Assembly (NCBI GenBank): GCA_019241525.1 | Contig: JAFAWY010000058.1 | Coordinates: 62,001 to 126,000 of the forward strand | Reading direction: 5' to 3' | DNA length: 64,000 nt | Origin: Pseudonocardiales bacterium | GTDB lineage: Bacteria > Actinomycetota > Actinomycetes > Mycobacteriales > Pseudonocardiaceae | Part shown: positions 1-64,000 of the stretch, piece after piece | Layout: each line of letters begins with the position of its first letter | Position numbering within the stretch: the stretch's first letter is position 1 | Notes under the pieces: generated by a model | What the model saw: only the letters and a program-made list of their open reading frames with translations | The model's database searches: none | Told to the model about the DNA's origin: nothing | Translations under genes and position numbers: made by a program

Positions 1-2933
1 CGGTTGGCCACCGACACGAACACTCGCCCCGACGTCGGCAGTGAGCCATAGGCCGCCGTCTGGGATTTCGCGAATGCCTGACCGAAGGCGGCGTCGATGC
101 CCATCACCTCGCCAGTGGATTTCATCTCCGGTCCCAGCAGTGAATCGACGCCCTGGCCTTCTGGGGTGCGGAACCGGTGGAAGGGCAGCACCGCTTCCTT
201 GACCGCCACCGGCGCCTCCATCGGCAGGTCGCCACCGTCGCCACGAGCCAGCAGCACACCCTCGGCCCGCAGCGTGGCGATGCTGGCACCGAGCATGATG
301 CGAGCGGCAGCCTTGGCCAGCGGCACGGCGGTGGCCTTGGACACGAACGGCGCGGTGCGGCTGGCCCGGGGATTGGCCTCGAGCACGTAGAGCACATCGT
401 CTTTCAGCGCGTACTGCACGTTGAGCAGGCCCCGCACACCGATCCCACGAGCGATCGCCTCGGTGGAGGCGCGGACCGCGGCGAGGTCGGATTCCCCGAG
501 CGTGATGGGGGGCAGCGCGCAGGCGGAGTCTCCGGAATGCACCCCGGCTTCCTCGATGTGTTCCATGATCCCGCCGAGATAGACCTCATGGCCGTCGCAC
601 AGCGCATCGACGTCGATCTCGATGGCGTCGTCGAGGAACCGGTCCACCAGCACCGGATGTTCCGGGGTGATCTCGGTGGCGCGCGCGATATAGCCCGCCA
701 GGGTTTGCTCGTCGTAGACGATCTCCATGCCGCGGCCACCGAGCACGTAGGACGGGCGAACCAGCACCGGGTAGCCGATCTCGTCAGCGATCTTGCGGGC
801 TTCGGCGAATGAGGTGGCGGTGCCGTAAGCCGGGGCGGGCAATCCAGCCCGATCCAGCACGGCACCAAACGACCCGCGATCCTCGGCGAGATGGATCGCG
901 GCCGGGGGTGTGCCGACCACTGGGACACCCGCATCAGCCAGCCGCTGCGCCAACCCGAGCGGGGTCTGCCCGCCCAGCTGCACGATCACCGCCGCCACGG
1001 TGCCCGACGACTGCTCGGCGTGCACCACCTCCATGACGTCTTCGAAGGTCAACGGCTCAAAGTAGAGCCGATCAGCGGTGTCGTAGTCGGTGGACACCGT
1101 CTCCGGGTTGCAGTTGACCATCACGGTCTCGTAGCCAAGACCTTCGTTGTCAGGGGCACTGCGCAGCGCCATCGCGGCATGCACGCAGGAATAGTCGAAC
1201 TCGATGCCTTGGCCGATCCGGTTCGGCCCGGAACCCAAAATGATCACCTTGGGTCGCTGGCGCTGCTCGGTGACCTCGGTCTCGGCCTGCGGGTCATTTT
1301 CGTAGGCGGAATAGTGATACGGGGTACGGGCGGCAAACTCGGCCGCGCACGTGTCCACGGTCTTGTAGACCGGCCGTACGCCCAGCCGCTGCCGCAGCGC
1401 GGCGATCTCCGGCTCGGCAAGGTCACCGCGGACAGCCGCGAGCTGCCGGTCGGAGATACCCGCGCGCTTGGCCCGGCGCAGCAGCGGCTCGTCCAGTTCC
1501 GGTGCGGCGACGAGATCAGCGCGGAGTTCGACCAGGCTGGCGATCTGATCGACGAACCAGGCATCGATTCCGGAAGCCTTCGCGACTTGCGCCACCGTCG
1601 CACCGAGCCGCAACGCCCGCTCGACGGTATACAGGCGCCCGTCATGGGGTATCGCCAGCGTCGACAGCGTCGACTTCAGGGTGGCATCGGGCGGGTCAGG
1701 CTTGGTCCAGAAGCCGGCAGCGGCAGTTTCCATCGAGCGCAGCGCCTTGCCCAAGGCTTCGGGGAACGATCGGCCCAGCGCCATTGCCTCGCCGACGGAC
1801 TTCATCGTGGTGGTGAGTGTGGGGTCCGCGCCGGGGAACTTCTCGAAAGTGAACCGGGGCACCTTGACCACGATGTAGTCGAGGGTGGGCTCGAAGCTGG
1901 CCGGGGTCTCGCCGGTGATGTCATTGGTGATCTCATCAAGGGTGTAGCCGATGGCGAGCTTCGCGGCGATCTTGGCGATGGGGAACCCGGTGGCCTTGGA
2001 CGCCAGCGCGCTGGATCGCGATACTCGCGGATTCATCTCGATCACGACCAGCCGGCCGGTGGCCGGATGCACGGCGAACTGGATGTTGCAACCGCCGGTG
2101 TCCACCCCAACCTCCCTGAGCACCGCGATCCCCACGTCGCGCATGTGCTGGTACTCGCGGTCGGTGAGGGTCAGGGCCGGGGCAACGGTCACCGAGTCAC
2201 CGGTGTGCACGCCCATCGGGTCGATGTTTTCGATGGAGCAGACCACCACCACGTTGTCCCGGTGGTCGCGCATCAACTCGAGCTCGTACTCCTTCCAACC
2301 GAGCACGCTTTCCTCGATGAGCACCTGGTGTACCGGGCTTTCGGCCAGGCCTGCGAGGGCGAGCCGCTCGAGCTCGCCCTGCGTGTGCGCGAAGCCGGAG
2401 CCAAGCCCGCCCATGGTGTACGACGGCCTGATTACCACTGGCAGGCCAAGCTCGGCGACCGCCTCGCAGACCTCGTCCAGCGAGGAGCAGACGGCGCTGC
2501 GCGGCACCTCTGCACCCACCACGCGCACTACGTCCTTGAATCTCAGCCGGTCCTCACCGCGCTGGATTGCCTCGATATCAGCGCCGATCAACTCGACGTT
2601 GTACCGCTCCAGCACCCCACGCTCGTGCAGGGCGACCGCGGTATTCAGCGCAGTCTGCCCGCCGAGGGTGGCCAGCAGCGCATCCGGGCGCTCCGCTGCG
2701 ATCACTTTCTCGACGAAGTCCGGGGTAATCGGCTCGATGTAAGTGGCGTCGGCGAACTCCGGATCTGTCATGATCGTCGCCGGATTGGAGTTGACCAAGC
2801 TGACTCGCAATCCCTCCTCGCGCAGCACCCGGCACGCCTGGGTCCCGGAGTAATCGAACTCACATGCCTGACCGATCACGATCGGCCCAGAACCGATGAC
2901 CAGCACATGCCGGATGTCCTCGCGCCGGGGCAT
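1..2933 (-). CDS. carB: Carbamoyl-phosphate synthase large subunit (partial, runs off left edge)
   Basis: Reverse-strand translation from ATG at 2933 gives [78 protein letters not shown], a CarB N-terminus. TAATG overlap with carA. No in-window stop, so absent from the ORF track. Confidence 0.97.
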
Positions 2934-4057
2934 TACGAAGTCCGTTCTCGAGCCATGAGTGCGCAAAACCGGTCGAACAGGTCGGCGGCATCGTGCGGGC
3001 CGGCGGCTGCCTCGGGGTGATACTGGACGCTGAACGCAGGCACGTCCAAGCAGGTCAAACCCTCGACAGTGCCGTCATTGGGGCAGGAGTGGCTCATCAC
3101 CGCGGTACCGAAGTCGGAGTCGAAGCGCTCGCCCGGCTCCCCGTCAACCGCGAAACCGTGGTTTTGTGAGGTGATGGCCACCCGCCCGGTGGCGTGCTCG
3201 ACAACCGGGACGTTGATCCCACGATGCCCGTAGCGCATCTTGTAGGTTCCCCGCCCTAGTGCCCGACCCAGGATCTGGTTGCCGAAGCAGATTCCGAACA
3301 GGGGTACCCGCCGCTCCAGCACCGCGCGGGTCAGCGCCACCGCGTGATCCGCAGTGGCCGGATCGCCAGGACCGTTGGACAAAAACACCCCGTCGGGCTG
3401 CTGCGCTAGCAGCTGCTCCACCGACACGGTCGCCGGCAGCACGTGCGTCTCGACGCCCCGAGCGGCCAGCATCCGGGGTGTGTTGAACTTGATGCCCAGA
3501 TCCAGCGCGACCACGCGGAAGCGCAGCGCCGTGCTGGCGGGCACGACAAAAGGCTGCGCAACAGTCACCTCGCCGACCAGATCCGCCCCGGCCATCGGCG
3601 GGCTGGCCAGCACCCGCGCCAACAGCTGCGACGGCTCGGCCAGCGCGTCACCGGAAAAGATCCCCGCACGCATGGAGCCGTGCTCGCGCAGCCGGCGGGT
3701 CAACGCGCGGGTGTCCACACCGCAGATGCCCACGACACCTTGCCGGGTCAGCTCGTCGCGCAGCGATCGGGTCGACCGCCAGTTGGACGGCATCCGGGCC
3801 GGGTCCCGCACCACGTATCCGGCCACCCAGATCTGCCGTGACTCGTCATCCTCGTCATTCCAGCCGGTGTTGCCGATGTGCGGGGCGGTTTGCACCACGA
3901 TCTGGCGCCGGTAGGACGGGTCGGTGAGGGTCTCCTGGTAACCGGTCATTCCCGTGGCGAACACCGCCTCACCCAGGGCTTGCCCCACCGCGCCGTAGCT
4001 TTCGCCCCGCACGGTGCTGCCGTCTTCCAGCACCAGCATCGCAAGGGCACCCATCAA
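2933..4057 (-). CDS. carA: Carbamoyl-phosphate synthase small subunit
   Basis: 374 aa ORF; glutamine amidotransferase motifs ([26 protein letters not shown]). Confidence 0.97.
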
Positions 4058-5349
4058 CCCTGCACCTTCCCGTCCTCAGTGGTGACCTGGCCGCGCAGCA
4101 TGGTCAGTACCACCCGGCCAGGCAGTTCCATCCCCTCATAAGGAGTGTTGTCGGCCAGGCTGGCCAGCTGCACCCCGTGCACCGTCCAGGTGGCATCGGG
4201 ATCAACCAGAACCAGATTTGCCGGCTCACCGACGGCGATGGGCCGCCCCTGATCGGCGGCGCGGCCGATCTGCGCTGGTCGCTCGCTCATCACCCGGGCT
4301 ACTCCCCGCCAATCCAGCAGACCCGGTTGGACCATCGTGGCAATCACCACTGACAGCGCGGTCTGCAAACCCAGCATGCCGGGCCGCGCTGCGGACCATT
4401 CACAGTCTTTGTCCTGCGCAGCGTGAGGGGCATGGTCAGTGGCCACGCAGTCCACAATTCCCTCGGCCAGCGCGGTGCGCAGCGCCTCGGTGTCGGCTGC
4501 GGTGCGCAACGGCGGGTTGACCTTGTTGACCGGGTCGTAGCCGGACAGACGCTCATCGGTGAGCAGGAGGTGGTGCGGGGTCACCTCGGCAGATACCCGG
4601 ATGCTGCGCCGCTTCGCCCAACGCAGCAACTCCACCGTGCCCGCGCTGGATACGTGGCAGATGTGCAGAGCTGCGCCGGCGTCCCGGGCCAGCAGGCAGT
4701 CCCGGGCCACGATCGATTCCTCCGCAGCAGGTGGCCAGCCAGCCAGGCCTAGCCGGGCGGCAACACGTCCCTCGTGCGCCTGTGCGCCCGCGGTGAGCCG
4801 AGGATCCTCGGCATGCTGGGCGATCACGCCGCCCAGCCCGCAGGCGTATTCCAGGGCTCGGCGCATCAGCAGTGAGTCGTGCACGCACAGCCCGTCGTCG
4901 GAGAACAACCGGACCGCGGCGGCGGAGGTGGCCATCGCACCCAACTCGGCGAGCCGCTGGCCGTGCAACCCCGCGGTGACCGCGCCGACGGGGTGCACAT
5001 CCACCAGCCCGATGTCACGCCCGCGCCGGTACACGTACTCCACGACCACCGCGGTGTCGGCCACCGGATCGGTGTTGGCCATGGCGAACACCGCGGTGTA
5101 ACCGCCCAGCGCCGCGGCGGCCGACCCGGTGGCGATGGTCTCGGTATCTTCCCGGCCAGGCTCGCGCAGGTGCGTATGCAGGTCGACCAAACCAGGTAGC
5201 GCCACGAGGCCGCCGCCGTTGAAAATCTCGGCGCCGGTACCGTCCACACTGGCGCCCAACTCGGCGATCAGCCCGTTCCGAACCAGGAGGTTCACCGGCT
5301 CACCGGCGCCATAACGCCGGATCCCGCGAAGCAGGAACGGCCGGGTCAT
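4054..5349 (-). CDS. pyrC: Dihydroorotase
   Basis: 431 aa; [17 protein letters not shown] and [10 protein letters not shown] motifs; overlaps carA and pyrB. Confidence 0.96.
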
Positions 5350-6317
5350 ACCTCCTCCCCCGGCGTCTGATCGTCTCGGCCGGCGAGTAGGTGGTAGAGC
5401 ACGGCCATCCGCACGTGCACACCGTTGCGAACCTGTTCGGTGATCGCAGCCCGGGGAGAGTCGGCGACGGAGTACGCGATCTCCATGCCGCGCAGCATCG
5501 GACCGGGATGCAACACCACGGCGTGCTCGGGTAACAACCCCAGACGGGCCTCGGTAAGCCCATAGCTGATGGCGTATTCGCGGGCAGAGGGGAAGAACTC
5601 ACCGTGCATCCGCTCGGTCTGCACGCGCAGCATCATCACCGCGTCAGAGCCGGGCAGCGCGGCGTCCAGATCGTGGCTCACCGTGACTGGCCAATCGCCA
5701 CTTGTCGACGCCAATGCGTTTCCCCAGTGCGCTACGTCCCGGGGCAGCAGTGTCGGCGGTGCGACAAGGCGGATCCGGGCACCCAGCGTGATCAAGAGTT
5801 CAATGTTCGACCGAGCCACCCTGCTGTGGAGCACATCGCCTATGATGGTGACGGTCCGCCCATTTAGGTCCCCTAATCGCTCACGCAGGGTAGCGGCATC
5901 GAGCAATGCTTGGGTCGGATGCTGATGAGTGCCATCACCGGCGTTGATCACATGCGCGGGAACCCAGCCGGCGAGGCGATGTGCCGCGCCCGAAGCGGGA
6001 TGGCGGAGCACCACGCAGTCTGCGCCCATCGCCGTCAAAGTCAGTGCGGTATCGCGGAGCGACTCTCCCTTGGCCACCGCGGAGCCACCCGCCGAGATGT
6101 TCACCACGTCAGCGCTCATCCACTTGCCCGCGATCTCGAAGGACGCCCGCGTGCGCGTCGAGCTCTCATAGAACAAGGTGACAACGGTGCGGCCGCGCAG
6201 GGTGGGGAGTTTGCGCACCTCGCGACCCAACAGGGATTGCTTGAGCGCCTCGGCGGTATCCAGCAGCGCGGTCACTGTCTTCCGTGGCAGGCCCGCGGTG
6301 GTCAGCAGATGCCTCAC
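5346..6317 (-). CDS. pyrB: Aspartate carbamoyltransferase catalytic subunit
   Basis: 323 aa; [15 protein letters not shown] motif; pyr operon context. Confidence 0.97.
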
Positions 6318-6904
6318 CGCTGATCCCGATCGTAGGCGCGGAGTACGACAGCGTCGGTGCGGTCTGTCTCCGTGAGCAACACACCGATCTCCTCGTCACG
6401 GGAGGTCGGCACATTCTTCCCGACGTAGTCGGCGCGAATCGGCAGCTCACGATGGCCGCGGTCGACCAGCACGGCGAGCTGTACCGCCCGCGGGCGGCCG
6501 TACTCGCGCACCGCATCCAGGGCGGCCGCAACGGTCCGCCCGGAATACAGCACGTCGTCTACGAGCACCACCAGCACGTCGTCTAACCCGTCATCAGGAA
6601 GCTCAGTCGCTCGCAGCGGGCGGGTGGGGCGGCGGCGCAGATCATCCCGGTAGAGCGTGACGTCAAGCGTGCCAACGACCGGTGCTGGGCCGCCAAACTC
6701 GCGGATCCGATCAGCCAGCCGGTGCGCCAGCGGCACGCCGCGTGTGGGAATGCCGAGCATCACCACCGGCTCGGGCGCGGTGCGCTCGATGATCTGATGC
6801 GCCATCCGGGCGACGATGCGGGCGACCTCAGCCGCCGACAGCAGCTCACGCTGCCGCAGTGGCCCTGCCGCTCCCACCGCGCCCATCCCGGAGGGGGACG
6901 ACAC
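6314..6904 (-). CDS. pyrR: Bifunctional pyr regulator / uracil phosphoribosyltransferase PyrR
   Basis: 196 aa; [24 protein letters not shown]-binding motif; GTG start at 6904 with AGGAGG upstream. Confidence 0.96.
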
Positions 6905-6910
6905 GGTGAC

Positions 6911-6946
6911 CTCCTTCCCCGCCTCACTGGACGGGCCTTAAAGGAC
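6911..6946 (-). promoter_or_regulatory. Candidate PyrR-binding leader hairpin (translational attenuator of the pyr operon)
   Basis: Minus-strand leader GTCCTTTAAGGCCCGTCCAGTGAGGCGGGGAAGGAGGTCACCGTG contains GTCCAGTGAGGC, resembling the PyrR anti-antiterminator loop. CCTT/AAGG and CCCG/CGGG pairings abut and partly include the Shine-Dalgarno. Confidence 0.8.
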
Positions 6947-7215
6947 GTCATGGATACTGCCGGCTAAGCCGGCAATCGGGCTCCGACCGGCGCCGGACCC
7001 GGATCGGACAGTATCACCGTGGACGCTCGGGCGGTGTGTTGATCATCGCAGCACTGCCCCGTCCGGGTGGTGTGCGTGACTCTGCGCGGTCTTCGGTCCC
7101 CGATGGCTTGACCTGGTGGATTACTCAGCGCAGCATTACTCTCCGTATCATCCCGATTTTTGCGGGCGCCCCAAGGCGTTGACTGGTCGGGGTCTGAAGA
7201 AGGAGAAGGGGCCAG

Positions 7216-7713
7216 ATGGGCGACTATGCCAAGGCACTGGGGTCGAAACTGCGCGGCATCCGTCAACAGCAGGGTCTGTCGCTGCACGGCGTCGAGCAGA
7301 AGTCGGCAGGCCGCTGGAAGGCTGTAGTGGTCGGTTCCTACGAGCGTGGCGATAGAGCGGTCACCGTACAAAAGCTCGCCGAACTTGCCGACTTCTACGG
7401 GGTTCCGGTTCCCGAACTGCTGCCTGAGGGCCGAGTGTCATCCGGCAGTGAACCGGCCACCAAGATCGTCATTAATCTGGAACGTCTACAGCAGCTACCG
7501 GTCGAAAAAGTAGGCCCACTCGCTCGCTACGCGGCAACGATCCAGAGCCAGCGCGGTGACTACAACGGCAAGGTGCTGTCCATCCGTACAGAAGACCTGC
7601 GCTCGCTGGCGATCATCTACGATATGTCGCCAGGTGACCTCACCGAGCAGTTGATCGGCTGGGGCGTCCTGCCACCCGAGGCTCGTCCCGCCAAGGACAA
7701 GGAAGAGGCCTGA
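7216..7713 (+). CDS. bldD: BldD-family developmental transcriptional regulator (XRE-like HTH)
   Basis: 165 aa; MGDYAKALGSKLRGIRQQQGLSLHGVEQKSAGRWKAVVVGSYERGDRAVTVQKLAELADFYGVPVPELLPEG matches BldD; usual location next to pyrR. Confidence 0.95.
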   Translation: MGDYAKALGSKLRGIRQQQGLSLHGVEQKSAGRWKAVVVGSYERGDRAVTVQKLAELADFYGVPVPELLPEGRVSSGSEPATKIVINLERLQQLPVEKVGPLARYAATIQSQRGDYNGKVLSIRTEDLRSLAIIYDMSPGDLTEQLIGWGVLPPEARPAKDKEEA

Positions 7714-7733
7714 CTCAGCCTCGGTAGTAGCGA

Positions 7734-8141
7734 TTACGAGCCGCGCGGCAACGCAGCCAGCGCGCCCAGTACGCCGTTGACAAACCGTGGTGAGTCATCG
7801 GTGGACAGCAACTTCGCCAACTCGATGGCCTCGTCGATGGCGACTGCATCGTCCACCTCGTCGGAGAACAGCAGCTCGAACACACCCAGCCGCAGGACTG
7901 CCCGATCTACTGCGGGCATCCGGGACAACGCCCAACCATGGGCTTGGTCGGCCAGCAACTTGTCGATGTCTGCGGCGTGCTCGGCCACACCCTGCACCAA
8001 CGAGACGGTGTAGTCGTTGATCGGTGGCAGCTCTGGTGCCCCGATCCGTTCAGCGAGCAGCTCCAGCGGATCCAGCCCGCGCAGGTCGGCCTCGAACAGG
8101 ATGTCGACGGCACGTTTGCGCGCCTTGCTGCGGGCCCCCAC
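7734..8141 (-). CDS. nusB: Transcription antitermination factor NusB
   Basis: 135 aa; KARKRAVDILFEADLRG...VDRAVLRLGVFELLF. Confidence 0.95.
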   Translation of the reverse strand: MGARSKARKRAVDILFEADLRGLDPLELLAERIGAPELPPINDYTVSLVQGVAEHAADIDKLLADQAHGWALSRMPAVDRAVLRLGVFELLFSDEVDDAVAIDEAIELAKLLSTDDSPRFVNGVLGALAALPRGS

Positions 8142-8167
8142 GTTAAAACTCCTGTTGACTTTCCGTC

Positions 8168-8731
8168 TTAGCTACTGATCCGGCCGAGGTAACGCCCATC
8201 CCGGGTATCTACCTTCACCTTTTCGCCGGTGCTCACGAACAACGGCACTTGGATCTCGGCACCGGTCTCCAACGTGGCAGGCTTGGTGCCTCCCGTCGAG
8301 CGGTCCCCCTGCACGCCTGGATCGGTGTGCGAGATCACTAACTCGACGGAGGTGGGCAACTCGATGTACAGCGGAGTGCCCTCGTGGACGGCCACCAACA
8401 CGGTCTGGTTGTCCAGCAGGTATTTCGCCGCGTCCCCCACGACGTCACCAGGAATGGTGATCTGATCGAAGGTGTCGGAATCCATGAACACGAAATCCGA
8501 CCCATCGGCGTACAGGAAGGTCATATCACGCCGGTCGACCGTGGCGGTGTCGACTTTGGTCCCGGCGTTGAAGGTCTTATCGACCACCTTGCCGGACAAC
8601 ACGTTCTTGAGGGTGGTACGCACGAACGCACCGCCCTTACCGGGTTTGACATGCTGGAAATTCACGACCGACCACAGCTGGCCGTCGAGGTTGAGCACGA
8701 GTCCATTCTTGAGATCGTTGGTGGTGGCCAC
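8168..8731 (-). CDS. efp: Elongation factor P
   Basis: 187 aa; [43 protein letters not shown]-terminal [12 protein letters not shown]. Confidence 0.98.
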
Positions 8732-8800
8732 GTCAGCCTGTCACTCCCCGTCGTAACCGGCACAACGCCGGCTTAGGTCGGTTAAGTCAGCTCAGTCCTG

Positions 8801-9892
8801 TCAGCAGGGCACGACCACGAGCTCCTTCGTGGTCATGGTGAGGAGTTCCGGCTCGTCGCCGGTGACGACGAGAGTGTCCTCGATACGCACGCCGCCCCGA
8901 CCGGCCAGGTAAACACCTGGCTCGACGGTGACCGTCATGCCTACTTCCAGTGTACCGGCCGCGAACTGGGACAACGCCGGGGCCTCGTGGATCTGCAGGC
9001 CTACGCCATGTCCCAAGCCATGGACGAAATCATTGCCGTGACCCGCCTCGACGATGACCTTCCGGGCGGCCGCATCCACCTCACGGACATCCACGTGCGC
9101 TCGCAGTGCTGCGCGCCCCGCGGCTTGCGCGGCAGCGACGAGGTCGTACAACTCCTGCTGCCACGCCGAGGGCGCGCCCAGAACCATGGTCCGGGTCATG
9201 TCGGAGTGGTAGCCCTCAACCAGGGCACCAAAGTCGAGCTTCACCAGGTCGCCGCAGCACAGCTCGGTGTCGGTCGGGCGGTGATGAGGAATCGCCGAGT
9301 GTGCCCCCGCTGCGACGATGGTCTCGAACGACGGGCCGGCGGCGCCCAGAGCGACCAGTCGAGCCTCGAGGTCACGCGCCACTTCCCGCTCGGTGCGACC
9401 TGGATGCAAGCCACCGTCGGCGAGCAGCCCGGCCAGCGCCGCGTCCGCGATCGCACACGCCGTGCGCAACGCGGCAACCTCGGTGTGATCTTTGATCGAC
9501 CGTAATCTCTCCACCGGCCGGGAGATGGCAACCAGTACCTCTGGGCCGGTGACCTTCGCCAGGGCAGCGTACCCGTCGACGGTGACCACGTGGCTTTCAA
9601 AACCCAGCCGGCCGACCGTGTGCTCCCTGGCGTCTTGAGCCAACCGCAGCAGGCAGGATCGGTCGATCACTCGCCGCAGGTCCGGCACCTGCCGCTGCGA
9701 CTGCGTCTGGTAACGACCATCGGTGCAGAAGACACTGCGCTGGTCACCCTCAGCGTGCACCAGCAGGGCGGCGTGAGAGCCGGTGAATCCGGTGAGATAC
9801 CGGACGTTCAGCGAGTTGGTGACCAGTAGCGCGTCGAGCTGTAGTTCGACAAGGCGTTGGCAGAGTGCTTCGCGGCGCTGACGGTGGGACAT
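8801..9892 (-). CDS. pepQ: Xaa-Pro aminopeptidase / M24 peptidase (PepQ-like)
   Basis: 363 aa; M24 motifs KLDFGALVEGYHSDMTRT and HGLGHGVGLQIHEAP; upstream of efp. Confidence 0.9.
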   Translation of the reverse strand: MSHRQRREALCQRLVELQLDALLVTNSLNVRYLTGFTGSHAALLVHAEGDQRSVFCTDGRYQTQSQRQVPDLRRVIDRSCLLRLAQDAREHTVGRLGFESHVVTVDGYAALAKVTGPEVLVAISRPVERLRSIKDHTEVAALRTACAIADAALAGLLADGGLHPGRTEREVARDLEARLVALGAAGPSFETIVAAGAHSAIPHHRPTDTELCCGDLVKLDFGALVEGYHSDMTRTMVLGAPSAWQQELYDLVAAAQAAGRAALRAHVDVREVDAAARKVIVEAGHGNDFVHGLGHGVGLQIHEAPALSQFAAGTLEVGMTVTVEPGVYLAGRGGVRIEDTLVVTGDEPELLTMTTKELVVVPC

Positions 9893-9931
9893 GACCTCGA
9901 CGGTAGTCCCGGTTCCTGCGCTGGCTGCAAC

Positions 9932-11613
<1,682 letters not shown>

Positions 11614-11624
11614 CTACCGTGAGA

Positions 11625-12134
11625 TCACGGGTGCACGGTTTGCAAGACCTCTGCGGCAACTTCTTCCGCAGGACGGCCGGTTGTCGACACGATGACGTCA
11701 GACACCGACTCATAGACCGGGCGTCGCTGTGCCAGTAATTGCCGCAGATGCGCGCGGGGATTAGGCATTAACCAGGGATGCAAGGGGACGAGACCCTCCC
11801 TGCGGAGCAGTTCATCAAGTTCCACATCGAGAAATACGACGTGGAAGGGCTTCAGCTGTTCCTGAACCGATGGGTTCAACGGCGTGCCACCACCCAGAGC
11901 CAGCACTCCCGAATGATCCGCGAGAACACCACCGATGAGGCGGCACTCGACCTCGCCGAATTTCTCCCGGCCTAGCTTGACCACCAGCTCGCCGGCGGGC
12001 AGACCGCACTCATCCCGCACATCATCATCGAAGTCCCGAAAGGGGACACCGAGCTTTTCCGCCACCAGCCGCCCCACGGTGCTCTTGCCCGACCCCGGTG
12101 GACCAATCAGGATCACCACAGGACCGCTCACCAC
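11625..12134 (-). CDS. aroK: Shikimate kinase
   Basis: 169 aa; VILIGPPGSGKSTVGRLVAEKLGVPFRDFDDDV; starts GTG GTG overlapping the upstream asparaginase stop. Confidence 0.96.
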   Translation of the reverse strand: MVSGPVVILIGPPGSGKSTVGRLVAEKLGVPFRDFDDDVRDECGLPAGELVVKLGREKFGEVECRLIGGVLADHSGVLALGGGTPLNPSVQEQLKPFHVVFLDVELDELLRREGLVPLHPWLMPNPRAHLRQLLAQRRPVYESVSDVIVSTTGRPAEEVAAEVLQTVHP

Positions 12135-13216
12135 GCGTCGAACCTCCTTTGTCCCTCTGCACTGGCGCTGACCCCGCGATCGCCACCAGTGTCGGAGCTA
12201 TGCGGGAGAGGTAATCCGCTATGCCCAGCCGCATCAAATGCCGCCACGATTTGGTGGTGAGCAGCGCCAGCGGCGACCAGCACATGCAGCAGGATCCGGG
12301 CTTTGTACGGACCAAGGAAGCCGGAATTGATTAACCCGCGGTCCTGGAGGTCACGCTCGGATCCGGGGAAGCCGTAGGTGGCACGGAGCACCGGACCCGC
12401 GCCGGCGCGCGAGGCGAGTACTACTGGCAGGCGCGAGGCGAGCTCAGCCAGCGGCGCGACGAACGTCGCCGGCACGTGTCCCGCGCCAAAGGCAGCGATG
12501 ACCACCCCATCGAAACCGGTCTTGAGGCGATGCAGCAATTCGCCGTCATCACCGAAGCACGCGGTCACCAGCCCGATCCGAACGGCGTGAGCGGGTACCG
12601 GATAGGTCGGCACAGCCACCGGACGCGTGAGTAGGTGGGGGCTGCCCTCCACTACCCGCCCGATCGGACCGGTGTCCGGTGAGCCGAATGCGCCCGGACT
12701 AGTGCTGTGCATCTTGTGCACGTGCCGGGCGGCATGAATCTCGTCGCCCATCACGACCAGGCAGCCGACGCCGCTGAACTGCTTGCTCGCGGCGACCTGG
12801 ATAGCGGCCAGCAGGTTGGCCGGCCCATCGGCGCCGGCCAACGTCGGATTACGCAGGGCACCGGTCACCACCACGGGTGCGGTCCGGTCCACGGTCAGAT
12901 CGAGGAAGTACGCCGTCTCTTCGATGGTGTCGGTTCCTTGAGTGATCACTACCCCGTCAGCACCGGAGTCCAGCTCGTGGCGTACTACGCTCACCAGCTC
13001 ACAAAGATCATCAAAACTCAGCGATGCGCCCGGCAAGGTTCGGATACTTTTCGAGGTGATCTTACAATCCAGCCCGGTGAGCCCCGGTAGCGTGGCCAGT
13101 AGGGCAGCTGCATCCAGGGTTGGCACCACTCCGGCGGCATCAGCTCCTGCATTCGTCATCGCGATCGTGCCACCGAGAGATAAGACTGACACCGTCCGGT
13201 GCGTCGAAGCCTGCAT
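12128..13216 (-). CDS. Type I/II L-asparaginase family protein
   Basis: 362 aa; VSVLSLGGTIAMT and DGVVITQGTDTIEETAYFLDL motifs; overlaps aroK start. Confidence 0.9.
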   Translation of the reverse strand: MQASTHRTVSVLSLGGTIAMTNAGADAAGVVPTLDAAALLATLPGLTGLDCKITSKSIRTLPGASLSFDDLCELVSVVRHELDSGADGVVITQGTDTIEETAYFLDLTVDRTAPVVVTGALRNPTLAGADGPANLLAAIQVAASKQFSGVGCLVVMGDEIHAARHVHKMHSTSPGAFGSPDTGPIGRVVEGSPHLLTRPVAVPTYPVPAHAVRIGLVTACFGDDGELLHRLKTGFDGVVIAAFGAGHVPATFVAPLAELASRLPVVLASRAGAGPVLRATYGFPGSERDLQDRGLINSGFLGPYKARILLHVLVAAGAAHHQIVAAFDAAGHSGLPLPHSSDTGGDRGVSASAEGQRRFDAW

Positions 13217-13422
13217 TTCACCCCCTGGTTACTGATGTCTCTGCACTGAACCGGCCGCGTATCACCTGCTCGCCAGTCACTGGACCGTGCCGACTCGACG
13301 CGCTGGAACGCAAGACCTGGCCTCGTAGTAACTATGCGGCTGCATGGTGCCCCACGCGATGAGATCCGGCTGGGACTGCAGTCCAATCGTTGGGGGCCTT
13401 TTCTCCAGCGGAGAGGAGCAGC

Positions 13423-13782
13423 ATGCACATGACCGTCAACCACGTTCTTGCCGTTGCCCCGGTCAGAGACATCGACACAGCCCGCGCATGGTACGAACGC
13501 CTGTTCGGCCGGGCGCCGGACAATCGACCGATGGACAGTCTCGCGGAGTGGCGCGTCACGGAAACCGGATGGCTGCAGGTGTGGCAAGACGCCGACCGCG
13601 CAGGTCACGCTCTGGTCAATTTCGCCGTTGACGACCTGGAACACCAGTGTGCCGAGCTTGCGACGAGAGGCCTGAATCCGGGGTCGATCGAGACGGTGAA
13701 CAAGGGCGTCCGGCTGTCGACCATCATCGATCCCGACGGCAACACGATCACCTTTATCGGCAACTTCCGTGTCGAGTACTGA
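13423..13782 (+). CDS. VOC (glyoxalase/bleomycin resistance) family protein
   Basis: MHMTVNHVLAVAPVRDIDTARAWYERLFGRAPDN...STIIDPDGNTITFIGNF; start at 13423 preceded by GGAGAGGAGC. Confidence 0.85.
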   Translation: MHMTVNHVLAVAPVRDIDTARAWYERLFGRAPDNRPMDSLAEWRVTETGWLQVWQDADRAGHALVNFAVDDLEHQCAELATRGLNPGSIETVNKGVRLSTIIDPDGNTITFIGNFRVEY

Positions 13783-13818
13783 GATGCCGTGTGCTTGATG
13801 TCGAGACGTTCACCACAG

Positions 13819-14589
13819 TCACGGTTCCGGGGTCAGCCACAGACGGGTTCCGTTGATCTCTCGGGAGGACTTGTCCCAGACGCCGACGATGGCCTCGGCC
13901 AGATCTCTGACGTCTGTAAATCCCGCGAAGGCAGCGTGCGGTCGCTCTTCCCGCATCGCGTCGTGAACCAGTGCCTTGACGATGAGGATGACCGCGGCGG
14001 CCGATGGTTCACCGTCGTGTCCCGACGCGTGGAAGGAGTCGGCGAGTGCCAGGGTCCATGCCTCGGCCGCAGACTTCGCGGCTGTGTATGCGGCATTGCC
14101 TGCGGTGGGCTTGGCGGCAGCCGCAGCACTGATCAGGACGTAGCGACCCCTTCCACTACGGGACAACGGGGCCTGAAAGGCCAGGGAAGTGTGCTGCACA
14201 GTGCGAATGAGCAGCTTCTCAAGCAGCCCCCAGTGCGCCAGCTCGGTCTCGGCAAACGTCTCGGAGCCTCGCCAGCCCCCGACCAGGTGGATCAGGCCAT
14301 CGATGCGACCGAATTCTTTCTCGATGCGCTGCGCCCAGGAGCGCGCCTGATCTAGGTCGAGTAGGTCCACGGTGTCACCGGTGACGATGGCATTGCTGCG
14401 TACCTGGCGGGCGGCGTCCACGGCATCGGCCAAACGCGTCGCGTCGGCATCGGCGGCTGCCACCGTCGCCCCGGTCTCAGCCAAGCGCACTAGGGCTGCC
14501 CGACCCGCCGGTCCAGCAGCTCCCGCCACCGCCACGACAGCACCCTGTAACCGGCCGTTGTCCTGGCTGCCTGGCGGAGTGGTCATCAC
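13819..14589 (-). CDS. SDR family oxidoreductase
   Basis: 256 aa; GAVVAVAGAAGPAGRAALVRLAETGATVAAADAD...YTAAKSAAEAW. Confidence 0.85.
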   Translation of the reverse strand: MMTTPPGSQDNGRLQGAVVAVAGAAGPAGRAALVRLAETGATVAAADADATRLADAVDAARQVRSNAIVTGDTVDLLDLDQARSWAQRIEKEFGRIDGLIHLVGGWRGSETFAETELAHWGLLEKLLIRTVQHTSLAFQAPLSRSGRGRYVLISAAAAAKPTAGNAAYTAAKSAAEAWTLALADSFHASGHDGEPSAAAVILIVKALVHDAMREERPHAAFAGFTDVRDLAEAIVGVWDKSSREINGTRLWLTPEP

Positions 14590-14690
14590 CCATCACCCTC
14601 CTTCATCCGCTTGTGCTCGGAGATGATGTAACCAAAGCCGGCCGTCCCCGCATTGGCGGGACCTCGTGTCGGCACTGGGATAATCCGATC

Positions 14691-15314
14691 GTGGCTGATC
14701 CTGACGCGCCCTCCCCGCCGGCCCGCCCGCCGCGCGAGCGAATGGTCCGCGCCGCAATGCGGTTGATTCGCGCCCAAGGGGTCAGCGCTAGCGGGATGCG
14801 AGAGATTGTCGAACTGGCCGAAGCGCCACGCGGTTCGCTGCAGCATTATTTTCCCGGCGGGAAGCAGCAGTTGGTAACCGAGGCGCTGTTGTATTCCGGC
14901 GACATCGCCGCGCGCCGGGTCAGGCGCTTTGCCGAACAATTGCCGGAACCGACGCCGGGTTCCGTTTTCGCCGCCCTGGTCGGGGAATGGCGCGAGCTGT
15001 ACCGGACGAAAGGGTTCGCCGAAGGATGTCCGCTGGCCGCCGCAGCGGTGGACACGGCGGCCACCAGCCCAGCGCTGCGGGAAGCCGTGCATCGCGCGCT
15101 GCTGGCCTGGCAGGACCCGCTGCGGGTGGTACTCGCCGAACTTGGGGTGCCCGAGGCACGGGCAGGCTCGCTGGCCATGGTGATGATCAGCGCATTAGAG
15201 GGGGCGCTGATCCTGGCACGCGCGCATCAGGACCTCGAACCGTTGGATGCAGTCATCGCGGAGTTGTGCCCGCTGTTGGATTCCGCGGCACCGCGTGCCG
15301 ATTCGGTTGGGTGA
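14691..15314 (+). CDS. TetR/AcrR family regulator
   Basis: GTG start at 14691 in frame with ORF 14613-15314; RERMVRAAMRLIRAQGVSASGMREIVELAEAPRGSLQHYFPGGKQQLVTEAL is a TetR HTH. Confidence 0.88.
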   Translation: MADPDAPSPPARPPRERMVRAAMRLIRAQGVSASGMREIVELAEAPRGSLQHYFPGGKQQLVTEALLYSGDIAARRVRRFAEQLPEPTPGSVFAALVGEWRELYRTKGFAEGCPLAAAAVDTAATSPALREAVHRALLAWQDPLRVVLAELGVPEARAGSLAMVMISALEGALILARAHQDLEPLDAVIAELCPLLDSAAPRADSVG

Positions 15315-16185
15315 GCGCTACCGCGTGAGGCTGCGTCAGGCCCACCGCGTTGGCTATCGGCAGGGTTGCGCTGTCTATGACCGCGGCGGCCAGCGGGGTG
15401 AGCAGATCGGCGAGCCGACCGGTGTCGAGTTCCCCGAGCGCCTCCCACGGGCGCATCGCCGCGGCGTCGGTGCCATCCTCAATCCGCTCGCGCAGCGCAG
15501 CGCCGGACTCGGTGAGTCCGCCGCGCTCGTCCAGCAGGCCAGCAGCACACAGCTCGTCCACCGCCTGTTGCCATTGCTCCTCGACCCACCCGCGGCTCTC
15601 GCGGAGCACGTCCGCCTCGGCCTCGCCCGCGGCGGCCTTGAGTAGGTGCGCCTGGGCGGGAGTCATCTGGTTGGCTACCAGCACGGCGTTGTGCCCGTCC
15701 CCGCGGTGCTCACGCAGAGTGGAAGTGGCCTGCCACAGCGCCAGATGGGGCGCTGCCGGCCGGGGCAGCGCCTGGTTTGCCGCCGCCACCACCCGACCGG
15801 CGCAGTCCGCGGCGGCCGCGGCCTGCCAGGCCAGCTCAGCTGCTTCGGCCATGGCCGCCGACTCCACCGTGTCTTGGTTCCAGAGCCGGCGCAGCGCAGC
15901 GTCTGCACCCTCCAGCCGCGCAGCCAGCGCCTCTTCGGCCGTACTGTAGCTCCAGGCATCGGGCAATGCCCGGCACACCCGGCGGGGGTGGAAGCCGAAA
16001 AAGCTTGCGATGACCGGAGCCGGACCGACCTTGCCGAGCGGAGCGGCGCGGAAGGCGAAGTAACCCATCCAGAAGCCGCGCATTCCCAACCGATCAGCGG
16101 CGGCGCGCGCCTCAGGAGCGAAATAGATCACGTCATGGATCGGTTCGTATAGCCGCCACATCCTCCGCGCGACCGTGCCGGTCAT
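15253..16185 (-). CDS. SCO6745-family helix-turn-helix-containing protein
   Basis: MTGTVARRMWRLYEPIHDVIYFAPEARAAADRLGMRGFWMGYFAFRAAPLGKVGPAPVIASFFGFHPRRV resembles actinobacterial SCO6745-type proteins. Confidence 0.75.
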   Translation of the reverse strand: MTGTVARRMWRLYEPIHDVIYFAPEARAAADRLGMRGFWMGYFAFRAAPLGKVGPAPVIASFFGFHPRRVCRALPDAWSYSTAEEALAARLEGADAALRRLWNQDTVESAAMAEAAELAWQAAAAADCAGRVVAAANQALPRPAAPHLALWQATSTLREHRGDGHNAVLVANQMTPAQAHLLKAAAGEAEADVLRESRGWVEEQWQQAVDELCAAGLLDERGGLTESGAALRERIEDGTDAAAMRPWEALGELDTGRLADLLTPLAAAVIDSATLPIANAVGLTQPHAVALTQPNRHAVPRNPTAGTTPR

Positions 16186-16259
16186 CGTCTCCCTTTCTCG
16201 ATTCCCGTCATGACGGGCGTCATAATGACGGAGGGCCAGGCAGACGGATAGAGTCCGGC

Positions 16260-16279
16260 GGTATGACAAGTGTCATACC
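16260..16279. promoter_or_regulatory. Candidate operator GGTATGACA-AG-TGTCATACC in a divergent promoter region
   Basis: 9+2+9 perfect inverted repeat; related GTCATGAC / GTCAT...ATGAC motifs at 16207-16229. Confidence 0.75.
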
Positions 16280-16369
16280 CCTGTCCGTCCTGGCGGATAC
16301 CGCCGCAGAGCGCGCGGTCGTTCACGTCCTGGTAGGTGCTCCGCTGGCCGCGGCGAGCTTTCCGGGACG

Positions 16370-17326
16370 GTGCTGGTGACCGCGGCCGCACCCGAGGCGG
16401 CTTCGCGCGTCGGGTTCATCGGACTGGGTCTCATGGGTCAGCCCATGGCGCTCAATCTTGCCCGTGCCGGGATCCCGCTGGTGGTGTGGAACCGCACGAC
16501 CGGCCGATCCGATCCGCTGCGCGCGCTTGGTGCCCGCGTCGTCTCCACTGCGTTCGAGGTACTCCAGCGGGCTCGGATTGTCATCCTGATGCTGGCCGAT
16601 GGGACCGCGATCGACGAGGTACTCGGTCGGGGTACCCCAGTCCTCGCCGCGACGGTGACCGACCGCACCGTCGTGCACATGGGGACAACCTCGCCGGAGT
16701 ACTCCCGTGACCTGGCCACCGACATCGAGGCGGCGGGCGGGCGCTACGTCGAGGCTCCTGTCTCCGGATCACGCGTGCCGGCAGAGACTGGTGACCTCGT
16801 GGCGATGCTTGCCGGTGACGATGACGTCATCCAGCAAGTCTGTCCGGTGCTGCGTCCCATGTGCCGGGAGACGCTGTTCTGCGGGCCGGTGCCCAACGCA
16901 CTGCTGATGAAGCTGGCCGTCAACATCTTCCTGATCACGACCGTGACCGGCCTTGCGGAGTCCTATCACTTCGCCCAGCAGCACGGCCTGGACCTGCGAA
17001 TATTCCGGCACGTCATCGACGGCGGGCAAATGGCAAGCAGCATCTCTCGGGTCAAAACCGCCAAGCTGCTCTCGCACGACTTCACCGCCCAGGCCGCCGC
17101 CGCTGATGCCCTGAAAAACAACGAACTGGTCGCCCAAGCTGCACGCCAAGCCGGCATCGCCTCGCCGGTGCTGGACGTCTGCCACACCCTGTTCGATGAG
17201 ACCGTGACTCTCGGCCGCGGTGCGTTCGACATGATCGCCGTGCTGGCTGCGCTGGAGGCGCGCACCGCGGCGGCGCGCACGGATCCCGAGCAGCTTGCCG
17301 TGGTCAGCGCTGGCGGTAGCTGTTGA
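16370..17326 (+). CDS. NAD(P)-dependent oxidoreductase, 3-hydroxyisobutyrate/6-phosphogluconate dehydrogenase family
   Basis: [64 protein letters not shown]. Confidence 0.88.
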
Positions 17327-18482
17327 CGTAAGCGCGGGCGTTGCGGACGGTCTCGGGCAGGGCGTCGCCGCCGAACTTCTCCAAGACGGCATCGGCGAGC
17401 ACAAGCGCGACCATCGCCTCGGCGACCACGCCCGCGGCGGGGACCGCGCAGACGTCGGAGCGCTGGTTGATCGCGACAGCCGGTTGGCCGGTGGCGACAT
17501 CGACGGTGGCCAACGCGCGCGGCACAGTGGAGATCGGCTTCATCGCCACCCGAACCCGCAGCGTCTCTCCGTTGGTCATGCCCCCTTCAAGGCCACCGGC
17601 CCGGTTGGTGCGGCGCACCACACCGTCCGCCGCGGGAGCCATCTCATCGTGCGCGGCGCTGCCGCGGCGCCGTGCGGTGGCGAACCCATCGCCCACCTCG
17701 ACGCCCTTCATGGCCTGGATTCCCATCAGCGCGCCGGCCAGCCGGGCGTCCAACCGCCGGTCGGCGTGGACGTATGAGCCCAATCCGACCGGGAGCCCGT
17801 ATGCCAGCACCTCAATCACGCCGCCGAGCGTGTCGCCGTCTTTCTTGGCGGCGTCCACCTCGGCGATCATCGCAGCTGAGGCCTCCTCCGAGTACGCCCG
17901 GACTGGGCTGGCGTCAACCCGCTCCAGGTCATCCGGTCTGGGCAGTACACCTGCGGGAGCCTCAGCCTGCCCTAGCGACACCACATGGGACAGGATTTCG
18001 ACATCGAGAGCCTGGCGCAGGAAGGCCTTGGCCACGGTGCCCAGGGCAACCCGGGAAGCGGTTTCACGGGCGCTGGCGCGTTCCAGCACCGGTCGGGCGT
18101 CGTCGAAACCGAACTTGGTCATCCCGGCCAGGTCTGCGTGCCCCGGCCGGGGTCGGGTCAGCGGCGCATTGCGGGCCTGCTCAGCCAGCATCACCGGGTC
18201 CACCGGATCGGCCGCCATGACGGTTTCCCACTTCGGCCACTCGGTGTTGCCGATCCGGATGGCAACTGGACCGCCCAGAGTTCGACCGTGCCGGATGCCG
18301 CCAAGCAGTTCTACTTCGTCGGCTTCGAACTTCATCCGTGCCCCGCGGCCGTATCCCAGGCGGCGGCGGGCCAGCTCAGCCTGGATGTCTTTGGACGTCA
18401 CCTCGACACCGGCGACCATTCCTTCCAGCACCGCGACCAGAGCGGGACCGTGCGATTCTCCAGCGGTGAGCCAACGCAGCAT
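17304..18482 (-). CDS. aroC: Chorismate synthase
   Basis: In-frame ATG at 18482 gives [75 protein letters not shown]. Confidence 0.97.
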
Positions 18483-18557
18483 GCCGCCATCGTGCCACGC
18501 TCTAGGAGCCTTCAGGCTGGGGTCACCTGGCCGGCCCGGCTGCACATCTTGGCGGCG

Positions 18558-18601
18558 CGACACGCGGGGCACGAGGGCACGACACGCGGGGCATGAGGGC
18601 A
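18558..18601. repeat. 22-bp tandem repeat, 2 copies (CGACACGCGGGGCAYGAGGGCA)
   Basis: Copies 18558-18579 and 18580-18601 differ at one position. Confidence 0.85.
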
Positions 18602-18603
18602 GG

Positions 18604-20139
18604 TCAGGCTTCGGCAACGGCGGGGACCGCGTTGACGGCTGCCGGGGCGGCCCTGTTCCGGAGCCTGCGGTGCACCACCAGGCCGACCACCACCAACCCG
18701 GCGACGAACAGCAGCGCTGAGTACTGGAGCACCCAGCTGGTACCTGCCGGGTCGTACACCGCCTGCCGCGGCCAGGCAATGTTGATCATCATTGCCACGC
18801 CGTACACCACGGCAAACAGGTTCACCGGTAGCCCCCACCGTCCCAGCGAAAAGCCTCCGGGACCCGTCATCGGCAGCCGACCGCGCAGCCGAGCTTTCAG
18901 AGCGGGACCGGTGACCAGAAGGTACGCCAGGTAGACGATCACCACCGACGTGCTGGTGACCGCCGCGAATGCCGCTGGGTTACCGAGGTTGATCAGCAGC
19001 ACGGCAATCGCCAGCACGCCTACCGCGATGCCGGTGACGATCGGCGTCCCAGTCTGTGGGTGGACCCGGGCGAGCAACCGAGCTCCGGGCAGCCGGCCGT
19101 CGCGGGCCATGCTGAACATCACCCGCGACGCCGAGTTCTGGATGGCCAGGCAGGCGGACACGATCGAGACAGCGACGACCGTCAACAGTGCCCGGCCAAG
19201 CGTGGAGTCCAGCCGGCTGGTGATCACGTAGGCGATCCCTCCTGCGGACAGCTGGCCGTCGGTCAACGAGGGCGCCGCCATCAGCGCAGCCACGATCATG
19301 AACCCGCCGCCGACGAACGACACCAGGAGAGCGCGCAGGATCGCCGACGGGACCACGCGCCGGGGCTCGGTCGTCTCCTCAGAAAGCTCAGCGGCGCTGT
19401 CGAAGCCGTACATGACGTAGGCCGCCATCAACGTAGAGGCCAGGAAGGCGTAGATGTACGGGCTGTTGCCGGAGACATTGAGCGTTTGGGTGACGACGCC
19501 GGGGCCGCGTTCGGCGTGGCTGAACAGCAGCATCAGCAGCAGCACCACGCCGATGATTTCACAGCTGACCCCGATTCCGTTGATCACCGCCATGAACCGC
19601 ACGCCGACAGCGCTGATCACGGTGGCGACCGCGATGAGCACCGCGCCGAGCAGGATCCCGTTGGCGGCACCCGATGCCGAGGTGACCGAGGAGTCGCTGC
19701 CGATGATCTGGAAGCCCGACCACACCGCGGGCAGCACTGCTTGGAGCGCGATGCCGATCGCCGCCACACTGACGATGTAGCCGATCAGCATCGCCCACCC
19801 GGCGAACCATCCGACAATCTCCCCGGCAAGCCTGCGTGACCACTGGTAGATGCACCCGGCCAGCGGCCAACTCGCGGCGAGTTCGGCGAACACCAGCGCC
19901 ACGCATAGCTGGCCGGCGAACACCAGTGGCCAGGTCCAGAAAAACGCCGGCCCGCCGAACGAGTAGCCCAGCGCGAACAGCTGGAATACCGTGGTGAGGA
20001 TCGACACGAAGGAGAACCCGGCGGCGAAGGACGAAAACCAACCGAGCCGGCGGTGCAGCTCCTGGCGGTAGCCGATGCGGCGCAGATCCTCGGCGTCGGG
20101 GCCGCCGGTCGGGCTGGTGATCAGGACAGGGGCGCTCAT
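18604..20139 (-). CDS. APC-superfamily amino acid/polyamine-type permease (candidate guanidine or guanidino-compound transporter)
   Basis: ~511 aa multi-TM protein, [48 protein letters not shown]; starts 1 nt after the ureohydrolase stop, so same operon. Substrate is inferred. Confidence 0.85.
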
Positions 20140-20140
20140 T

Positions 20141-21304
20141 TTAACTGGCCTTTCGCGGTAGATGACCGGCACGCACGAGGCAGCCGAGGGTGTCGCAGAT
20201 CACCCGGGTCGCGATGAGTGAGGTGATCTCGACGTTGTCGTAGGGCGGGGAGCACTCCACGACCTCGATGCCCGCCAGCGGGCGGGCGGCGACGAGCTGG
20301 ATGAACTTCAGGACCTCGCGAGGCAAGAACCCGCCAGGTTCGGGCCACCCTGTGCCGGGGACGAACGCTGCGTCGAGGCAGTCGACGTCGAAGGACAACC
20401 AGACGGCGTCGGTTCCGTCCCACGCGACATCCAGGGCACGTTGCGCGGCGGCCTCGATGCCCATCTCCACGCAGTCGGTGACGGTCAGAATCGTGGTGCC
20501 GCGCTCCCGGCCGACCTTCACTCCGGGTCGGGGCGCCTGCCAGCCGCCGATGCCGATCTGCACCAGGTTGCGGGGCGGCACGTTGGGCAGGTCCGTGGCG
20601 TGAAACCACGGGGTGGTGTGCATCCGCTCGTCGAGGTCGGTTTCCTGGGTGTCGACGTGGCGGTCGAAGTGGATGATGCCGAGCTTGCTGCCGTTGAGGT
20701 GCTCCGCGACCGCGCGTGTGGTCGGGAACCCGATGGAGTGGTCACCGCCCAGCACGACCGGGAAGGCGCCGGAGGCATAGACGTGTCCGACCGCCTTGGA
20801 GATCTGGTCGAAGGTCTTTTCGATATTGCCGGGGATGGTGAATACGTCACCGAGGTCACCAATAGTAATTGACTCTCGCAGGTCGACGCCGAGCTCGAAG
20901 CTGTACGGGCCGTACAGCGCGGAGATTTTGCGGATGCCCTGCGGACCGAAGCGGGTTCCGGACCGGTAGGTGGTGCCGCCATCGAAGGGTGCGCCGAGCA
21001 CCGCCACGTCATATTCGCCGCAGCGGCGGACGTCTTCGACGTAGGGTGCTTTGAGGAAGGTGTTGATGCCGGCGAAATGCGGCAGCTCTCCACGGGAGAA
21101 GGTAGGGATGCGCCGGTCGACGATCGAGTCGGCTCCGGGTAGCCCTAACTCGAGACCTCGCGCGACCTCCCTTTCCCATTGGGTGGTGGGTAGCGCGGCT
21201 TCGGCCTCGACGGCGTACCGCGCCTCCGGGCCGTAGTGTTGATGCAGATTGTGCACGTCGGGCCTCCGCGTCCACGGCGCCCGGCCGCGAGGGCAGCCGG
21301 GCAT
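20141..21304 (-). CDS. Agmatinase-family ureohydrolase; proposed guanidine hydrolase (GdmH-like)
   Basis: Binuclear-metal ureohydrolase motifs LGGDHSIG, HFDRHVDTQETDLDERMHTTPWFHAT and SFDVDCLDAAFVPGTGWPEPGG. Preceded by a guanidine-I riboswitch. Start is either ATG 21304 or GTG 21256 (the latter with GGAGG upstream). Confidence 0.85.
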   Translation of the reverse strand: MPGCPRGRAPWTRRPDVHNLHQHYGPEARYAVEAEAALPTTQWEREVARGLELGLPGADSIVDRRIPTFSRGELPHFAGINTFLKAPYVEDVRRCGEYDVAVLGAPFDGGTTYRSGTRFGPQGIRKISALYGPYSFELGVDLRESITIGDLGDVFTIPGNIEKTFDQISKAVGHVYASGAFPVVLGGDHSIGFPTTRAVAEHLNGSKLGIIHFDRHVDTQETDLDERMHTTPWFHATDLPNVPPRNLVQIGIGGWQAPRPGVKVGRERGTTILTVTDCVEMGIEAAAQRALDVAWDGTDAVWLSFDVDCLDAAFVPGTGWPEPGGFLPREVLKFIQLVAARPLAGIEVVECSPPYDNVEITSLIATRVICDTLGCLVRAGHLPRKAS

Positions 21305-21310
21305 GGCTGG

Positions 21311-21407
21311 CCTCCCGGGCTTTTGTCCCGCCGTGGAGCGGGCAGCGCGCTGCCCGCCTGCATCTCTCGGTCCAGACTCCCTGCGTACAGCGACGGAACC
21401 CTAGATG
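21311..21407 (-). ncRNA. Guanidine-I riboswitch aptamer (ykkC-yxkD leader)
   Basis: Minus strand: CATCTAGGGTTCCGTCGCTGTACGCAGGGAGTCTGGACCGAGAGATGCAGGCGGGCAGCGCGCTGCCCGCTCCACGGCGGGACAAAAGCCCGGGAGG. It has the ykkC signatures CTAGGGTTCCG, CTGGNCCGAGAG and ACGGNGGGANAAAAGCCCGGGAG, plus a GCGGGCAGCG/CGCTGCCCGC stem. Confidence 0.93.
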
Positions 21408-21413
21408 CGCCTC

Positions 21414-21429
21414 ACTCACTCGAGTGAGT
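21414..21429. repeat. 16-bp perfect palindrome ACTCACTCGAGTGAGT upstream of the riboswitch
   Basis: Read directly: ACTCACTC|GAGTGAGT. Confidence 0.8.
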
Positions 21430-21540
21430 CACCATTCATCACACGGCACTGATATGACCGACTTGTAACCTTGGCGTTGCAGTCGAATCACCTGGTCAAG
21501 CGAGCAGCGCTGGTGTGCAGCGCGATCGTACGGTCTGGTT

Positions 21541-22392
21541 GTGCGCATCCGGGTCATCGACGCGTTCACTGATCGCCCCTTCACCGGCAACCCCGCAGCC
21601 GTCTGCCTCATGGACCGGGCCACCTGGCCTGATACGCGTTGGATGCAGCAGGTCGCCGCTGAGATGAATCTGGCCGAAACCGCCTTCGCCTATCCCCTGA
21701 CGGGCAGCGCCGGCGCCGAGTGGGCGCTGCGCTGGTTCACCCCCACCGTCGAGGTCGACCTGTGCGGGCATGCCACCCTGGCCACCGCCCACGTTTTGCG
21801 TAGTGACGGGCGGTCTCCCAGGACCGTGCGATTCAGCAGCCGCAGCGGAGTGCTGGTTGCCCGTACCAATGACGACGGCACCATCATGCTCGACTTCCCC
21901 GCCGCGTCGGTTACCGAGTCACCCGCCCCCAGCGGTCTGAGTGACGCACTGGACGCCACTCCTGACACCGTTCACGGCACGGGGGCGCTCGGTGACCTGC
22001 TGACCGTGTTTGGGGATGAGAAAGCGATTCACGGCCTGGTTCCGGATTTGACCGCGCTGGCCGGCATTTCCCGCCGTGAAGGTATTCGCGCGATCATTGC
22101 GACCGCACCGGCAGCAGATCCACGCGGTGAGTACGACTTCGTGTCGCGCGTGTTCGCACCCGCTGTCGGCGTCCCGGAGGATCCGGTCACCGGCAGCGCC
22201 CATACCGCGCTCGCCCCCTACTGGTCGGACCGGCTGGGCCGGGACAGCCTGACCGGGCTGCAGGCCTCCGCGCGCACCGGCATAGTCCACACCACCGTCC
22301 ACGGCGATCGAGTGCACCTGACCGGGCGTGCCGTCACCGTCCTCGACGGCACCTTCTCCCCCCGCGTTCTGGAGGCAGAGTGCTGTTTCTGA
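21541..22392 (+). CDS. PhzF family phenazine biosynthesis-like isomerase
   Basis: 283 aa; RIRVIDAFTDRPFTGNPAAVCLM...VDLCGHATLATAHVL...EDPVTGSAHTALAPYW. Confidence 0.92.
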   Translation: MRIRVIDAFTDRPFTGNPAAVCLMDRATWPDTRWMQQVAAEMNLAETAFAYPLTGSAGAEWALRWFTPTVEVDLCGHATLATAHVLRSDGRSPRTVRFSSRSGVLVARTNDDGTIMLDFPAASVTESPAPSGLSDALDATPDTVHGTGALGDLLTVFGDEKAIHGLVPDLTALAGISRREGIRAIIATAPAADPRGEYDFVSRVFAPAVGVPEDPVTGSAHTALAPYWSDRLGRDSLTGLQASARTGIVHTTVHGDRVHLTGRAVTVLDGTFSPRVLEAECCF

Positions 22393-22418
22393 GGACCCCG
22401 AAACAGCACTCTGCCTCC
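22371..22418. terminator. Perfect inverted repeat with 19-bp arms between convergent phzF and ureD; candidate bidirectional terminator
   Basis: GGAGGCAGAGTGCTGTTTC / TGAGGACCCC / GAAACAGCACTCTGCCTCC; left arm encodes the phzF C-terminus. No clear U-tract. Confidence 0.7.
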
Positions 22419-22434
22419 GCAAACGCGTGTTGAG

Positions 22435-23163
22435 TTACAGAACGCGAAGGAGATCGGTGACCCGGTCACCGAGCGCGAGCACCATGCGACCTGGACCTTC
22501 CAGGGCGGAGCATGCCCAGCGCAGCCCCGGCTGCTCACCGGCCTCCGGTACGGGGCTCTCGGTTTCTTGCCCAAGGTCGAGCAGCATTCCGACGGCGCGC
22601 CCGCCACCCGTGCCGGCAGGACCGGTAAGCACGGGATCTGCACCGTCAAGCAGCAGCGTGTGCGCCAGCAGGGGTGCACCATCCAGGTCCACGGCTAGCT
22701 CGCCGATGAACCGCCCGCCGCGTTGACCGGCACGCCCGAGCACCACCAGTTCACGGAGCACCGCGCGGGCTCCTGGCTGCAGCGCGACAGTGATCCGGCT
22801 GTGCAGCTGCGCTCCGTCACAGACGACGGTCGGTTCCGGTCGCCAGTCCAGCACAGCGCCATCGGCCACCGAGGCCGTCACCGCCCACCGCGCAGCAGTT
22901 CCCGGGCAGGGACCTGCTTGCACCACGGTGGCGGCCACTGAGCGCAACTGGACAGCGCAACCCGGACCGATGTGGATATCCAAGGCCAGGTCATCGCCGC
23001 CCAGCGGGCCGCCGGCACCCTGCACCAGGTGTATCCGGTGTCCACCGGTGGAACGCAGCACGATTGGTGCAGCGCTGCGCCAGCGGATACCGGATGCGTC
23101 GACGGTGAGCTCAGCCTGGGCTTTCACCGGCGAGTGGCCGACCGTAGCTGGGTGCCCACCCAC
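22435..23163 (-). CDS. ureD: Urease accessory protein UreD
   Basis: 242 aa downstream of ure[42 protein letters not shown]. Confidence 0.9.
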
Positions 23164-23747
23164 TCCACCACCGGGCCGGCGTCAGGTTGTTCCCGGAGCG
23201 AGAGCAGCACGGTGGGCCGGTCGCCCCGCACCGCCACAGCGTCACGGCGCATCACCTCCAGATCGGCGCCGACGAGCGGAGCAAGGTCGATCTTGTTGAT
23301 GACCAGCAGGTCGGAACGGGTAACGCCGGGCCCGCCCTTGCGGGGAACTTTGTCACCGCCGGCCACGTCGATAACGAAGATCTGCGTGTCGATCAGTCCG
23401 TAGCTGAAGGTGGCGGTGAGGTTGTCCCCGCCGCTTTCCACCAGCACCAGGTCGGGATCGTGACACGCGGTGAGCTCGTCCACGGCGTCCAGGTTTGCGG
23501 TGATGTCGTCACGGATCGCGGTGTGCGGGCAGCAGCCGGTCCGCACTGCACGGATCCGCGCGTCGGGCAGCACCGCATTGGTGCGCAGGAAATCGGCATC
23601 TTCGGTGGTGTAGATATCGTTGGTGATCACCGCCAGGGATAGTTGGTCACGCAGTGCCCGGCACAGCGCGGCGACCAGCGCGGTCTTGCCGCTGCCGACT
23701 GGCCCGCCGACGCCGATCCGCAGTGCCCGCCATTCGTCACGAGGCAA
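23124..23747 (-). CDS. ureG: Urease accessory GTPase UreG
   Basis: 207 aa; [47 protein letters not shown]. Confidence 0.97.
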
Positions 23748-24423
23748 ACAGCGTCACCTCCGCCCGGGCATGCAGTTCAGCCAGGACCTCAGGCAGCGGA
23801 GTGCTCGTGCTGGGCAGCAGGCGGGGTTCCAGCCGCGCAACGGCCTCGCGGGCCACGTCGGTTGCTTCCCGCACGATGTGCTCAGCGAAGCGGCTCGCGC
23901 GTGCCTGGACGGCGGCGACCGTGATCGGATCCAAACCCAGCAGCCGCACCGCGGCCGCGCACGCCCCACTCAGCAGGTGGTGCAGTGCCAGCGACGCCGC
24001 CACGCCGGCATCGTCCCCGGCGGCGGCTACCACGGCGCCGAGCACCAGAGGGTGATGCGGGCGGCCGATCTCAGCCAGCTCGTCCAGGGCCGGGGACGGC
24101 CAGACCCGGCGGACGGTGCGAAGCAACGTCATCCCTTGCGCACGAGACGCTTCCCGGGTCGCGGACGACGGGGTACGGGCGCTGACCGCCGCATCCCAGA
24201 CATCCCAGTGCACCGGCGCAGTTTCAGCGAGGAGGCAGCCGGCTGCGGCGACCGCGGCGACCACCGGTCCGGTACCGCCCAGCCGACCGGCGAGGAACAG
24301 TGCCAGGTCCTGCGCATCGCGTACCAGATTGCGCGCGACGGCAGCCTCGACGGTGCCGGAGTGCACGTGCCCGCCGGTGGGCAACCGGGAATCGGCCAGC
24401 AACAGCGACGCCAGTACGGTCAT
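23737..24423 (-). CDS. ureF: Urease accessory protein UreF
   Basis: 228 aa; [23 protein letters not shown]; between ureG and ureC. Confidence 0.92.
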
Positions 24424-26489
24424 CAGAACAGGAAATAACGCTGGGCCATCGGAATTTCCGCCGCCGGGTGCGGTTCCACCACCTCACCGTTGATCCGTAC
24501 TGTGAACGTTTCAGGGTCCACGTCGATGCGGGGCAGCGCGTCGTTGTGCGGCATATCGGACTTACGTAGCGCCCGGGTGTCCCGCACCGCCACCAGCTTG
24601 CGGCGCACCGCGAGCCGCTCTGCCAAACGCCCCTGCAACGCGGCGGGAGCCACAAAGTGCAGTGACGTGGCGGCGGCACTCGCCGCGGAGGCCCCGAACA
24701 TCGGACGGGGCAGCACCGGTTGCGGGGTCGGGATGGAAGCGTTGGAATCGCCCATCGCGGCCCACGCGATCATGCCGCCCTTGAGTACGACGCTCGGACG
24801 TACCCCGAAAAACGCGGGCTGCCACAGCACCAGGTCGGCGAGCTTGCCCACCTCCACCGAGCCGACCTCACCATCTAGCCCGTGCGCCACCGCGGGGCAG
24901 ATCGTGTACTTGGCGACGTAACGGCGCGCTCGCAAGTTGTCCGAGGTGTCCGGATCTCCGGGCAACGCGCCGACCCGGCGCTTCATCACGTGCGCGGTTT
25001 GCCAGGTCCGCAAGATGACCTCGCCCACCCGGCCCATTGCCTGGGAGTCCGAGCCGATCATGGAGATGGCCCCGAGATCGTGCAGCGCATCCTCGGCTGC
25101 GATGGTGGATGGACGGATGCGGCTCTCCGCGAAGGCGAGATCCTCCGGCACGGTGGGATTGAGATGGTGGCACACCATGAGCATGTCGAGGTGCTCATCG
25201 ACAGTGTTGCCGGTGTGCGGCCGCGTCGGGTTGGTGGAGCTGGGCAGTACATGTGGGGCGCCGGCAACAGTGATGATGTCCGGCGCGTGGCCGCCGCCGG
25301 CTCCCTCGGTGTGGTAGGCGTGAATGGTTCGCCCGCCAATCGCGGCCAGCGTGTCGGCGACGTAGCCGGCCTCGTTGAGGGTGTCGGTGTGGATCGCCAC
25401 CTGCACCCCGGTCTCGTCGGCAACCCGCAGGCAGGCGTTGATTGCTGCCGGGGTCGATCCCCAGTCCTCGTGCAGCTTGAAGCCGCTGGCACCGGCCGCG
25501 ACCTGCTCGTACAGCGACTGCTCACTGACTGTGTTGCCCTTGCCGAGCAAGGCGACGTTCACCGGCAGATCATCGAGGGATTCCAGCATTCGCGCCAGGT
25601 ACCAGGCACCCGGCGTCACTGTCGTGGCCTTGGTGCCCTCGGCGGGACCGGTGCCGCCGCCGATCAGCGTGGTGACGCCGGACCCTAACGCTTCGGGTAC
25701 CTGCTGGGGGCTGATCAGGTGCACGTGGCAATCGACCGCGCCCGCCGTCAGGATCAGTCCGTTGCCGGCGATCACTTCGGTTCCCGGGCCGATGACGAGG
25801 GCCGGATGCACCCCATCCATGATGTCCGGGTTGCCCGCCTTGCCCAGGCCGACGATCCGGCCGTCGCGCACCCCGACGTCGGCCTTGATCACCCCCCAGT
25901 GGTCCAGCACCACCGCTCCGGTGACCACCAGATCTGGCGCACCATCCGCCCGGGTGGCCCGGGCCTGGCCCATCGACTCGCGGATCACCTTGCCACCACC
26001 GAAGACCACCTCGTCGCCGCCACGGGGGCCACGGCACCGATCTTCGGTGATCTCTACCAGCAGGTCGGTGTCGGCCAGCCGCACCCGGTCGCCTTCAGTG
26101 GGACCGAAAAGCTTGGCATACCGGCTGCGCTCCACTGTCCAGCTTCCACCAGTCGGGGCCGGTATGGTCGCGCCCGCAGGAGGAGGTGCATCGAGGCGCA
26201 AGCCCGGCACGACGCGGGCACCGCCCAGCGGCACCACCCGCACAACCCGCTCGATGCCAGGTTCGAAGCGCACAGAAGTCCCTGCCGGAATCGCCAACCG
26301 CATGCCCGTGGCGGCGCCGCGGTCCATGTCCAGCGCCGGGTTTGCGGCGGCGAGGTGGTAGTGAGATCCCACCTGGACCGGCCGGTCACCGGTATTGCGG
26401 ATGACCAGCTCGGCACCGGCATCCGGTCCAAGCACGACAGGTTCCCCGCACAGCAGTAGCTCTCCGGGCACCACAGGTTCGGGAGTCAC
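24423..26489 (-). CDS. ureC: Urease fused beta-alpha subunit (UreB-UreC fusion)
   Basis: Single 688 aa ORF. N-terminal UreB-like part ([14 protein letters not shown]...[25 protein letters not shown]...), Pro/Ala linker, then UreC ([54 protein letters not shown]). Confidence 0.95.
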
Positions 26490-26788
26490 TGGATTGGCCG
26501 GTGGACGGTGACCAGCTTGGTGCCGTCGGGAAAGGTCGCCTCCACCTGCACAGATATGATCATTTCGGGCACCCCATCTAGCACGTCCTCCCGGCTGAGC
26601 ACCCGCTGACCTGCGGACATCAGATCAGCGACGCTACGCCCGTCGCGGGCTCGTTCCAGCACCCATGAGGTGATCACTGCCACGGCCTCGGGATAGTTGA
26701 GCCGCAGACCCCTCGCACGGCGCTGCCTGGCAAGCTGGCCAGCCAGGTGGATGAGAAGCTTTTCCTGCTCATGCGGGGACAGCAGCAT
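26486..26788 (-). CDS. ureA: Urease gamma subunit
   Basis: 100 aa; [40 protein letters not shown]...[14 protein letters not shown]. Confidence 0.97.
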
Positions 26789-26807
26789 GGGCGCTTCCTC
26801 CCTGAGG

Positions 26808-27200
26808 TCACTCGCCCCATATCGTCAGCCCGTGGCTTCGGGCTGCGCCGGCGAGACGGTCATCGAAGGTGGCCACCGCATCAGCGACCTGATCCGCTGC
26901 CAGCAAAACGCAGCAGTCCGGCAATTTCAGGGTGGTGGCGGCACACAGGCTGGCTAGCCGCACGGCTGCGTCGTGCGGCAGGTCCACGGCGCATACACCG
27001 AGCTGGCCCAGCACGGCCGCGGCCTGGTCTACCTGGCCGACACGGGCCGGGCCGACAAGCACTTCCGCCAGCGTGATCGGGCTGGCACCCAGGGGCTTGG
27101 CCTGGTCTGCGGCGAGAAGGAGCAGCTCGCCAGCACGGTCATGGCGGCCATCGGTCGCGTCGAGGTGCGCGATCAGCACACCGGCATCCAGCACGATCAC
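26808..27200 (-). CDS. PIN-domain toxin (VapC-like)
   Basis: In-frame GTG at 27200 gives [27 protein letters not shown]...[38 protein letters not shown] overlap with upstream antitoxin. Confidence 0.88.
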
Positions 27201-27466
27201 GCCGGCCGGTCCTCCCGAAACGCGGTGACGTAGCCGCCGCCGAACACGCCGGTGAGTGCACCACTGGTCCGGCACACCGCTTCGCGCTGGGTAACCACAT
27301 CCCGGGCTCGCTGGTCAAGTACTGCTCGATGACCCTCTTCGACCAAGCGCAGCAATAGCTTGGAGCGGTTGCCACGGTCAGTCGGCCAGCGTTGCGCGGC
27401 ATCATCGAGTGCGCGAGCCACCCGCTCGGACTCGGTGATCATATGACGGCGCCGGGCGGTAGGCAT
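27197..27466 (-). CDS. VapB-like antitoxin / small DNA-binding protein
   Basis: In-frame ATG at 27466 gives MPTARRRHMITESERVARALDDAAQRWPTDRGNRSKLLLRLVEEGHRAV; overlaps the PIN gene start. Confidence 0.75.
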   Translation of the reverse strand: MPTARRRHMITESERVARALDDAAQRWPTDRGNRSKLLLRLVEEGHRAVLDQRARDVVTQREAVCRTSGALTGVFGGGYVTAFREDRPA

Positions 27467-27469
27467 AGC

Positions 27470-27517
27470 GAAGTGTAGCACTCAGTTTACAGTGCTACAC
27501 TTCTTTGACTGCTACAC
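27470..27517. promoter_or_regulatory. Candidate TA autoregulatory operator
   Basis: GAAGTGTAGCACT-cagtttac-AGTGCTACACTTC (13-bp perfect arms, 27470-27503) plus an extra half-site TGCTACAC at 27510-27517, immediately upstream of the antitoxin. Confidence 0.8.
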
Positions 27518-27528
27518 GCTTTCGAGTG

Positions 27529-27834
27529 TCATACCGCCTCAGCCGGATGCAGCGCCGCAGAGGCACCCACCCGGGGCTGGGGAACGGCTTGTCTGGCTGG
27601 TTCGCCATCTCGCCTGGTCGGTGGAGTTGCGGGGTGCTCGACTAGAGCCAGCACCCGAGAGGCCATGAACCGCGCCGTGCGCACCGGCGTGCCACCACGG
27701 GTTACTTCGGTGACCTCCACGATGCCTCGCCCGTGGGTGATCTCCACCCGTCGACCATTGCGGGTGGCCTCGATCTCGTAGGTGAGCGTGGAGCCGCCGG
27801 CGTCGATGACGATCTCGGTGCGATCGCCCTTCAT
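27529..27834 (-). CDS. Small hypothetical protein
   Basis: In-frame ATG at 27834: MKGDRTEIVIDAGGSTLTYEIEATRNGRRVEITHGRGIVEVTEVTRGGTPVRTARFMASRVLALVEH; no family recognised. Confidence 0.65.
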   Translation of the reverse strand: MKGDRTEIVIDAGGSTLTYEIEATRNGRRVEITHGRGIVEVTEVTRGGTPVRTARFMASRVLALVEHPATPPTRRDGEPARQAVPQPRVGASAALHPAEAV

Positions 27835-28045
27835 GGCTTGCGATCCTTTACATGTACCGGTATGACGAGGGTCCGGACCAGGCATGCTGGTCGCCTCTCG
27901 GCGAAAGGCGCACCGCAGCTTCAGCCGAACGATCGTCCGCGGCGGCGGATTGAAGTGGACCCGGGGACACATGGCACCCTGATCCGGACGACCACTACAA
28001 CTATCCATAGGGCCGGATCATTCCCCCGGGCGCTGGCAGATCAGG

Positions 28046-28738
28046 TCAGATTGCCATGGCCGCGCGGACGTGATCGAGCGCATCGGCACCTCCGTCGCCA
28101 CTGGAGGTGATGCGCCCGGCTTCCATCACGTAATAACGGCTGGCTGCAGCGAGTGCGAAGCCAACGTGTTGTTCCACCAGCAGGATTGATAGCCCCTCAC
28201 GGTCGATTAACGACAGGATGGTCTGCTCGATCTCGGCGACCACGGAGGGCTGGATGCCCTCCGTGGGCTCATCGAGGATGAGAATGCGCGGCTGGGTGAT
28301 CAACGCTCGGGCAATGGCCAACTGCTGGCGCTGGCCACCCGACAGTAGCCCGGCGCGACGCGACAGCAACCCGGTAAGGGCCGGGAACAGGTCGAGCATT
28401 TCGGCGATCAGCTTCTTGCCGTTGCGCCGGGTGTCCGCCACCAGTTGCAGGTTCTCCTCGGTGGTGAGTTGCGGGAAGCATTGCTGTCCTTGCGGCACGT
28501 ACCCGATGCCGCGCCTGACCCGCTCGTGCGGCCGCAGGCGGGTGATGTCCTCGCCGTCAAATAAGATGCGACCGGCGCTGGGATGCAGCAGCCCGACAGC
28601 GGCGCGCAGCAGCGTCGTCTTCCCAGCACCGTTGTGCCCCATCACGGCAGCAACCCCACCCGCGGGTACCTCGACACTCGCCCCATGCACAACCGTGGTT
28701 CGCCCATAGCCGATGTGGACATCTATCAGCGTCAACAT
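28046..28738 (-). CDS. urtE: Urea ABC transporter ATP-binding protein UrtE
   Basis: 230 aa; Walker A GHNGAGKTTLL, LSGGQRQQLAIARAL; last gene of the urt operon. Confidence 0.92.
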   Translation of the reverse strand: MLTLIDVHIGYGRTTVVHGASVEVPAGGVAAVMGHNGAGKTTLLRAAVGLLHPSAGRILFDGEDITRLRPHERVRRGIGYVPQGQQCFPQLTTEENLQLVADTRRNGKKLIAEMLDLFPALTGLLSRRAGLLSGGQRQQLAIARALITQPRILILDEPTEGIQPSVVAEIEQTILSLIDREGLSILLVEQHVGFALAAASRYYVMEAGRITSSGDGGADALDHVRAAMAI

Positions 28739-29487
28739 CAGGACGTGACCTCCGCATGGCCGAGGTATACCTCCTGGACTCTGGGATCAGCCTGCACCTG
28801 GGCCACCTTTCCTTCACTGAGCACCTTGCCGGCGTGCAGGACGGTGACGGAGCTAGCGAACGAGCGCATGAAATCCATGTCGTGCTCGACCACGACAACA
28901 GTGCGTTCGGCACCGATCCGGCGCAATAGCTCGCCGGTCTGGGTCCGCTCGTCGGCGCTCATCCCGGCCACCGGCTCATCGAGTAACAGCACGCGCGCGT
29001 CCTGCACCAGTAGCATGCCGATTTCCAGCCACTGTTTTTGGCCGTGTGCCAATACTCCTGCTTGTTGGTCACGCAACCCGGCCAGTCCGATGGTTTCCAT
29101 GGTTTGCTCAACCTCTGGCGGAACCGCTCGGCGGCTGCGCAGCAATGACACCGGCCTTCGCCCTGCCCCAGCCGCAATATCGAGGTTCTGCAGGACGGTC
29201 AGTTCCTCGAAGACAGTGGCAGTCTGGAAGGTGCGACCGACTCCTAGCCGAGCGATCTGGTGCACCTTCTTGCCGATCAGCTCGGTCCGGCCAAAACGGA
29301 CCGAGCCGGTGGCCGGAGCCAGGCCGGTGATCGCGTCCACCAGTGTGGTCTTACCCGCACCATTTGGACCAATCAAAAACCGCAGTTCGCCTTGCAACAC
29401 CGTCATAGAGACACCGTCGACGGCGACGAATCCGTCGAACACTACCCGCACGTCGGACAGTTCTAAATAATCGGCGTTCATGGTCAT
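28738..29487 (-). CDS. urtD: Urea ABC transporter ATP-binding protein UrtD
   Basis: 249 aa; LEL SDVRVVFDGFVAVDGVSMTVLQGELRFLIGPNGAGKTTLVDAITG (read as LELSDVRV...). Confidence 0.92.
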   Translation of the reverse strand: MTMNADYLELSDVRVVFDGFVAVDGVSMTVLQGELRFLIGPNGAGKTTLVDAITGLAPATGSVRFGRTELIGKKVHQIARLGVGRTFQTATVFEELTVLQNLDIAAGAGRRPVSLLRSRRAVPPEVEQTMETIGLAGLRDQQAGVLAHGQKQWLEIGMLLVQDARVLLLDEPVAGMSADERTQTGELLRRIGAERTVVVVEHDMDFMRSFASSVTVLHAGKVLSEGKVAQVQADPRVQEVYLGHAEVTS

Positions 29488-30653
29488 TGGCCAGTTTCCG
29501 ATCCAGCGCTGATTCCCGACAGACCGGATTCGGATGGCAGTGAAGGCGCCGCATCAGCCTGCGGCGCCGCCATCCTGCCGGCGCGGGTACCAAATCGCTG
29601 TCTTCGCTGCCAGGATCCTCGTAACAAGCTCACCGACGACAGTCCAGCTGGCAGGAACGCAATTACCAGAACGAACAACGCACCTTGGAAATAGCTCCAA
29701 AATGAGGGGAAGCTTTCCGACAGTGCAGTCTGCGCCCATGCTACGGCGATCGCGCCAAGCACCGGGCCGAACAGCGTGGCCCGCCCGCCGATCGCTACCC
29801 CGATGAGAAAGGCGATCGAAGGTACCACCCCGACATTGGCTGGGGAGATGATCCCTACGATGGGCACGAATAATGCACCAGCGATGCCGGCCATTGCCGC
29901 CGCTAGTACATACGCCACCAGCTTGATGTTTGCCGGATCGTAGCCGAGAAATCGCACTCGCTCTTCTTGATCCCGGACCGCTATGAGCAGTTCACCGTAC
30001 CGAGACCGATAAAGCTGCCACACTACCGCTAGCGTGATCAGCAGGATTACCGCCGCGATGTAGAACAGCATGCGCTTGTTCACCGGGTCGTAAAGGTTGA
30101 ACCCGAAGAACGAGCGGAACCCATTAAGCCCGTTGAATCCTCCCAGGGTGACCTGCTGACCGATCAGCAAGATTGTAAATGCTGCTGCCAACGCTTGGGA
30201 CAAGATGGCGAAGTACGCGCCACGGACCCGCCTGCGGAAGATTGCGATGCCGAGCCCGAATGCCACCAGGGACGGGATCAGGATTACCCCCAAGAGGGTC
30301 ACCACCGGAGATCGAAACGGTTCCCACCAGAAGGGCAGGTGCCCGGATCCGTAGAGCAGCATGAAATCGGGCACCCCGGAGGGTCCGGCATCGGCGAGTT
30401 TGAGATGGAATGCCATCACGTAGCCGCCCAAACCGAAGAACACGCCTTGTCCCAGCGTCAGCATGCCGCCGCGCCCCCAGGCCAGACCGATCCCGACCGC
30501 CACGATGGCGTAGCAGACGAACCGCCCTAGCAGGGACAACCGGAAGTCCGAGAGCACCGCCGGTGCCACCACAAGCAACGCAAGAGCGCCAAGTAGCAAG
30601 CCGCACAAGGCACCATAGTTGCTTCTGGACTGGCCCGCGCTGGTATGCCTCAT
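29484..30653 (-). CDS. urtC: Urea ABC transporter permease UrtC
   Basis: 389 aa LivM-like permease; GRGGMLTLGQGVFFGLGGYVMAFHLKLAD. Confidence 0.92.
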   Translation of the reverse strand: MRHTSAGQSRSNYGALCGLLLGALALLVVAPAVLSDFRLSLLGRFVCYAIVAVGIGLAWGRGGMLTLGQGVFFGLGGYVMAFHLKLADAGPSGVPDFMLLYGSGHLPFWWEPFRSPVVTLLGVILIPSLVAFGLGIAIFRRRVRGAYFAILSQALAAAFTILLIGQQVTLGGFNGLNGFRSFFGFNLYDPVNKRMLFYIAAVILLITLAVVWQLYRSRYGELLIAVRDQEERVRFLGYDPANIKLVAYVLAAAMAGIAGALFVPIVGIISPANVGVVPSIAFLIGVAIGGRATLFGPVLGAIAVAWAQTALSESFPSFWSYFQGALFVLVIAFLPAGLSSVSLLRGSWQRRQRFGTRAGRMAAPQADAAPSLPSESGLSGISAGSETGQ

Positions 30654-31534
30654 GCCAGGCTCCTGGTCCGGACACTGAAGATGCCCTGTGGCCGGATCTG
30701 CAAGAACACCACGATGACGACGAAGACCATGACCTTCGCGATACTGGCCGTGGTCGAGTATTCAAAGGTTGCCTGCAGCAAGCCGAGCCCGAATGCCGCG
30801 ATCACGGCCCCTTTGATCTGCCCGATGCCTCCGACTACCACGACGAGGAAGGCGTCGACGATGTAACTGGTGCCCAAAGTAGGACCCGTGGAGCCGAGCA
30901 AGGTCAGCGCCACACCGGCGATTCCGGCTAGGCCAGAACCGATGAAGAAGGTGAGCCGGTCGGTATTACGGGTGGAGATGCCAACGGTCTCAGCCAGATC
31001 TCGGTTCTGCACGACGCCGCGGATCCGGCGGCCCAGCGGCATCGTCTTCAATACCAGGGACAGTCCGGCAACGGCGGCCGCAGCTAGCATCAGGATAAAC
31101 AGCCGTGCCGCGGGCACATGGGTAATACCGACGTCGATGCCGCCCGACAGCCAACTGGGGGCCCGGACGTCGACGTTCGGGGCGCCGAAAATGTCCCGGG
31201 CGGCTTGCTGCAAGATCAGCGATACGCCCCACGTCACCAGCAGGGTGTCCAGCGGCCGGTGGTACATCCGGCGGATCAGGGTGGCTTCGAGCAGTACGCC
31301 CATCAATCCACCCACCAGGAAACCGAGTGGTATGGCCAGCAGCAGCGAGATCCCGGCATCGGCTATGACCTTTTGGATCACGAACGCGGTGTAGGACCCC
31401 GCCATGATGAACTCGCCGTGGGCCATGTTGATCACGCCCATTTGCCCGAAAGTAAGGGCCAATCCGAGCGCCGCGAGTAGCAATATCGAACCTAGCGAGA
31501 TCCCGGCCACCAGCTGGCTGTACAGGGCTTGCAT
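30650..31534 (-). CDS. urtB: Urea ABC transporter permease UrtB
   Basis: 294 aa LivH-like permease; LALTFGQMGVINMAHGEFIMAGSYTAFVIQ. Confidence 0.93.
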   Translation of the reverse strand: MQALYSQLVAGISLGSILLLAALGLALTFGQMGVINMAHGEFIMAGSYTAFVIQKVIADAGISLLLAIPLGFLVGGLMGVLLEATLIRRMYHRPLDTLLVTWGVSLILQQAARDIFGAPNVDVRAPSWLSGGIDVGITHVPAARLFILMLAAAAVAGLSLVLKTMPLGRRIRGVVQNRDLAETVGISTRNTDRLTFFIGSGLAGIAGVALTLLGSTGPTLGTSYIVDAFLVVVVGGIGQIKGAVIAAFGLGLLQATFEYSTTASIAKVMVFVVIVVFLQIRPQGIFSVRTRSLA

Positions 31535-31545
31535 GCTGAGGCCCG

Positions 31546-32808
31546 CTATCCGGTTAGGCCTCTGGCCCAGTTATAGGTCCTCAGGAAGGGATCCGGCTGG
31601 ATCGGCGCACCTGAACTCCACTCGGCATGAATCAGCGCATCGGGGCCGACTTTGCCTATCAGAGCAGTCTTGGCAATGTGATGGTTTTCCCCATTGACCG
31701 TGACCGTACCCTCAGGAGCATCATAGCTCACCCCGTCGGCAGCTTTACGGATGTCGTCGGTTTTGAACGATTTTGCCTTTTCCGCCATTGCCTTCCACAA
31801 GAATAATGATGCGTAAGCGGCCTCCATCGGATCAGAGGTGACTCGCCTTTGCCCGTATTTGGCCTTAAACGCCTGGACGAATGCTGCGTTTTTCGGAGAA
31901 TCGATGGTCTGATAGTAATTCCACGCAGTCAGCTGCCCCACCACATTGTCCAGCCCGATGCCACCAATCTCCTCCTCGGCAATCGACACCGATACAACCG
32001 GCATGGTCGCCGGCGACAGGCCAGCATTGCGGTATTCTTTGAAGAAGGCGACATTCGAGTCGCCGTTAAGAGTGTTGAACACCGCACCCGCACCGGCGGC
32101 TTTTACCTTGTTGACGATCGTCGAGAAATCCGTGTAACCCAGCGGAGCGTATTCTTCGCCCTTTATCTCGATGCCGTTGGCATTGGCGTACGCCTTGATC
32201 TCTTTATTTGCGGTTCGCGGGAAGACGTAGTCGGAGCCTACCAGGAACAAGGACTTGACGCCCTTTTGCTTCAAGTAGTCCAGCGCCGGAATGATCTGCT
32301 GGTTTGTGGTAGCCCCGGTATAGAAAATATTAGGAGACGCTTCCAACCCTTCGTACTGCACCGGGTAGAACAGCAGTGAATTGGCGCCCTCGAAGACGGG
32401 AAGCATTGCTTTGCGAGAGGCCGACGTCCAGCCCCCGAAAACCGCCGCGACGCAGTCGGAGCTAATCAGTTTGCCGGCCTTCTCAGCAAAGGTCGTCGGT
32501 TCAGAAGCACCGTCTTCACTGACAACCTGTAGCTGTTTCCCCAGCACGCCACCACTCGAGTTGATCTGTTCTGCCGCCAGCATCAGCGAGTCGTGCACCG
32601 TCTTCTCGCTGATTGCCATCGTGCCGGACAGCGAGTTCAAAAACCCGATCTTTATTGAATTACCGGAGGTGTCGACACAGGAGCTACCCGATGAACTGCC
32701 CGGCCCCGACGCGCCGACCCGGCTCCCGCAACCAGCCGAGACGAGCCCTGCGACCATCACCACGGCGACTGCGCTCAGTAAACGTTTCCTCGTTCGTCGC
32801 ATGCTCAT
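31546..32808 (-). CDS. urtA: Urea ABC transporter substrate-binding lipoprotein UrtA
   Basis: ATG at 32808 preceded by AAAGGAGTCG; lipoprotein signal LVSAGC; IKIGFLNSLSGTMAISEKTVHDSLMLAAEQINSSGGVLGKQL. Confidence 0.93.
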   Translation of the reverse strand: MSMRRTRKRLLSAVAVVMVAGLVSAGCGSRVGASGPGSSSGSSCVDTSGNSIKIGFLNSLSGTMAISEKTVHDSLMLAAEQINSSGGVLGKQLQVVSEDGASEPTTFAEKAGKLISSDCVAAVFGGWTSASRKAMLPVFEGANSLLFYPVQYEGLEASPNIFYTGATTNQQIIPALDYLKQKGVKSLFLVGSDYVFPRTANKEIKAYANANGIEIKGEEYAPLGYTDFSTIVNKVKAAGAGAVFNTLNGDSNVAFFKEYRNAGLSPATMPVVSVSIAEEEIGGIGLDNVVGQLTAWNYYQTIDSPKNAAFVQAFKAKYGQRRVTSDPMEAAYASLFLWKAMAEKAKSFKTDDIRKAADGVSYDAPEGTVTVNGENHHIAKTALIGKVGPDALIHAEWSSGAPIQPDPFLRTYNWARGLTG

Positions 32809-33049
32809 CGCGACTCCTTTCCGCGCCAGAATCAGCCCGTTCGAGGTCACCGGCCGAATCCACATAGCTGCATGCCGGTACGCGTACTGCGGCGGGTAAA
32901 CGACGGGCGTCTGCGGAGACCGTAAAAACGAGATGTGACAGAAACATTTCTGGCAGGGGTCGAGCCCGTTACGTGTCACTTATTTGGGTGATGAACCATT
33001 CACCGAATGTCACCAAAAAGGGTATCGCCTGCCGCCAGGCCCATTTCGT

Positions 33050-33670
33050 TCACACTGGAGTGTGGACAACCACGAGCCAGGCGGCAGCCAGCATCGCCGG
33101 GCCGTGGGGCACTTCGGGATAACCGAGCAGCCGTGCCGGCAGCGCTACCGTAGCGGTCAACACGCTGGCCGCAAGCACTGCCAGCAGCAGACCCGACCAT
33201 GATGTGGCAGCGGTGAGCGCACCCAGGCTGCCCGCAAGTTTGACGTCCCCACCGCCCAAAGCGCGCGGAGATACTAACCGGACCGCGGCATAACCGCCAG
33301 CCCACAGCAACGCACCCAGTGCCGCACGGCCTAGTGGATCAGTATTCCCCGCGCCGAACGTCGCGATCCCGAGTAGGCCGGCGACCAGCGGATACGCCGG
33401 CAGCGTCAGTGCATCCGGCAGTCGTCGGGCGACGAGATCGGCACCACCGAGCAACACACCACCCCAGGCCAGCACCAGGGGTACCGGGCACCACCACAGC
33501 GGTACGTGCGCACCGAGCCCTGCGCCGGCCACTGCCCACAGCGCGGCCACCAGCCCCGCGCATGCCGGTACCGGTAACCGCACACCACGGGGAACCCAGC
33601 GCAACATCATCGCTCCGCCGGCACCGGCTACGGCTCCCATCACAGCTGCCCACACGGTCACGCACGTCAC
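33050..33670 (-). CDS. Prepilin peptidase (A24 family)
   Basis: 206 aa; GGADLVARRLPDALTLPAYPL and GGGDVKLAGSLGAL. Confidence 0.88.
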   Translation of the reverse strand: MTCVTVWAAVMGAVAGAGGAMMLRWVPRGVRLPVPACAGLVAALWAVAGAGLGAHVPLWWCPVPLVLAWGGVLLGGADLVARRLPDALTLPAYPLVAGLLGIATFGAGNTDPLGRAALGALLWAGGYAAVRLVSPRALGGGDVKLAGSLGALTAATSWSGLLLAVLAASVLTATVALPARLLGYPEVPHGPAMLAAAWLVVVHTPV

Positions 33671-33762
33671 TGTGTCGCATGCGCGCTCCCGACCGGGCTG
33701 ACCCGATCGCAGCCTGTGGACAACAGCAGTGATGTGGACAATCGCGTGCCGTCAGGCAACGG

Positions 33763-35007
33763 CTAGAACACTCCACGGGCGGCGGCGTCGCGAACCGCCG
33801 CGTAGTGCTCCTCTTTCGTTACCGAGAAGCACGACGCACCGTCCTTTTGGCATTTCACGAAATACAGCCAGGGGCCAGGTTCTGGATTCAGCGCGGCAGC
33901 GATGGCCGCCACACTTGGTGCCCCGATCGGGGACGCCGGCAAACCGACATTGAGGTAAGTGTTGTATGGGCCAGGGCGGGCTCGGTCGGCGTCCGAAGTA
34001 CTGGCCTCCTGCCGGTCGAGCGGGTAATTGATGGTCGAGTCCATCTGCAACGGCATGCCCGCGGCAAGCCGGTTGTAGATAACCCGGGACACCCGGCGAA
34101 AGTCGGGGGTGATCGCCTCCCGCTCGATCACTGAGGCAATCACCAGCACGTCGTACGGGCTGTGACCAGTACCTGCGGCCGATGCTGGGAAACCATCCGC
34201 CAGCAGCCGTGCCATGGACGTCGCGGTCACCTGCCCCAACAGCTCAACCGGGGAACTGCCGGGCCGCACATCGTAGTTTCCAGGAACCAGCAGTCCCTCC
34301 AACCGCCGGCGGGATTCCACGCGCGATATCGGGTCGAGGGCCCAGTTGGGTACCGCCAACGCGCGGGGATCGGTCTGGTCCATCGCCGCGCGAAGTGCCT
34401 CCGGACTTACGCAGGTATTTTTCTCCCCGCTCATCGCGCAGCTGGCTCGAGAAATCTCGGCGAGCAGTCCTGGCACGGTCTTCCCGTCTGGCAGCTGCAC
34501 ATTGTCGAGCTGCTCACCACCGCGAATCTCCAAGTGCCCGACTCGAGCATCCGATTGCTGCAGCCTGGCTACCGCCGCCGAACCGGACATCCGCTCCCGC
34601 AGCTGGTAAAACCCGGGCTGCACGGCGCGCACCCGGGGATCGGCGTCGGCCGCTCGAGTGAATGCCCGGATGCTGGCCACCACGTTCTGCCGCGCCAAGG
34701 TGGCGCCAATCTCGGTGAGGCTCTGGCCGTCCTCGACTTCAACGATGGCCTGCGGACCGCCGTCTCCGGCGTAATCTGGCACGTCTCGCCATGCCTGTAT
34801 CTTGCGTACGCCAAGCAAGGACCCGGCGATCGCCAACCCAAGTACGGCCAGGGCACAAAGGAGCACTACGCGGCGACGGCGACGTTGCCGGGCCTGGCGT
34901 CGGCGCCGCCGCCCGCTACTGTCCCGGTGCGTGGCACCGCGCCGCTGTGTGCCGTGCCGCTCTGCAGCGGCTCGAGTGTCCCTGAACAACCCGAGATCGT
35001 CGGTCAT
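33763..35007 (-). CDS. mltG: Endolytic transglycosylase MltG
   Basis: VIASVIEREAITPDFRRVSRVIYNRLAAGMPLQMDSTINYPL; GPYNTYLNVGLPASPIGAPSVAAIAAALNP; ATG at 35007. Confidence 0.95.
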   Translation of the reverse strand: MTDDLGLFRDTRAAAERHGTQRRGATHRDSSGRRRRRQARQRRRRRVVLLCALAVLGLAIAGSLLGVRKIQAWRDVPDYAGDGGPQAIVEVEDGQSLTEIGATLARQNVVASIRAFTRAADADPRVRAVQPGFYQLRERMSGSAAVARLQQSDARVGHLEIRGGEQLDNVQLPDGKTVPGLLAEISRASCAMSGEKNTCVSPEALRAAMDQTDPRALAVPNWALDPISRVESRRRLEGLLVPGNYDVRPGSSPVELLGQVTATSMARLLADGFPASAAGTGHSPYDVLVIASVIEREAITPDFRRVSRVIYNRLAAGMPLQMDSTINYPLDRQEASTSDADRARPGPYNTYLNVGLPASPIGAPSVAAIAAALNPEPGPWLYFVKCQKDGASCFSVTKEEHYAAVRDAAARGVF

Positions 35008-35057
35008 CTGCCCGCCCGGGTTTTGCACCAGCGGCAGACATACCGGCCATGGACGCA

Positions 35058-35110
35058 CGACACACCGAGCACGGGGGCACGACACGCGGGGCGGGGGGAG
35101 GCGACACGCC
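35058..35110. repeat. Degenerate 22-bp tandem repeat of the same family
   Basis: CGACACACCGAGCACGGGGGCA / CGACACGCGGGGCGGGGGGAGG / CGACACGCC, 22-nt period, in the mltG-ruvX intergenic region. Confidence 0.75.
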
Positions 35111-35122
35111 AGGATGTCGCGG

Positions 35123-35596
35123 TCACGTGGGGTTCTCCGGGGTGCGGTTGGCGCGGCGCGCGTCGAGCCAGCCCTGCAGGATCTCCACCGCAGCTGCCTG
35201 ATCGACCACCGCCCGCTGCTTGCGGCCGCGAACTCCGCGCTCGGCGAGCATTCGGGTGGCCGAGACGGTGGTGAGCCGCTCGTCGGTCAGCCGGACCGCG
35301 ACGCTGCCGCCGAGCCGGCCGGCAAGGGCACGGGCATAGTCCGTCGCTGCACGCGCCGCCGGACCCTCCCGTCCGGCCAGTGTGCGCGGAAGCCCCACCA
35401 CCACCTCAACCACCTCGTGCTCAGCCACCATCGCCGCCAGCTCATCGAGGTCCTTGCCCCCCGAGCGGTCGCGGCTCAGCGTAACCAGCGGTGTCGCAAG
35501 GATCCCAGCGGGATCAGATAGCGCCACGCCGACACGCACGTCGCCGACGTCCACGCCGAGGCTGCGGCCCCGGGCGCCAGACTCAGATCCACTCAC
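35123..35596 (-). CDS. ruvX: Putative pre-16S rRNA nuclease RuvX/YqgF
   Basis: 157 aa; [31 protein letters not shown]. Confidence 0.95.
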
Positions 35597-38277
35597 CCGC
35601 CGGTGCGCCCCACCAGCTCGGTACGCAGAGCTGTGATCGCAGCTGGAACCCCAGCGGGCTGGGTTCCACCGCCCTGAGCCAGGTCCGGCTTGCCTCCACC
35701 GCGGCCACCTACCGCAGGACCGAAGACCGGTACCAGCGCGCTGGCGGCCAACCCCAGCTCCCGCGCGGCCGCGGTGGTGGCGACCACGAAGGAAACCCTG
35801 CCGGTCTCCTGATCAACGCTGAACAGCGCGACCACCCCGGGCCGCTGGCCCAGCCGGCCACGGACCTCAGTGGCCAGTGCCCGCAGGTCAGCACCGCTTA
35901 GCTCGCCAGGTACTTCAGCCGCCACCAGCGCGATCCCGCCGACCTGCTCGGCGGCGTCAGCTAGGGACCCCGCCGAGGACAGCACCGCGCTGGCGCGCAG
36001 TTTGTCCAGCTCACGCTCGGCCGCACGGAGCCGTTCGACGACCGTCCCGATGCGGTCGGGTAACTCCTCGGGCCGGCCCTTGAACTGCTCGGCCAGTTGG
36101 GACAGCAGCACATGCTCGCGGGCCAGAAAACGGAACGCATCCAATCCCACCAGAGCCTCTACCCGGCGCACGCCGGCTCCGATGGATGCCTCGGACAGCA
36201 GCTTGACCAGGCCGATGTCGGCCGAGTTGGGCACGTGCGTGCCCCCGCACAGCTCCTTGGAGTAGTCGCCGATGGTGACCACCCGCACCGCGTCGCCGTA
36301 CTTCTCACCGAACATCGCCAGCGCACCCTCGCGGCGGGCGTCGGCCATCGACATCACGTCGGCGGTGACCGGCAGCGAGCGCAGCAACACCTCGTTGACC
36401 TCGTCCTCAACGTCGGTCAGCACGCTGGGCGGCACTGCGCCGCCTGGCGAGGTGAAGTCGAACCGCAGCCGGCCCGGCGCGTTGAGCGAACCGGCCTGGG
36501 CGGCGCTGGGTCCCAGTGCGCGGCGGATACCGGCATGCACCAGGTGCGTGCCGGAGTGCGCCCGAGCCACCGCGCGCCGGCGAGTGACGTCCACCTGCGC
36601 CAGGACCGGGTCATCCAGATGTACCTCGCCGGAGACGACCGTGCCCCGATGGACCGACAAACCTTCGATGGGCGACTGAACGTCGGCGATCTCGATGAGA
36701 AACCCATCGCCGGTCAGGGTGCCCGCGTCAGCCTGCTGGCCGCCGCCTTCGGCGTAGAACGGGGTGCGATCCAGCACCACCTCGACGGCGTCACCCACAC
36801 CGGCCGCGGGAACCCCGACGCCATCGACCAGCAGACCGATCACCCGAGCCTCAGCGGACAGCTCGCGGTAACCAAGGAAGTCGGTGCGCCCACGCGTGTC
36901 GAGCACGCTGCGGTACCCGCTGAGGTCCCCGTGACCGGACCGGCGAGCGGCTGCGTCGGCCTTGGCTCGCTGCCGCTGCTGCTCCATCAGCATGCGGAAA
37001 CCAGCCTCGTCGACGGACAGGCCGGCTTCGGCAGCCATTTCCAGGGTGAGGTCGATGGGGAATCCGTAGGTGTCGTGCAGCTGGAAGACCTGGTCGCCGG
37101 ATAGCTGCGCACCACCGGCCTGCCGCGTCTGGTCCACCGCAAGATCGAAGATCCGTGACCCGGCGGACAGCGTCGCCAGGAATGCCTCTTCTTCGACCCG
37201 GGCCACCGCCTCGATCCGCTGGTAGTCGGTGACAATCTCCGGGTATGAGGGGCCCATGGTGTCGCGCACCACGGCGGTGATGTCACTCAGGACCGGTTGG
37301 GTCACACCGAGCAGCCGCAGGGAGCGTACAGTCCGGCGCAGCAGCCGCCGCAGCACGTATCCGCGTGCCTCATTGCTCGGGGTCACCCCGTCACCGATGA
37401 GCATGACGCTGGTGCGGGCGTGATCAGCAATGACCCGAAAGCGCACGTCGGCCGCGGGATCGGCGCCGTAGCGCCGGCCGGACAATTCCTCGGCGCGCGT
37501 GATCACCGGGCGTAGCAGGTCGGTCTCGTACACGTTCGGCACGTCCTGGAGCAGCACAGCAACTCGCTCGACGCCCATCCCGGTGTCGATGTTCTTGGCC
37601 GGCAACGGACCGAGAACCGAGAAGTCGCTTTTACCGGGGCCGGTGGATGGGCCCCGCTCGTCCTGCATGAAAACCAGGTTCCAGATTTCCAGGAAGCGAT
37701 CCTCGTCGACGACCGGACCGCCGGGACGGCCGAATTCTGATCCGCGGTCGAAGTAGATCTCCGAGCTGGGACCGCACGGGCCTGGCACGCCCATGGACCA
37801 GAAGTTGTCGTCCATGCCGCGGCGCTGGATGTGCTCGGCAGGTATTCCCGCCACCGTGCGCCACAAGTGCACGGCCTCGTCATCGTCGATGTACACGGTG
37901 ACCCAGATGCGGTCTGGATCAAACCCGTAACCCCCAGCGCTAATCGGGCCGGTGACCAATTGCCAGGCGTACTCGATGGCCCCCTGCTTGAAGTAGTCTC
38001 CGAAGGAGAAGTTGCCGGCCATCTGAAAGAAAGTGTTGTGTCTGGTGGTCTTGCCCACCTCGTCGATGTCCGGAGTGCGCACACATTTCTGCACCGACGC
38101 CGCCCGGCTATAGGGAGGCGTCGCCTGGCCAAGAAAATAGGGTTTGAAAGGCACCATGCCGGCGTTGACGAACAGCAGATTCGGGTCGTCTACCAGCAGC
38201 GACGCGCTGGGCACCACTGTGTGTCCGGAGCTTTGGAAATGATTCAGGAATCGTTGACGGATCTCGTGGGTCTGCAC
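35593..38277 (-). CDS. alaS: Alanine-tRNA ligase
   Basis: 894 aa; [50 protein letters not shown]. Confidence 0.99.
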
Positions 38278-38383
38278 GGGTCTTCCTCAAAAGCTGTTGG
38301 CCTGGAGGGCCGATGGATAGGCAGCCACGCAACGACTGTGCCAACTAGCAGGCCGGCCAATATCGGGTCGGCGCGGTGACGAC

Positions 38384-38647
38384 TCACGCTTGATGAACTC
38401 CACGCCCCGGTGCGACCTCGATACCGGTCCGCGCTGCGACGGTCGCGTGTAGTTCGGCTTCGCGTTCCACCATGCCGGCGCGGACATCGGCGCCGAATGA
38501 GCCCATTGCAGTCGCCAGTTCTCGCATTGCGTCACTGATGTTTTCCGCTGCGCCTGCCGGTGTCATGCGCCGGGCTTTGGCACTGGCCTTGCGGCTCGCC
38601 ACTACTCCAGCGGCAATGCCCAGGCTGAACCAGAGTATTCGCTTCAA
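38384..38647 (-). CDS. Small actinobacterial membrane-associated protein (DUF6167-like)
   Basis: 87 aa; MKRILWFSLGIAAGVVASRKASAKARRMTPAG; between alaS and a DUF948 gene. Confidence 0.7.
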   Translation of the reverse strand: MKRILWFSLGIAAGVVASRKASAKARRMTPAGAAENISDAMRELATAMGSFGADVRAGMVEREAELHATVAARTGIEVAPGRGVHQA

Positions 38648-39051
38648 CGCATATCCCCATCCCGGCGGCGCCCACTTGGCCGGCGGCCGGACGCCTTGTC
38701 CTTGCGCTTGCGGCGCCGCATTGCCTTGCTCACGCCATAGGATAGCGCCGCCACTCGGACCAGCGGCCCGCCGAGCGTGGCGGTAAACAGCGAGGTCAGC
38801 GCTGAGACGTTGCCGCTGACAATCTGGGCGTTCGCCGTGATGCCGTCGAGCCGCTCCAGCTGGGTGTTGACGTGCGTGACCGTGGTGTTCGCCCCGGTGA
38901 ACAGCGGATCGGCTTCCGCGCTGGCCTTGCGGATCGCCTGAGTCGCCTCATCCAAGGTACGGCCCAGCTTGATCAGGGGCACGGCGAGCAGCGCGACCAG
39001 GACAACGAACGCGCCAGCAGCGATCAGCGCGGCGATTTGACCTGCCGACAC
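38644..39051 (-). CDS. DUF948 domain-containing protein
   Basis: 135 aa; IAALIAAGAFVVLVALLAVPLIKLGRTLDEATQAIRKASAEADPLFTGANTTVTHVNTQLERLDGI. Confidence 0.85.
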   Translation of the reverse strand: MSAGQIAALIAAGAFVVLVALLAVPLIKLGRTLDEATQAIRKASAEADPLFTGANTTVTHVNTQLERLDGITANAQIVSGNVSALTSLFTATLGGPLVRVAALSYGVSKAMRRRKRKDKASGRRPSGRRRDGDMR

Positions 39052-39110
39052 GGGTCCTCCTTGGCCGATGGCAGATGGGCGATCAGGCTACCGGGCTCGC
39101 TCACGCGCCG

Positions 39111-40352
39111 TCATGGTGGGCTGGCAGTGCTGGCGGGTGGGCAGACCAGTTGAGCGGGATGGGGATGGCTCAGAAAGTCATGATGAGAGATCTCCCAGCC
39201 ATACGCACCTGCCAGCGGAAACACCGCGAGATCACCGACACGCAGCCGATCGACCCAGATCTGCCGGGCGAGCACGTCACGCGGTGTACACAGCTCACCG
39301 GCGACGTCGATGCACAATCCGTGTACCTCGGGCCGGTCAAAGGGATAGCGCCACCGTTCGACCGGCAGCACGGCGAAGGGGTGGCTGTAACCCCAGGCAG
39401 CGGGCAGCCGGAAATGATGCGTTCCGCCGCGGAGTATCGCGAAGTGGCGGCCGTGGGTGCGTTTGAGGTCGATGATCTCAGCGGCGTACCAGCCGGCCTG
39501 GGCCACCAGGAACCGGCCCAGCTCGAAGATCAACCGCACCCTGTCCGGAAGCCGGTTGATCGCCGCCTTCAGCGCCTGGGAAAACGTCGCCAGATCGAAA
39601 CCGTCACCGCCTGTGTAGGGCACCCCGATACCGCCCCCGACATCGATGACGTCCAGGTCGATCCGGTGCCTGGCCGCCTGCTGGGCGCACCAGGCCACGC
39701 TGTCGGTCACGAAGCGCGCATGCGCCTGGGCGTCGAGGTTGTTCGACACCGCATGCAGGTGAAAGCCGCGCAGCGTGACGGCAGGCAGCGCATGGCACAA
39801 GCCGATCGCCTCCGGGAGCAGTCCCTCGTCGAGACCGAACTGGGTCGCGGCCCCGGCCATGCGCAGCTGCCCGGGCAAAGCGCTATGGCGCCGGTTCACC
39901 CGCAGCGCCACCGGTACGCGGACACCAAGCTGGGCGCCGATCAACCCTGCTCTGCGCAATTCATGCAGGCTTTCCACATTGATCAGGTCCACACCGGCTT
40001 GCAGCGCTCTGGCCAGCTGCGCATCGGTCTTGGCCGGGCCACCCAACGCCAGCCGCACCATGCCGGTGGCGACCGCCTTGTCGATCTCACCCAGCGACGC
40101 CACCTCGAACCCGTCGACCTGACCCGCCAGCGCGCCCAGCACCGCGGGATGACCGTTGGCCTTGACCGCGTAGTACAGCTCGCATCGCCTGGTCAACGCG
40201 CTGCGCACCGCTTGGACCTGCACCAGCAACGTCTCCAGGTCGTAGACGTACGCGCACACTGGCTCACCGTTGTCCACCTGCCGTTGCAGAATGTCGCTCA
40301 CCCGCTCCCACGCAGCCCCTCGGGGCTGCTGTGCCCGGACGGTCAACGGCAT
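39111..40352 (-). CDS. PLP-dependent group III decarboxylase, SbnH/PvsE-like (siderophore biosynthesis)
   Basis: 413 aa; CELYYAVKANGHPAVLGAL, DVIDVGGGIGVPYTGG, IFELGRFLVAQAGWY; 10-nt overlap with upstream IucA/IucC gene. Confidence 0.85.
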   Translation of the reverse strand: MPLTVRAQQPRGAAWERVSDILQRQVDNGEPVCAYVYDLETLLVQVQAVRSALTRRCELYYAVKANGHPAVLGALAGQVDGFEVASLGEIDKAVATGMVRLALGGPAKTDAQLARALQAGVDLINVESLHELRRAGLIGAQLGVRVPVALRVNRRHSALPGQLRMAGAATQFGLDEGLLPEAIGLCHALPAVTLRGFHLHAVSNNLDAQAHARFVTDSVAWCAQQAARHRIDLDVIDVGGGIGVPYTGGDGFDLATFSQALKAAINRLPDRVRLIFELGRFLVAQAGWYAAEIIDLKRTHGRHFAILRGGTHHFRLPAAWGYSHPFAVLPVERWRYPFDRPEVHGLCIDVAGELCTPRDVLARQIWVDRLRVGDLAVFPLAGAYGWEISHHDFLSHPHPAQLVCPPASTASPP

Positions 40353-42355
40353 GCCTCGTGGAGCGGGTTGCCCACCGGTACGTACTGGTCACCGCTTGCC
40401 GGGTCCAGCCGCATGCGGGCGAATGCCTTGACCGGCAGGGTGGGTCCGAACAGGGCGGCGCGGTCGGCGGCGACGTCCGCGCGCAACGCCGGGTCCGCCT
40501 CCAGATCGGTGAGCAGCTGCGCCAACTTCGCGCGAACGCATCGCCATACCGGCCGTGGATCGACACCACAGCGCGTCACCAGGTGGGCGATGATCTCGCC
40601 GAGGTGGTTCGACAGCACGGTGTAGAGCACCTTGGCGCGCATCACCTCGACATCGTCGGTCACCGTCACCGCGCCGGGACGGGGATCCAGCGGTAGCCCG
40701 TGCCGGCGCAACCGCGGCGGGTAAATCCGCATGCCACCCCAGTCCCGTAACACCAAGCGCGTCGGCACAGCGTCGACGAAAGTGAAGATGCAGTTCTGCA
40801 GGTGGGCTTCCACCGCGATGCCATACTTCGTCATCAAGATCACAGCTACCGGAAGTAGCAGCGCGGCGTATTCCTGCGCGAAGCGCAGACCCGCCGTCTG
40901 GAGATTCCCTTCGCCGCGCGTCTGGCCGTACCGGGTGACCAGCTCGACCAGCACGGTGGAGTCAGTCACCGGTGCGCGGGCCGGCAGCGCGCAGCCGGGC
41001 ACGGGAAGTTCCGCGGGCTGGAGGTATGCGGACAGATCGCGGCGAACTAGCGCGGACAGCGCGCGCGAACGGCGGTCGGGGTCTCCGTCCTGCGCCGCCG
41101 GCCGGTAACTGGCGCCGGCCAACTCGTCGAGCAGCACGATCCGATCGACCAGCGTGGGCTCGCGATCGATCACCTGCCGCAGCAGCCGGCTGTATACCGG
41201 ACCGTTGTTCGTGGTGTGTGCCGAGATGGACCGACGGGTGGAACCGATCAGGGTGTCCAAAGCCGTCTTGACCAGCAGCCGCCGACCAGCGGGGGAACGT
41301 TCGGTGAGCAACGTCCGTAGGCTCGACGTCGGCACGCCTGCCAACCGGGCGGCGAGCACAGGGACCACCGTGCCGGTGGCGATCTCTTCCGCCAGCAGGG
41401 GGTAGACGACCTTGACAAGCTGCCAGGGATGTACGGGCATGAACAGGTAGTCGGCAGGCTCGAGCTGATCCTTCTGGAAGTGGGCCCGCACCGCGGAGTC
41501 GAGTTTGGGATATTCGGCCCATAACAGCTGCCCCACATCGCGGCCTTGCTCGTCGGGAGCGGACTCGACGCGGTCCCTCCTGATCCCCACCAAGATCAGA
41601 TCGGTCGACGTCTGGGATTCCAGGTCGTGGCGCAGTAAATCGGCAGGCAGCATCCCCAGCCGGCCTCGCCCGCACGGGTGCAGATTGTGACCCTCGGTAT
41701 TGAGCCTTTCGAAGAACACCATCACGTCCTCGGGCGCTTCCCGGACAGCCAGGCGCTGGGCAAGGCTGACCGTGTCGGGTGCGTCCAACTCGGTGGCAGC
41801 CTGCCGCAGGGTCAGACGCTGTTCTTCAGAGCGGCTGTAGGCCAGCGCGAGGTTGGCCACGGTGTCGGCAAGCTCGGCGGTGAACGATCCCCATCCGCGT
41901 GCCGGCGCGTACTCGGCCAGGAATTCGACGAGGTCATCAGGCGACTGGATGTGGATGGTGTCGTCGGCCCGCACACCCAGTACTGGGTCGCCTGGTTTGA
42001 TGTTGTGGAAGGCGTGTTGAGCGCGGATCGGGAAAGCCAGCGTCGCCGTGGCTCCGATCTCGCCGCCGAACTGGCGAACTAACCACGTTCCTGGATGGAA
42101 ATCCCTGAGCAACGTCGCCAGTCCCGATTGCTCACCAGTGTCGAGACGGCGGCTGGCTGTGCGGATCTCACCGATATCCTCGCGCCACAGCGCCGCAAGC
42201 AGCCGGTGTAATACCACGGTCCGGGCTCTTGGTAACTGTTCGACAAATACGCTGGCGTAGCGCGGCGCGTTGGCTTGCAGGGCCCGGTGCATACGCAGCT
42301 CTTCCGGCGTGCGTAGCTGCACCCCGCCTGGGATGGCGTCCGGCAGGTGCTTCAT
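40343..42355 (-). CDS. IucA/IucC family NRPS-independent siderophore synthetase
   Basis: ATG at 42355; GHNLHPCGRGRLGMLPADLLRHD, DYLFMPVHPWQLVKVV, RRSISAHTTNNGPVYSRLLRQV. Confidence 0.92.
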   Translation of the reverse strand: MKHLPDAIPGGVQLRTPEELRMHRALQANAPRYASVFVEQLPRARTVVLHRLLAALWREDIGEIRTASRRLDTGEQSGLATLLRDFHPGTWLVRQFGGEIGATATLAFPIRAQHAFHNIKPGDPVLGVRADDTIHIQSPDDLVEFLAEYAPARGWGSFTAELADTVANLALAYSRSEEQRLTLRQAATELDAPDTVSLAQRLAVREAPEDVMVFFERLNTEGHNLHPCGRGRLGMLPADLLRHDLESQTSTDLILVGIRRDRVESAPDEQGRDVGQLLWAEYPKLDSAVRAHFQKDQLEPADYLFMPVHPWQLVKVVYPLLAEEIATGTVVPVLAARLAGVPTSSLRTLLTERSPAGRRLLVKTALDTLIGSTRRSISAHTTNNGPVYSRLLRQVIDREPTLVDRIVLLDELAGASYRPAAQDGDPDRRSRALSALVRRDLSAYLQPAELPVPGCALPARAPVTDSTVLVELVTRYGQTRGEGNLQTAGLRFAQEYAALLLPVAVILMTKYGIAVEAHLQNCIFTFVDAVPTRLVLRDWGGMRIYPPRLRRHGLPLDPRPGAVTVTDDVEVMRAKVLYTVLSNHLGEIIAHLVTRCGVDPRPVWRCVRAKLAQLLTDLEADPALRADVAADRAALFGPTLPVKAFARMRLDPASGDQYVPVGNPLHEACR

Positions 42356-44382
42356 CCGGTGGCCGCCAACGGGTTGGGCACGTCCACCCACTGGGGAACA
42401 TGAGGATCGGCCGACAGCTGGACCCGCAGCATGGACTTCGCCGGCAGCAGGGGGGCGAACAGCGCGGCTTCGTCCCGGTTGGCTTGCGCTGCGATAGCCG
42501 CATCGGAGCTGAGGTGCGCATAGACGGACCGGCAGCATCGGGCAACCAGCTGCCATGCCCGGCCGTGCTCGATCTGGGCCACCGTGGCGAGGGTGCCGAC
42601 GAGTTGACCGAAATTCGTTTCAAGCAGCGGAAAGAACAGCGCGGCGCGCAGCTCGTTTTCGTCATCGGTGCGCACCGCGCCGATCAATGCCGGAGGATGC
42701 TCGCCAGTGCGGGCCAGCCGAGCGGGGCTTACCCGGATGCTGCCGAAATCGCGGTAAAGCAGCCGGACCGGTAGGCCATGCCGTAAGACCACGACGGCGT
42801 TTTGCCCATGAGGTTCCAGTGCAATGCCCCACCGGGACAGCAACGTAAACAGCGGCGGCAGCGTGCAATCGCAGTAGCGGGCAAGGAACTGCATCGCCGG
42901 GTTGGCAACGGGCCTGCGACCGGCGCCGTGATGCGCAACGGCCAGTTCGTCCAGCGCGTCGGCAAGCACCGGCCGGCCGGTGAGCGGGGAGCGGGCGGCG
43001 AGCGCGGCGACCGGAAGCGCAACCTCGCCGTCGCGGGCATGTCGCTCCGGTGACTCCCGGATGATCGCCGCGAGGCTGGCCGCGGCCTCGGTCGGTTCTC
43101 CCGTGCCTGGCTGGTAGCCGCCGGTGGCGAGTTCGGCAAGGCTGACAAGCCGCCCATTGAAGCCACGCTCACGTTGGCAGATCCGCGCAAGCAGGGCTGA
43201 CATGATCGGGCCGTTGTGCACCGTTGGCGCTGACACCACGCGGGTCGCCGTGGTCAACCGGATATCGACTGAGGTCTTGATATGGGCACTTCGCCGGTCT
43301 GTCGCGGGCGCAAGCGTCCGTAGGGACAGTAGCGGCCGAGCCGGGATCCCTGCATGCGGGACAGCGATCACCTGCCCACGGGCCAGCGCGCTGGCGTAGC
43401 GGTCTGGTAGTGCCCGGCACAGCTGCCAGGGGTGTACCGGAAGAAATTCGTACTGGGCTGGATCCCGCCGCAGATCGCGGAGGTGGGCAGCGGCAGCGTC
43501 GAGGGCGTCGCGATGCCAGCGGCGTAGCTCGGCGGTCATCGTTCGGTGGGCGGATGGCGACCGGGTGAACGACGATCGGGCAATCGCAACGATCCTTACG
43601 GTGACGTCGTCTGCCCACTCCGGGCCGTAGGTGAACAGCTCCTGCATAGTCATCCCGCCGCGGAGCCGGGCGCATGGATGGAGCGGATGGCCGTCGACAA
43701 CGGCCTGCTCAAACAGAGCAAGCGGGCTGAACGCCGGGCTCGCGGCGGCCTTGTCGGCCGCCCAGCGAAGTACGTTGTCCTCAAGGGTTGCAACCGGCGC
43801 CAGGCGTGCCTGACGCCGTGACTCACCCACGAGTGCAAGGGCGTGGTTGGCGACGCTTGCCTCCAACTCGGTAGCCAAGTGGCGCCATCGGTCGGTGGCC
43901 TTCTGGCTGTGCTGGGCCGCCAGTACCGATGTCAGCAGGGTGACCGGGTGATCGATCTGGTGCGGGGCTGGCGCATGCATGGTGACCGCCAGGCCAGCAC
44001 AGTGCGCGGCGAAGGGGTCGGTGATGATCACCGGCGCGGTCAGCCGGGTACCGTCGCGCAGCAGGATCTGCGCGCGGCCGTTGCCGGCCAACGGGACGAG
44101 ACCGTCGATGCGTTCCCGCGATAGCGCCACCCACAGCTTGCCCAACGCCACCGCCCGGGCTTGCCTCAGCGCCTCCGGGAAATCGGTCGCAAGTTGCGGG
44201 TAGGCGCTGCGCAGCGCCGCGAACGCGGCCTGTTCCGCCCCCGCGCCAGCGCCCACGTCCCCATCCTGGCGTCTGCGGTGCGTGCTGGTCCACTGGTGCA
44301 GTAACAGCGCGTCAGTGCCCGCGGACGATGCGGCGCAGCTTGGGCAGTCGGCCGGCAATCGGCGCTTCCGCGCCGCGGTCAC
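42352..44382 (-). CDS. IucA/IucC family NRPS-independent siderophore synthetase (start uncertain)
   Basis: [71 protein letters not shown] 5' end overlaps rarA 3' end; ATGA overlap with the downstream NIS gene. Confidence 0.88.
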
Positions 44383-45673
44383 TGGGCTGGTAATAGTCGC
44401 GCCCTACCAGCTCATCGGGCGGATACTGCTGGGCCAGCACGCCCTCCGGGGTCTCATGCGGGTAGCGGTAACCCTGCGCGTGCCCAAGCCGGGCGGAACC
44501 GGCGTAGTGCCCGTCACGAAGATGCGCCGGAACCGGACCGGTCGCGCCAGCCCGGACATCGGCCAGCGCCGCGTCGATTGCTGTGATCACTGCATTGGAC
44601 TTGGGGGCGGTGGCCAGGTGCACGGTGGCTTGAGCCAGCACCAGGCGGCCTTCGGGCATCCCGATGAACTGCACCGCGTGGGCAGCGGCTACCGCGGTCT
44701 GCAACGCCGTCGGATCGGCCATCCCGATGTCCTCGCTGGCGTGCACCACCAACCGGCGAGCGATGAACCGGGGATCCTCACCGGCCTCCACCATCCGCGC
44801 CAGGTAGTGCAGCGCCGCGTCGACATCAGATCCACGGATCGCCTTGATGAATGCGCTGATCACGTCATAGTGCTGGTCCCCCGCCCGGTCGTAGCGCACC
44901 GCTGCTCGGTCGACGACAGACTCGACGCATGCCAGGTTCACCACCGAGCCGCCTGCGGAGGTAACCGCCTCGGCGGCAGCCTCCAGCGCGGTCAGTGCCC
45001 GCCGGGCATCCCCAGCCGCAAGCCGGACCAGGTGGTCCTCAGCGGTAGGTTCCAACGTGACGCACCCGCCAAGGCCGCGGCCATCGGCCAGCGCTCGCTT
45101 GATCAATGTGCGCACGTCATCGTCAGACAGCGGGTGTAGCTGCAGCACCAGTGATCGAGACAGCAGCGGCGACACCACGGAAAAGAACGGGTTCTCCGTG
45201 GTGGCGGCGACGAGCAGGATGATCCGGTCTTCCACCGCACCGAGTAGCGCGTCCTGCTGCGTGCGGGAGAAGCGATGCACCTCGTCGATAAACAGCACGG
45301 TGGCGTTGCCGCCCTCACGACCTAGTCGGCGCCGGGCTGCGTCGATCACGGTGCGGACCTCTTTGACGCCAGCCGACAAAGCTGACAACGCCTCGAAGCG
45401 CCGGCCGGTCGCCTGCGAGACCAGCCGGGCCAGCGTGGTCTTTCCGGTGCCTGGTGGGCCGTACAGGATTACCGAGGCAGCTGCACCTCCCTCGACCAGC
45501 CGGCGCAGCGGGCTGCCCGATGCCAGCAGATGGTCCTGGCCGACGACTTCGTCGAGAGTGGCCGGCCGCATCCGGACCGCCAGCGGTGCCGAGGCGGCCA
45601 ACCGCTGCTCGGCGACGTGTTCTGCCTGAGCAGCGAACAGCCCGTCGCTGAAGAGCGCTTGATCCTCGTCCAC
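44312..45673 (-). CDS. rarA: Replication-associated recombination protein A (MgsA/RarA AAA ATPase)
   Basis: 453 aa; [52 protein letters not shown]. Confidence 0.95.
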
Positions 45674-45712
45674 ATTGCGACGGTACCGCCACGTACCGCC
45701 ACAGCCGGCAGC

Positions 45713-46651
45713 TCAGCCGTCAACCAGCGGGCGGCGCAGATTGCCATTATCCCGCCTGGTGCGCAGCATCAAGACCAGGATTCCGGCGACTGTGATGCCG
45801 GCCAGATTGACCAGCAGCTGCAGGGTCGACTCCAGCGCCGTTCGCCAGGCACCAGTACTCAAGGCAACTACCGCAAACGCCGCCGCGGGCACCGTGGTCA
45901 CCGAAATGAACACGCCGATGAGCACGGCCGAACGCGCGGAGGTGAGGCTGAGCATCCCGGCTGCGCCCGCAAGTAGCGCGAGGATCAGGGAGAACGGCCC
46001 CACCTGATAGATGAAGTCAACCTGCTGGAGGGAGCTGATGACCGCCGTGTCGATCAACCCGACCCACTCACCCAGCAGTGTGCCGGCCGCCGCGATGAGC
46101 ATCGCGAGCGGGAATCCCACGCCCAGTGCCAGTGCCGCCCTGCGGATGAGATCGCCACGGCGCAGCACGAGCCCCACCGCGAGCGCAGCCAGCGGCGCGA
46201 ATTCCGGGCCGACAACCATGGCACCTACCACGGTGATCGGGGAGTCGGTGACCACGCCCACCACCGCGATGAGGCAGGCCAGGGTGAGGAAGGCCAGAAA
46301 GGTGAGAGTCAGCCGGGAATCGTCTCCGGTGCGTGCGATGAGTTCATCCCACACCACAGCGTCGGCGGGATCGCCAGGAGCGGCCAGCGCGGCAGCGTCG
46401 GCAGCGTCAGACAGCACCGTGTCCAACGACTCCAGCGTGATAGCGCCGACGTGGTCGATGCCGAGTTCACAGAGTTCGGCGAGTATCCCGTCGGCGGCCT
46501 CCCGGACCACGTCGGCCTGTACTACGTCACCAGGTGGATCGACCGCAGCACCGCGCAAGACGGTCAGGTGAACCACGCCAGGATCTTTTCGTAGCGTGTC
46601 GAGCACCGCGTCGGTCACCTCCACGGGGCAGGTGATACGCAGGTGCAGCAC
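45713..46651 (-). CDS. DUF389 domain-containing membrane protein
   Basis: 312 aa; LTFLAFLTLACLIAVVGVVTDSPITVVGAMVVGPEFAPLAALAVGLV. Confidence 0.85.
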   Translation of the reverse strand: MLHLRITCPVEVTDAVLDTLRKDPGVVHLTVLRGAAVDPPGDVVQADVVREAADGILAELCELGIDHVGAITLESLDTVLSDAADAAALAAPGDPADAVVWDELIARTGDDSRLTLTFLAFLTLACLIAVVGVVTDSPITVVGAMVVGPEFAPLAALAVGLVLRRGDLIRRAALALGVGFPLAMLIAAAGTLLGEWVGLIDTAVISSLQQVDFIYQVGPFSLILALLAGAAGMLSLTSARSAVLIGVFISVTTVPAAAFAVVALSTGAWRTALESTLQLLVNLAGITVAGILVLMLRTRRDNGNLRRPLVDG

Positions 46652-46654
46652 GTG

Positions 46655-48424
46655 TTACGCCTTCGAGGTAGGTTTCGCGTCCACCCCAGCCTCGGCACGC
46701 TGCTCGGGAGTGATCGGTGCCGGTGCGCCGGTGAGCGGATCCAGACCCCCACCTGACTTGGGGAAGGCGATGACGTCGCGCAGCGAGTCGGCATGGGCGA
46801 GCAGCATGCATATCCGGTCCCACCCGAAGGCAATTCCACCGTGCGGTGGCGGCCCGTAACGGAACGCCTCTAGCAGGAACCCGAACTTCTCCCGGGCTTC
46901 CTCGTCGGAGATCCCCAGTACCCGGAATACTCGCTGCTGTACCTCGGGCTGGTGGATACGGATCGACCCGCCGCCGATCTCATTGCCGTTGCATACCAGA
47001 TCGTAGGCGTAGGCCAACGCGGATCCGGGATCGGTTTCGAACCGGTCGATCCACTCTGGTGTGGGTGCGGTGAACGGGTGGTGCACGGCGGTCCAGCCGC
47101 TGTGGCCCATCGCGACATCGCCGCTACCCTCGACTGGCTCGAACAGCGGCGCGTCGACCACCCAGACAAACGACCAGGCCGACTCGTCGATCAGGTCGCA
47201 CCGCCGGCCGATCTCCACCCGAGCTGCGGCGAGCAGAGCACGGGCCTGACGAGGATCGCCGGCGGCGAAGAACACACAGTCGCCGGGATTGGCCCCGACT
47301 GCCTTGGCCAGGCCTTCCCGCTCGTGTTCGGCGAGGTTGCGGGCCACCGGGCCGGTCAACTCACCTTCCGAGCCAATCAGTACGTATGCCAGGCCCTTGT
47401 GACCCCGCTGCTTGGCCCATTCCTGCCAGGCGTCGAGTTGCCGGCGCGACTGAGCTACGCCACCAGGCATCACAACCGCACCCACATAGGGCGCTTGGAA
47501 GACTCGGAACGGGGTGTCGATGAAATAGTCGGCGAGCTCGGTCAATTCGAGCCCGAAACGCAGGTCGGGCTTGTCAGTCCCGTAGCGCGCCATCGCGTCG
47601 GCGTAGGTCAACCGGTTGATCGGCAACTCGATCCGATGCCCAGCCAGCTCTAACCACAATGCGGCGATCACTTTCTCGCCGAGCGCGATCACGTCGTCTT
47701 GATCGATGAAGCTCATTTCAATGTCGAGTTGGGTGAACTCGGGCTGCCGATCAGCGCGAAAATCCTCGTCCCGATAGCACCGAGCGATTTGGTAGTAACG
47801 TTCCGTGCCAGCGACCATGAGCAGTTGCTTGAACAGCTGGGGTGATTGCGGTAGCGCGTACCAGCAGCCGGGCTGCAGCCGCGCCGGGACCAAAAAGTCA
47901 CGCGCACCTTCAGGGGTGGACCGGGTCAGGGTCGGGGTCTCCACCTCGACGAAATGCTGTTGATGCAGCACGTCTCGAGCGATCCGGTTCGCCTCGCTGC
48001 GTAACCGCAACGCGGCGGCCTGGCGCGAGCGGCGTAGATCGAGATAGCGGTACCGCAGCCGCACCTCCTCCCCGACATCGAGATGCTCGTCGAGCGGGAA
48101 CGGCAACGGCGCCGATTCACTGAGCACCGTCAGTTCCTCGGCAGTGACCTCGATAGCCCCGGTGGGGATGTCCGGGTTCTCATTTCCTTCCGGACGCAGC
48201 GCTACCGTGCCGGTGACTCGGACACAGAACTCAGCGCGTAACCGGTGGGCACGCTGCGCCATGTCACCTTCGCGGAAGACCACCTGCGTCACTCCAGAGG
48301 AGTCCCGCAGGTCGATGAAAATCACGCCGCCGTGGTCGCGGCGCCGGGCGACCCAACCGGCGAGAGTGACGGTCTGCCCTGCATGCTCGGCACGCAGCGT
48401 GCCGGCAGGGTGCGTGCGCATCAC
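46655..48424 (-). CDS. aspS: Aspartate-tRNA ligase
   Basis: 589 aa; [65 protein letters not shown]. Confidence 0.98.
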
Positions 48425-48508
48425 GGGATGGCTCCTCGATCATCGGCAACGGACTCCAACCTTGCTGAGGCTAGCCGCGCGGCCACCCTGCCGCCCGCGA
48501 CGCCCCCT

Positions 48509-49582
48509 TCACATCAAGGTCAGTTGAGCCGCTTCGGCACCGGCCTGAGTCCCGGCACCACCCGGCGTGGGCGTTGCCTGCACCACGGTTGGCTCGACCG
48601 ATCGCCGGCGCGCCTGTCGCGATGCCACCTTCCCGACACCGTAACGCTGAGCGAGTTCGGCTACTTGGGCGCAAATACTGCGCTGGTACTCCTTAGGCGC
48701 GTATGCGCCGCGTCCGTACAACTCGTGATAGCGCGGCACCAGCTGTGGATGCTCGCGTGCCAGCCAGGCGAGATACCACTCGCGCGCCCCCGGGCGCAGG
48801 TGCAGCACGATGGGGGTGACCCGGCGAGCACCTGCGTCGGCGATGGCACGCACCGTCGCCTCCAGCTGGCCGGGTGAATCGCTGAGGTACGGCAGGAGCG
48901 GCGCCATCAACACTCCGCACCCGATGCCTGCATCGGTGAGCGCGCGGCACACGCCGAGCCGGGCGTGCGGCGCTGGCGTGCCCGGCTCGACCTTGCGCCA
49001 GAGCGCCTTGTCGACGCACCCCACCGACACATTGACCGTGACATCGGTCATGGCCGCAGCCTCGCGAAGCAGGTCGAGATCGCGCAGCACCAGGGTGCCC
49101 TTGGTGAGGATGGAAAACGGGTTCCGCACATCGCGAAGCGCCTCAAGAATTCCGGGCATCAGCCGGTAGCGTCCCTCGACCCGCTGATAGGGGTCGACGT
49201 TGGTGCCCATGGCGATGTGTTTTCCCACCCATCGCGGCGAGGAGAGCTGCTTGCGTAGCAGCTCCGGGGCGTTGACCTTCACCACGATCTTGGTGTCGAA
49301 ATCAAGGCCACTGTCGAGATCCAGGTACTCATGTGTCCGCCGCGCGAAACAGTAAACACACGCATGGCTGCAGCCCCGGTATGGGTTGACGGTCCACTCG
49401 AAAGGCACCCGGGAGCCGACCGGTACCTTGTTGAGGACCGAACGGGCCCGCACCTCGTAGAAGGTCATTCCCTGGAACTCCGGGGTATCGAAGGTGCGCG
49501 TGATGACGTCGCCCGCCCCGAACAACGCCTCTTGGGCGGAGGCGGCGGGGTCGTCGGACAGCGTTAGGTTGTCCCATCGCAT
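48509..49582 (-). CDS. Rv2578c-family radical SAM protein
   Basis: 357 aa; WTVNPYRGCSHACVYCFARRTHEYLDLDSGLDFDTKIVVKVNAPELLRKQL (CxxxCxxC). Confidence 0.92.
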   Translation of the reverse strand: MRWDNLTLSDDPAASAQEALFGAGDVITRTFDTPEFQGMTFYEVRARSVLNKVPVGSRVPFEWTVNPYRGCSHACVYCFARRTHEYLDLDSGLDFDTKIVVKVNAPELLRKQLSSPRWVGKHIAMGTNVDPYQRVEGRYRLMPGILEALRDVRNPFSILTKGTLVLRDLDLLREAAAMTDVTVNVSVGCVDKALWRKVEPGTPAPHARLGVCRALTDAGIGCGVLMAPLLPYLSDSPGQLEATVRAIADAGARRVTPIVLHLRPGAREWYLAWLAREHPQLVPRYHELYGRGAYAPKEYQRSICAQVAELAQRYGVGKVASRQARRRSVEPTVVQATPTPGGAGTQAGAEAAQLTLM

Positions 49583-49634
49583 CGGCCCACCATATCGAAC
49601 TCATGTTCGATCCGCGAGGAAGCGTGCCCCGCCG

Positions 49635-50948
49635 ATGAGTGCACTGGACAACAGGACTGGACGGCACCGTCACCGCGCCGAGCCAGCCGCCGTCCCGTCC
49701 CGCCTCCCTGGACAGGGACAACAGCAGGGGCAGGGCCACGAACACGGACACGGACACGGACACGGACACGGACACGGACACGGACCGGCGTATCCGGCTT
49801 CGCGTAGGGTCCGCATGCTGCTGGTTGTCGCGCTGGTGCCGGTCGCACTGGCCACCCTGATCGGCTTGTTTCTGACCTGGCCGGGTGACGCGCCGCGGAG
49901 CAAGGTCGATGTCGGGTTCGGGCTGCGTCCGGTGCAGGGACGGGTAGTCGCCGCCATCCCGGCACCGTGCACTGCTGGGAATACGGAGGGCGGCCAGGCC
50001 AAGCAGTGCATCTCGCTCAATGTCTTACTCACCAGCGGTGACTCACCCGGTGTGACGATCCAGCAGGTGCTCCCCGATGAACCCAGCACGCCGCATTTCA
50101 CTGCCGGCGACGACATCGTGCTGGCCTACACCGGCGGCAACCCCTCTGAGGCGGAGTCGTACCAGGTCCAGGATTTCCAGCGTGGCAGCTCGATGCTCTG
50201 GTTGGTGGTGCTGTTCGCCGCCGCGGTACTGCTGATCGGACGGTGGCGGGGGCTCGCCTCGCTGCTGGCGCTCGGCTTCAGTTTCCTGGTCCTGGCGGTC
50301 TATCTGTTCCCGGCCATCCTCACGGGCGCGAGCCCGGTGATCGTGGGCGTGCTGGCCGCCAGCGTGATCATGTTCGGGGTGCTGTATCTCACCCATGGAG
50401 TGTCTGCTCAAACCTCCAGCGCGGTGCTCGGCACAGTCTTGAGCCTTGCGCTGATCGGACTGCTGGGTACCGCCTTCTCCGCGGCCACCCGCCTGACCGG
50501 ACTGGACGACGACACGGCGAAGCTGATCGGGATCCTCGGCCACGGGATCGATGCCCGGGGCCTGCTGCTTGCCGGGATGGTGATCGGTGCCCTCGGTGTG
50601 CTCGACGATGTCACAGTCACCCAGACCAGCGCGGTGTGGGAGCTACGCCGGGCCAATCCTGAACTCGGGTTCCGGGCGCTTTACACCTCCGCACTACGAA
50701 TCGGACGGGACCACATCTCCTCTGCGGTGAATACCTTGGCGCTGGCCTACACCGGCGCCGCTTTGCCCGTGCTGCTGATCTTCGCGCTGTCCGGCCAGGG
50801 TTTTGGCACCATGGTGACCACCCAGGACATTGCGCAGGAGGTGGTGCGCACGTTGGTCGGCAGCATCGGGCTGGTCGCCGCCGTCCCGGTCACCACAGCC
50901 ATCGCTGCGCTGGTCGCCCGTCACGACGACATCGAGCCAGTCGGGTAG
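49635..50948 (+). CDS. YibE/F-like family membrane protein with N-terminal His-Gly repeat
   Basis: ATG at 49635; N-terminal GQGQQQGQGHEHGHGHGHGHGHGHGPAYP, then multi-TM RGLASLLALGFSFLVLAVYLFPAILTGASPVIVGVLAAS...GHGIDARGLLLAGMVIGALGVLDDVTVTQTSAVWEL. Confidence 0.88.
   Translation: MSALDNRTGRHRHRAEPAAVPSRLPGQGQQQGQGHEHGHGHGHGHGHGHGPAYPASRRVRMLLVVALVPVALATLIGLFLTWPGDAPRSKVDVGFGLRPVQGRVVAAIPAPCTAGNTEGGQAKQCISLNVLLTSGDSPGVTIQQVLPDEPSTPHFTAGDDIVLAYTGGNPSEAESYQVQDFQRGSSMLWLVVLFAAAVLLIGRWRGLASLLALGFSFLVLAVYLFPAILTGASPVIVGVLAASVIMFGVLYLTHGVSAQTSSAVLGTVLSLALIGLLGTAFSAATRLTGLDDDTAKLIGILGHGIDARGLLLAGMVIGALGVLDDVTVTQTSAVWELRRANPELGFRALYTSALRIGRDHISSAVNTLALAYTGAALPVLLIFALSGQGFGTMVTTQDIAQEVVRTLVGSIGLVAAVPVTTAIAALVARHDDIEPVG
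49743..49784 (+). repeat. Hexanucleotide microsatellite (CACGGA)x7, preceded by degenerate CACGAA
   Basis: Counted directly; in frame, encodes (His-Gly)7. Confidence 0.95.
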
Positions 50949-50970
50949 CGGGTTGGTAGTACGTGAAGGG

Positions 50971-51660
50971 TCACAAACCTCGGGGGCGGCCGGGTGCAGC
51001 CAAGCCTCGGAGGAACGGGTTGGTGGCTCGTTCCTGGCCGATGGTGGTTGCCAGGCCGTGGCCAGGCAACACGGTGGTCGCGTCGGCTAGCACGAGGATC
51101 TTTTCCCGCAGCGAGGTCAGCATCTGCTGGTGGTCACCGCCGGGCAGGTCGGTGCGCCCGATCGAGCCGGCGAACAGGGTGTCTCCGGCTACCAGCAGGC
51201 CCTCGCCGCTATCAGTCACCGAATGGAAGGTCACCGACCCTCGGGTATGACCTGGAGTGTGGTCCACGGTGAAGCTCAGCCCAGCCAGATCCAGAACTGT
51301 GCCGTCGGCGAGGGAGCGCACCGTGCGAGGCTCGCGTAGCTCAACCCGGCCGCCGAAGAGCTGACGAGCCTCGGTCGGGAAAGCGCGCATCGGGTCAGAC
51401 AGCAAAACCCGGTCATCGGGGTGAATCCAGGCCGGGATGTCATTGCCGTCGCAGACCGGGGTGACCGCGAAGACGTGATCGAAATGCCCGTGTGTGAGCA
51501 GCACCGCCACCGGATCGAGGCGGTGCTCCCGCAACAGCTGGTCCAGCGGCTCCTCGGCGCCCTGCCCCGGATCGACCACCACGCATGGTCCACCAGCTTC
51601 GGCAGCGAGCACAAAGCAGTTCGCTTGAAAAGAACCAGAAGCAAAACCGGCCACGAGCAC
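50971..51660 (-). CDS. MBL-fold metallo-hydrolase (glyoxalase II-like)
   Basis: 229 aa; VLLTHGHFDHVFAVTPVCD; DHTPGHTRGSVTFH; LVAGDTLFAGSIGRTDLPGGD. Confidence 0.92.
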   Translation of the reverse strand: MLVAGFASGSFQANCFVLAAEAGGPCVVVDPGQGAEEPLDQLLREHRLDPVAVLLTHGHFDHVFAVTPVCDGNDIPAWIHPDDRVLLSDPMRAFPTEARQLFGGRVELREPRTVRSLADGTVLDLAGLSFTVDHTPGHTRGSVTFHSVTDSGEGLLVAGDTLFAGSIGRTDLPGGDHQQMLTSLREKILVLADATTVLPGHGLATTIGQERATNPFLRGLAAPGRPRGL

Positions 51661-51750
51661 AGATCCACCCTACGGCTGAGGCTGACGTCTAGCTCACTGC
51701 CGGGCCACTTAGACTGCGCGGCGATTGTCACTCAAGCCACAGGAGTCCGG

Positions 51751-52626
51751 GTGCCCACAAACGAGCAGCGTCGCGAGGCCGCGAAGCGTAAACTGGACCG
51801 CCAGCTCGCCCGCCGCGCGCAGCGGACCAAGGCGCGCCGCCGCAACGCCGTGGTCGCCGGCATGATCACAGTGGTGCTGGTAATCGGGATCGTCGCGCTG
51901 ATCAAGTTGCTGCCTAGCCATGACCACAACGTCAACACTGCCGCAAAACCGCACCCATCGGCTCCCCCGGCGAAAACAGACCCGCTGCACCCGGACGCTA
52001 CGCCAGCCGCTGCACCGGTTCGGCCTAAGCCGTTGCCTGCCTTCGTCAACTGCCAGTATCAGGGAACACCACAGCAGCCTGCGGCCAAGCCGGTGACGCC
52101 ACCAGCGGCCGGCAACACTGCTGCCACCGGCACCGTGGCGGCGACCATGCAGACTACGGCCGGCCCGATCGCCCTGACCCTTGATCGGGCGCTGGCGCCT
52201 TGCACGGTCAACAGCTTCCTGACCCTGGCCAGGCAGGGCTACTACAACAACAGCCCGTGCCACCGGTTGGTCACCAACGCAACGTTGCACGTTCTGCAAT
52301 GCGGCGATCCGACCGGATCGGGGACCGGCGGCCCGGGATACACCATCCCCGACGAGTTCTTCCCAGAACTGACCTACGCGCGCGGTTACGTCGCGATGGC
52401 CAACACCGGCCAACCCAACAGTGGTGGCAGCCAGTTCTTCCTGATCTACGGCCAGACTGAGCTGCCACCCCAGTACACCGTGTTCGCCACGATCGCTCCA
52501 GCCGGTCTCACCGTCCTCGACCAGGTTGCCAAGGCGGGCGACGACGGGTCACTGGAACCCTCTCCGGGCGGCGGCAAGCCCAATCAACCGGTCACCATCA
52601 CCGCCGTTGAGGTTCCGGCTACCTGA
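51751..52626 (+). CDS. Peptidyl-prolyl cis-trans isomerase (cyclophilin type), membrane-anchored
   Basis: GTG at 51751 after AGGAG; N-terminal TM RRNAVVAGMITVVLVIGIVALI; cyclophilin YYNNSPCHRLV...GTGGPGYTIPDEF...NSGGSQFFLIYG. Confidence 0.92.
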   Translation: MPTNEQRREAAKRKLDRQLARRAQRTKARRRNAVVAGMITVVLVIGIVALIKLLPSHDHNVNTAAKPHPSAPPAKTDPLHPDATPAAAPVRPKPLPAFVNCQYQGTPQQPAAKPVTPPAAGNTAATGTVAATMQTTAGPIALTLDRALAPCTVNSFLTLARQGYYNNSPCHRLVTNATLHVLQCGDPTGSGTGGPGYTIPDEFFPELTYARGYVAMANTGQPNSGGSQFFLIYGQTELPPQYTVFATIAPAGLTVLDQVAKAGDDGSLEPSPGGGKPNQPVTITAVEVPAT

Positions 52627-52630
52627 TCCT

Positions 52631-54952
52631 TCAGTTGGATGACGTGACGCGGTAGACGTCGTAGACACCCTCGATGTTGCGCACCGCTCGCAGAACATGC
52701 CCTAGATGCTTCGGATCACCCATCTCGAAGGAGAACCGGCTCACCGCTACCCGATCGCGCGTGGTCGTGACCGAGGCAGACAGGATGTTGACCCGCCCAT
52801 CCGCCAGCACCTTGGTGACATCGGACAACAGCCGGTGGCGGTCCAGCGCCTCAACCTGGATGCCGACCAGGAATACCGAGGACGATGAGGGTGCCCATTC
52901 CACCTCGACCAATCGATCAGGCTGTGCCCGGAGCGACTCGGCGTTGGTGCAGTCGGTGCGGTGCACGCTGACCCCGCTACCCCGGGTGACAAAACCAAGG
53001 ATCTCGTCGCCCGGCACGGGGGTGCAACACCGCGCAAGTTTCGCGTAGACGTCAGTGACGCCGCGGACCCGCACGCCAGAGTCACCGGAGGGTCTGCGGC
53101 GCTGGACGGTGGACGGGGTGGCCCGCTCGGCCAGCACATCATCCGCGCCCTCCTCACCACCGAGGAGCGCGACCAGGCGTTGCACCACGTGGCGCGGGGA
53201 AGCGTGGTGCTCCCCCACCGCCGCGTAGAGGGCGCTGACATCGGGATAGCGCAGCTCGCGGGACACCGCGACCATCGACTCGACGGACACCAACCGTTGG
53301 ACCGGTAGGCCAACCCGGCGCAGTTCCTTGGCGATGGCGTTCTTGCCCGCCTCGATGGCCTCCTCGCGGCGCTCCTTGGCGAACCATTGCCGGATCTTGG
53401 CTCGAGCCCGGGGTGACGCGACGAAAGACATCCAGTCCTGGCTCGGGCCGGCACCTTCTGCCTTCGAGGTGAAGATCTCGACGACTTCGCCATTTTGCAG
53501 CTTCCGTTCCAGCGCCACGAGTTGGCCGTTAACCCGCGCGCCGATGCACCGGTTACCCACCTCGGTGTGTACTGCATAGGCAAAATCGACTGGAGTGGAG
53601 CCGGTGGGCAGCGTGATGACCTCACCTTTGGGGGTGAAGACGAAGATTTCACGAGTGGCCAGGTCATAGCGCAGCGCTTCAAGGAATTCGCTGGGATCGG
53701 CCGCTTCCCGCTGCCAATCGAGCAACTGGCGCATCCACGCCATTTCGTCGACGTCAATCGTTCCGTTGGTTGGGTGGTGGGTACCGCGGGTTTCCTTGTA
53801 CCGCCAATGTGCAGCGATGCCATATTCTGCGGTGCGGTGCATGGTGCGGGTGCGAATCTGCACCTCTAGCGGGTTGCCATCCGGCCCGATCACCGTGGTG
53901 TGCAGAGACTGGTAAACGCCGAATCGGGGTTGCGCGATGTAGTCTTTGAACCGGCCCGGCATGGGCTGCCACACCGAATGCACGACGCCGATGGCGGCAT
54001 AACAATCGCGGACTTCGTCGACCATGATCCGCACTCCGACCAGGTCATGGATGTCATCGAAATCACGGCCGCGGACGATCATCTTCTGATAAATCGAGTA
54101 ATAATGTTTGGGCCGCCCCTCAACGGTCCCGGTGATCCGTGCCCCAGCCAAGTGCGCGGAGACCTCATCGATAACCGTCTGCAGGTAGGTGTCCCGCGAC
54201 GGGGCTCGATTGGCCACCAGGCGCACGATCTCGTCGTATTTTTTGGGATGCAGGATCGCGAAAGCCAGGTCTTCAAGCTCTCGTTTGATGGTCGCCATGC
54301 CCAGCCGGTGGGCCAGCGGGGCGAAAACCTCGAGAGTCTCCCGGGCCTTGCGGGCCTGCTGTTCGGGCGGCAGGAAGCGCATGGTGCGCATGTTGTGCAA
54401 CCGGTCGGCCAGCTTGATCACTAGCACGCGCGGGTCTCGGGCCATCGCGATGACCATTTTGCGGATGGTCTCCGCTTCGGCCGCGGCGCCCAGTTTGACC
54501 TTGTCCAGCTTCGTGACACCGTCAACCAGGTGCGCGACCACCGCGCCGAAGTCCTCGGACAATCGACCGAGCGAGTAGTCGGTGTCCTCCACGGTGTCGT
54601 GCAGTAGCGCGGCCACCAGCGTCGTGGTGTCCATGCCGAGTTCGGCCAGGATCGTCGAAACCGCTAAGGGATGGGTGATGTAGGGATCACCGGACTTGCG
54701 TTTCTGGTTGGCGTGTTTCTCCTCAGCGACGTCGTAGGCACGCTGCAGTAATGTGAGATCGGCTTTGGGGTGAAGCGCCCGGTGCACCCCCGCGAGCGGT
54801 TCGAGAACCGGCCTGACAGACCCGGGGCGAGCCGTGATCCGCCTTGCCAACCGGGCCCGAACCCGCCTGGTTGCCGACGGCGGCCGCTGGGGAACGGTGG
54901 TTGCATCCGAGCCGGCCGGCGGCGCTTGGGCGCGCTGCAGGTCCTGGCTCAC
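52631..54952 (-). CDS. relA: (p)ppGpp synthetase/hydrolase RelA/SpoT
   Basis: GTG at 54952; [43 protein letters not shown] and ACT regions present. Confidence 0.97.
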
Positions 54953-55093
54953 ATCGCACTCTCCCGCCGGATCGTGACAATCATCAGATCTTTGCCGCAG
55001 ATCTTTAGCGTACCGTCCAGACTGTCGCACCAGTTCCCCCAGCATCACCTAGCCCTCCGCGACACCGACCGGAAACACCCCCGGCCCCAGCGG

Positions 55094-55615
55094 TCAGACC
55101 GTGATCAACGCATACACCTGCCGACCAGGCAACCGATCCCTGCCACCTAGCGAAGCGATCTCCAGCAGGACCGAGATGGCGCTGACCATGGCCCCGGCCC
55201 GCTCGACCAGTGCACACGTTGCAGCTACCGTACCGCCGGTCGCCAGCACGTCATCGACCACCAGAGCTCGTTGATGGGGCCGGAGCACGCCGCCAGCCAA
55301 TTCCAGCGATGCCACACCGTACTCCAAAGCGTAGGTCTCTCGATCGGCGACAATCGGCAATTTGCCAGGTTTGCGGACACCAACCACACCTGCGCCGAGC
55401 GCGTAGGCTACCGCGGCGCCAAGCAGGAAACCACGCGCTTCGACACCGATCACGACATCAACCTGCTGGCCGGGAATGATCAATCCGTCGACGACGGCGT
55501 GAAACGCCGCTGCATCAGCGAATACCGGTGCGAGATCGCGGAAGAGGACTCCCGACTGCGGAAAGTCCGCGATCTCACGAATCAGCGGCCGGAGTAAGGT
55601 TGCCAGGTCGTCCAC
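55094..55615 (-). CDS. apt: Adenine phosphoribosyltransferase
   Basis: 173 aa; IREIADFPQSGVLFRDLAPVFADAAAFHAVVDGL; ALVVDDVLATGGTVAA. Confidence 0.95.
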   Translation of the reverse strand: MDDLATLLRPLIREIADFPQSGVLFRDLAPVFADAAAFHAVVDGLIIPGQQVDVVIGVEARGFLLGAAVAYALGAGVVGVRKPGKLPIVADRETYALEYGVASLELAGGVLRPHQRALVVDDVLATGGTVAATCALVERAGAMVSAISVLLEIASLGGRDRLPGRQVYALITV

Positions 55616-55627
55616 AGTTGATGTGAG

Positions 55628-57382
55628 CTACCTGGTTTTTCCCATCTTGCCAGCGCCTCTGGAGCTACCGCTGAAACCTCTGTCAGAAAGTGTCCTCGGC
55701 GATCCGAACGACTTTCGGCCGGTGTCTGATCGACCGGCCCGCACGTTTATTTTTTTCGGTACTTGATAATCCATCTGCGAGCGTAGGCTCCGCGCGGTGT
55801 GGAAGTTTTTTTCAGAGCTGGCCTTATCCGGAATAGCAGGAGGATTAAGGTCGTGTACCGGCGCGGGCACCCGGATCGGGATGGGCAGCTGAACCGGCAC
55901 ATCGACTGGCGGTAGCGGGGCCGGCAGGGCTACGGGGATCGACACCTCGGATGGGTCAGATGGTGATCCGGCCAAGCCTGGCGGCTGTTCAGGACTCACT
56001 GCCGTGCACGGATTGTTACCACCCAGTTGCCCGCTGCACCCCTGGCTGAAGCGATATCGGGTCGTAGCACTTTCCGTCTGGTTGGCACGGTGGCGCAGCA
56101 GGTCAGATTGAGCGTGGTCGGAGGGCGCGGCCTCGACCTTCGCGCGAGGAATCTCCGAGACCAGCGGTCGCGCCGCCTCCGCCGGGCCCATCGCGCGCAG
56201 CTTCCCAGCCGACGTAGGGACACGGTCTGCAGGGCGACCGTTGGTTACCACCCGCATAGCCAGGGACCCATGATCCGGTTCAGGGAAAGCCTGCACCGGC
56301 GGCCGTCCGCCCGAACCGAAAAAGTCAACACCGGGGATGACAGCTAGTGGCGGGCTGGACAGGCCGGCGGCCAATGCCAATGCCCCACCCATCACCGCGG
56401 CCAGCCGAACCGGCCGGTGGTACGCCGCCCGGCTGGCACCGCCGATTCTCCGGCCCAGCGCCGAGACGTCTGCCAGCATCGAGGGGCGAGTCAAATATGC
56501 CGCCAATTCCCGACGCCCCTGCCGTTCCCAGTCAGGTCCGGCTGCCCGGGCGGCCACATCACCGACCGCGGCAAGCAAGCCCTGCGTGTCAGGCCGAGTG
56601 TGCGGATCCTTGGCGAGACCCTGCAACACCAGTTCCCGCAGTGCGTCGGGGATCACCTCAGCCGGGACCAGGCTGGCTTGATGCTTGGCCGCAAGCTCGG
56701 CAGGATCGTCCGCGTAGAACGGCGGTGCGCCGGCAAGGCACTCGAAGAACGTGACGGTTGCGGCATACACATCACTGCTCGGGTGGCTGACCGCAGGACC
56801 ACCCCACTGCTCGGGCGCAAGGTAGAACGGGGTGGACTGGTCGAGCCGTCGCCGACCGTCAGCCGTCCACAGCCCCAAGTCCCTCAGTCGCACCCGGCCG
56901 CCCGAGGTCCCAGCAGAGGTCAGGATCACGTGCTCGGGCTTGACATCGCCGTGCGCCAGATCCGCGTGGTGACAGGCCGCCAGGCCCCGCAGCAGATCCT
57001 TGAGAATGACCAGCGCGGCCTCAGCGCCAATAGCACCTTGGGCAATCAACAGTGACCGCAGCGTGGGTCCGTTGACGTGCTCGCCGATGACGGCAACACC
57101 GTCGTCACAGGCCAGGTAGCGGTAGACACGCGCGATTCCGGACTGGCGGACTCGGGTCAACCGGGCGCACTCGGCCTCGAACCGAGCGCGGAACTCGGCA
57201 TCGGCAAGTACTTCCGGCGAGAGGTAGGTAATCGCGAGAGATTTCCGGGTAAGGCGATGACGGGCGACGACCCGCCGGCCCACGGCGTCTTCACGTACCT
57301 GTCGGAGATGCACCACGCCCGGAACGGACCACCCCGCCATACCAGATCCTCCCTGGTCGCCCCCGCACAGTGCCGCCCCCAT
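55628..57382 (-). CDS. Ser/Thr protein kinase-like protein with degenerate catalytic motifs (probable pseudokinase)
   Basis: Kinase-like fold motifs HADLAHGDVKPEHVILTS, LRDLGLW, TPFYLAPEQWGG; VAIK region reads LAITYLSPEVL (Lys to Thr). Confidence 0.8.
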   Translation of the reverse strand: MGAALCGGDQGGSGMAGWSVPGVVHLRQVREDAVGRRVVARHRLTRKSLAITYLSPEVLADAEFRARFEAECARLTRVRQSGIARVYRYLACDDGVAVIGEHVNGPTLRSLLIAQGAIGAEAALVILKDLLRGLAACHHADLAHGDVKPEHVILTSAGTSGGRVRLRDLGLWTADGRRRLDQSTPFYLAPEQWGGPAVSHPSSDVYAATVTFFECLAGAPPFYADDPAELAAKHQASLVPAEVIPDALRELVLQGLAKDPHTRPDTQGLLAAVGDVAARAAGPDWERQGRRELAAYLTRPSMLADVSALGRRIGGASRAAYHRPVRLAAVMGGALALAAGLSSPPLAVIPGVDFFGSGGRPPVQAFPEPDHGSLAMRVVTNGRPADRVPTSAGKLRAMGPAEAARPLVSEIPRAKVEAAPSDHAQSDLLRHRANQTESATTRYRFSQGCSGQLGGNNPCTAVSPEQPPGLAGSPSDPSEVSIPVALPAPLPPVDVPVQLPIPIRVPAPVHDLNPPAIPDKASSEKNFHTARSLRSQMDYQVPKKINVRAGRSDTGRKSFGSPRTLSDRGFSGSSRGAGKMGKTR

Positions 57383-57573
57383 TCGTCACTCCTCGGAGCG
57401 ACGCCCGGCACCTGACTACTGAGCGTTCTACTAAACGGGGCTGGAAGCAAGGACTCGGTGGGACAACGCACCACATAGGTGATGGAGTGTGAGAAATGCC
57501 GTAGCGACCGGTCAACAGATTGTTACGCTCCGCAGTAACTGCATACGCTACGTAGTCATGTGACTTTTCGCCG

Positions 57574-58776
57574 TTATCGGCCCGCAGATTTGCCGGCCTT
57601 GCCCGACGGTCTCTTGGTCTTACCGGCAGGCTGTCCGCGGCGGCCAGCGGGCGCGCCTTTCCCCCGCGTAGGCGGCAGGACTGACGCGGTCGGCTGGTCA
57701 CCGGCCGTGACGGCGGAGTCGTCGGGGGACGGTTCGCCGACGGTCTCGGGCTCAGCGCTAGTCACCTTGCGGGCCAGCTTGTCCCGGCGCTGAGCGACCC
57801 GCTCGGCCTGCTGCCGGTACTCCGGTCGCCGCATCGTGAGGTCAACGACCAACGGGGTCGCGAGCAGGATCGACGACATGGTTCCGGCCAGGATGCCCAC
57901 CATCTGCACCAGAGCGAGATCCTTGAGTGTTCCCACACCCAGCAGGCCTACGCCGACCAGAAGCAAGCTGAGCACCGGCAACACCGCGATCAAGGAAGTG
58001 TTGATGGAACGCATCAGGGTCTGGTTGATCGCCAGGTTGGCCGCCTCGGCATAGGTTCGTCGAGTCAGGCCTAGCAGTCCCCGGGTGTTCTCCTGCACCT
58101 TGTCGAACACCACGACGGTGTCGTAGAGCGAGAAACCGAGAATGGTGAGCAAGCCGATGACTGATGCGGGGGTGACCTCAAACCCGATCAGTGAATAGAT
58201 TCCCGCGGTCACCAACACGTCGTGCCCTAGGGCGATGAGCGCCGCGATCGCCATCCGGAGCTCGAAATAGACTGCCAGGAACACGCTGACCAGGGCGAGA
58301 AACACCACCAGAGCGATCAGGGCCTGCTTGCTGATCTCACCGCCCCAGGTTGCGCTCACCGCACTGTCGCTGATCGCTTGCTCGCTGGGCCGGCCGTTCT
58401 TACCCAGCGGCTGTAGCTGATCAAAGAGGGCTTTTTTCACCACGAAGGTCTTGTGAGTGTCCAGGGCTCCAGAGCGGATCAAGATACTTGCCGCCGACCC
58501 CGTACCGACTGTCTGGACCGACTCCGGAGGCTGGCCCGCGGCCTCGGTGAACACCCGCTCAGCCTGCTGGGTGGTGATGACGCCATGTGCTCCGTCAGCC
58601 GGAAGCTGTAACCGGGTGCCGCCTTCGAAGTCGATCCCGAGATTGAACCCACGAAGCAGGATCGACAGCAGGCACACCAGGACGAGGAGGCCGGATATGG
58701 AGTACCAGATCCGCCGCCGCCCGACGACATCGAATGCACCGGTTCCGGTGTACAGGCGCCCGAGCGTGCCCGCCAT
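57574..58776 (-). CDS. secF: Protein translocase subunit SecF
   Basis: 400 aa; FNLGIDFEGGTRLQL; SLYDTVVVFDKVQENTR. Confidence 0.96.
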   Translation of the reverse strand: MAGTLGRLYTGTGAFDVVGRRRIWYSISGLLVLVCLLSILLRGFNLGIDFEGGTRLQLPADGAHGVITTQQAERVFTEAAGQPPESVQTVGTGSAASILIRSGALDTHKTFVVKKALFDQLQPLGKNGRPSEQAISDSAVSATWGGEISKQALIALVVFLALVSVFLAVYFELRMAIAALIALGHDVLVTAGIYSLIGFEVTPASVIGLLTILGFSLYDTVVVFDKVQENTRGLLGLTRRTYAEAANLAINQTLMRSINTSLIAVLPVLSLLLVGVGLLGVGTLKDLALVQMVGILAGTMSSILLATPLVVDLTMRRPEYRQQAERVAQRRDKLARKVTSAEPETVGEPSPDDSAVTAGDQPTASVLPPTRGKGAPAGRRGQPAGKTKRPSGKAGKSAGR

Positions 58777-60533
58777 CAGGATCCCTTCCCAGCTGCCGCC
58801 AGCCCGGAGCGGCTGGCAGCCCCGGCCCGCTGCGCAGCCCCGAGCCCGGACAGCGCCGGCTGCGACAGCACCGGGGATTGTGATGCCAGCGCCACCAGCG
58901 GGTGCGTGGCAAGGAAGACCACCACCAAGTCGAGCACCGTGGACATACCCAGCGTGAACGCAAAGCCCTTCACCTGGCCCACAGCCAGCACGTAGAGGAC
59001 CGCGGCGGCCAGGAAGCTCACCGCGTCCGCAGACAGGATGGTGCGGCGGGCCCGAATCCAGGCACGAGGGACCGCAGAACGGAACGTCCGGCCGTCCCGG
59101 ACCTCATCCTTGAGGCGCTCGAAGAAGATCACAAAGGAGTCCGCGGTGATGCCGATCGCGACGATGAACCCAGCGACACCGGCCAAGTCGAGGGTGAACC
59201 CGATCCATCGCCCGAGCAACACCAGTACGGCGTAAACGATGATTCCGGACAACGCCAGCGACAAGATCGTCAGTACGCCGAGCGCTCGGTAATAGAACAG
59301 GCAGTAGACGAACACCACCACCAGCCCGAGCGCGCCGGCGAGCAGACCCGCCCGCAGCGAGGACAGCCCCAGGGTGGCCGAGACCGTCTCGGATTCAGAG
59401 GACTGGAACGACAGCGGCAGCGAACCGTACTTGAGCACGTCGGCAAGGTTCTTGGCCTCGGTTTGGGTGAAGCTGCCGGTGACCCGGGTTTGCTCTCCGG
59501 GCGGGATGACCGAGGTGATCTGCGGTGCCGACACCACCTCGGTGTCCAGCACAAATGCCGCCTGCTTACCGACGTTGGCCGCGGTGTATTGGCCCCAGAC
59601 ATCCTCGCCCTGGTGCTTGAGGTCGAGCCGGACCTCATAGCCAGGACCGTCCGATCTGGGGCCCCACGACGCGTTGGCGATCTGCTCGCCGGACAGGAAT
59701 GCGGGACCCAGCAGGTATTTCGCGGTGTGGTGCTGATCGCAGGTCGCCAGCGGAAGGTTCGGGTCATCGTTGCCCAGCAGCGGACTGGGAGCAGCGCAGT
59801 TCAACGTAGCCAGCGCTTGTTGCTGCACCGCCGGATCCGTGCTCTGTAGCCGGGCCCGGGCCTGCCGGATCTGCTCGGCTAACTCGGGGTTGGCCGAATC
59901 TGCTGGAACACTGCCCACTGGCGGGGTTGGCGCGCTGCTGGGAGGCGCCCCGGGCTTGGGTGTCGGAGCCGGTGTCGGGCTCGGAGTCGGCTCGCCCGGG
60001 GGCGGTTGCTGCGCCTGCTGAGGTACCACGGGTGCCGGTGCGCCCGGTGCGGTAGTCGGTGACGGCGAACCGGACGGGGTGGCCGGACCGCTACCAGGCG
60101 GCGGAGTGCCGCCGGGAGTCGGCGCGGGCGCCGCGGCTGGCTCCTCGGACAGTACGGGGCGGAAATACAGCTTGGCGGTCTGCCCGAGGGTCCGTGCTTG
60201 ATCACCGTTCTCGCCGGGCACCGTGATGATCATATTGACGCCGTCGAGCACGACTTCGGCCCCGCTGACGCCGATCCCGTTGACCCGTTGTTCGATGATC
60301 TGCCGAGCCTGGTCGAGAGACTCGCGCGAGGGTGGCCGGCCGTCAGTGGTCCGGGCAGTGAGGGTCACCCGGGTACCACCTTGCAAGTCGATGCCGAGCT
60401 TCGGGGTGGGCTTGCCACCACCGGTGAGAAAAACCAACGAGTACAGCACGGCGACGATCCCGGCGAAGACCGCCAAGTAACGCCAGGGGCGGAAGCGCCC
60501 GGCCGGTGGTGCCACGTGGGTGACTCTCCTCAT
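58776..60533 (-). CDS. secD: Protein translocase subunit SecD
   Basis: 585 aa; KLGIDLQGGTRVTLTAR; IVAIGITADSFVIFFERLKDEVRDGRTFRSA; long Pro-rich insert. Confidence 0.96.
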   Translation of the reverse strand: MRRVTHVAPPAGRFRPWRYLAVFAGIVAVLYSLVFLTGGGKPTPKLGIDLQGGTRVTLTARTTDGRPPSRESLDQARQIIEQRVNGIGVSGAEVVLDGVNMIITVPGENGDQARTLGQTAKLYFRPVLSEEPAAAPAPTPGGTPPPGSGPATPSGSPSPTTAPGAPAPVVPQQAQQPPPGEPTPSPTPAPTPKPGAPPSSAPTPPVGSVPADSANPELAEQIRQARARLQSTDPAVQQQALATLNCAAPSPLLGNDDPNLPLATCDQHHTAKYLLGPAFLSGEQIANASWGPRSDGPGYEVRLDLKHQGEDVWGQYTAANVGKQAAFVLDTEVVSAPQITSVIPPGEQTRVTGSFTQTEAKNLADVLKYGSLPLSFQSSESETVSATLGLSSLRAGLLAGALGLVVVFVYCLFYYRALGVLTILSLALSGIIVYAVLVLLGRWIGFTLDLAGVAGFIVAIGITADSFVIFFERLKDEVRDGRTFRSAVPRAWIRARRTILSADAVSFLAAAVLYVLAVGQVKGFAFTLGMSTVLDLVVVFLATHPLVALASQSPVLSQPALSGLGAAQRAGAASRSGLAAAGKGS

Positions 60534-60662
60534 TCACTACGCTACCCTGCGCGCCGCGCCGGCATCGGCGAGGTGCTTCTACTGTGCCAGCACCGCGGGC
60601 GACCCGGTCGGTGGGGCTGGAATCTGCAGCTGCGGGAGCGTAGCGCCCTGGCGCCCGACCGG

Positions 60663-60998
60663 TCAGGGGACGTTGGTTCTGCTGCCGTCACCAGGGGAGG
60701 TCAGCGGCGAGCTGGCCTTGTCGTCACCGGCCCTGTCGTCACTGAGCTTCTCCCGGATCGCCGCCCGCAACCACCTGGTACGTACTCCTGGAGCGATCTC
60801 CAGATCGACCGTCATCTCATCCGTGGTGCCGACCACAGTCGCGTACAGGCCAGAGGTGGTGACGACGCGGTCGCCATTGGTCAATGAGCTTTGCAGCCGT
60901 TGCGCATCTGCTATCGCCCGCTTCTGCCGGCGAGCATTCATGATCAACGGCACCGCGAGGACGACGATAAACAGCAACGGCAGGAACAGGGGGTCCAT
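60663..60998 (-). CDS. yajC: Preprotein translocase subunit YajC
   Basis: ATG at 60998: MDPLFLPLLFIVVLAVPLIMNARRQKRAIADAQRLQSSLTNGDRVVTTSGLYATVVG. Confidence 0.92.
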   Translation of the reverse strand: MDPLFLPLLFIVVLAVPLIMNARRQKRAIADAQRLQSSLTNGDRVVTTSGLYATVVGTTDEMTVDLEIAPGVRTRWLRAAIREKLSDDRAGDDKASSPLTSPGDGSRTNVP

Positions 60999-61410
60999 GG
61001 TTCTCCGATCACCATCAGCGTTCCTGCACCGAGTGTGCCAGGTCACGCCACCGCCGGTGGCAACCAGGCGCCATGCTGAGCACCGTATGGGCCAAACGGC
61101 GCAACAGCCGCCGCTGATCGGCGCCACGGCGGGTCTTTCGTCGCCCGATGGCGACCTATGGGCGCAGTGCCGCAAACCGGCACTCTCAGCTTTCTGGGAG
61201 ACCGGATCCGATTCCTTATGGTTGCGCCCGCAGCTCCGAGTGAGATGCAGCCCCATCGAAATTCCAGGCCGCCGACGAAAGGACGACGCGTTGCCGTCGC
61301 ACCGCTACTCCACTCCTCGTTACCGACCTAGCGCCCACGCACTGGACACCCGCTCAACCGGTGTCCACGCTCTGGTTTCCGACCGCGCCGCGAGCAGTGC
61401 AACGGCCACC

Positions 61411-61971
61411 ATGATGCGGCTGCGTATCGTCGAGACCACCGCCTCCAATCCCGCGCTACCACTAGACACCGGTTTTGCGCAAACCCTGCTGGGCCGTATC
61501 GAAGCTGACGAACGCGACTTCGTCCTCCGCTATGTCCAGCCTGGCCTGGTCGGGCTCATCGACGGGACGCTATCGACGCTGGCCCCGATCTTCGCGGTGG
61601 CGTTGTTGTCGTCTTCGCATGCCGCATTGCTGGTTGGTCTGGCCACCGCGCTGGGAGCCGGCATCAGCATGGGTCTGTCCGAGGCGCTGTCTGACGACGG
61701 CGGGCAGACCGGTCGAGGCTCGGCCATCACTCGGGGATCGATTACCGGGGTGATGACCACCGTTGGTGGTGTGTTTCACGCGCTACCGTTCTTGATTGCC
61801 GACCGCACCCTCGCACTGGTGTTGGCCGCGATCGTGGTGGCCATCGAGCTGGCAGCCATCGCCGGCATCCGGAAGCGTTTTCTCGATGTCTCGCTGCGGA
61901 CCTCGCTCATCCAGGTCGTATTCGGCGGCATCCTGATCGTTGGGGTAGGGCTGTGGTTGGGCGGTTTCTAA
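61411..61971 (+). CDS. VIT1/CCC1-like or related small membrane protein
   Basis: ATG at 61411; IEADERDFVLRYVQPGLVGLIDGTLSTLAPIFAVALLSSSHAALLVGLATALGAGISMGLSEALSDDG. Confidence 0.75.
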   Translation: MMRLRIVETTASNPALPLDTGFAQTLLGRIEADERDFVLRYVQPGLVGLIDGTLSTLAPIFAVALLSSSHAALLVGLATALGAGISMGLSEALSDDGGQTGRGSAITRGSITGVMTTVGGVFHALPFLIADRTLALVLAAIVVAIELAAIAGIRKRFLDVSLRTSLIQVVFGGILIVGVGLWLGGF

Positions 61972-61983
61972 GGCCGCGCACCA

Positions 61984-63024
61984 CTAGGAATCGAACAGCG
62001 TCGGTGCAGCATCACCAGCCGCTTCGGCGGGCGGCTCGAGGCGTAGGTGCCGCCACGCGGCGGCAGTGGCCACCCGTCCGCGGGGCGTGCGGGCCAGCAT
62101 GCCGGCCCGGACCAGGAACGGCTCACACACCTCCTCCACCGTGGCCGGCTCCTCCCCGACCGCGACAGCGAGGGTGGATACCCCGACCGGCCCTCCGCCG
62201 AAGGTACGCACCAACGCGGTAAGAACAGCCCGGTCCAGTCGATCCAACCCGAGTTGGTCGACGTCATAGACGGCCAGTGCGGCGCGGGCCACCTCGACGG
62301 TGATCGCGCCGTCAGCGCGGACCTCGGCATAATCCCGAACTCGGCGAAGCAGCCTGTTGGCGATTCGGGGTGTCCCGCGGGAGCGGGCAGCGATCTCGGT
62401 AGCCCCGTCGGGGCGCAGATCCACTCCGAGGATGCCGGCCGAGCGGTGCAGCACCAGTTCCAGCTCGGCAGGCTCGTAAAACTCCATGTGCGCGGTGAAC
62501 CCGAAGCGGTCCCGTAGCGGGCTGGTCAACGCGCCAGACCGGGTGGTCGCCCCCACCAGCGTGAACGGGGCGATCTCTAGGGGGATGGAGGTGGCACCGG
62601 GGCCCTTGCCGACCACGACGTCGACCCGGAAGTCCTCCATCGCAAGGTAGAGCATCTCCTCGGCAGGACGGGCCACCCGGTGAATCTCATCGATGAACAT
62701 CACATCGCCCTCGGTGAGGTTGGACAGCATGGCAGCGAGGTCCCCCGCACGCTCCAACGCTGGTCCTGACGTTATCCGGATCGCACTGCCGAGCTCGGCA
62801 GCGATGATCATGGCAAGGCTGGTCTTGCCCAATCCCGGCGGTCCGGAGAGCAATACGTGGTCCGGTGCGGCGCCACGCCGCCGGGCGCCCTCGAGCACCA
62901 GCTCCAGCTGTTCACGCACCCGAGCCTGACCGATGAACTCAGGCAGCCGGCGGGGCCGCAGGGTGGTCTCCAACTCCACATCTGCCGGGTCCACTACGGC
63001 CGAACTAGGTCGTGGGCTGGTCAC
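61984..63024 (-). CDS. ruvB: Holliday junction branch migration helicase RuvB
   Basis: 346 aa; [56 protein letters not shown]. Confidence 0.98.
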
Positions 63025-63629
63025 CGGTTCTTCCCAAGCCGGGCCAGCGCGCTGCGAAGCAGATCTGGGGTATGGACTGGCTCAGAATCGGCTTCGGCCA
63101 GTGCTGCATCGACAGCCTGTTCCGCCTGCCTGGTGGCGAATCCGAGCCCGATCAATGCCTCGGCCACCTGAGTGCGCACCGCGCCGCCACCACCAGCGCC
63201 CGGCGCCGGTGCACCCGATGCTGGCGCGAGCACTCCGACTTTGTCCCGCAATTCCACGATGAGCCGTTCGGCGCCCTTGCGCCCGATGCCCGGGACCCGG
63301 GTGAGCATGGCGATGTCCCCCCCGGCCAGCGCGGTGCGCAAGGTGTCCGGATCGAGCACGGCCAGCATCGCCAGCGCGAGCCGCGGCCCTACCCCGGAGA
63401 CGGTTTGCAGGAGCACAAACAACTCCCGGGCTGCGATGTCGGCGAAGCCGTACAAGGTCAGCGACTCCTCGCGTACCACCAGCGAGGTGGCCAGCCGGGC
63501 CTGCTCGCCATGTCGCAACGTGGCCAGGGTCGCCGGAACGGCGTGCACGGCCAGCCCGACACCACCCACCTCGACCACGGCATGGTCCAGTTCCACGGAG
63601 ATCACCTGCCCTCGCACTGAGGCGATCAT
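63021..63629 (-). CDS. ruvA: Holliday junction branch migration protein RuvA
   Basis: ATG at 63629: [57 protein letters not shown]. Confidence 0.96.
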
Positions 63630-64000
63630 CGTGCTCCTTTCGCCTGGCGCGCAGCTGCAGCCAGCCGTGCGCGATGCGCCCGAGCCAGCTGCGCCGAGTG
63701 AACTTGGGCCTGCGCGAGCCGTTGTGTCATCGGTGCCCGCCACAGGTGGCAGACCGCCAATGCCAGCGCATCCGCAGCGTCCGCTGGCCGCGGCTTGGTA
63801 GGCAGTGCGAGCAATCGCGTGATCATGGTGGTGACCTGCTCCTTGCCCGCCCGGCCGGAGCCGGTGACGGCCGCCTTGACCTCGCTGGGGGTGTGGAAGG
63901 CAACCGACAGTCCCCGCTGCGCAGCGATCAGCGCCACCACTCCGCCTACCTGTGCCGTACCCATTGCGGTCCGCACGTTGTGCTGGCTGAAGACTCGCTC
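63626..64000 (-). CDS. ruvC: Crossover junction endodeoxyribonuclease RuvC (partial, runs off right edge)
   Basis: C-terminal part: [75 protein letters not shown]; adjacent to ruvA. Confidence 0.93.

Follow-up and report, generated by a model that had tools for sequence, protein, structure and literature searches.

The 64-kb stretch of Pseudonocardiales DNA that we analysed (hereafter the window) very likely carries a guanidine-inducible locus that serves the use of guanidine as a nitrogen source. Judging from sequence, binding of guanidine would stabilise a Guanidine-I riboswitch aptamer, and the stabilised aptamer would prevent its own 3' end from pairing into a downstream OFF hairpin, allowing expression of a transcript that carries gdmH and a permease gene. 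The APC permease would bring guanidine into the cell, GdmH, a putative binuclear Ni-type ureohydrolase, would split it to give urea and ammonia, and from the urea the neighbouring urease would release two more ammonia. Guanidine would then be both the ligand of the riboswitch and the substrate of the enzyme in the Pseudonocardiales host, a soil actinobacterium. The features of the locus are given in Table 1.

Table 1. Positions of the features of the guanidine locus and its surroundings in the window
Feature	Coordinates	Strand	Basis or remark
APC-superfamily permease, probable guanidine importer	18604..20139	-	PF13520 E 2.4e-39; TIGR03428 670 bits
gdmH, putative guanidine hydrolase, 371 aa	20141..21256	-	homology to guanidinases, key residues, clade support 100/100
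Candidate second hairpin over Shine-Dalgarno	21259..21283	-	predicted in window and several relatives (other sequence there)
Shine-Dalgarno GGAGG of gdmH	21263..21267	-	sequence and sibling conservation
Candidate OFF hairpin, aptamer 3' end and leader (expression platform)	21285..21318	-	minimum-energy fold; similar hairpins in most relatives
Guanidine-I (ykkC) riboswitch aptamer	21310..21415	-	RF00442, model 1-107/107
PhzF-family gene	21541..22392	opposite to gdmH	between riboswitch leader and urease cluster
ureD, urease accessory protein	22435..23163	-	PF01774 E 2.9e-29
ureG, urease nickel-insertion GTPase	23124..23747	-	TIGR00101 271 bits, above cut-off
ureF, urease accessory protein	23737..24423	-	PF01730 E 2.7e-22
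ureBC, urease beta and alpha fused in one ORF	24423..26489	-	beta domain 25-98, alpha 118-688
ureA, urease gamma subunit	26486..26788	-	PRK13241 above cut-off

When the window was scanned with the full set of Rfam families, one match was obtained, Guanidine-I (RF00442), at 21415-21310 of the minus strand with 88.5 bits and an E-value of 1.6e-14 computed for the 64-kb window. The match covers the whole covariance model and lies above the Rfam gathering score of 63 bits; the riboswitch is a real member of the Guanidine-I class. The original prediction had recognised a ykkC/guanidine-I leader at 21407-21311, bounds that differ from ours by a few bases, and all the conserved blocks it quoted are present in the sequence. 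The window copy is unique, since a whole-genome search found no second Guanidine-I copy. Genes downstream of riboswitches of this class are expressed only when guanidine is present (PMC11410670).

The first ORF 3' of the riboswitch on the minus strand belongs to the Arginase family (PF00491, E 1.6e-77 in the Pfam search), in agreement with its earlier reading as a ureohydrolase. The ORF boundary at ATG 21304 does not hold, and we rejected this codon as the gdmH start: it lies inside the non-conserved leader, most siblings have another codon at this position, several are out of frame, and the 16 extra residues that it would add are not conserved among siblings. Comparison of sibling leaders places the conserved start at GTG 21256-21254, preceded by GGAGG at 21267-21263. 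The nearest sibling (L032, protein 97% identical) has an ATG at the exact position of this GTG. The corrected start codon also delimits the leader for tests of the switch.

Among all solved structures, the best matches for the gdmH product were 9fek (E 6e-220) and 7esr/7oi1 (E 8e-170), where 9fek is the guanidinase of Nitrospira inopinata and 7oi1 the GdmH of Synechocystis (PMC11410670). The next structural family after the guanidinases is proclavaminate amidinohydrolase (E 2e-51). Identity to 9fek is 83% and to 7esr/7oi1 67%, compared with 30-37% to E. coli SpeB, agmatinase 4dz4, guanidinobutyrase, guanidinopropionase and proclavaminate amidinohydrolase (30-33% to the characterised agmatinases); SpeB was taken from the genome and the other references are represented only by the aligned parts of the structure-search alignments. 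The PDB names of 9fek and 7oi1 still read 'agmatinase 2'. The peptides FDRHVDTQETDLDERMHTTPWFHAT and FDVDCLDAAFVPGTGWPEPGG, previously judged GdmH-like, occur in the protein and match both characterised guanidinases in gap-free alignments.

Guanidinase function has been inferred from T105 and W313 in N. inopinata numbering (PMC11410670). This specificity pair is kept in the gdmH product as T96 and W304 (371-aa numbering), together with the six metal ligands H173, D198, H200, D202, D290 and D292 (corresponding to H182, D207, H209, D211, D299 and D301) as well as H213 and E334 (H222 and E344 of N. inopinata). From these sequences we infer a metal content of the binuclear Ni type. The guanidinase Trp is absent from five of five other reference enzymes and from all 30-38% identical actinobacterial paralogues aligned.

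In a maximum-likelihood tree of 90 sequences, the window protein falls into a 65-member clade that holds both verified guanidinases with a support of 100/100, and the other characterised ureohydrolases, including SpeB and 4dz4, lie outside this branch. The tree program flagged outgroup references for their long branches; the branch of the window protein is short and deep in the guanidinase clade.

We consider it very improbable that an agmatinase, or some other guanidino-acid hydrolase, is encoded behind the guanidine riboswitch by chance. The best-matching NCBIfam models for the gdmH product are agmatinases, and the N. inopinata enzyme measurably acts on agmatine as well, releasing some urea from it (PMC11410670), so that strict guanidine specificity should not be assumed. 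The agmatinase models TIGR01230 and PRK02190 nevertheless stay below their curated cut-offs (158.5 versus 174.3 bits and 209.8 versus 302 bits), and the identity values, the Trp missing from every characterised non-guanidinase and 30-38% paralogue aligned, and the 100/100 split in the tree all argue against an agmatinase. The NCBIfam arginase and formimidoylglutamase models are likewise below cut-off. The gdmH product very probably hydrolyses guanidine to urea and ammonia, and the original prediction of a guanidine hydrolase for this gene, which would be annotated as agmatinase, is upheld at the level of sequence.

Only 1 nt separates the gdmH stop from the ATG of the permease gene (TAA-A-ATG). 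The score of the permease against TIGR03428, 'permease, urea carboxylase system', is slightly under the cut-off of 740 bits, and this model derives from loci of the guanidine carboxylase type. The permease is a probable importer of guanidine; its position immediately behind gdmH and its tie to urea (guanidine) carboxylase systems support a role of the locus in nitrogen supply.

A complete urease cluster, ureA-ureBC-ureF-ureG-ureD, lies about 1 kb upstream on the same strand as gdmH and is a unit transcribed separately from gdmH and the permease gene. This neighbourhood fits a guanidinase, since the product of the enzyme is urea. Dedicated Ni chaperone genes were not found beside gdmH, a point against the reading in view of the Synechocystis operon, although comammox has none either (PMC11410670); UreG is encoded next to the locus and HypB elsewhere in the genome.

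Within the cluster, ureBC is a single 688-aa beta-alpha ORF. The same fusion is seen in L032 (3878-5944) and L033 (742-2799) and occurs without an internal stop in seven genomes of the window's genus, while the same search found ureB and ureC mostly separate in other genera of the family and order. Urease gamma-beta fusions are known; a literature search found no publication on a beta-alpha fusion.

With the same enzyme and the same substrate, the locus could serve guanidine detoxification instead of nitrogen supply, which we regard as unlikely. Guanidine is toxic and Sll1077 relieves this toxicity in an engineered cyanobacterium (PMC8390497), and many Guanidine-I riboswitches control exporters (PMC12186494). 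Here, however, the co-transcribed gene encodes an amino-acid-type permease, expected to be an importer, and a whole urease cluster adjoins the locus and is directly in line with it in several relatives.

The nitrogen-source role gains further support from three loci in which urease genes are directly downstream of the same riboswitch. In the related actinobacterial MAGs L068 (8810-16731), L075 (3240-10135) and L086 (8856-16688), one Guanidine-I riboswitch (RF00442, 74-77 bits) is followed in one direction and with short gaps by gdmH, an APC-type permease gene (Pfam matches were obtained for L068 and L075) and urease genes, with ureA starting about 24-72 nt after the permease gene. It is fairly probable that guanidine also controls urease in some Actinomycetota and that the guanidinase pathway forms a self-contained unit there. 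If so, every step from guanidine to three ammonia would in these three MAGs answer to one RNA switch. Urease genes are described as not riboswitch-controlled in PMC12186494. The window has the neighbour form of this arrangement, with the fused UreBC urease adjacent and on its own transcript.

Other layouts occur as well. In the Chloroflexota MAG L072, ureA begins about a dozen bases after gdmH, and no recognisable Guanidine-I riboswitch was found in the locus. In Pseudonocardia acaciae (L041, 4523-10107), gdmH comes right after ureABCFGD and reads in the same direction, and the locus gave no Guanidine-I match; given this arrangement, gdmH may have become part of the urease operon there. In the Actinomycetes MAG ZJ4.bin53 (L060, 1282-5850), a Guanidine-I riboswitch is followed by another ureohydrolase, a Rieske oxygenase, an MBL-fold hydrolase and gdmH. 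The first ureohydrolase is 36% identical to the window enzyme and has Val and Ser in the positions of the specificity pair, and the oxygenase is closest to glycine betaine monooxygenase. The gene content suggests a route for N-methylated guanidines, in which demethylation would precede hydrolysis.

Matches to the Rfam family 5_ureB_sRNA were found antisense to the ureC start in L068 (12591-12883), L072 (10132-10433), L075 (7004-7285) and L086 (12853-13147), all on the minus strand. We do not count these as real RNAs: in all four distant loci the match overlaps coding sequence that is conserved, and it is most likely a by-product of that.

The riboswitch and gdmH are found together in 8 of the 11 genomes of the window's genus, with the riboswitch in the same place, and both are absent from two. 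This joint presence and absence supports the reading as a guanidine locus. In the eleventh genome (G006, locus L013, G006:C49:49399-50196), gdmH lies close to the end of a contig, is interrupted by an in-frame stop and gives split matches, and no Guanidine-I riboswitch was found; the pathway may be decaying there, or the assembly may be at fault.

Among the matches listed, relatives of the gdmH product at 82-97% identity are spread across Actinomycetota, Nitrospirota (mainly Nitrospira MAGs), at least two Chloroflexota and at least one Entotheonella genome. The riboswitch motif directly precedes gdmH in about 41 of the 50 actinobacterial loci examined; an Rfam scan of the motif-less loci L041, L042, L048, L053 and L057 found no Guanidine-I match. 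In 13 of the 50 loci, urease genes lie no more than about 9 kb from gdmH, upstream in some and downstream in others, and chance is an unlikely explanation for a proximity that recurs in differing orders. The window locus is a well-supported member of a type that is widespread in Actinomycetota.

The aptamer 3' end at 21310 is separated from the gdmH start codon by 53 nt. In the predicted fold, the aptamer 3' end GCCCGGGAG pairs with the segment just 3' of the aptamer, which would disrupt the last aptamer helix, and OFF-type hairpins resembling this one are predicted in the leaders of most relatives. Over 39 leaders, a shuffle test of the OFF hairpin gave a p of 0.005, without correction for kinship; it was negative for the window's own leader (0.27 versus 0.50). 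The 3' arm is poorly aligned in a MAFFT alignment of 30 leaders and no covariation pair counts were drawn from it. A clear switch did not emerge from the folding tests of the window's own leader, a point against the reading.

For this leader, control of translation through masking of the Shine-Dalgarno is about as probable as control of transcription termination, if slightly below even odds. There is no U-tract after the OFF hairpin of the window, and the second hairpin, predicted to contain the Shine-Dalgarno, has counterparts of different sequence in L036, L044, L070 and L108, as masking would have it. Against masking, the leader of L081 has a textbook terminator with a long stem and U5 at the position of the OFF hairpin, and two-state folding of 39 leaders revealed no average release of the Shine-Dalgarno by the occupied aptamer (0.35 versus 0.39 unpaired). 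Guanidine-I riboswitches have moreover been shown to act on transcription (PMC12186494).

The type of system is known: a Guanidine-I riboswitch with an APC permease and a guanidinase has been published for comammox bacteria, and the enzyme class for Synechocystis (PMC11410670, PMC8390497, PMC12186494); the comammox guanidinase is induced by guanidine (PMC11410670). The N. inopinata locus resembles that of the window in its enzyme, which is 83% identical and has the metal ligands and the specificity pair in common with it, and also in having no dedicated Ni chaperone genes beside the guanidinase (PMC11410670). The gene order differs, being riboswitch-permease-guanidinase in N. inopinata (PMC11410670) and riboswitch-guanidinase-permease in the window, and the window permease shares only about 30% identity with its counterparts in such Nitrospira loci. 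Urease is encoded away from the riboswitch locus in N. inopinata, whereas the window has its complete cluster close by. GdmH (Sll1077; 7esr, 7oi1; PMC8390497) of Synechocystis sp. PCC 6803, a Ni-dependent guanidinase, shares the Guanidine-I riboswitch, the Thr and Trp residues and 67% identity with the window system. Its operon encodes an ABC importer and Ni-delivery proteins (PMC8390497), in contrast to the APC permease and the lack of dedicated Ni proteins in the window. Actinobacterial guanidinases and a guanidine-switched urease are not discussed in the excerpts of PMC11410670, PMC8390497 and PMC12186494, nor is the layout riboswitch-gdmH-permease-urease described there.

None of the genes examined beside gdmH in the window was identified as belonging to the guanidine carboxylase pathway. 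This pathway consists of guanidine carboxylase, carboxyguanidine deiminase and allophanate hydrolase; it is often controlled by Guanidine-I riboswitches and ends in ammonia, as would the route in the window. Unlike the carboxylase route, direct hydrolysis of guanidine is ATP-free.

Current family models point actinobacterial gdmH genes towards agmatinase. Growth on guanidine is open to direct testing in cultured relatives such as Dactylosporangium, Kutzneria, Pseudonocardia and Herbidospora. Direct guanidine hydrolysis has so far been shown in one cyanobacterium and in comammox Nitrospira. The loci described here would extend it to a broad set of mostly soil-dwelling actinobacteria, among them Pseudonocardiaceae, Micromonosporaceae and Streptosporangiaceae.
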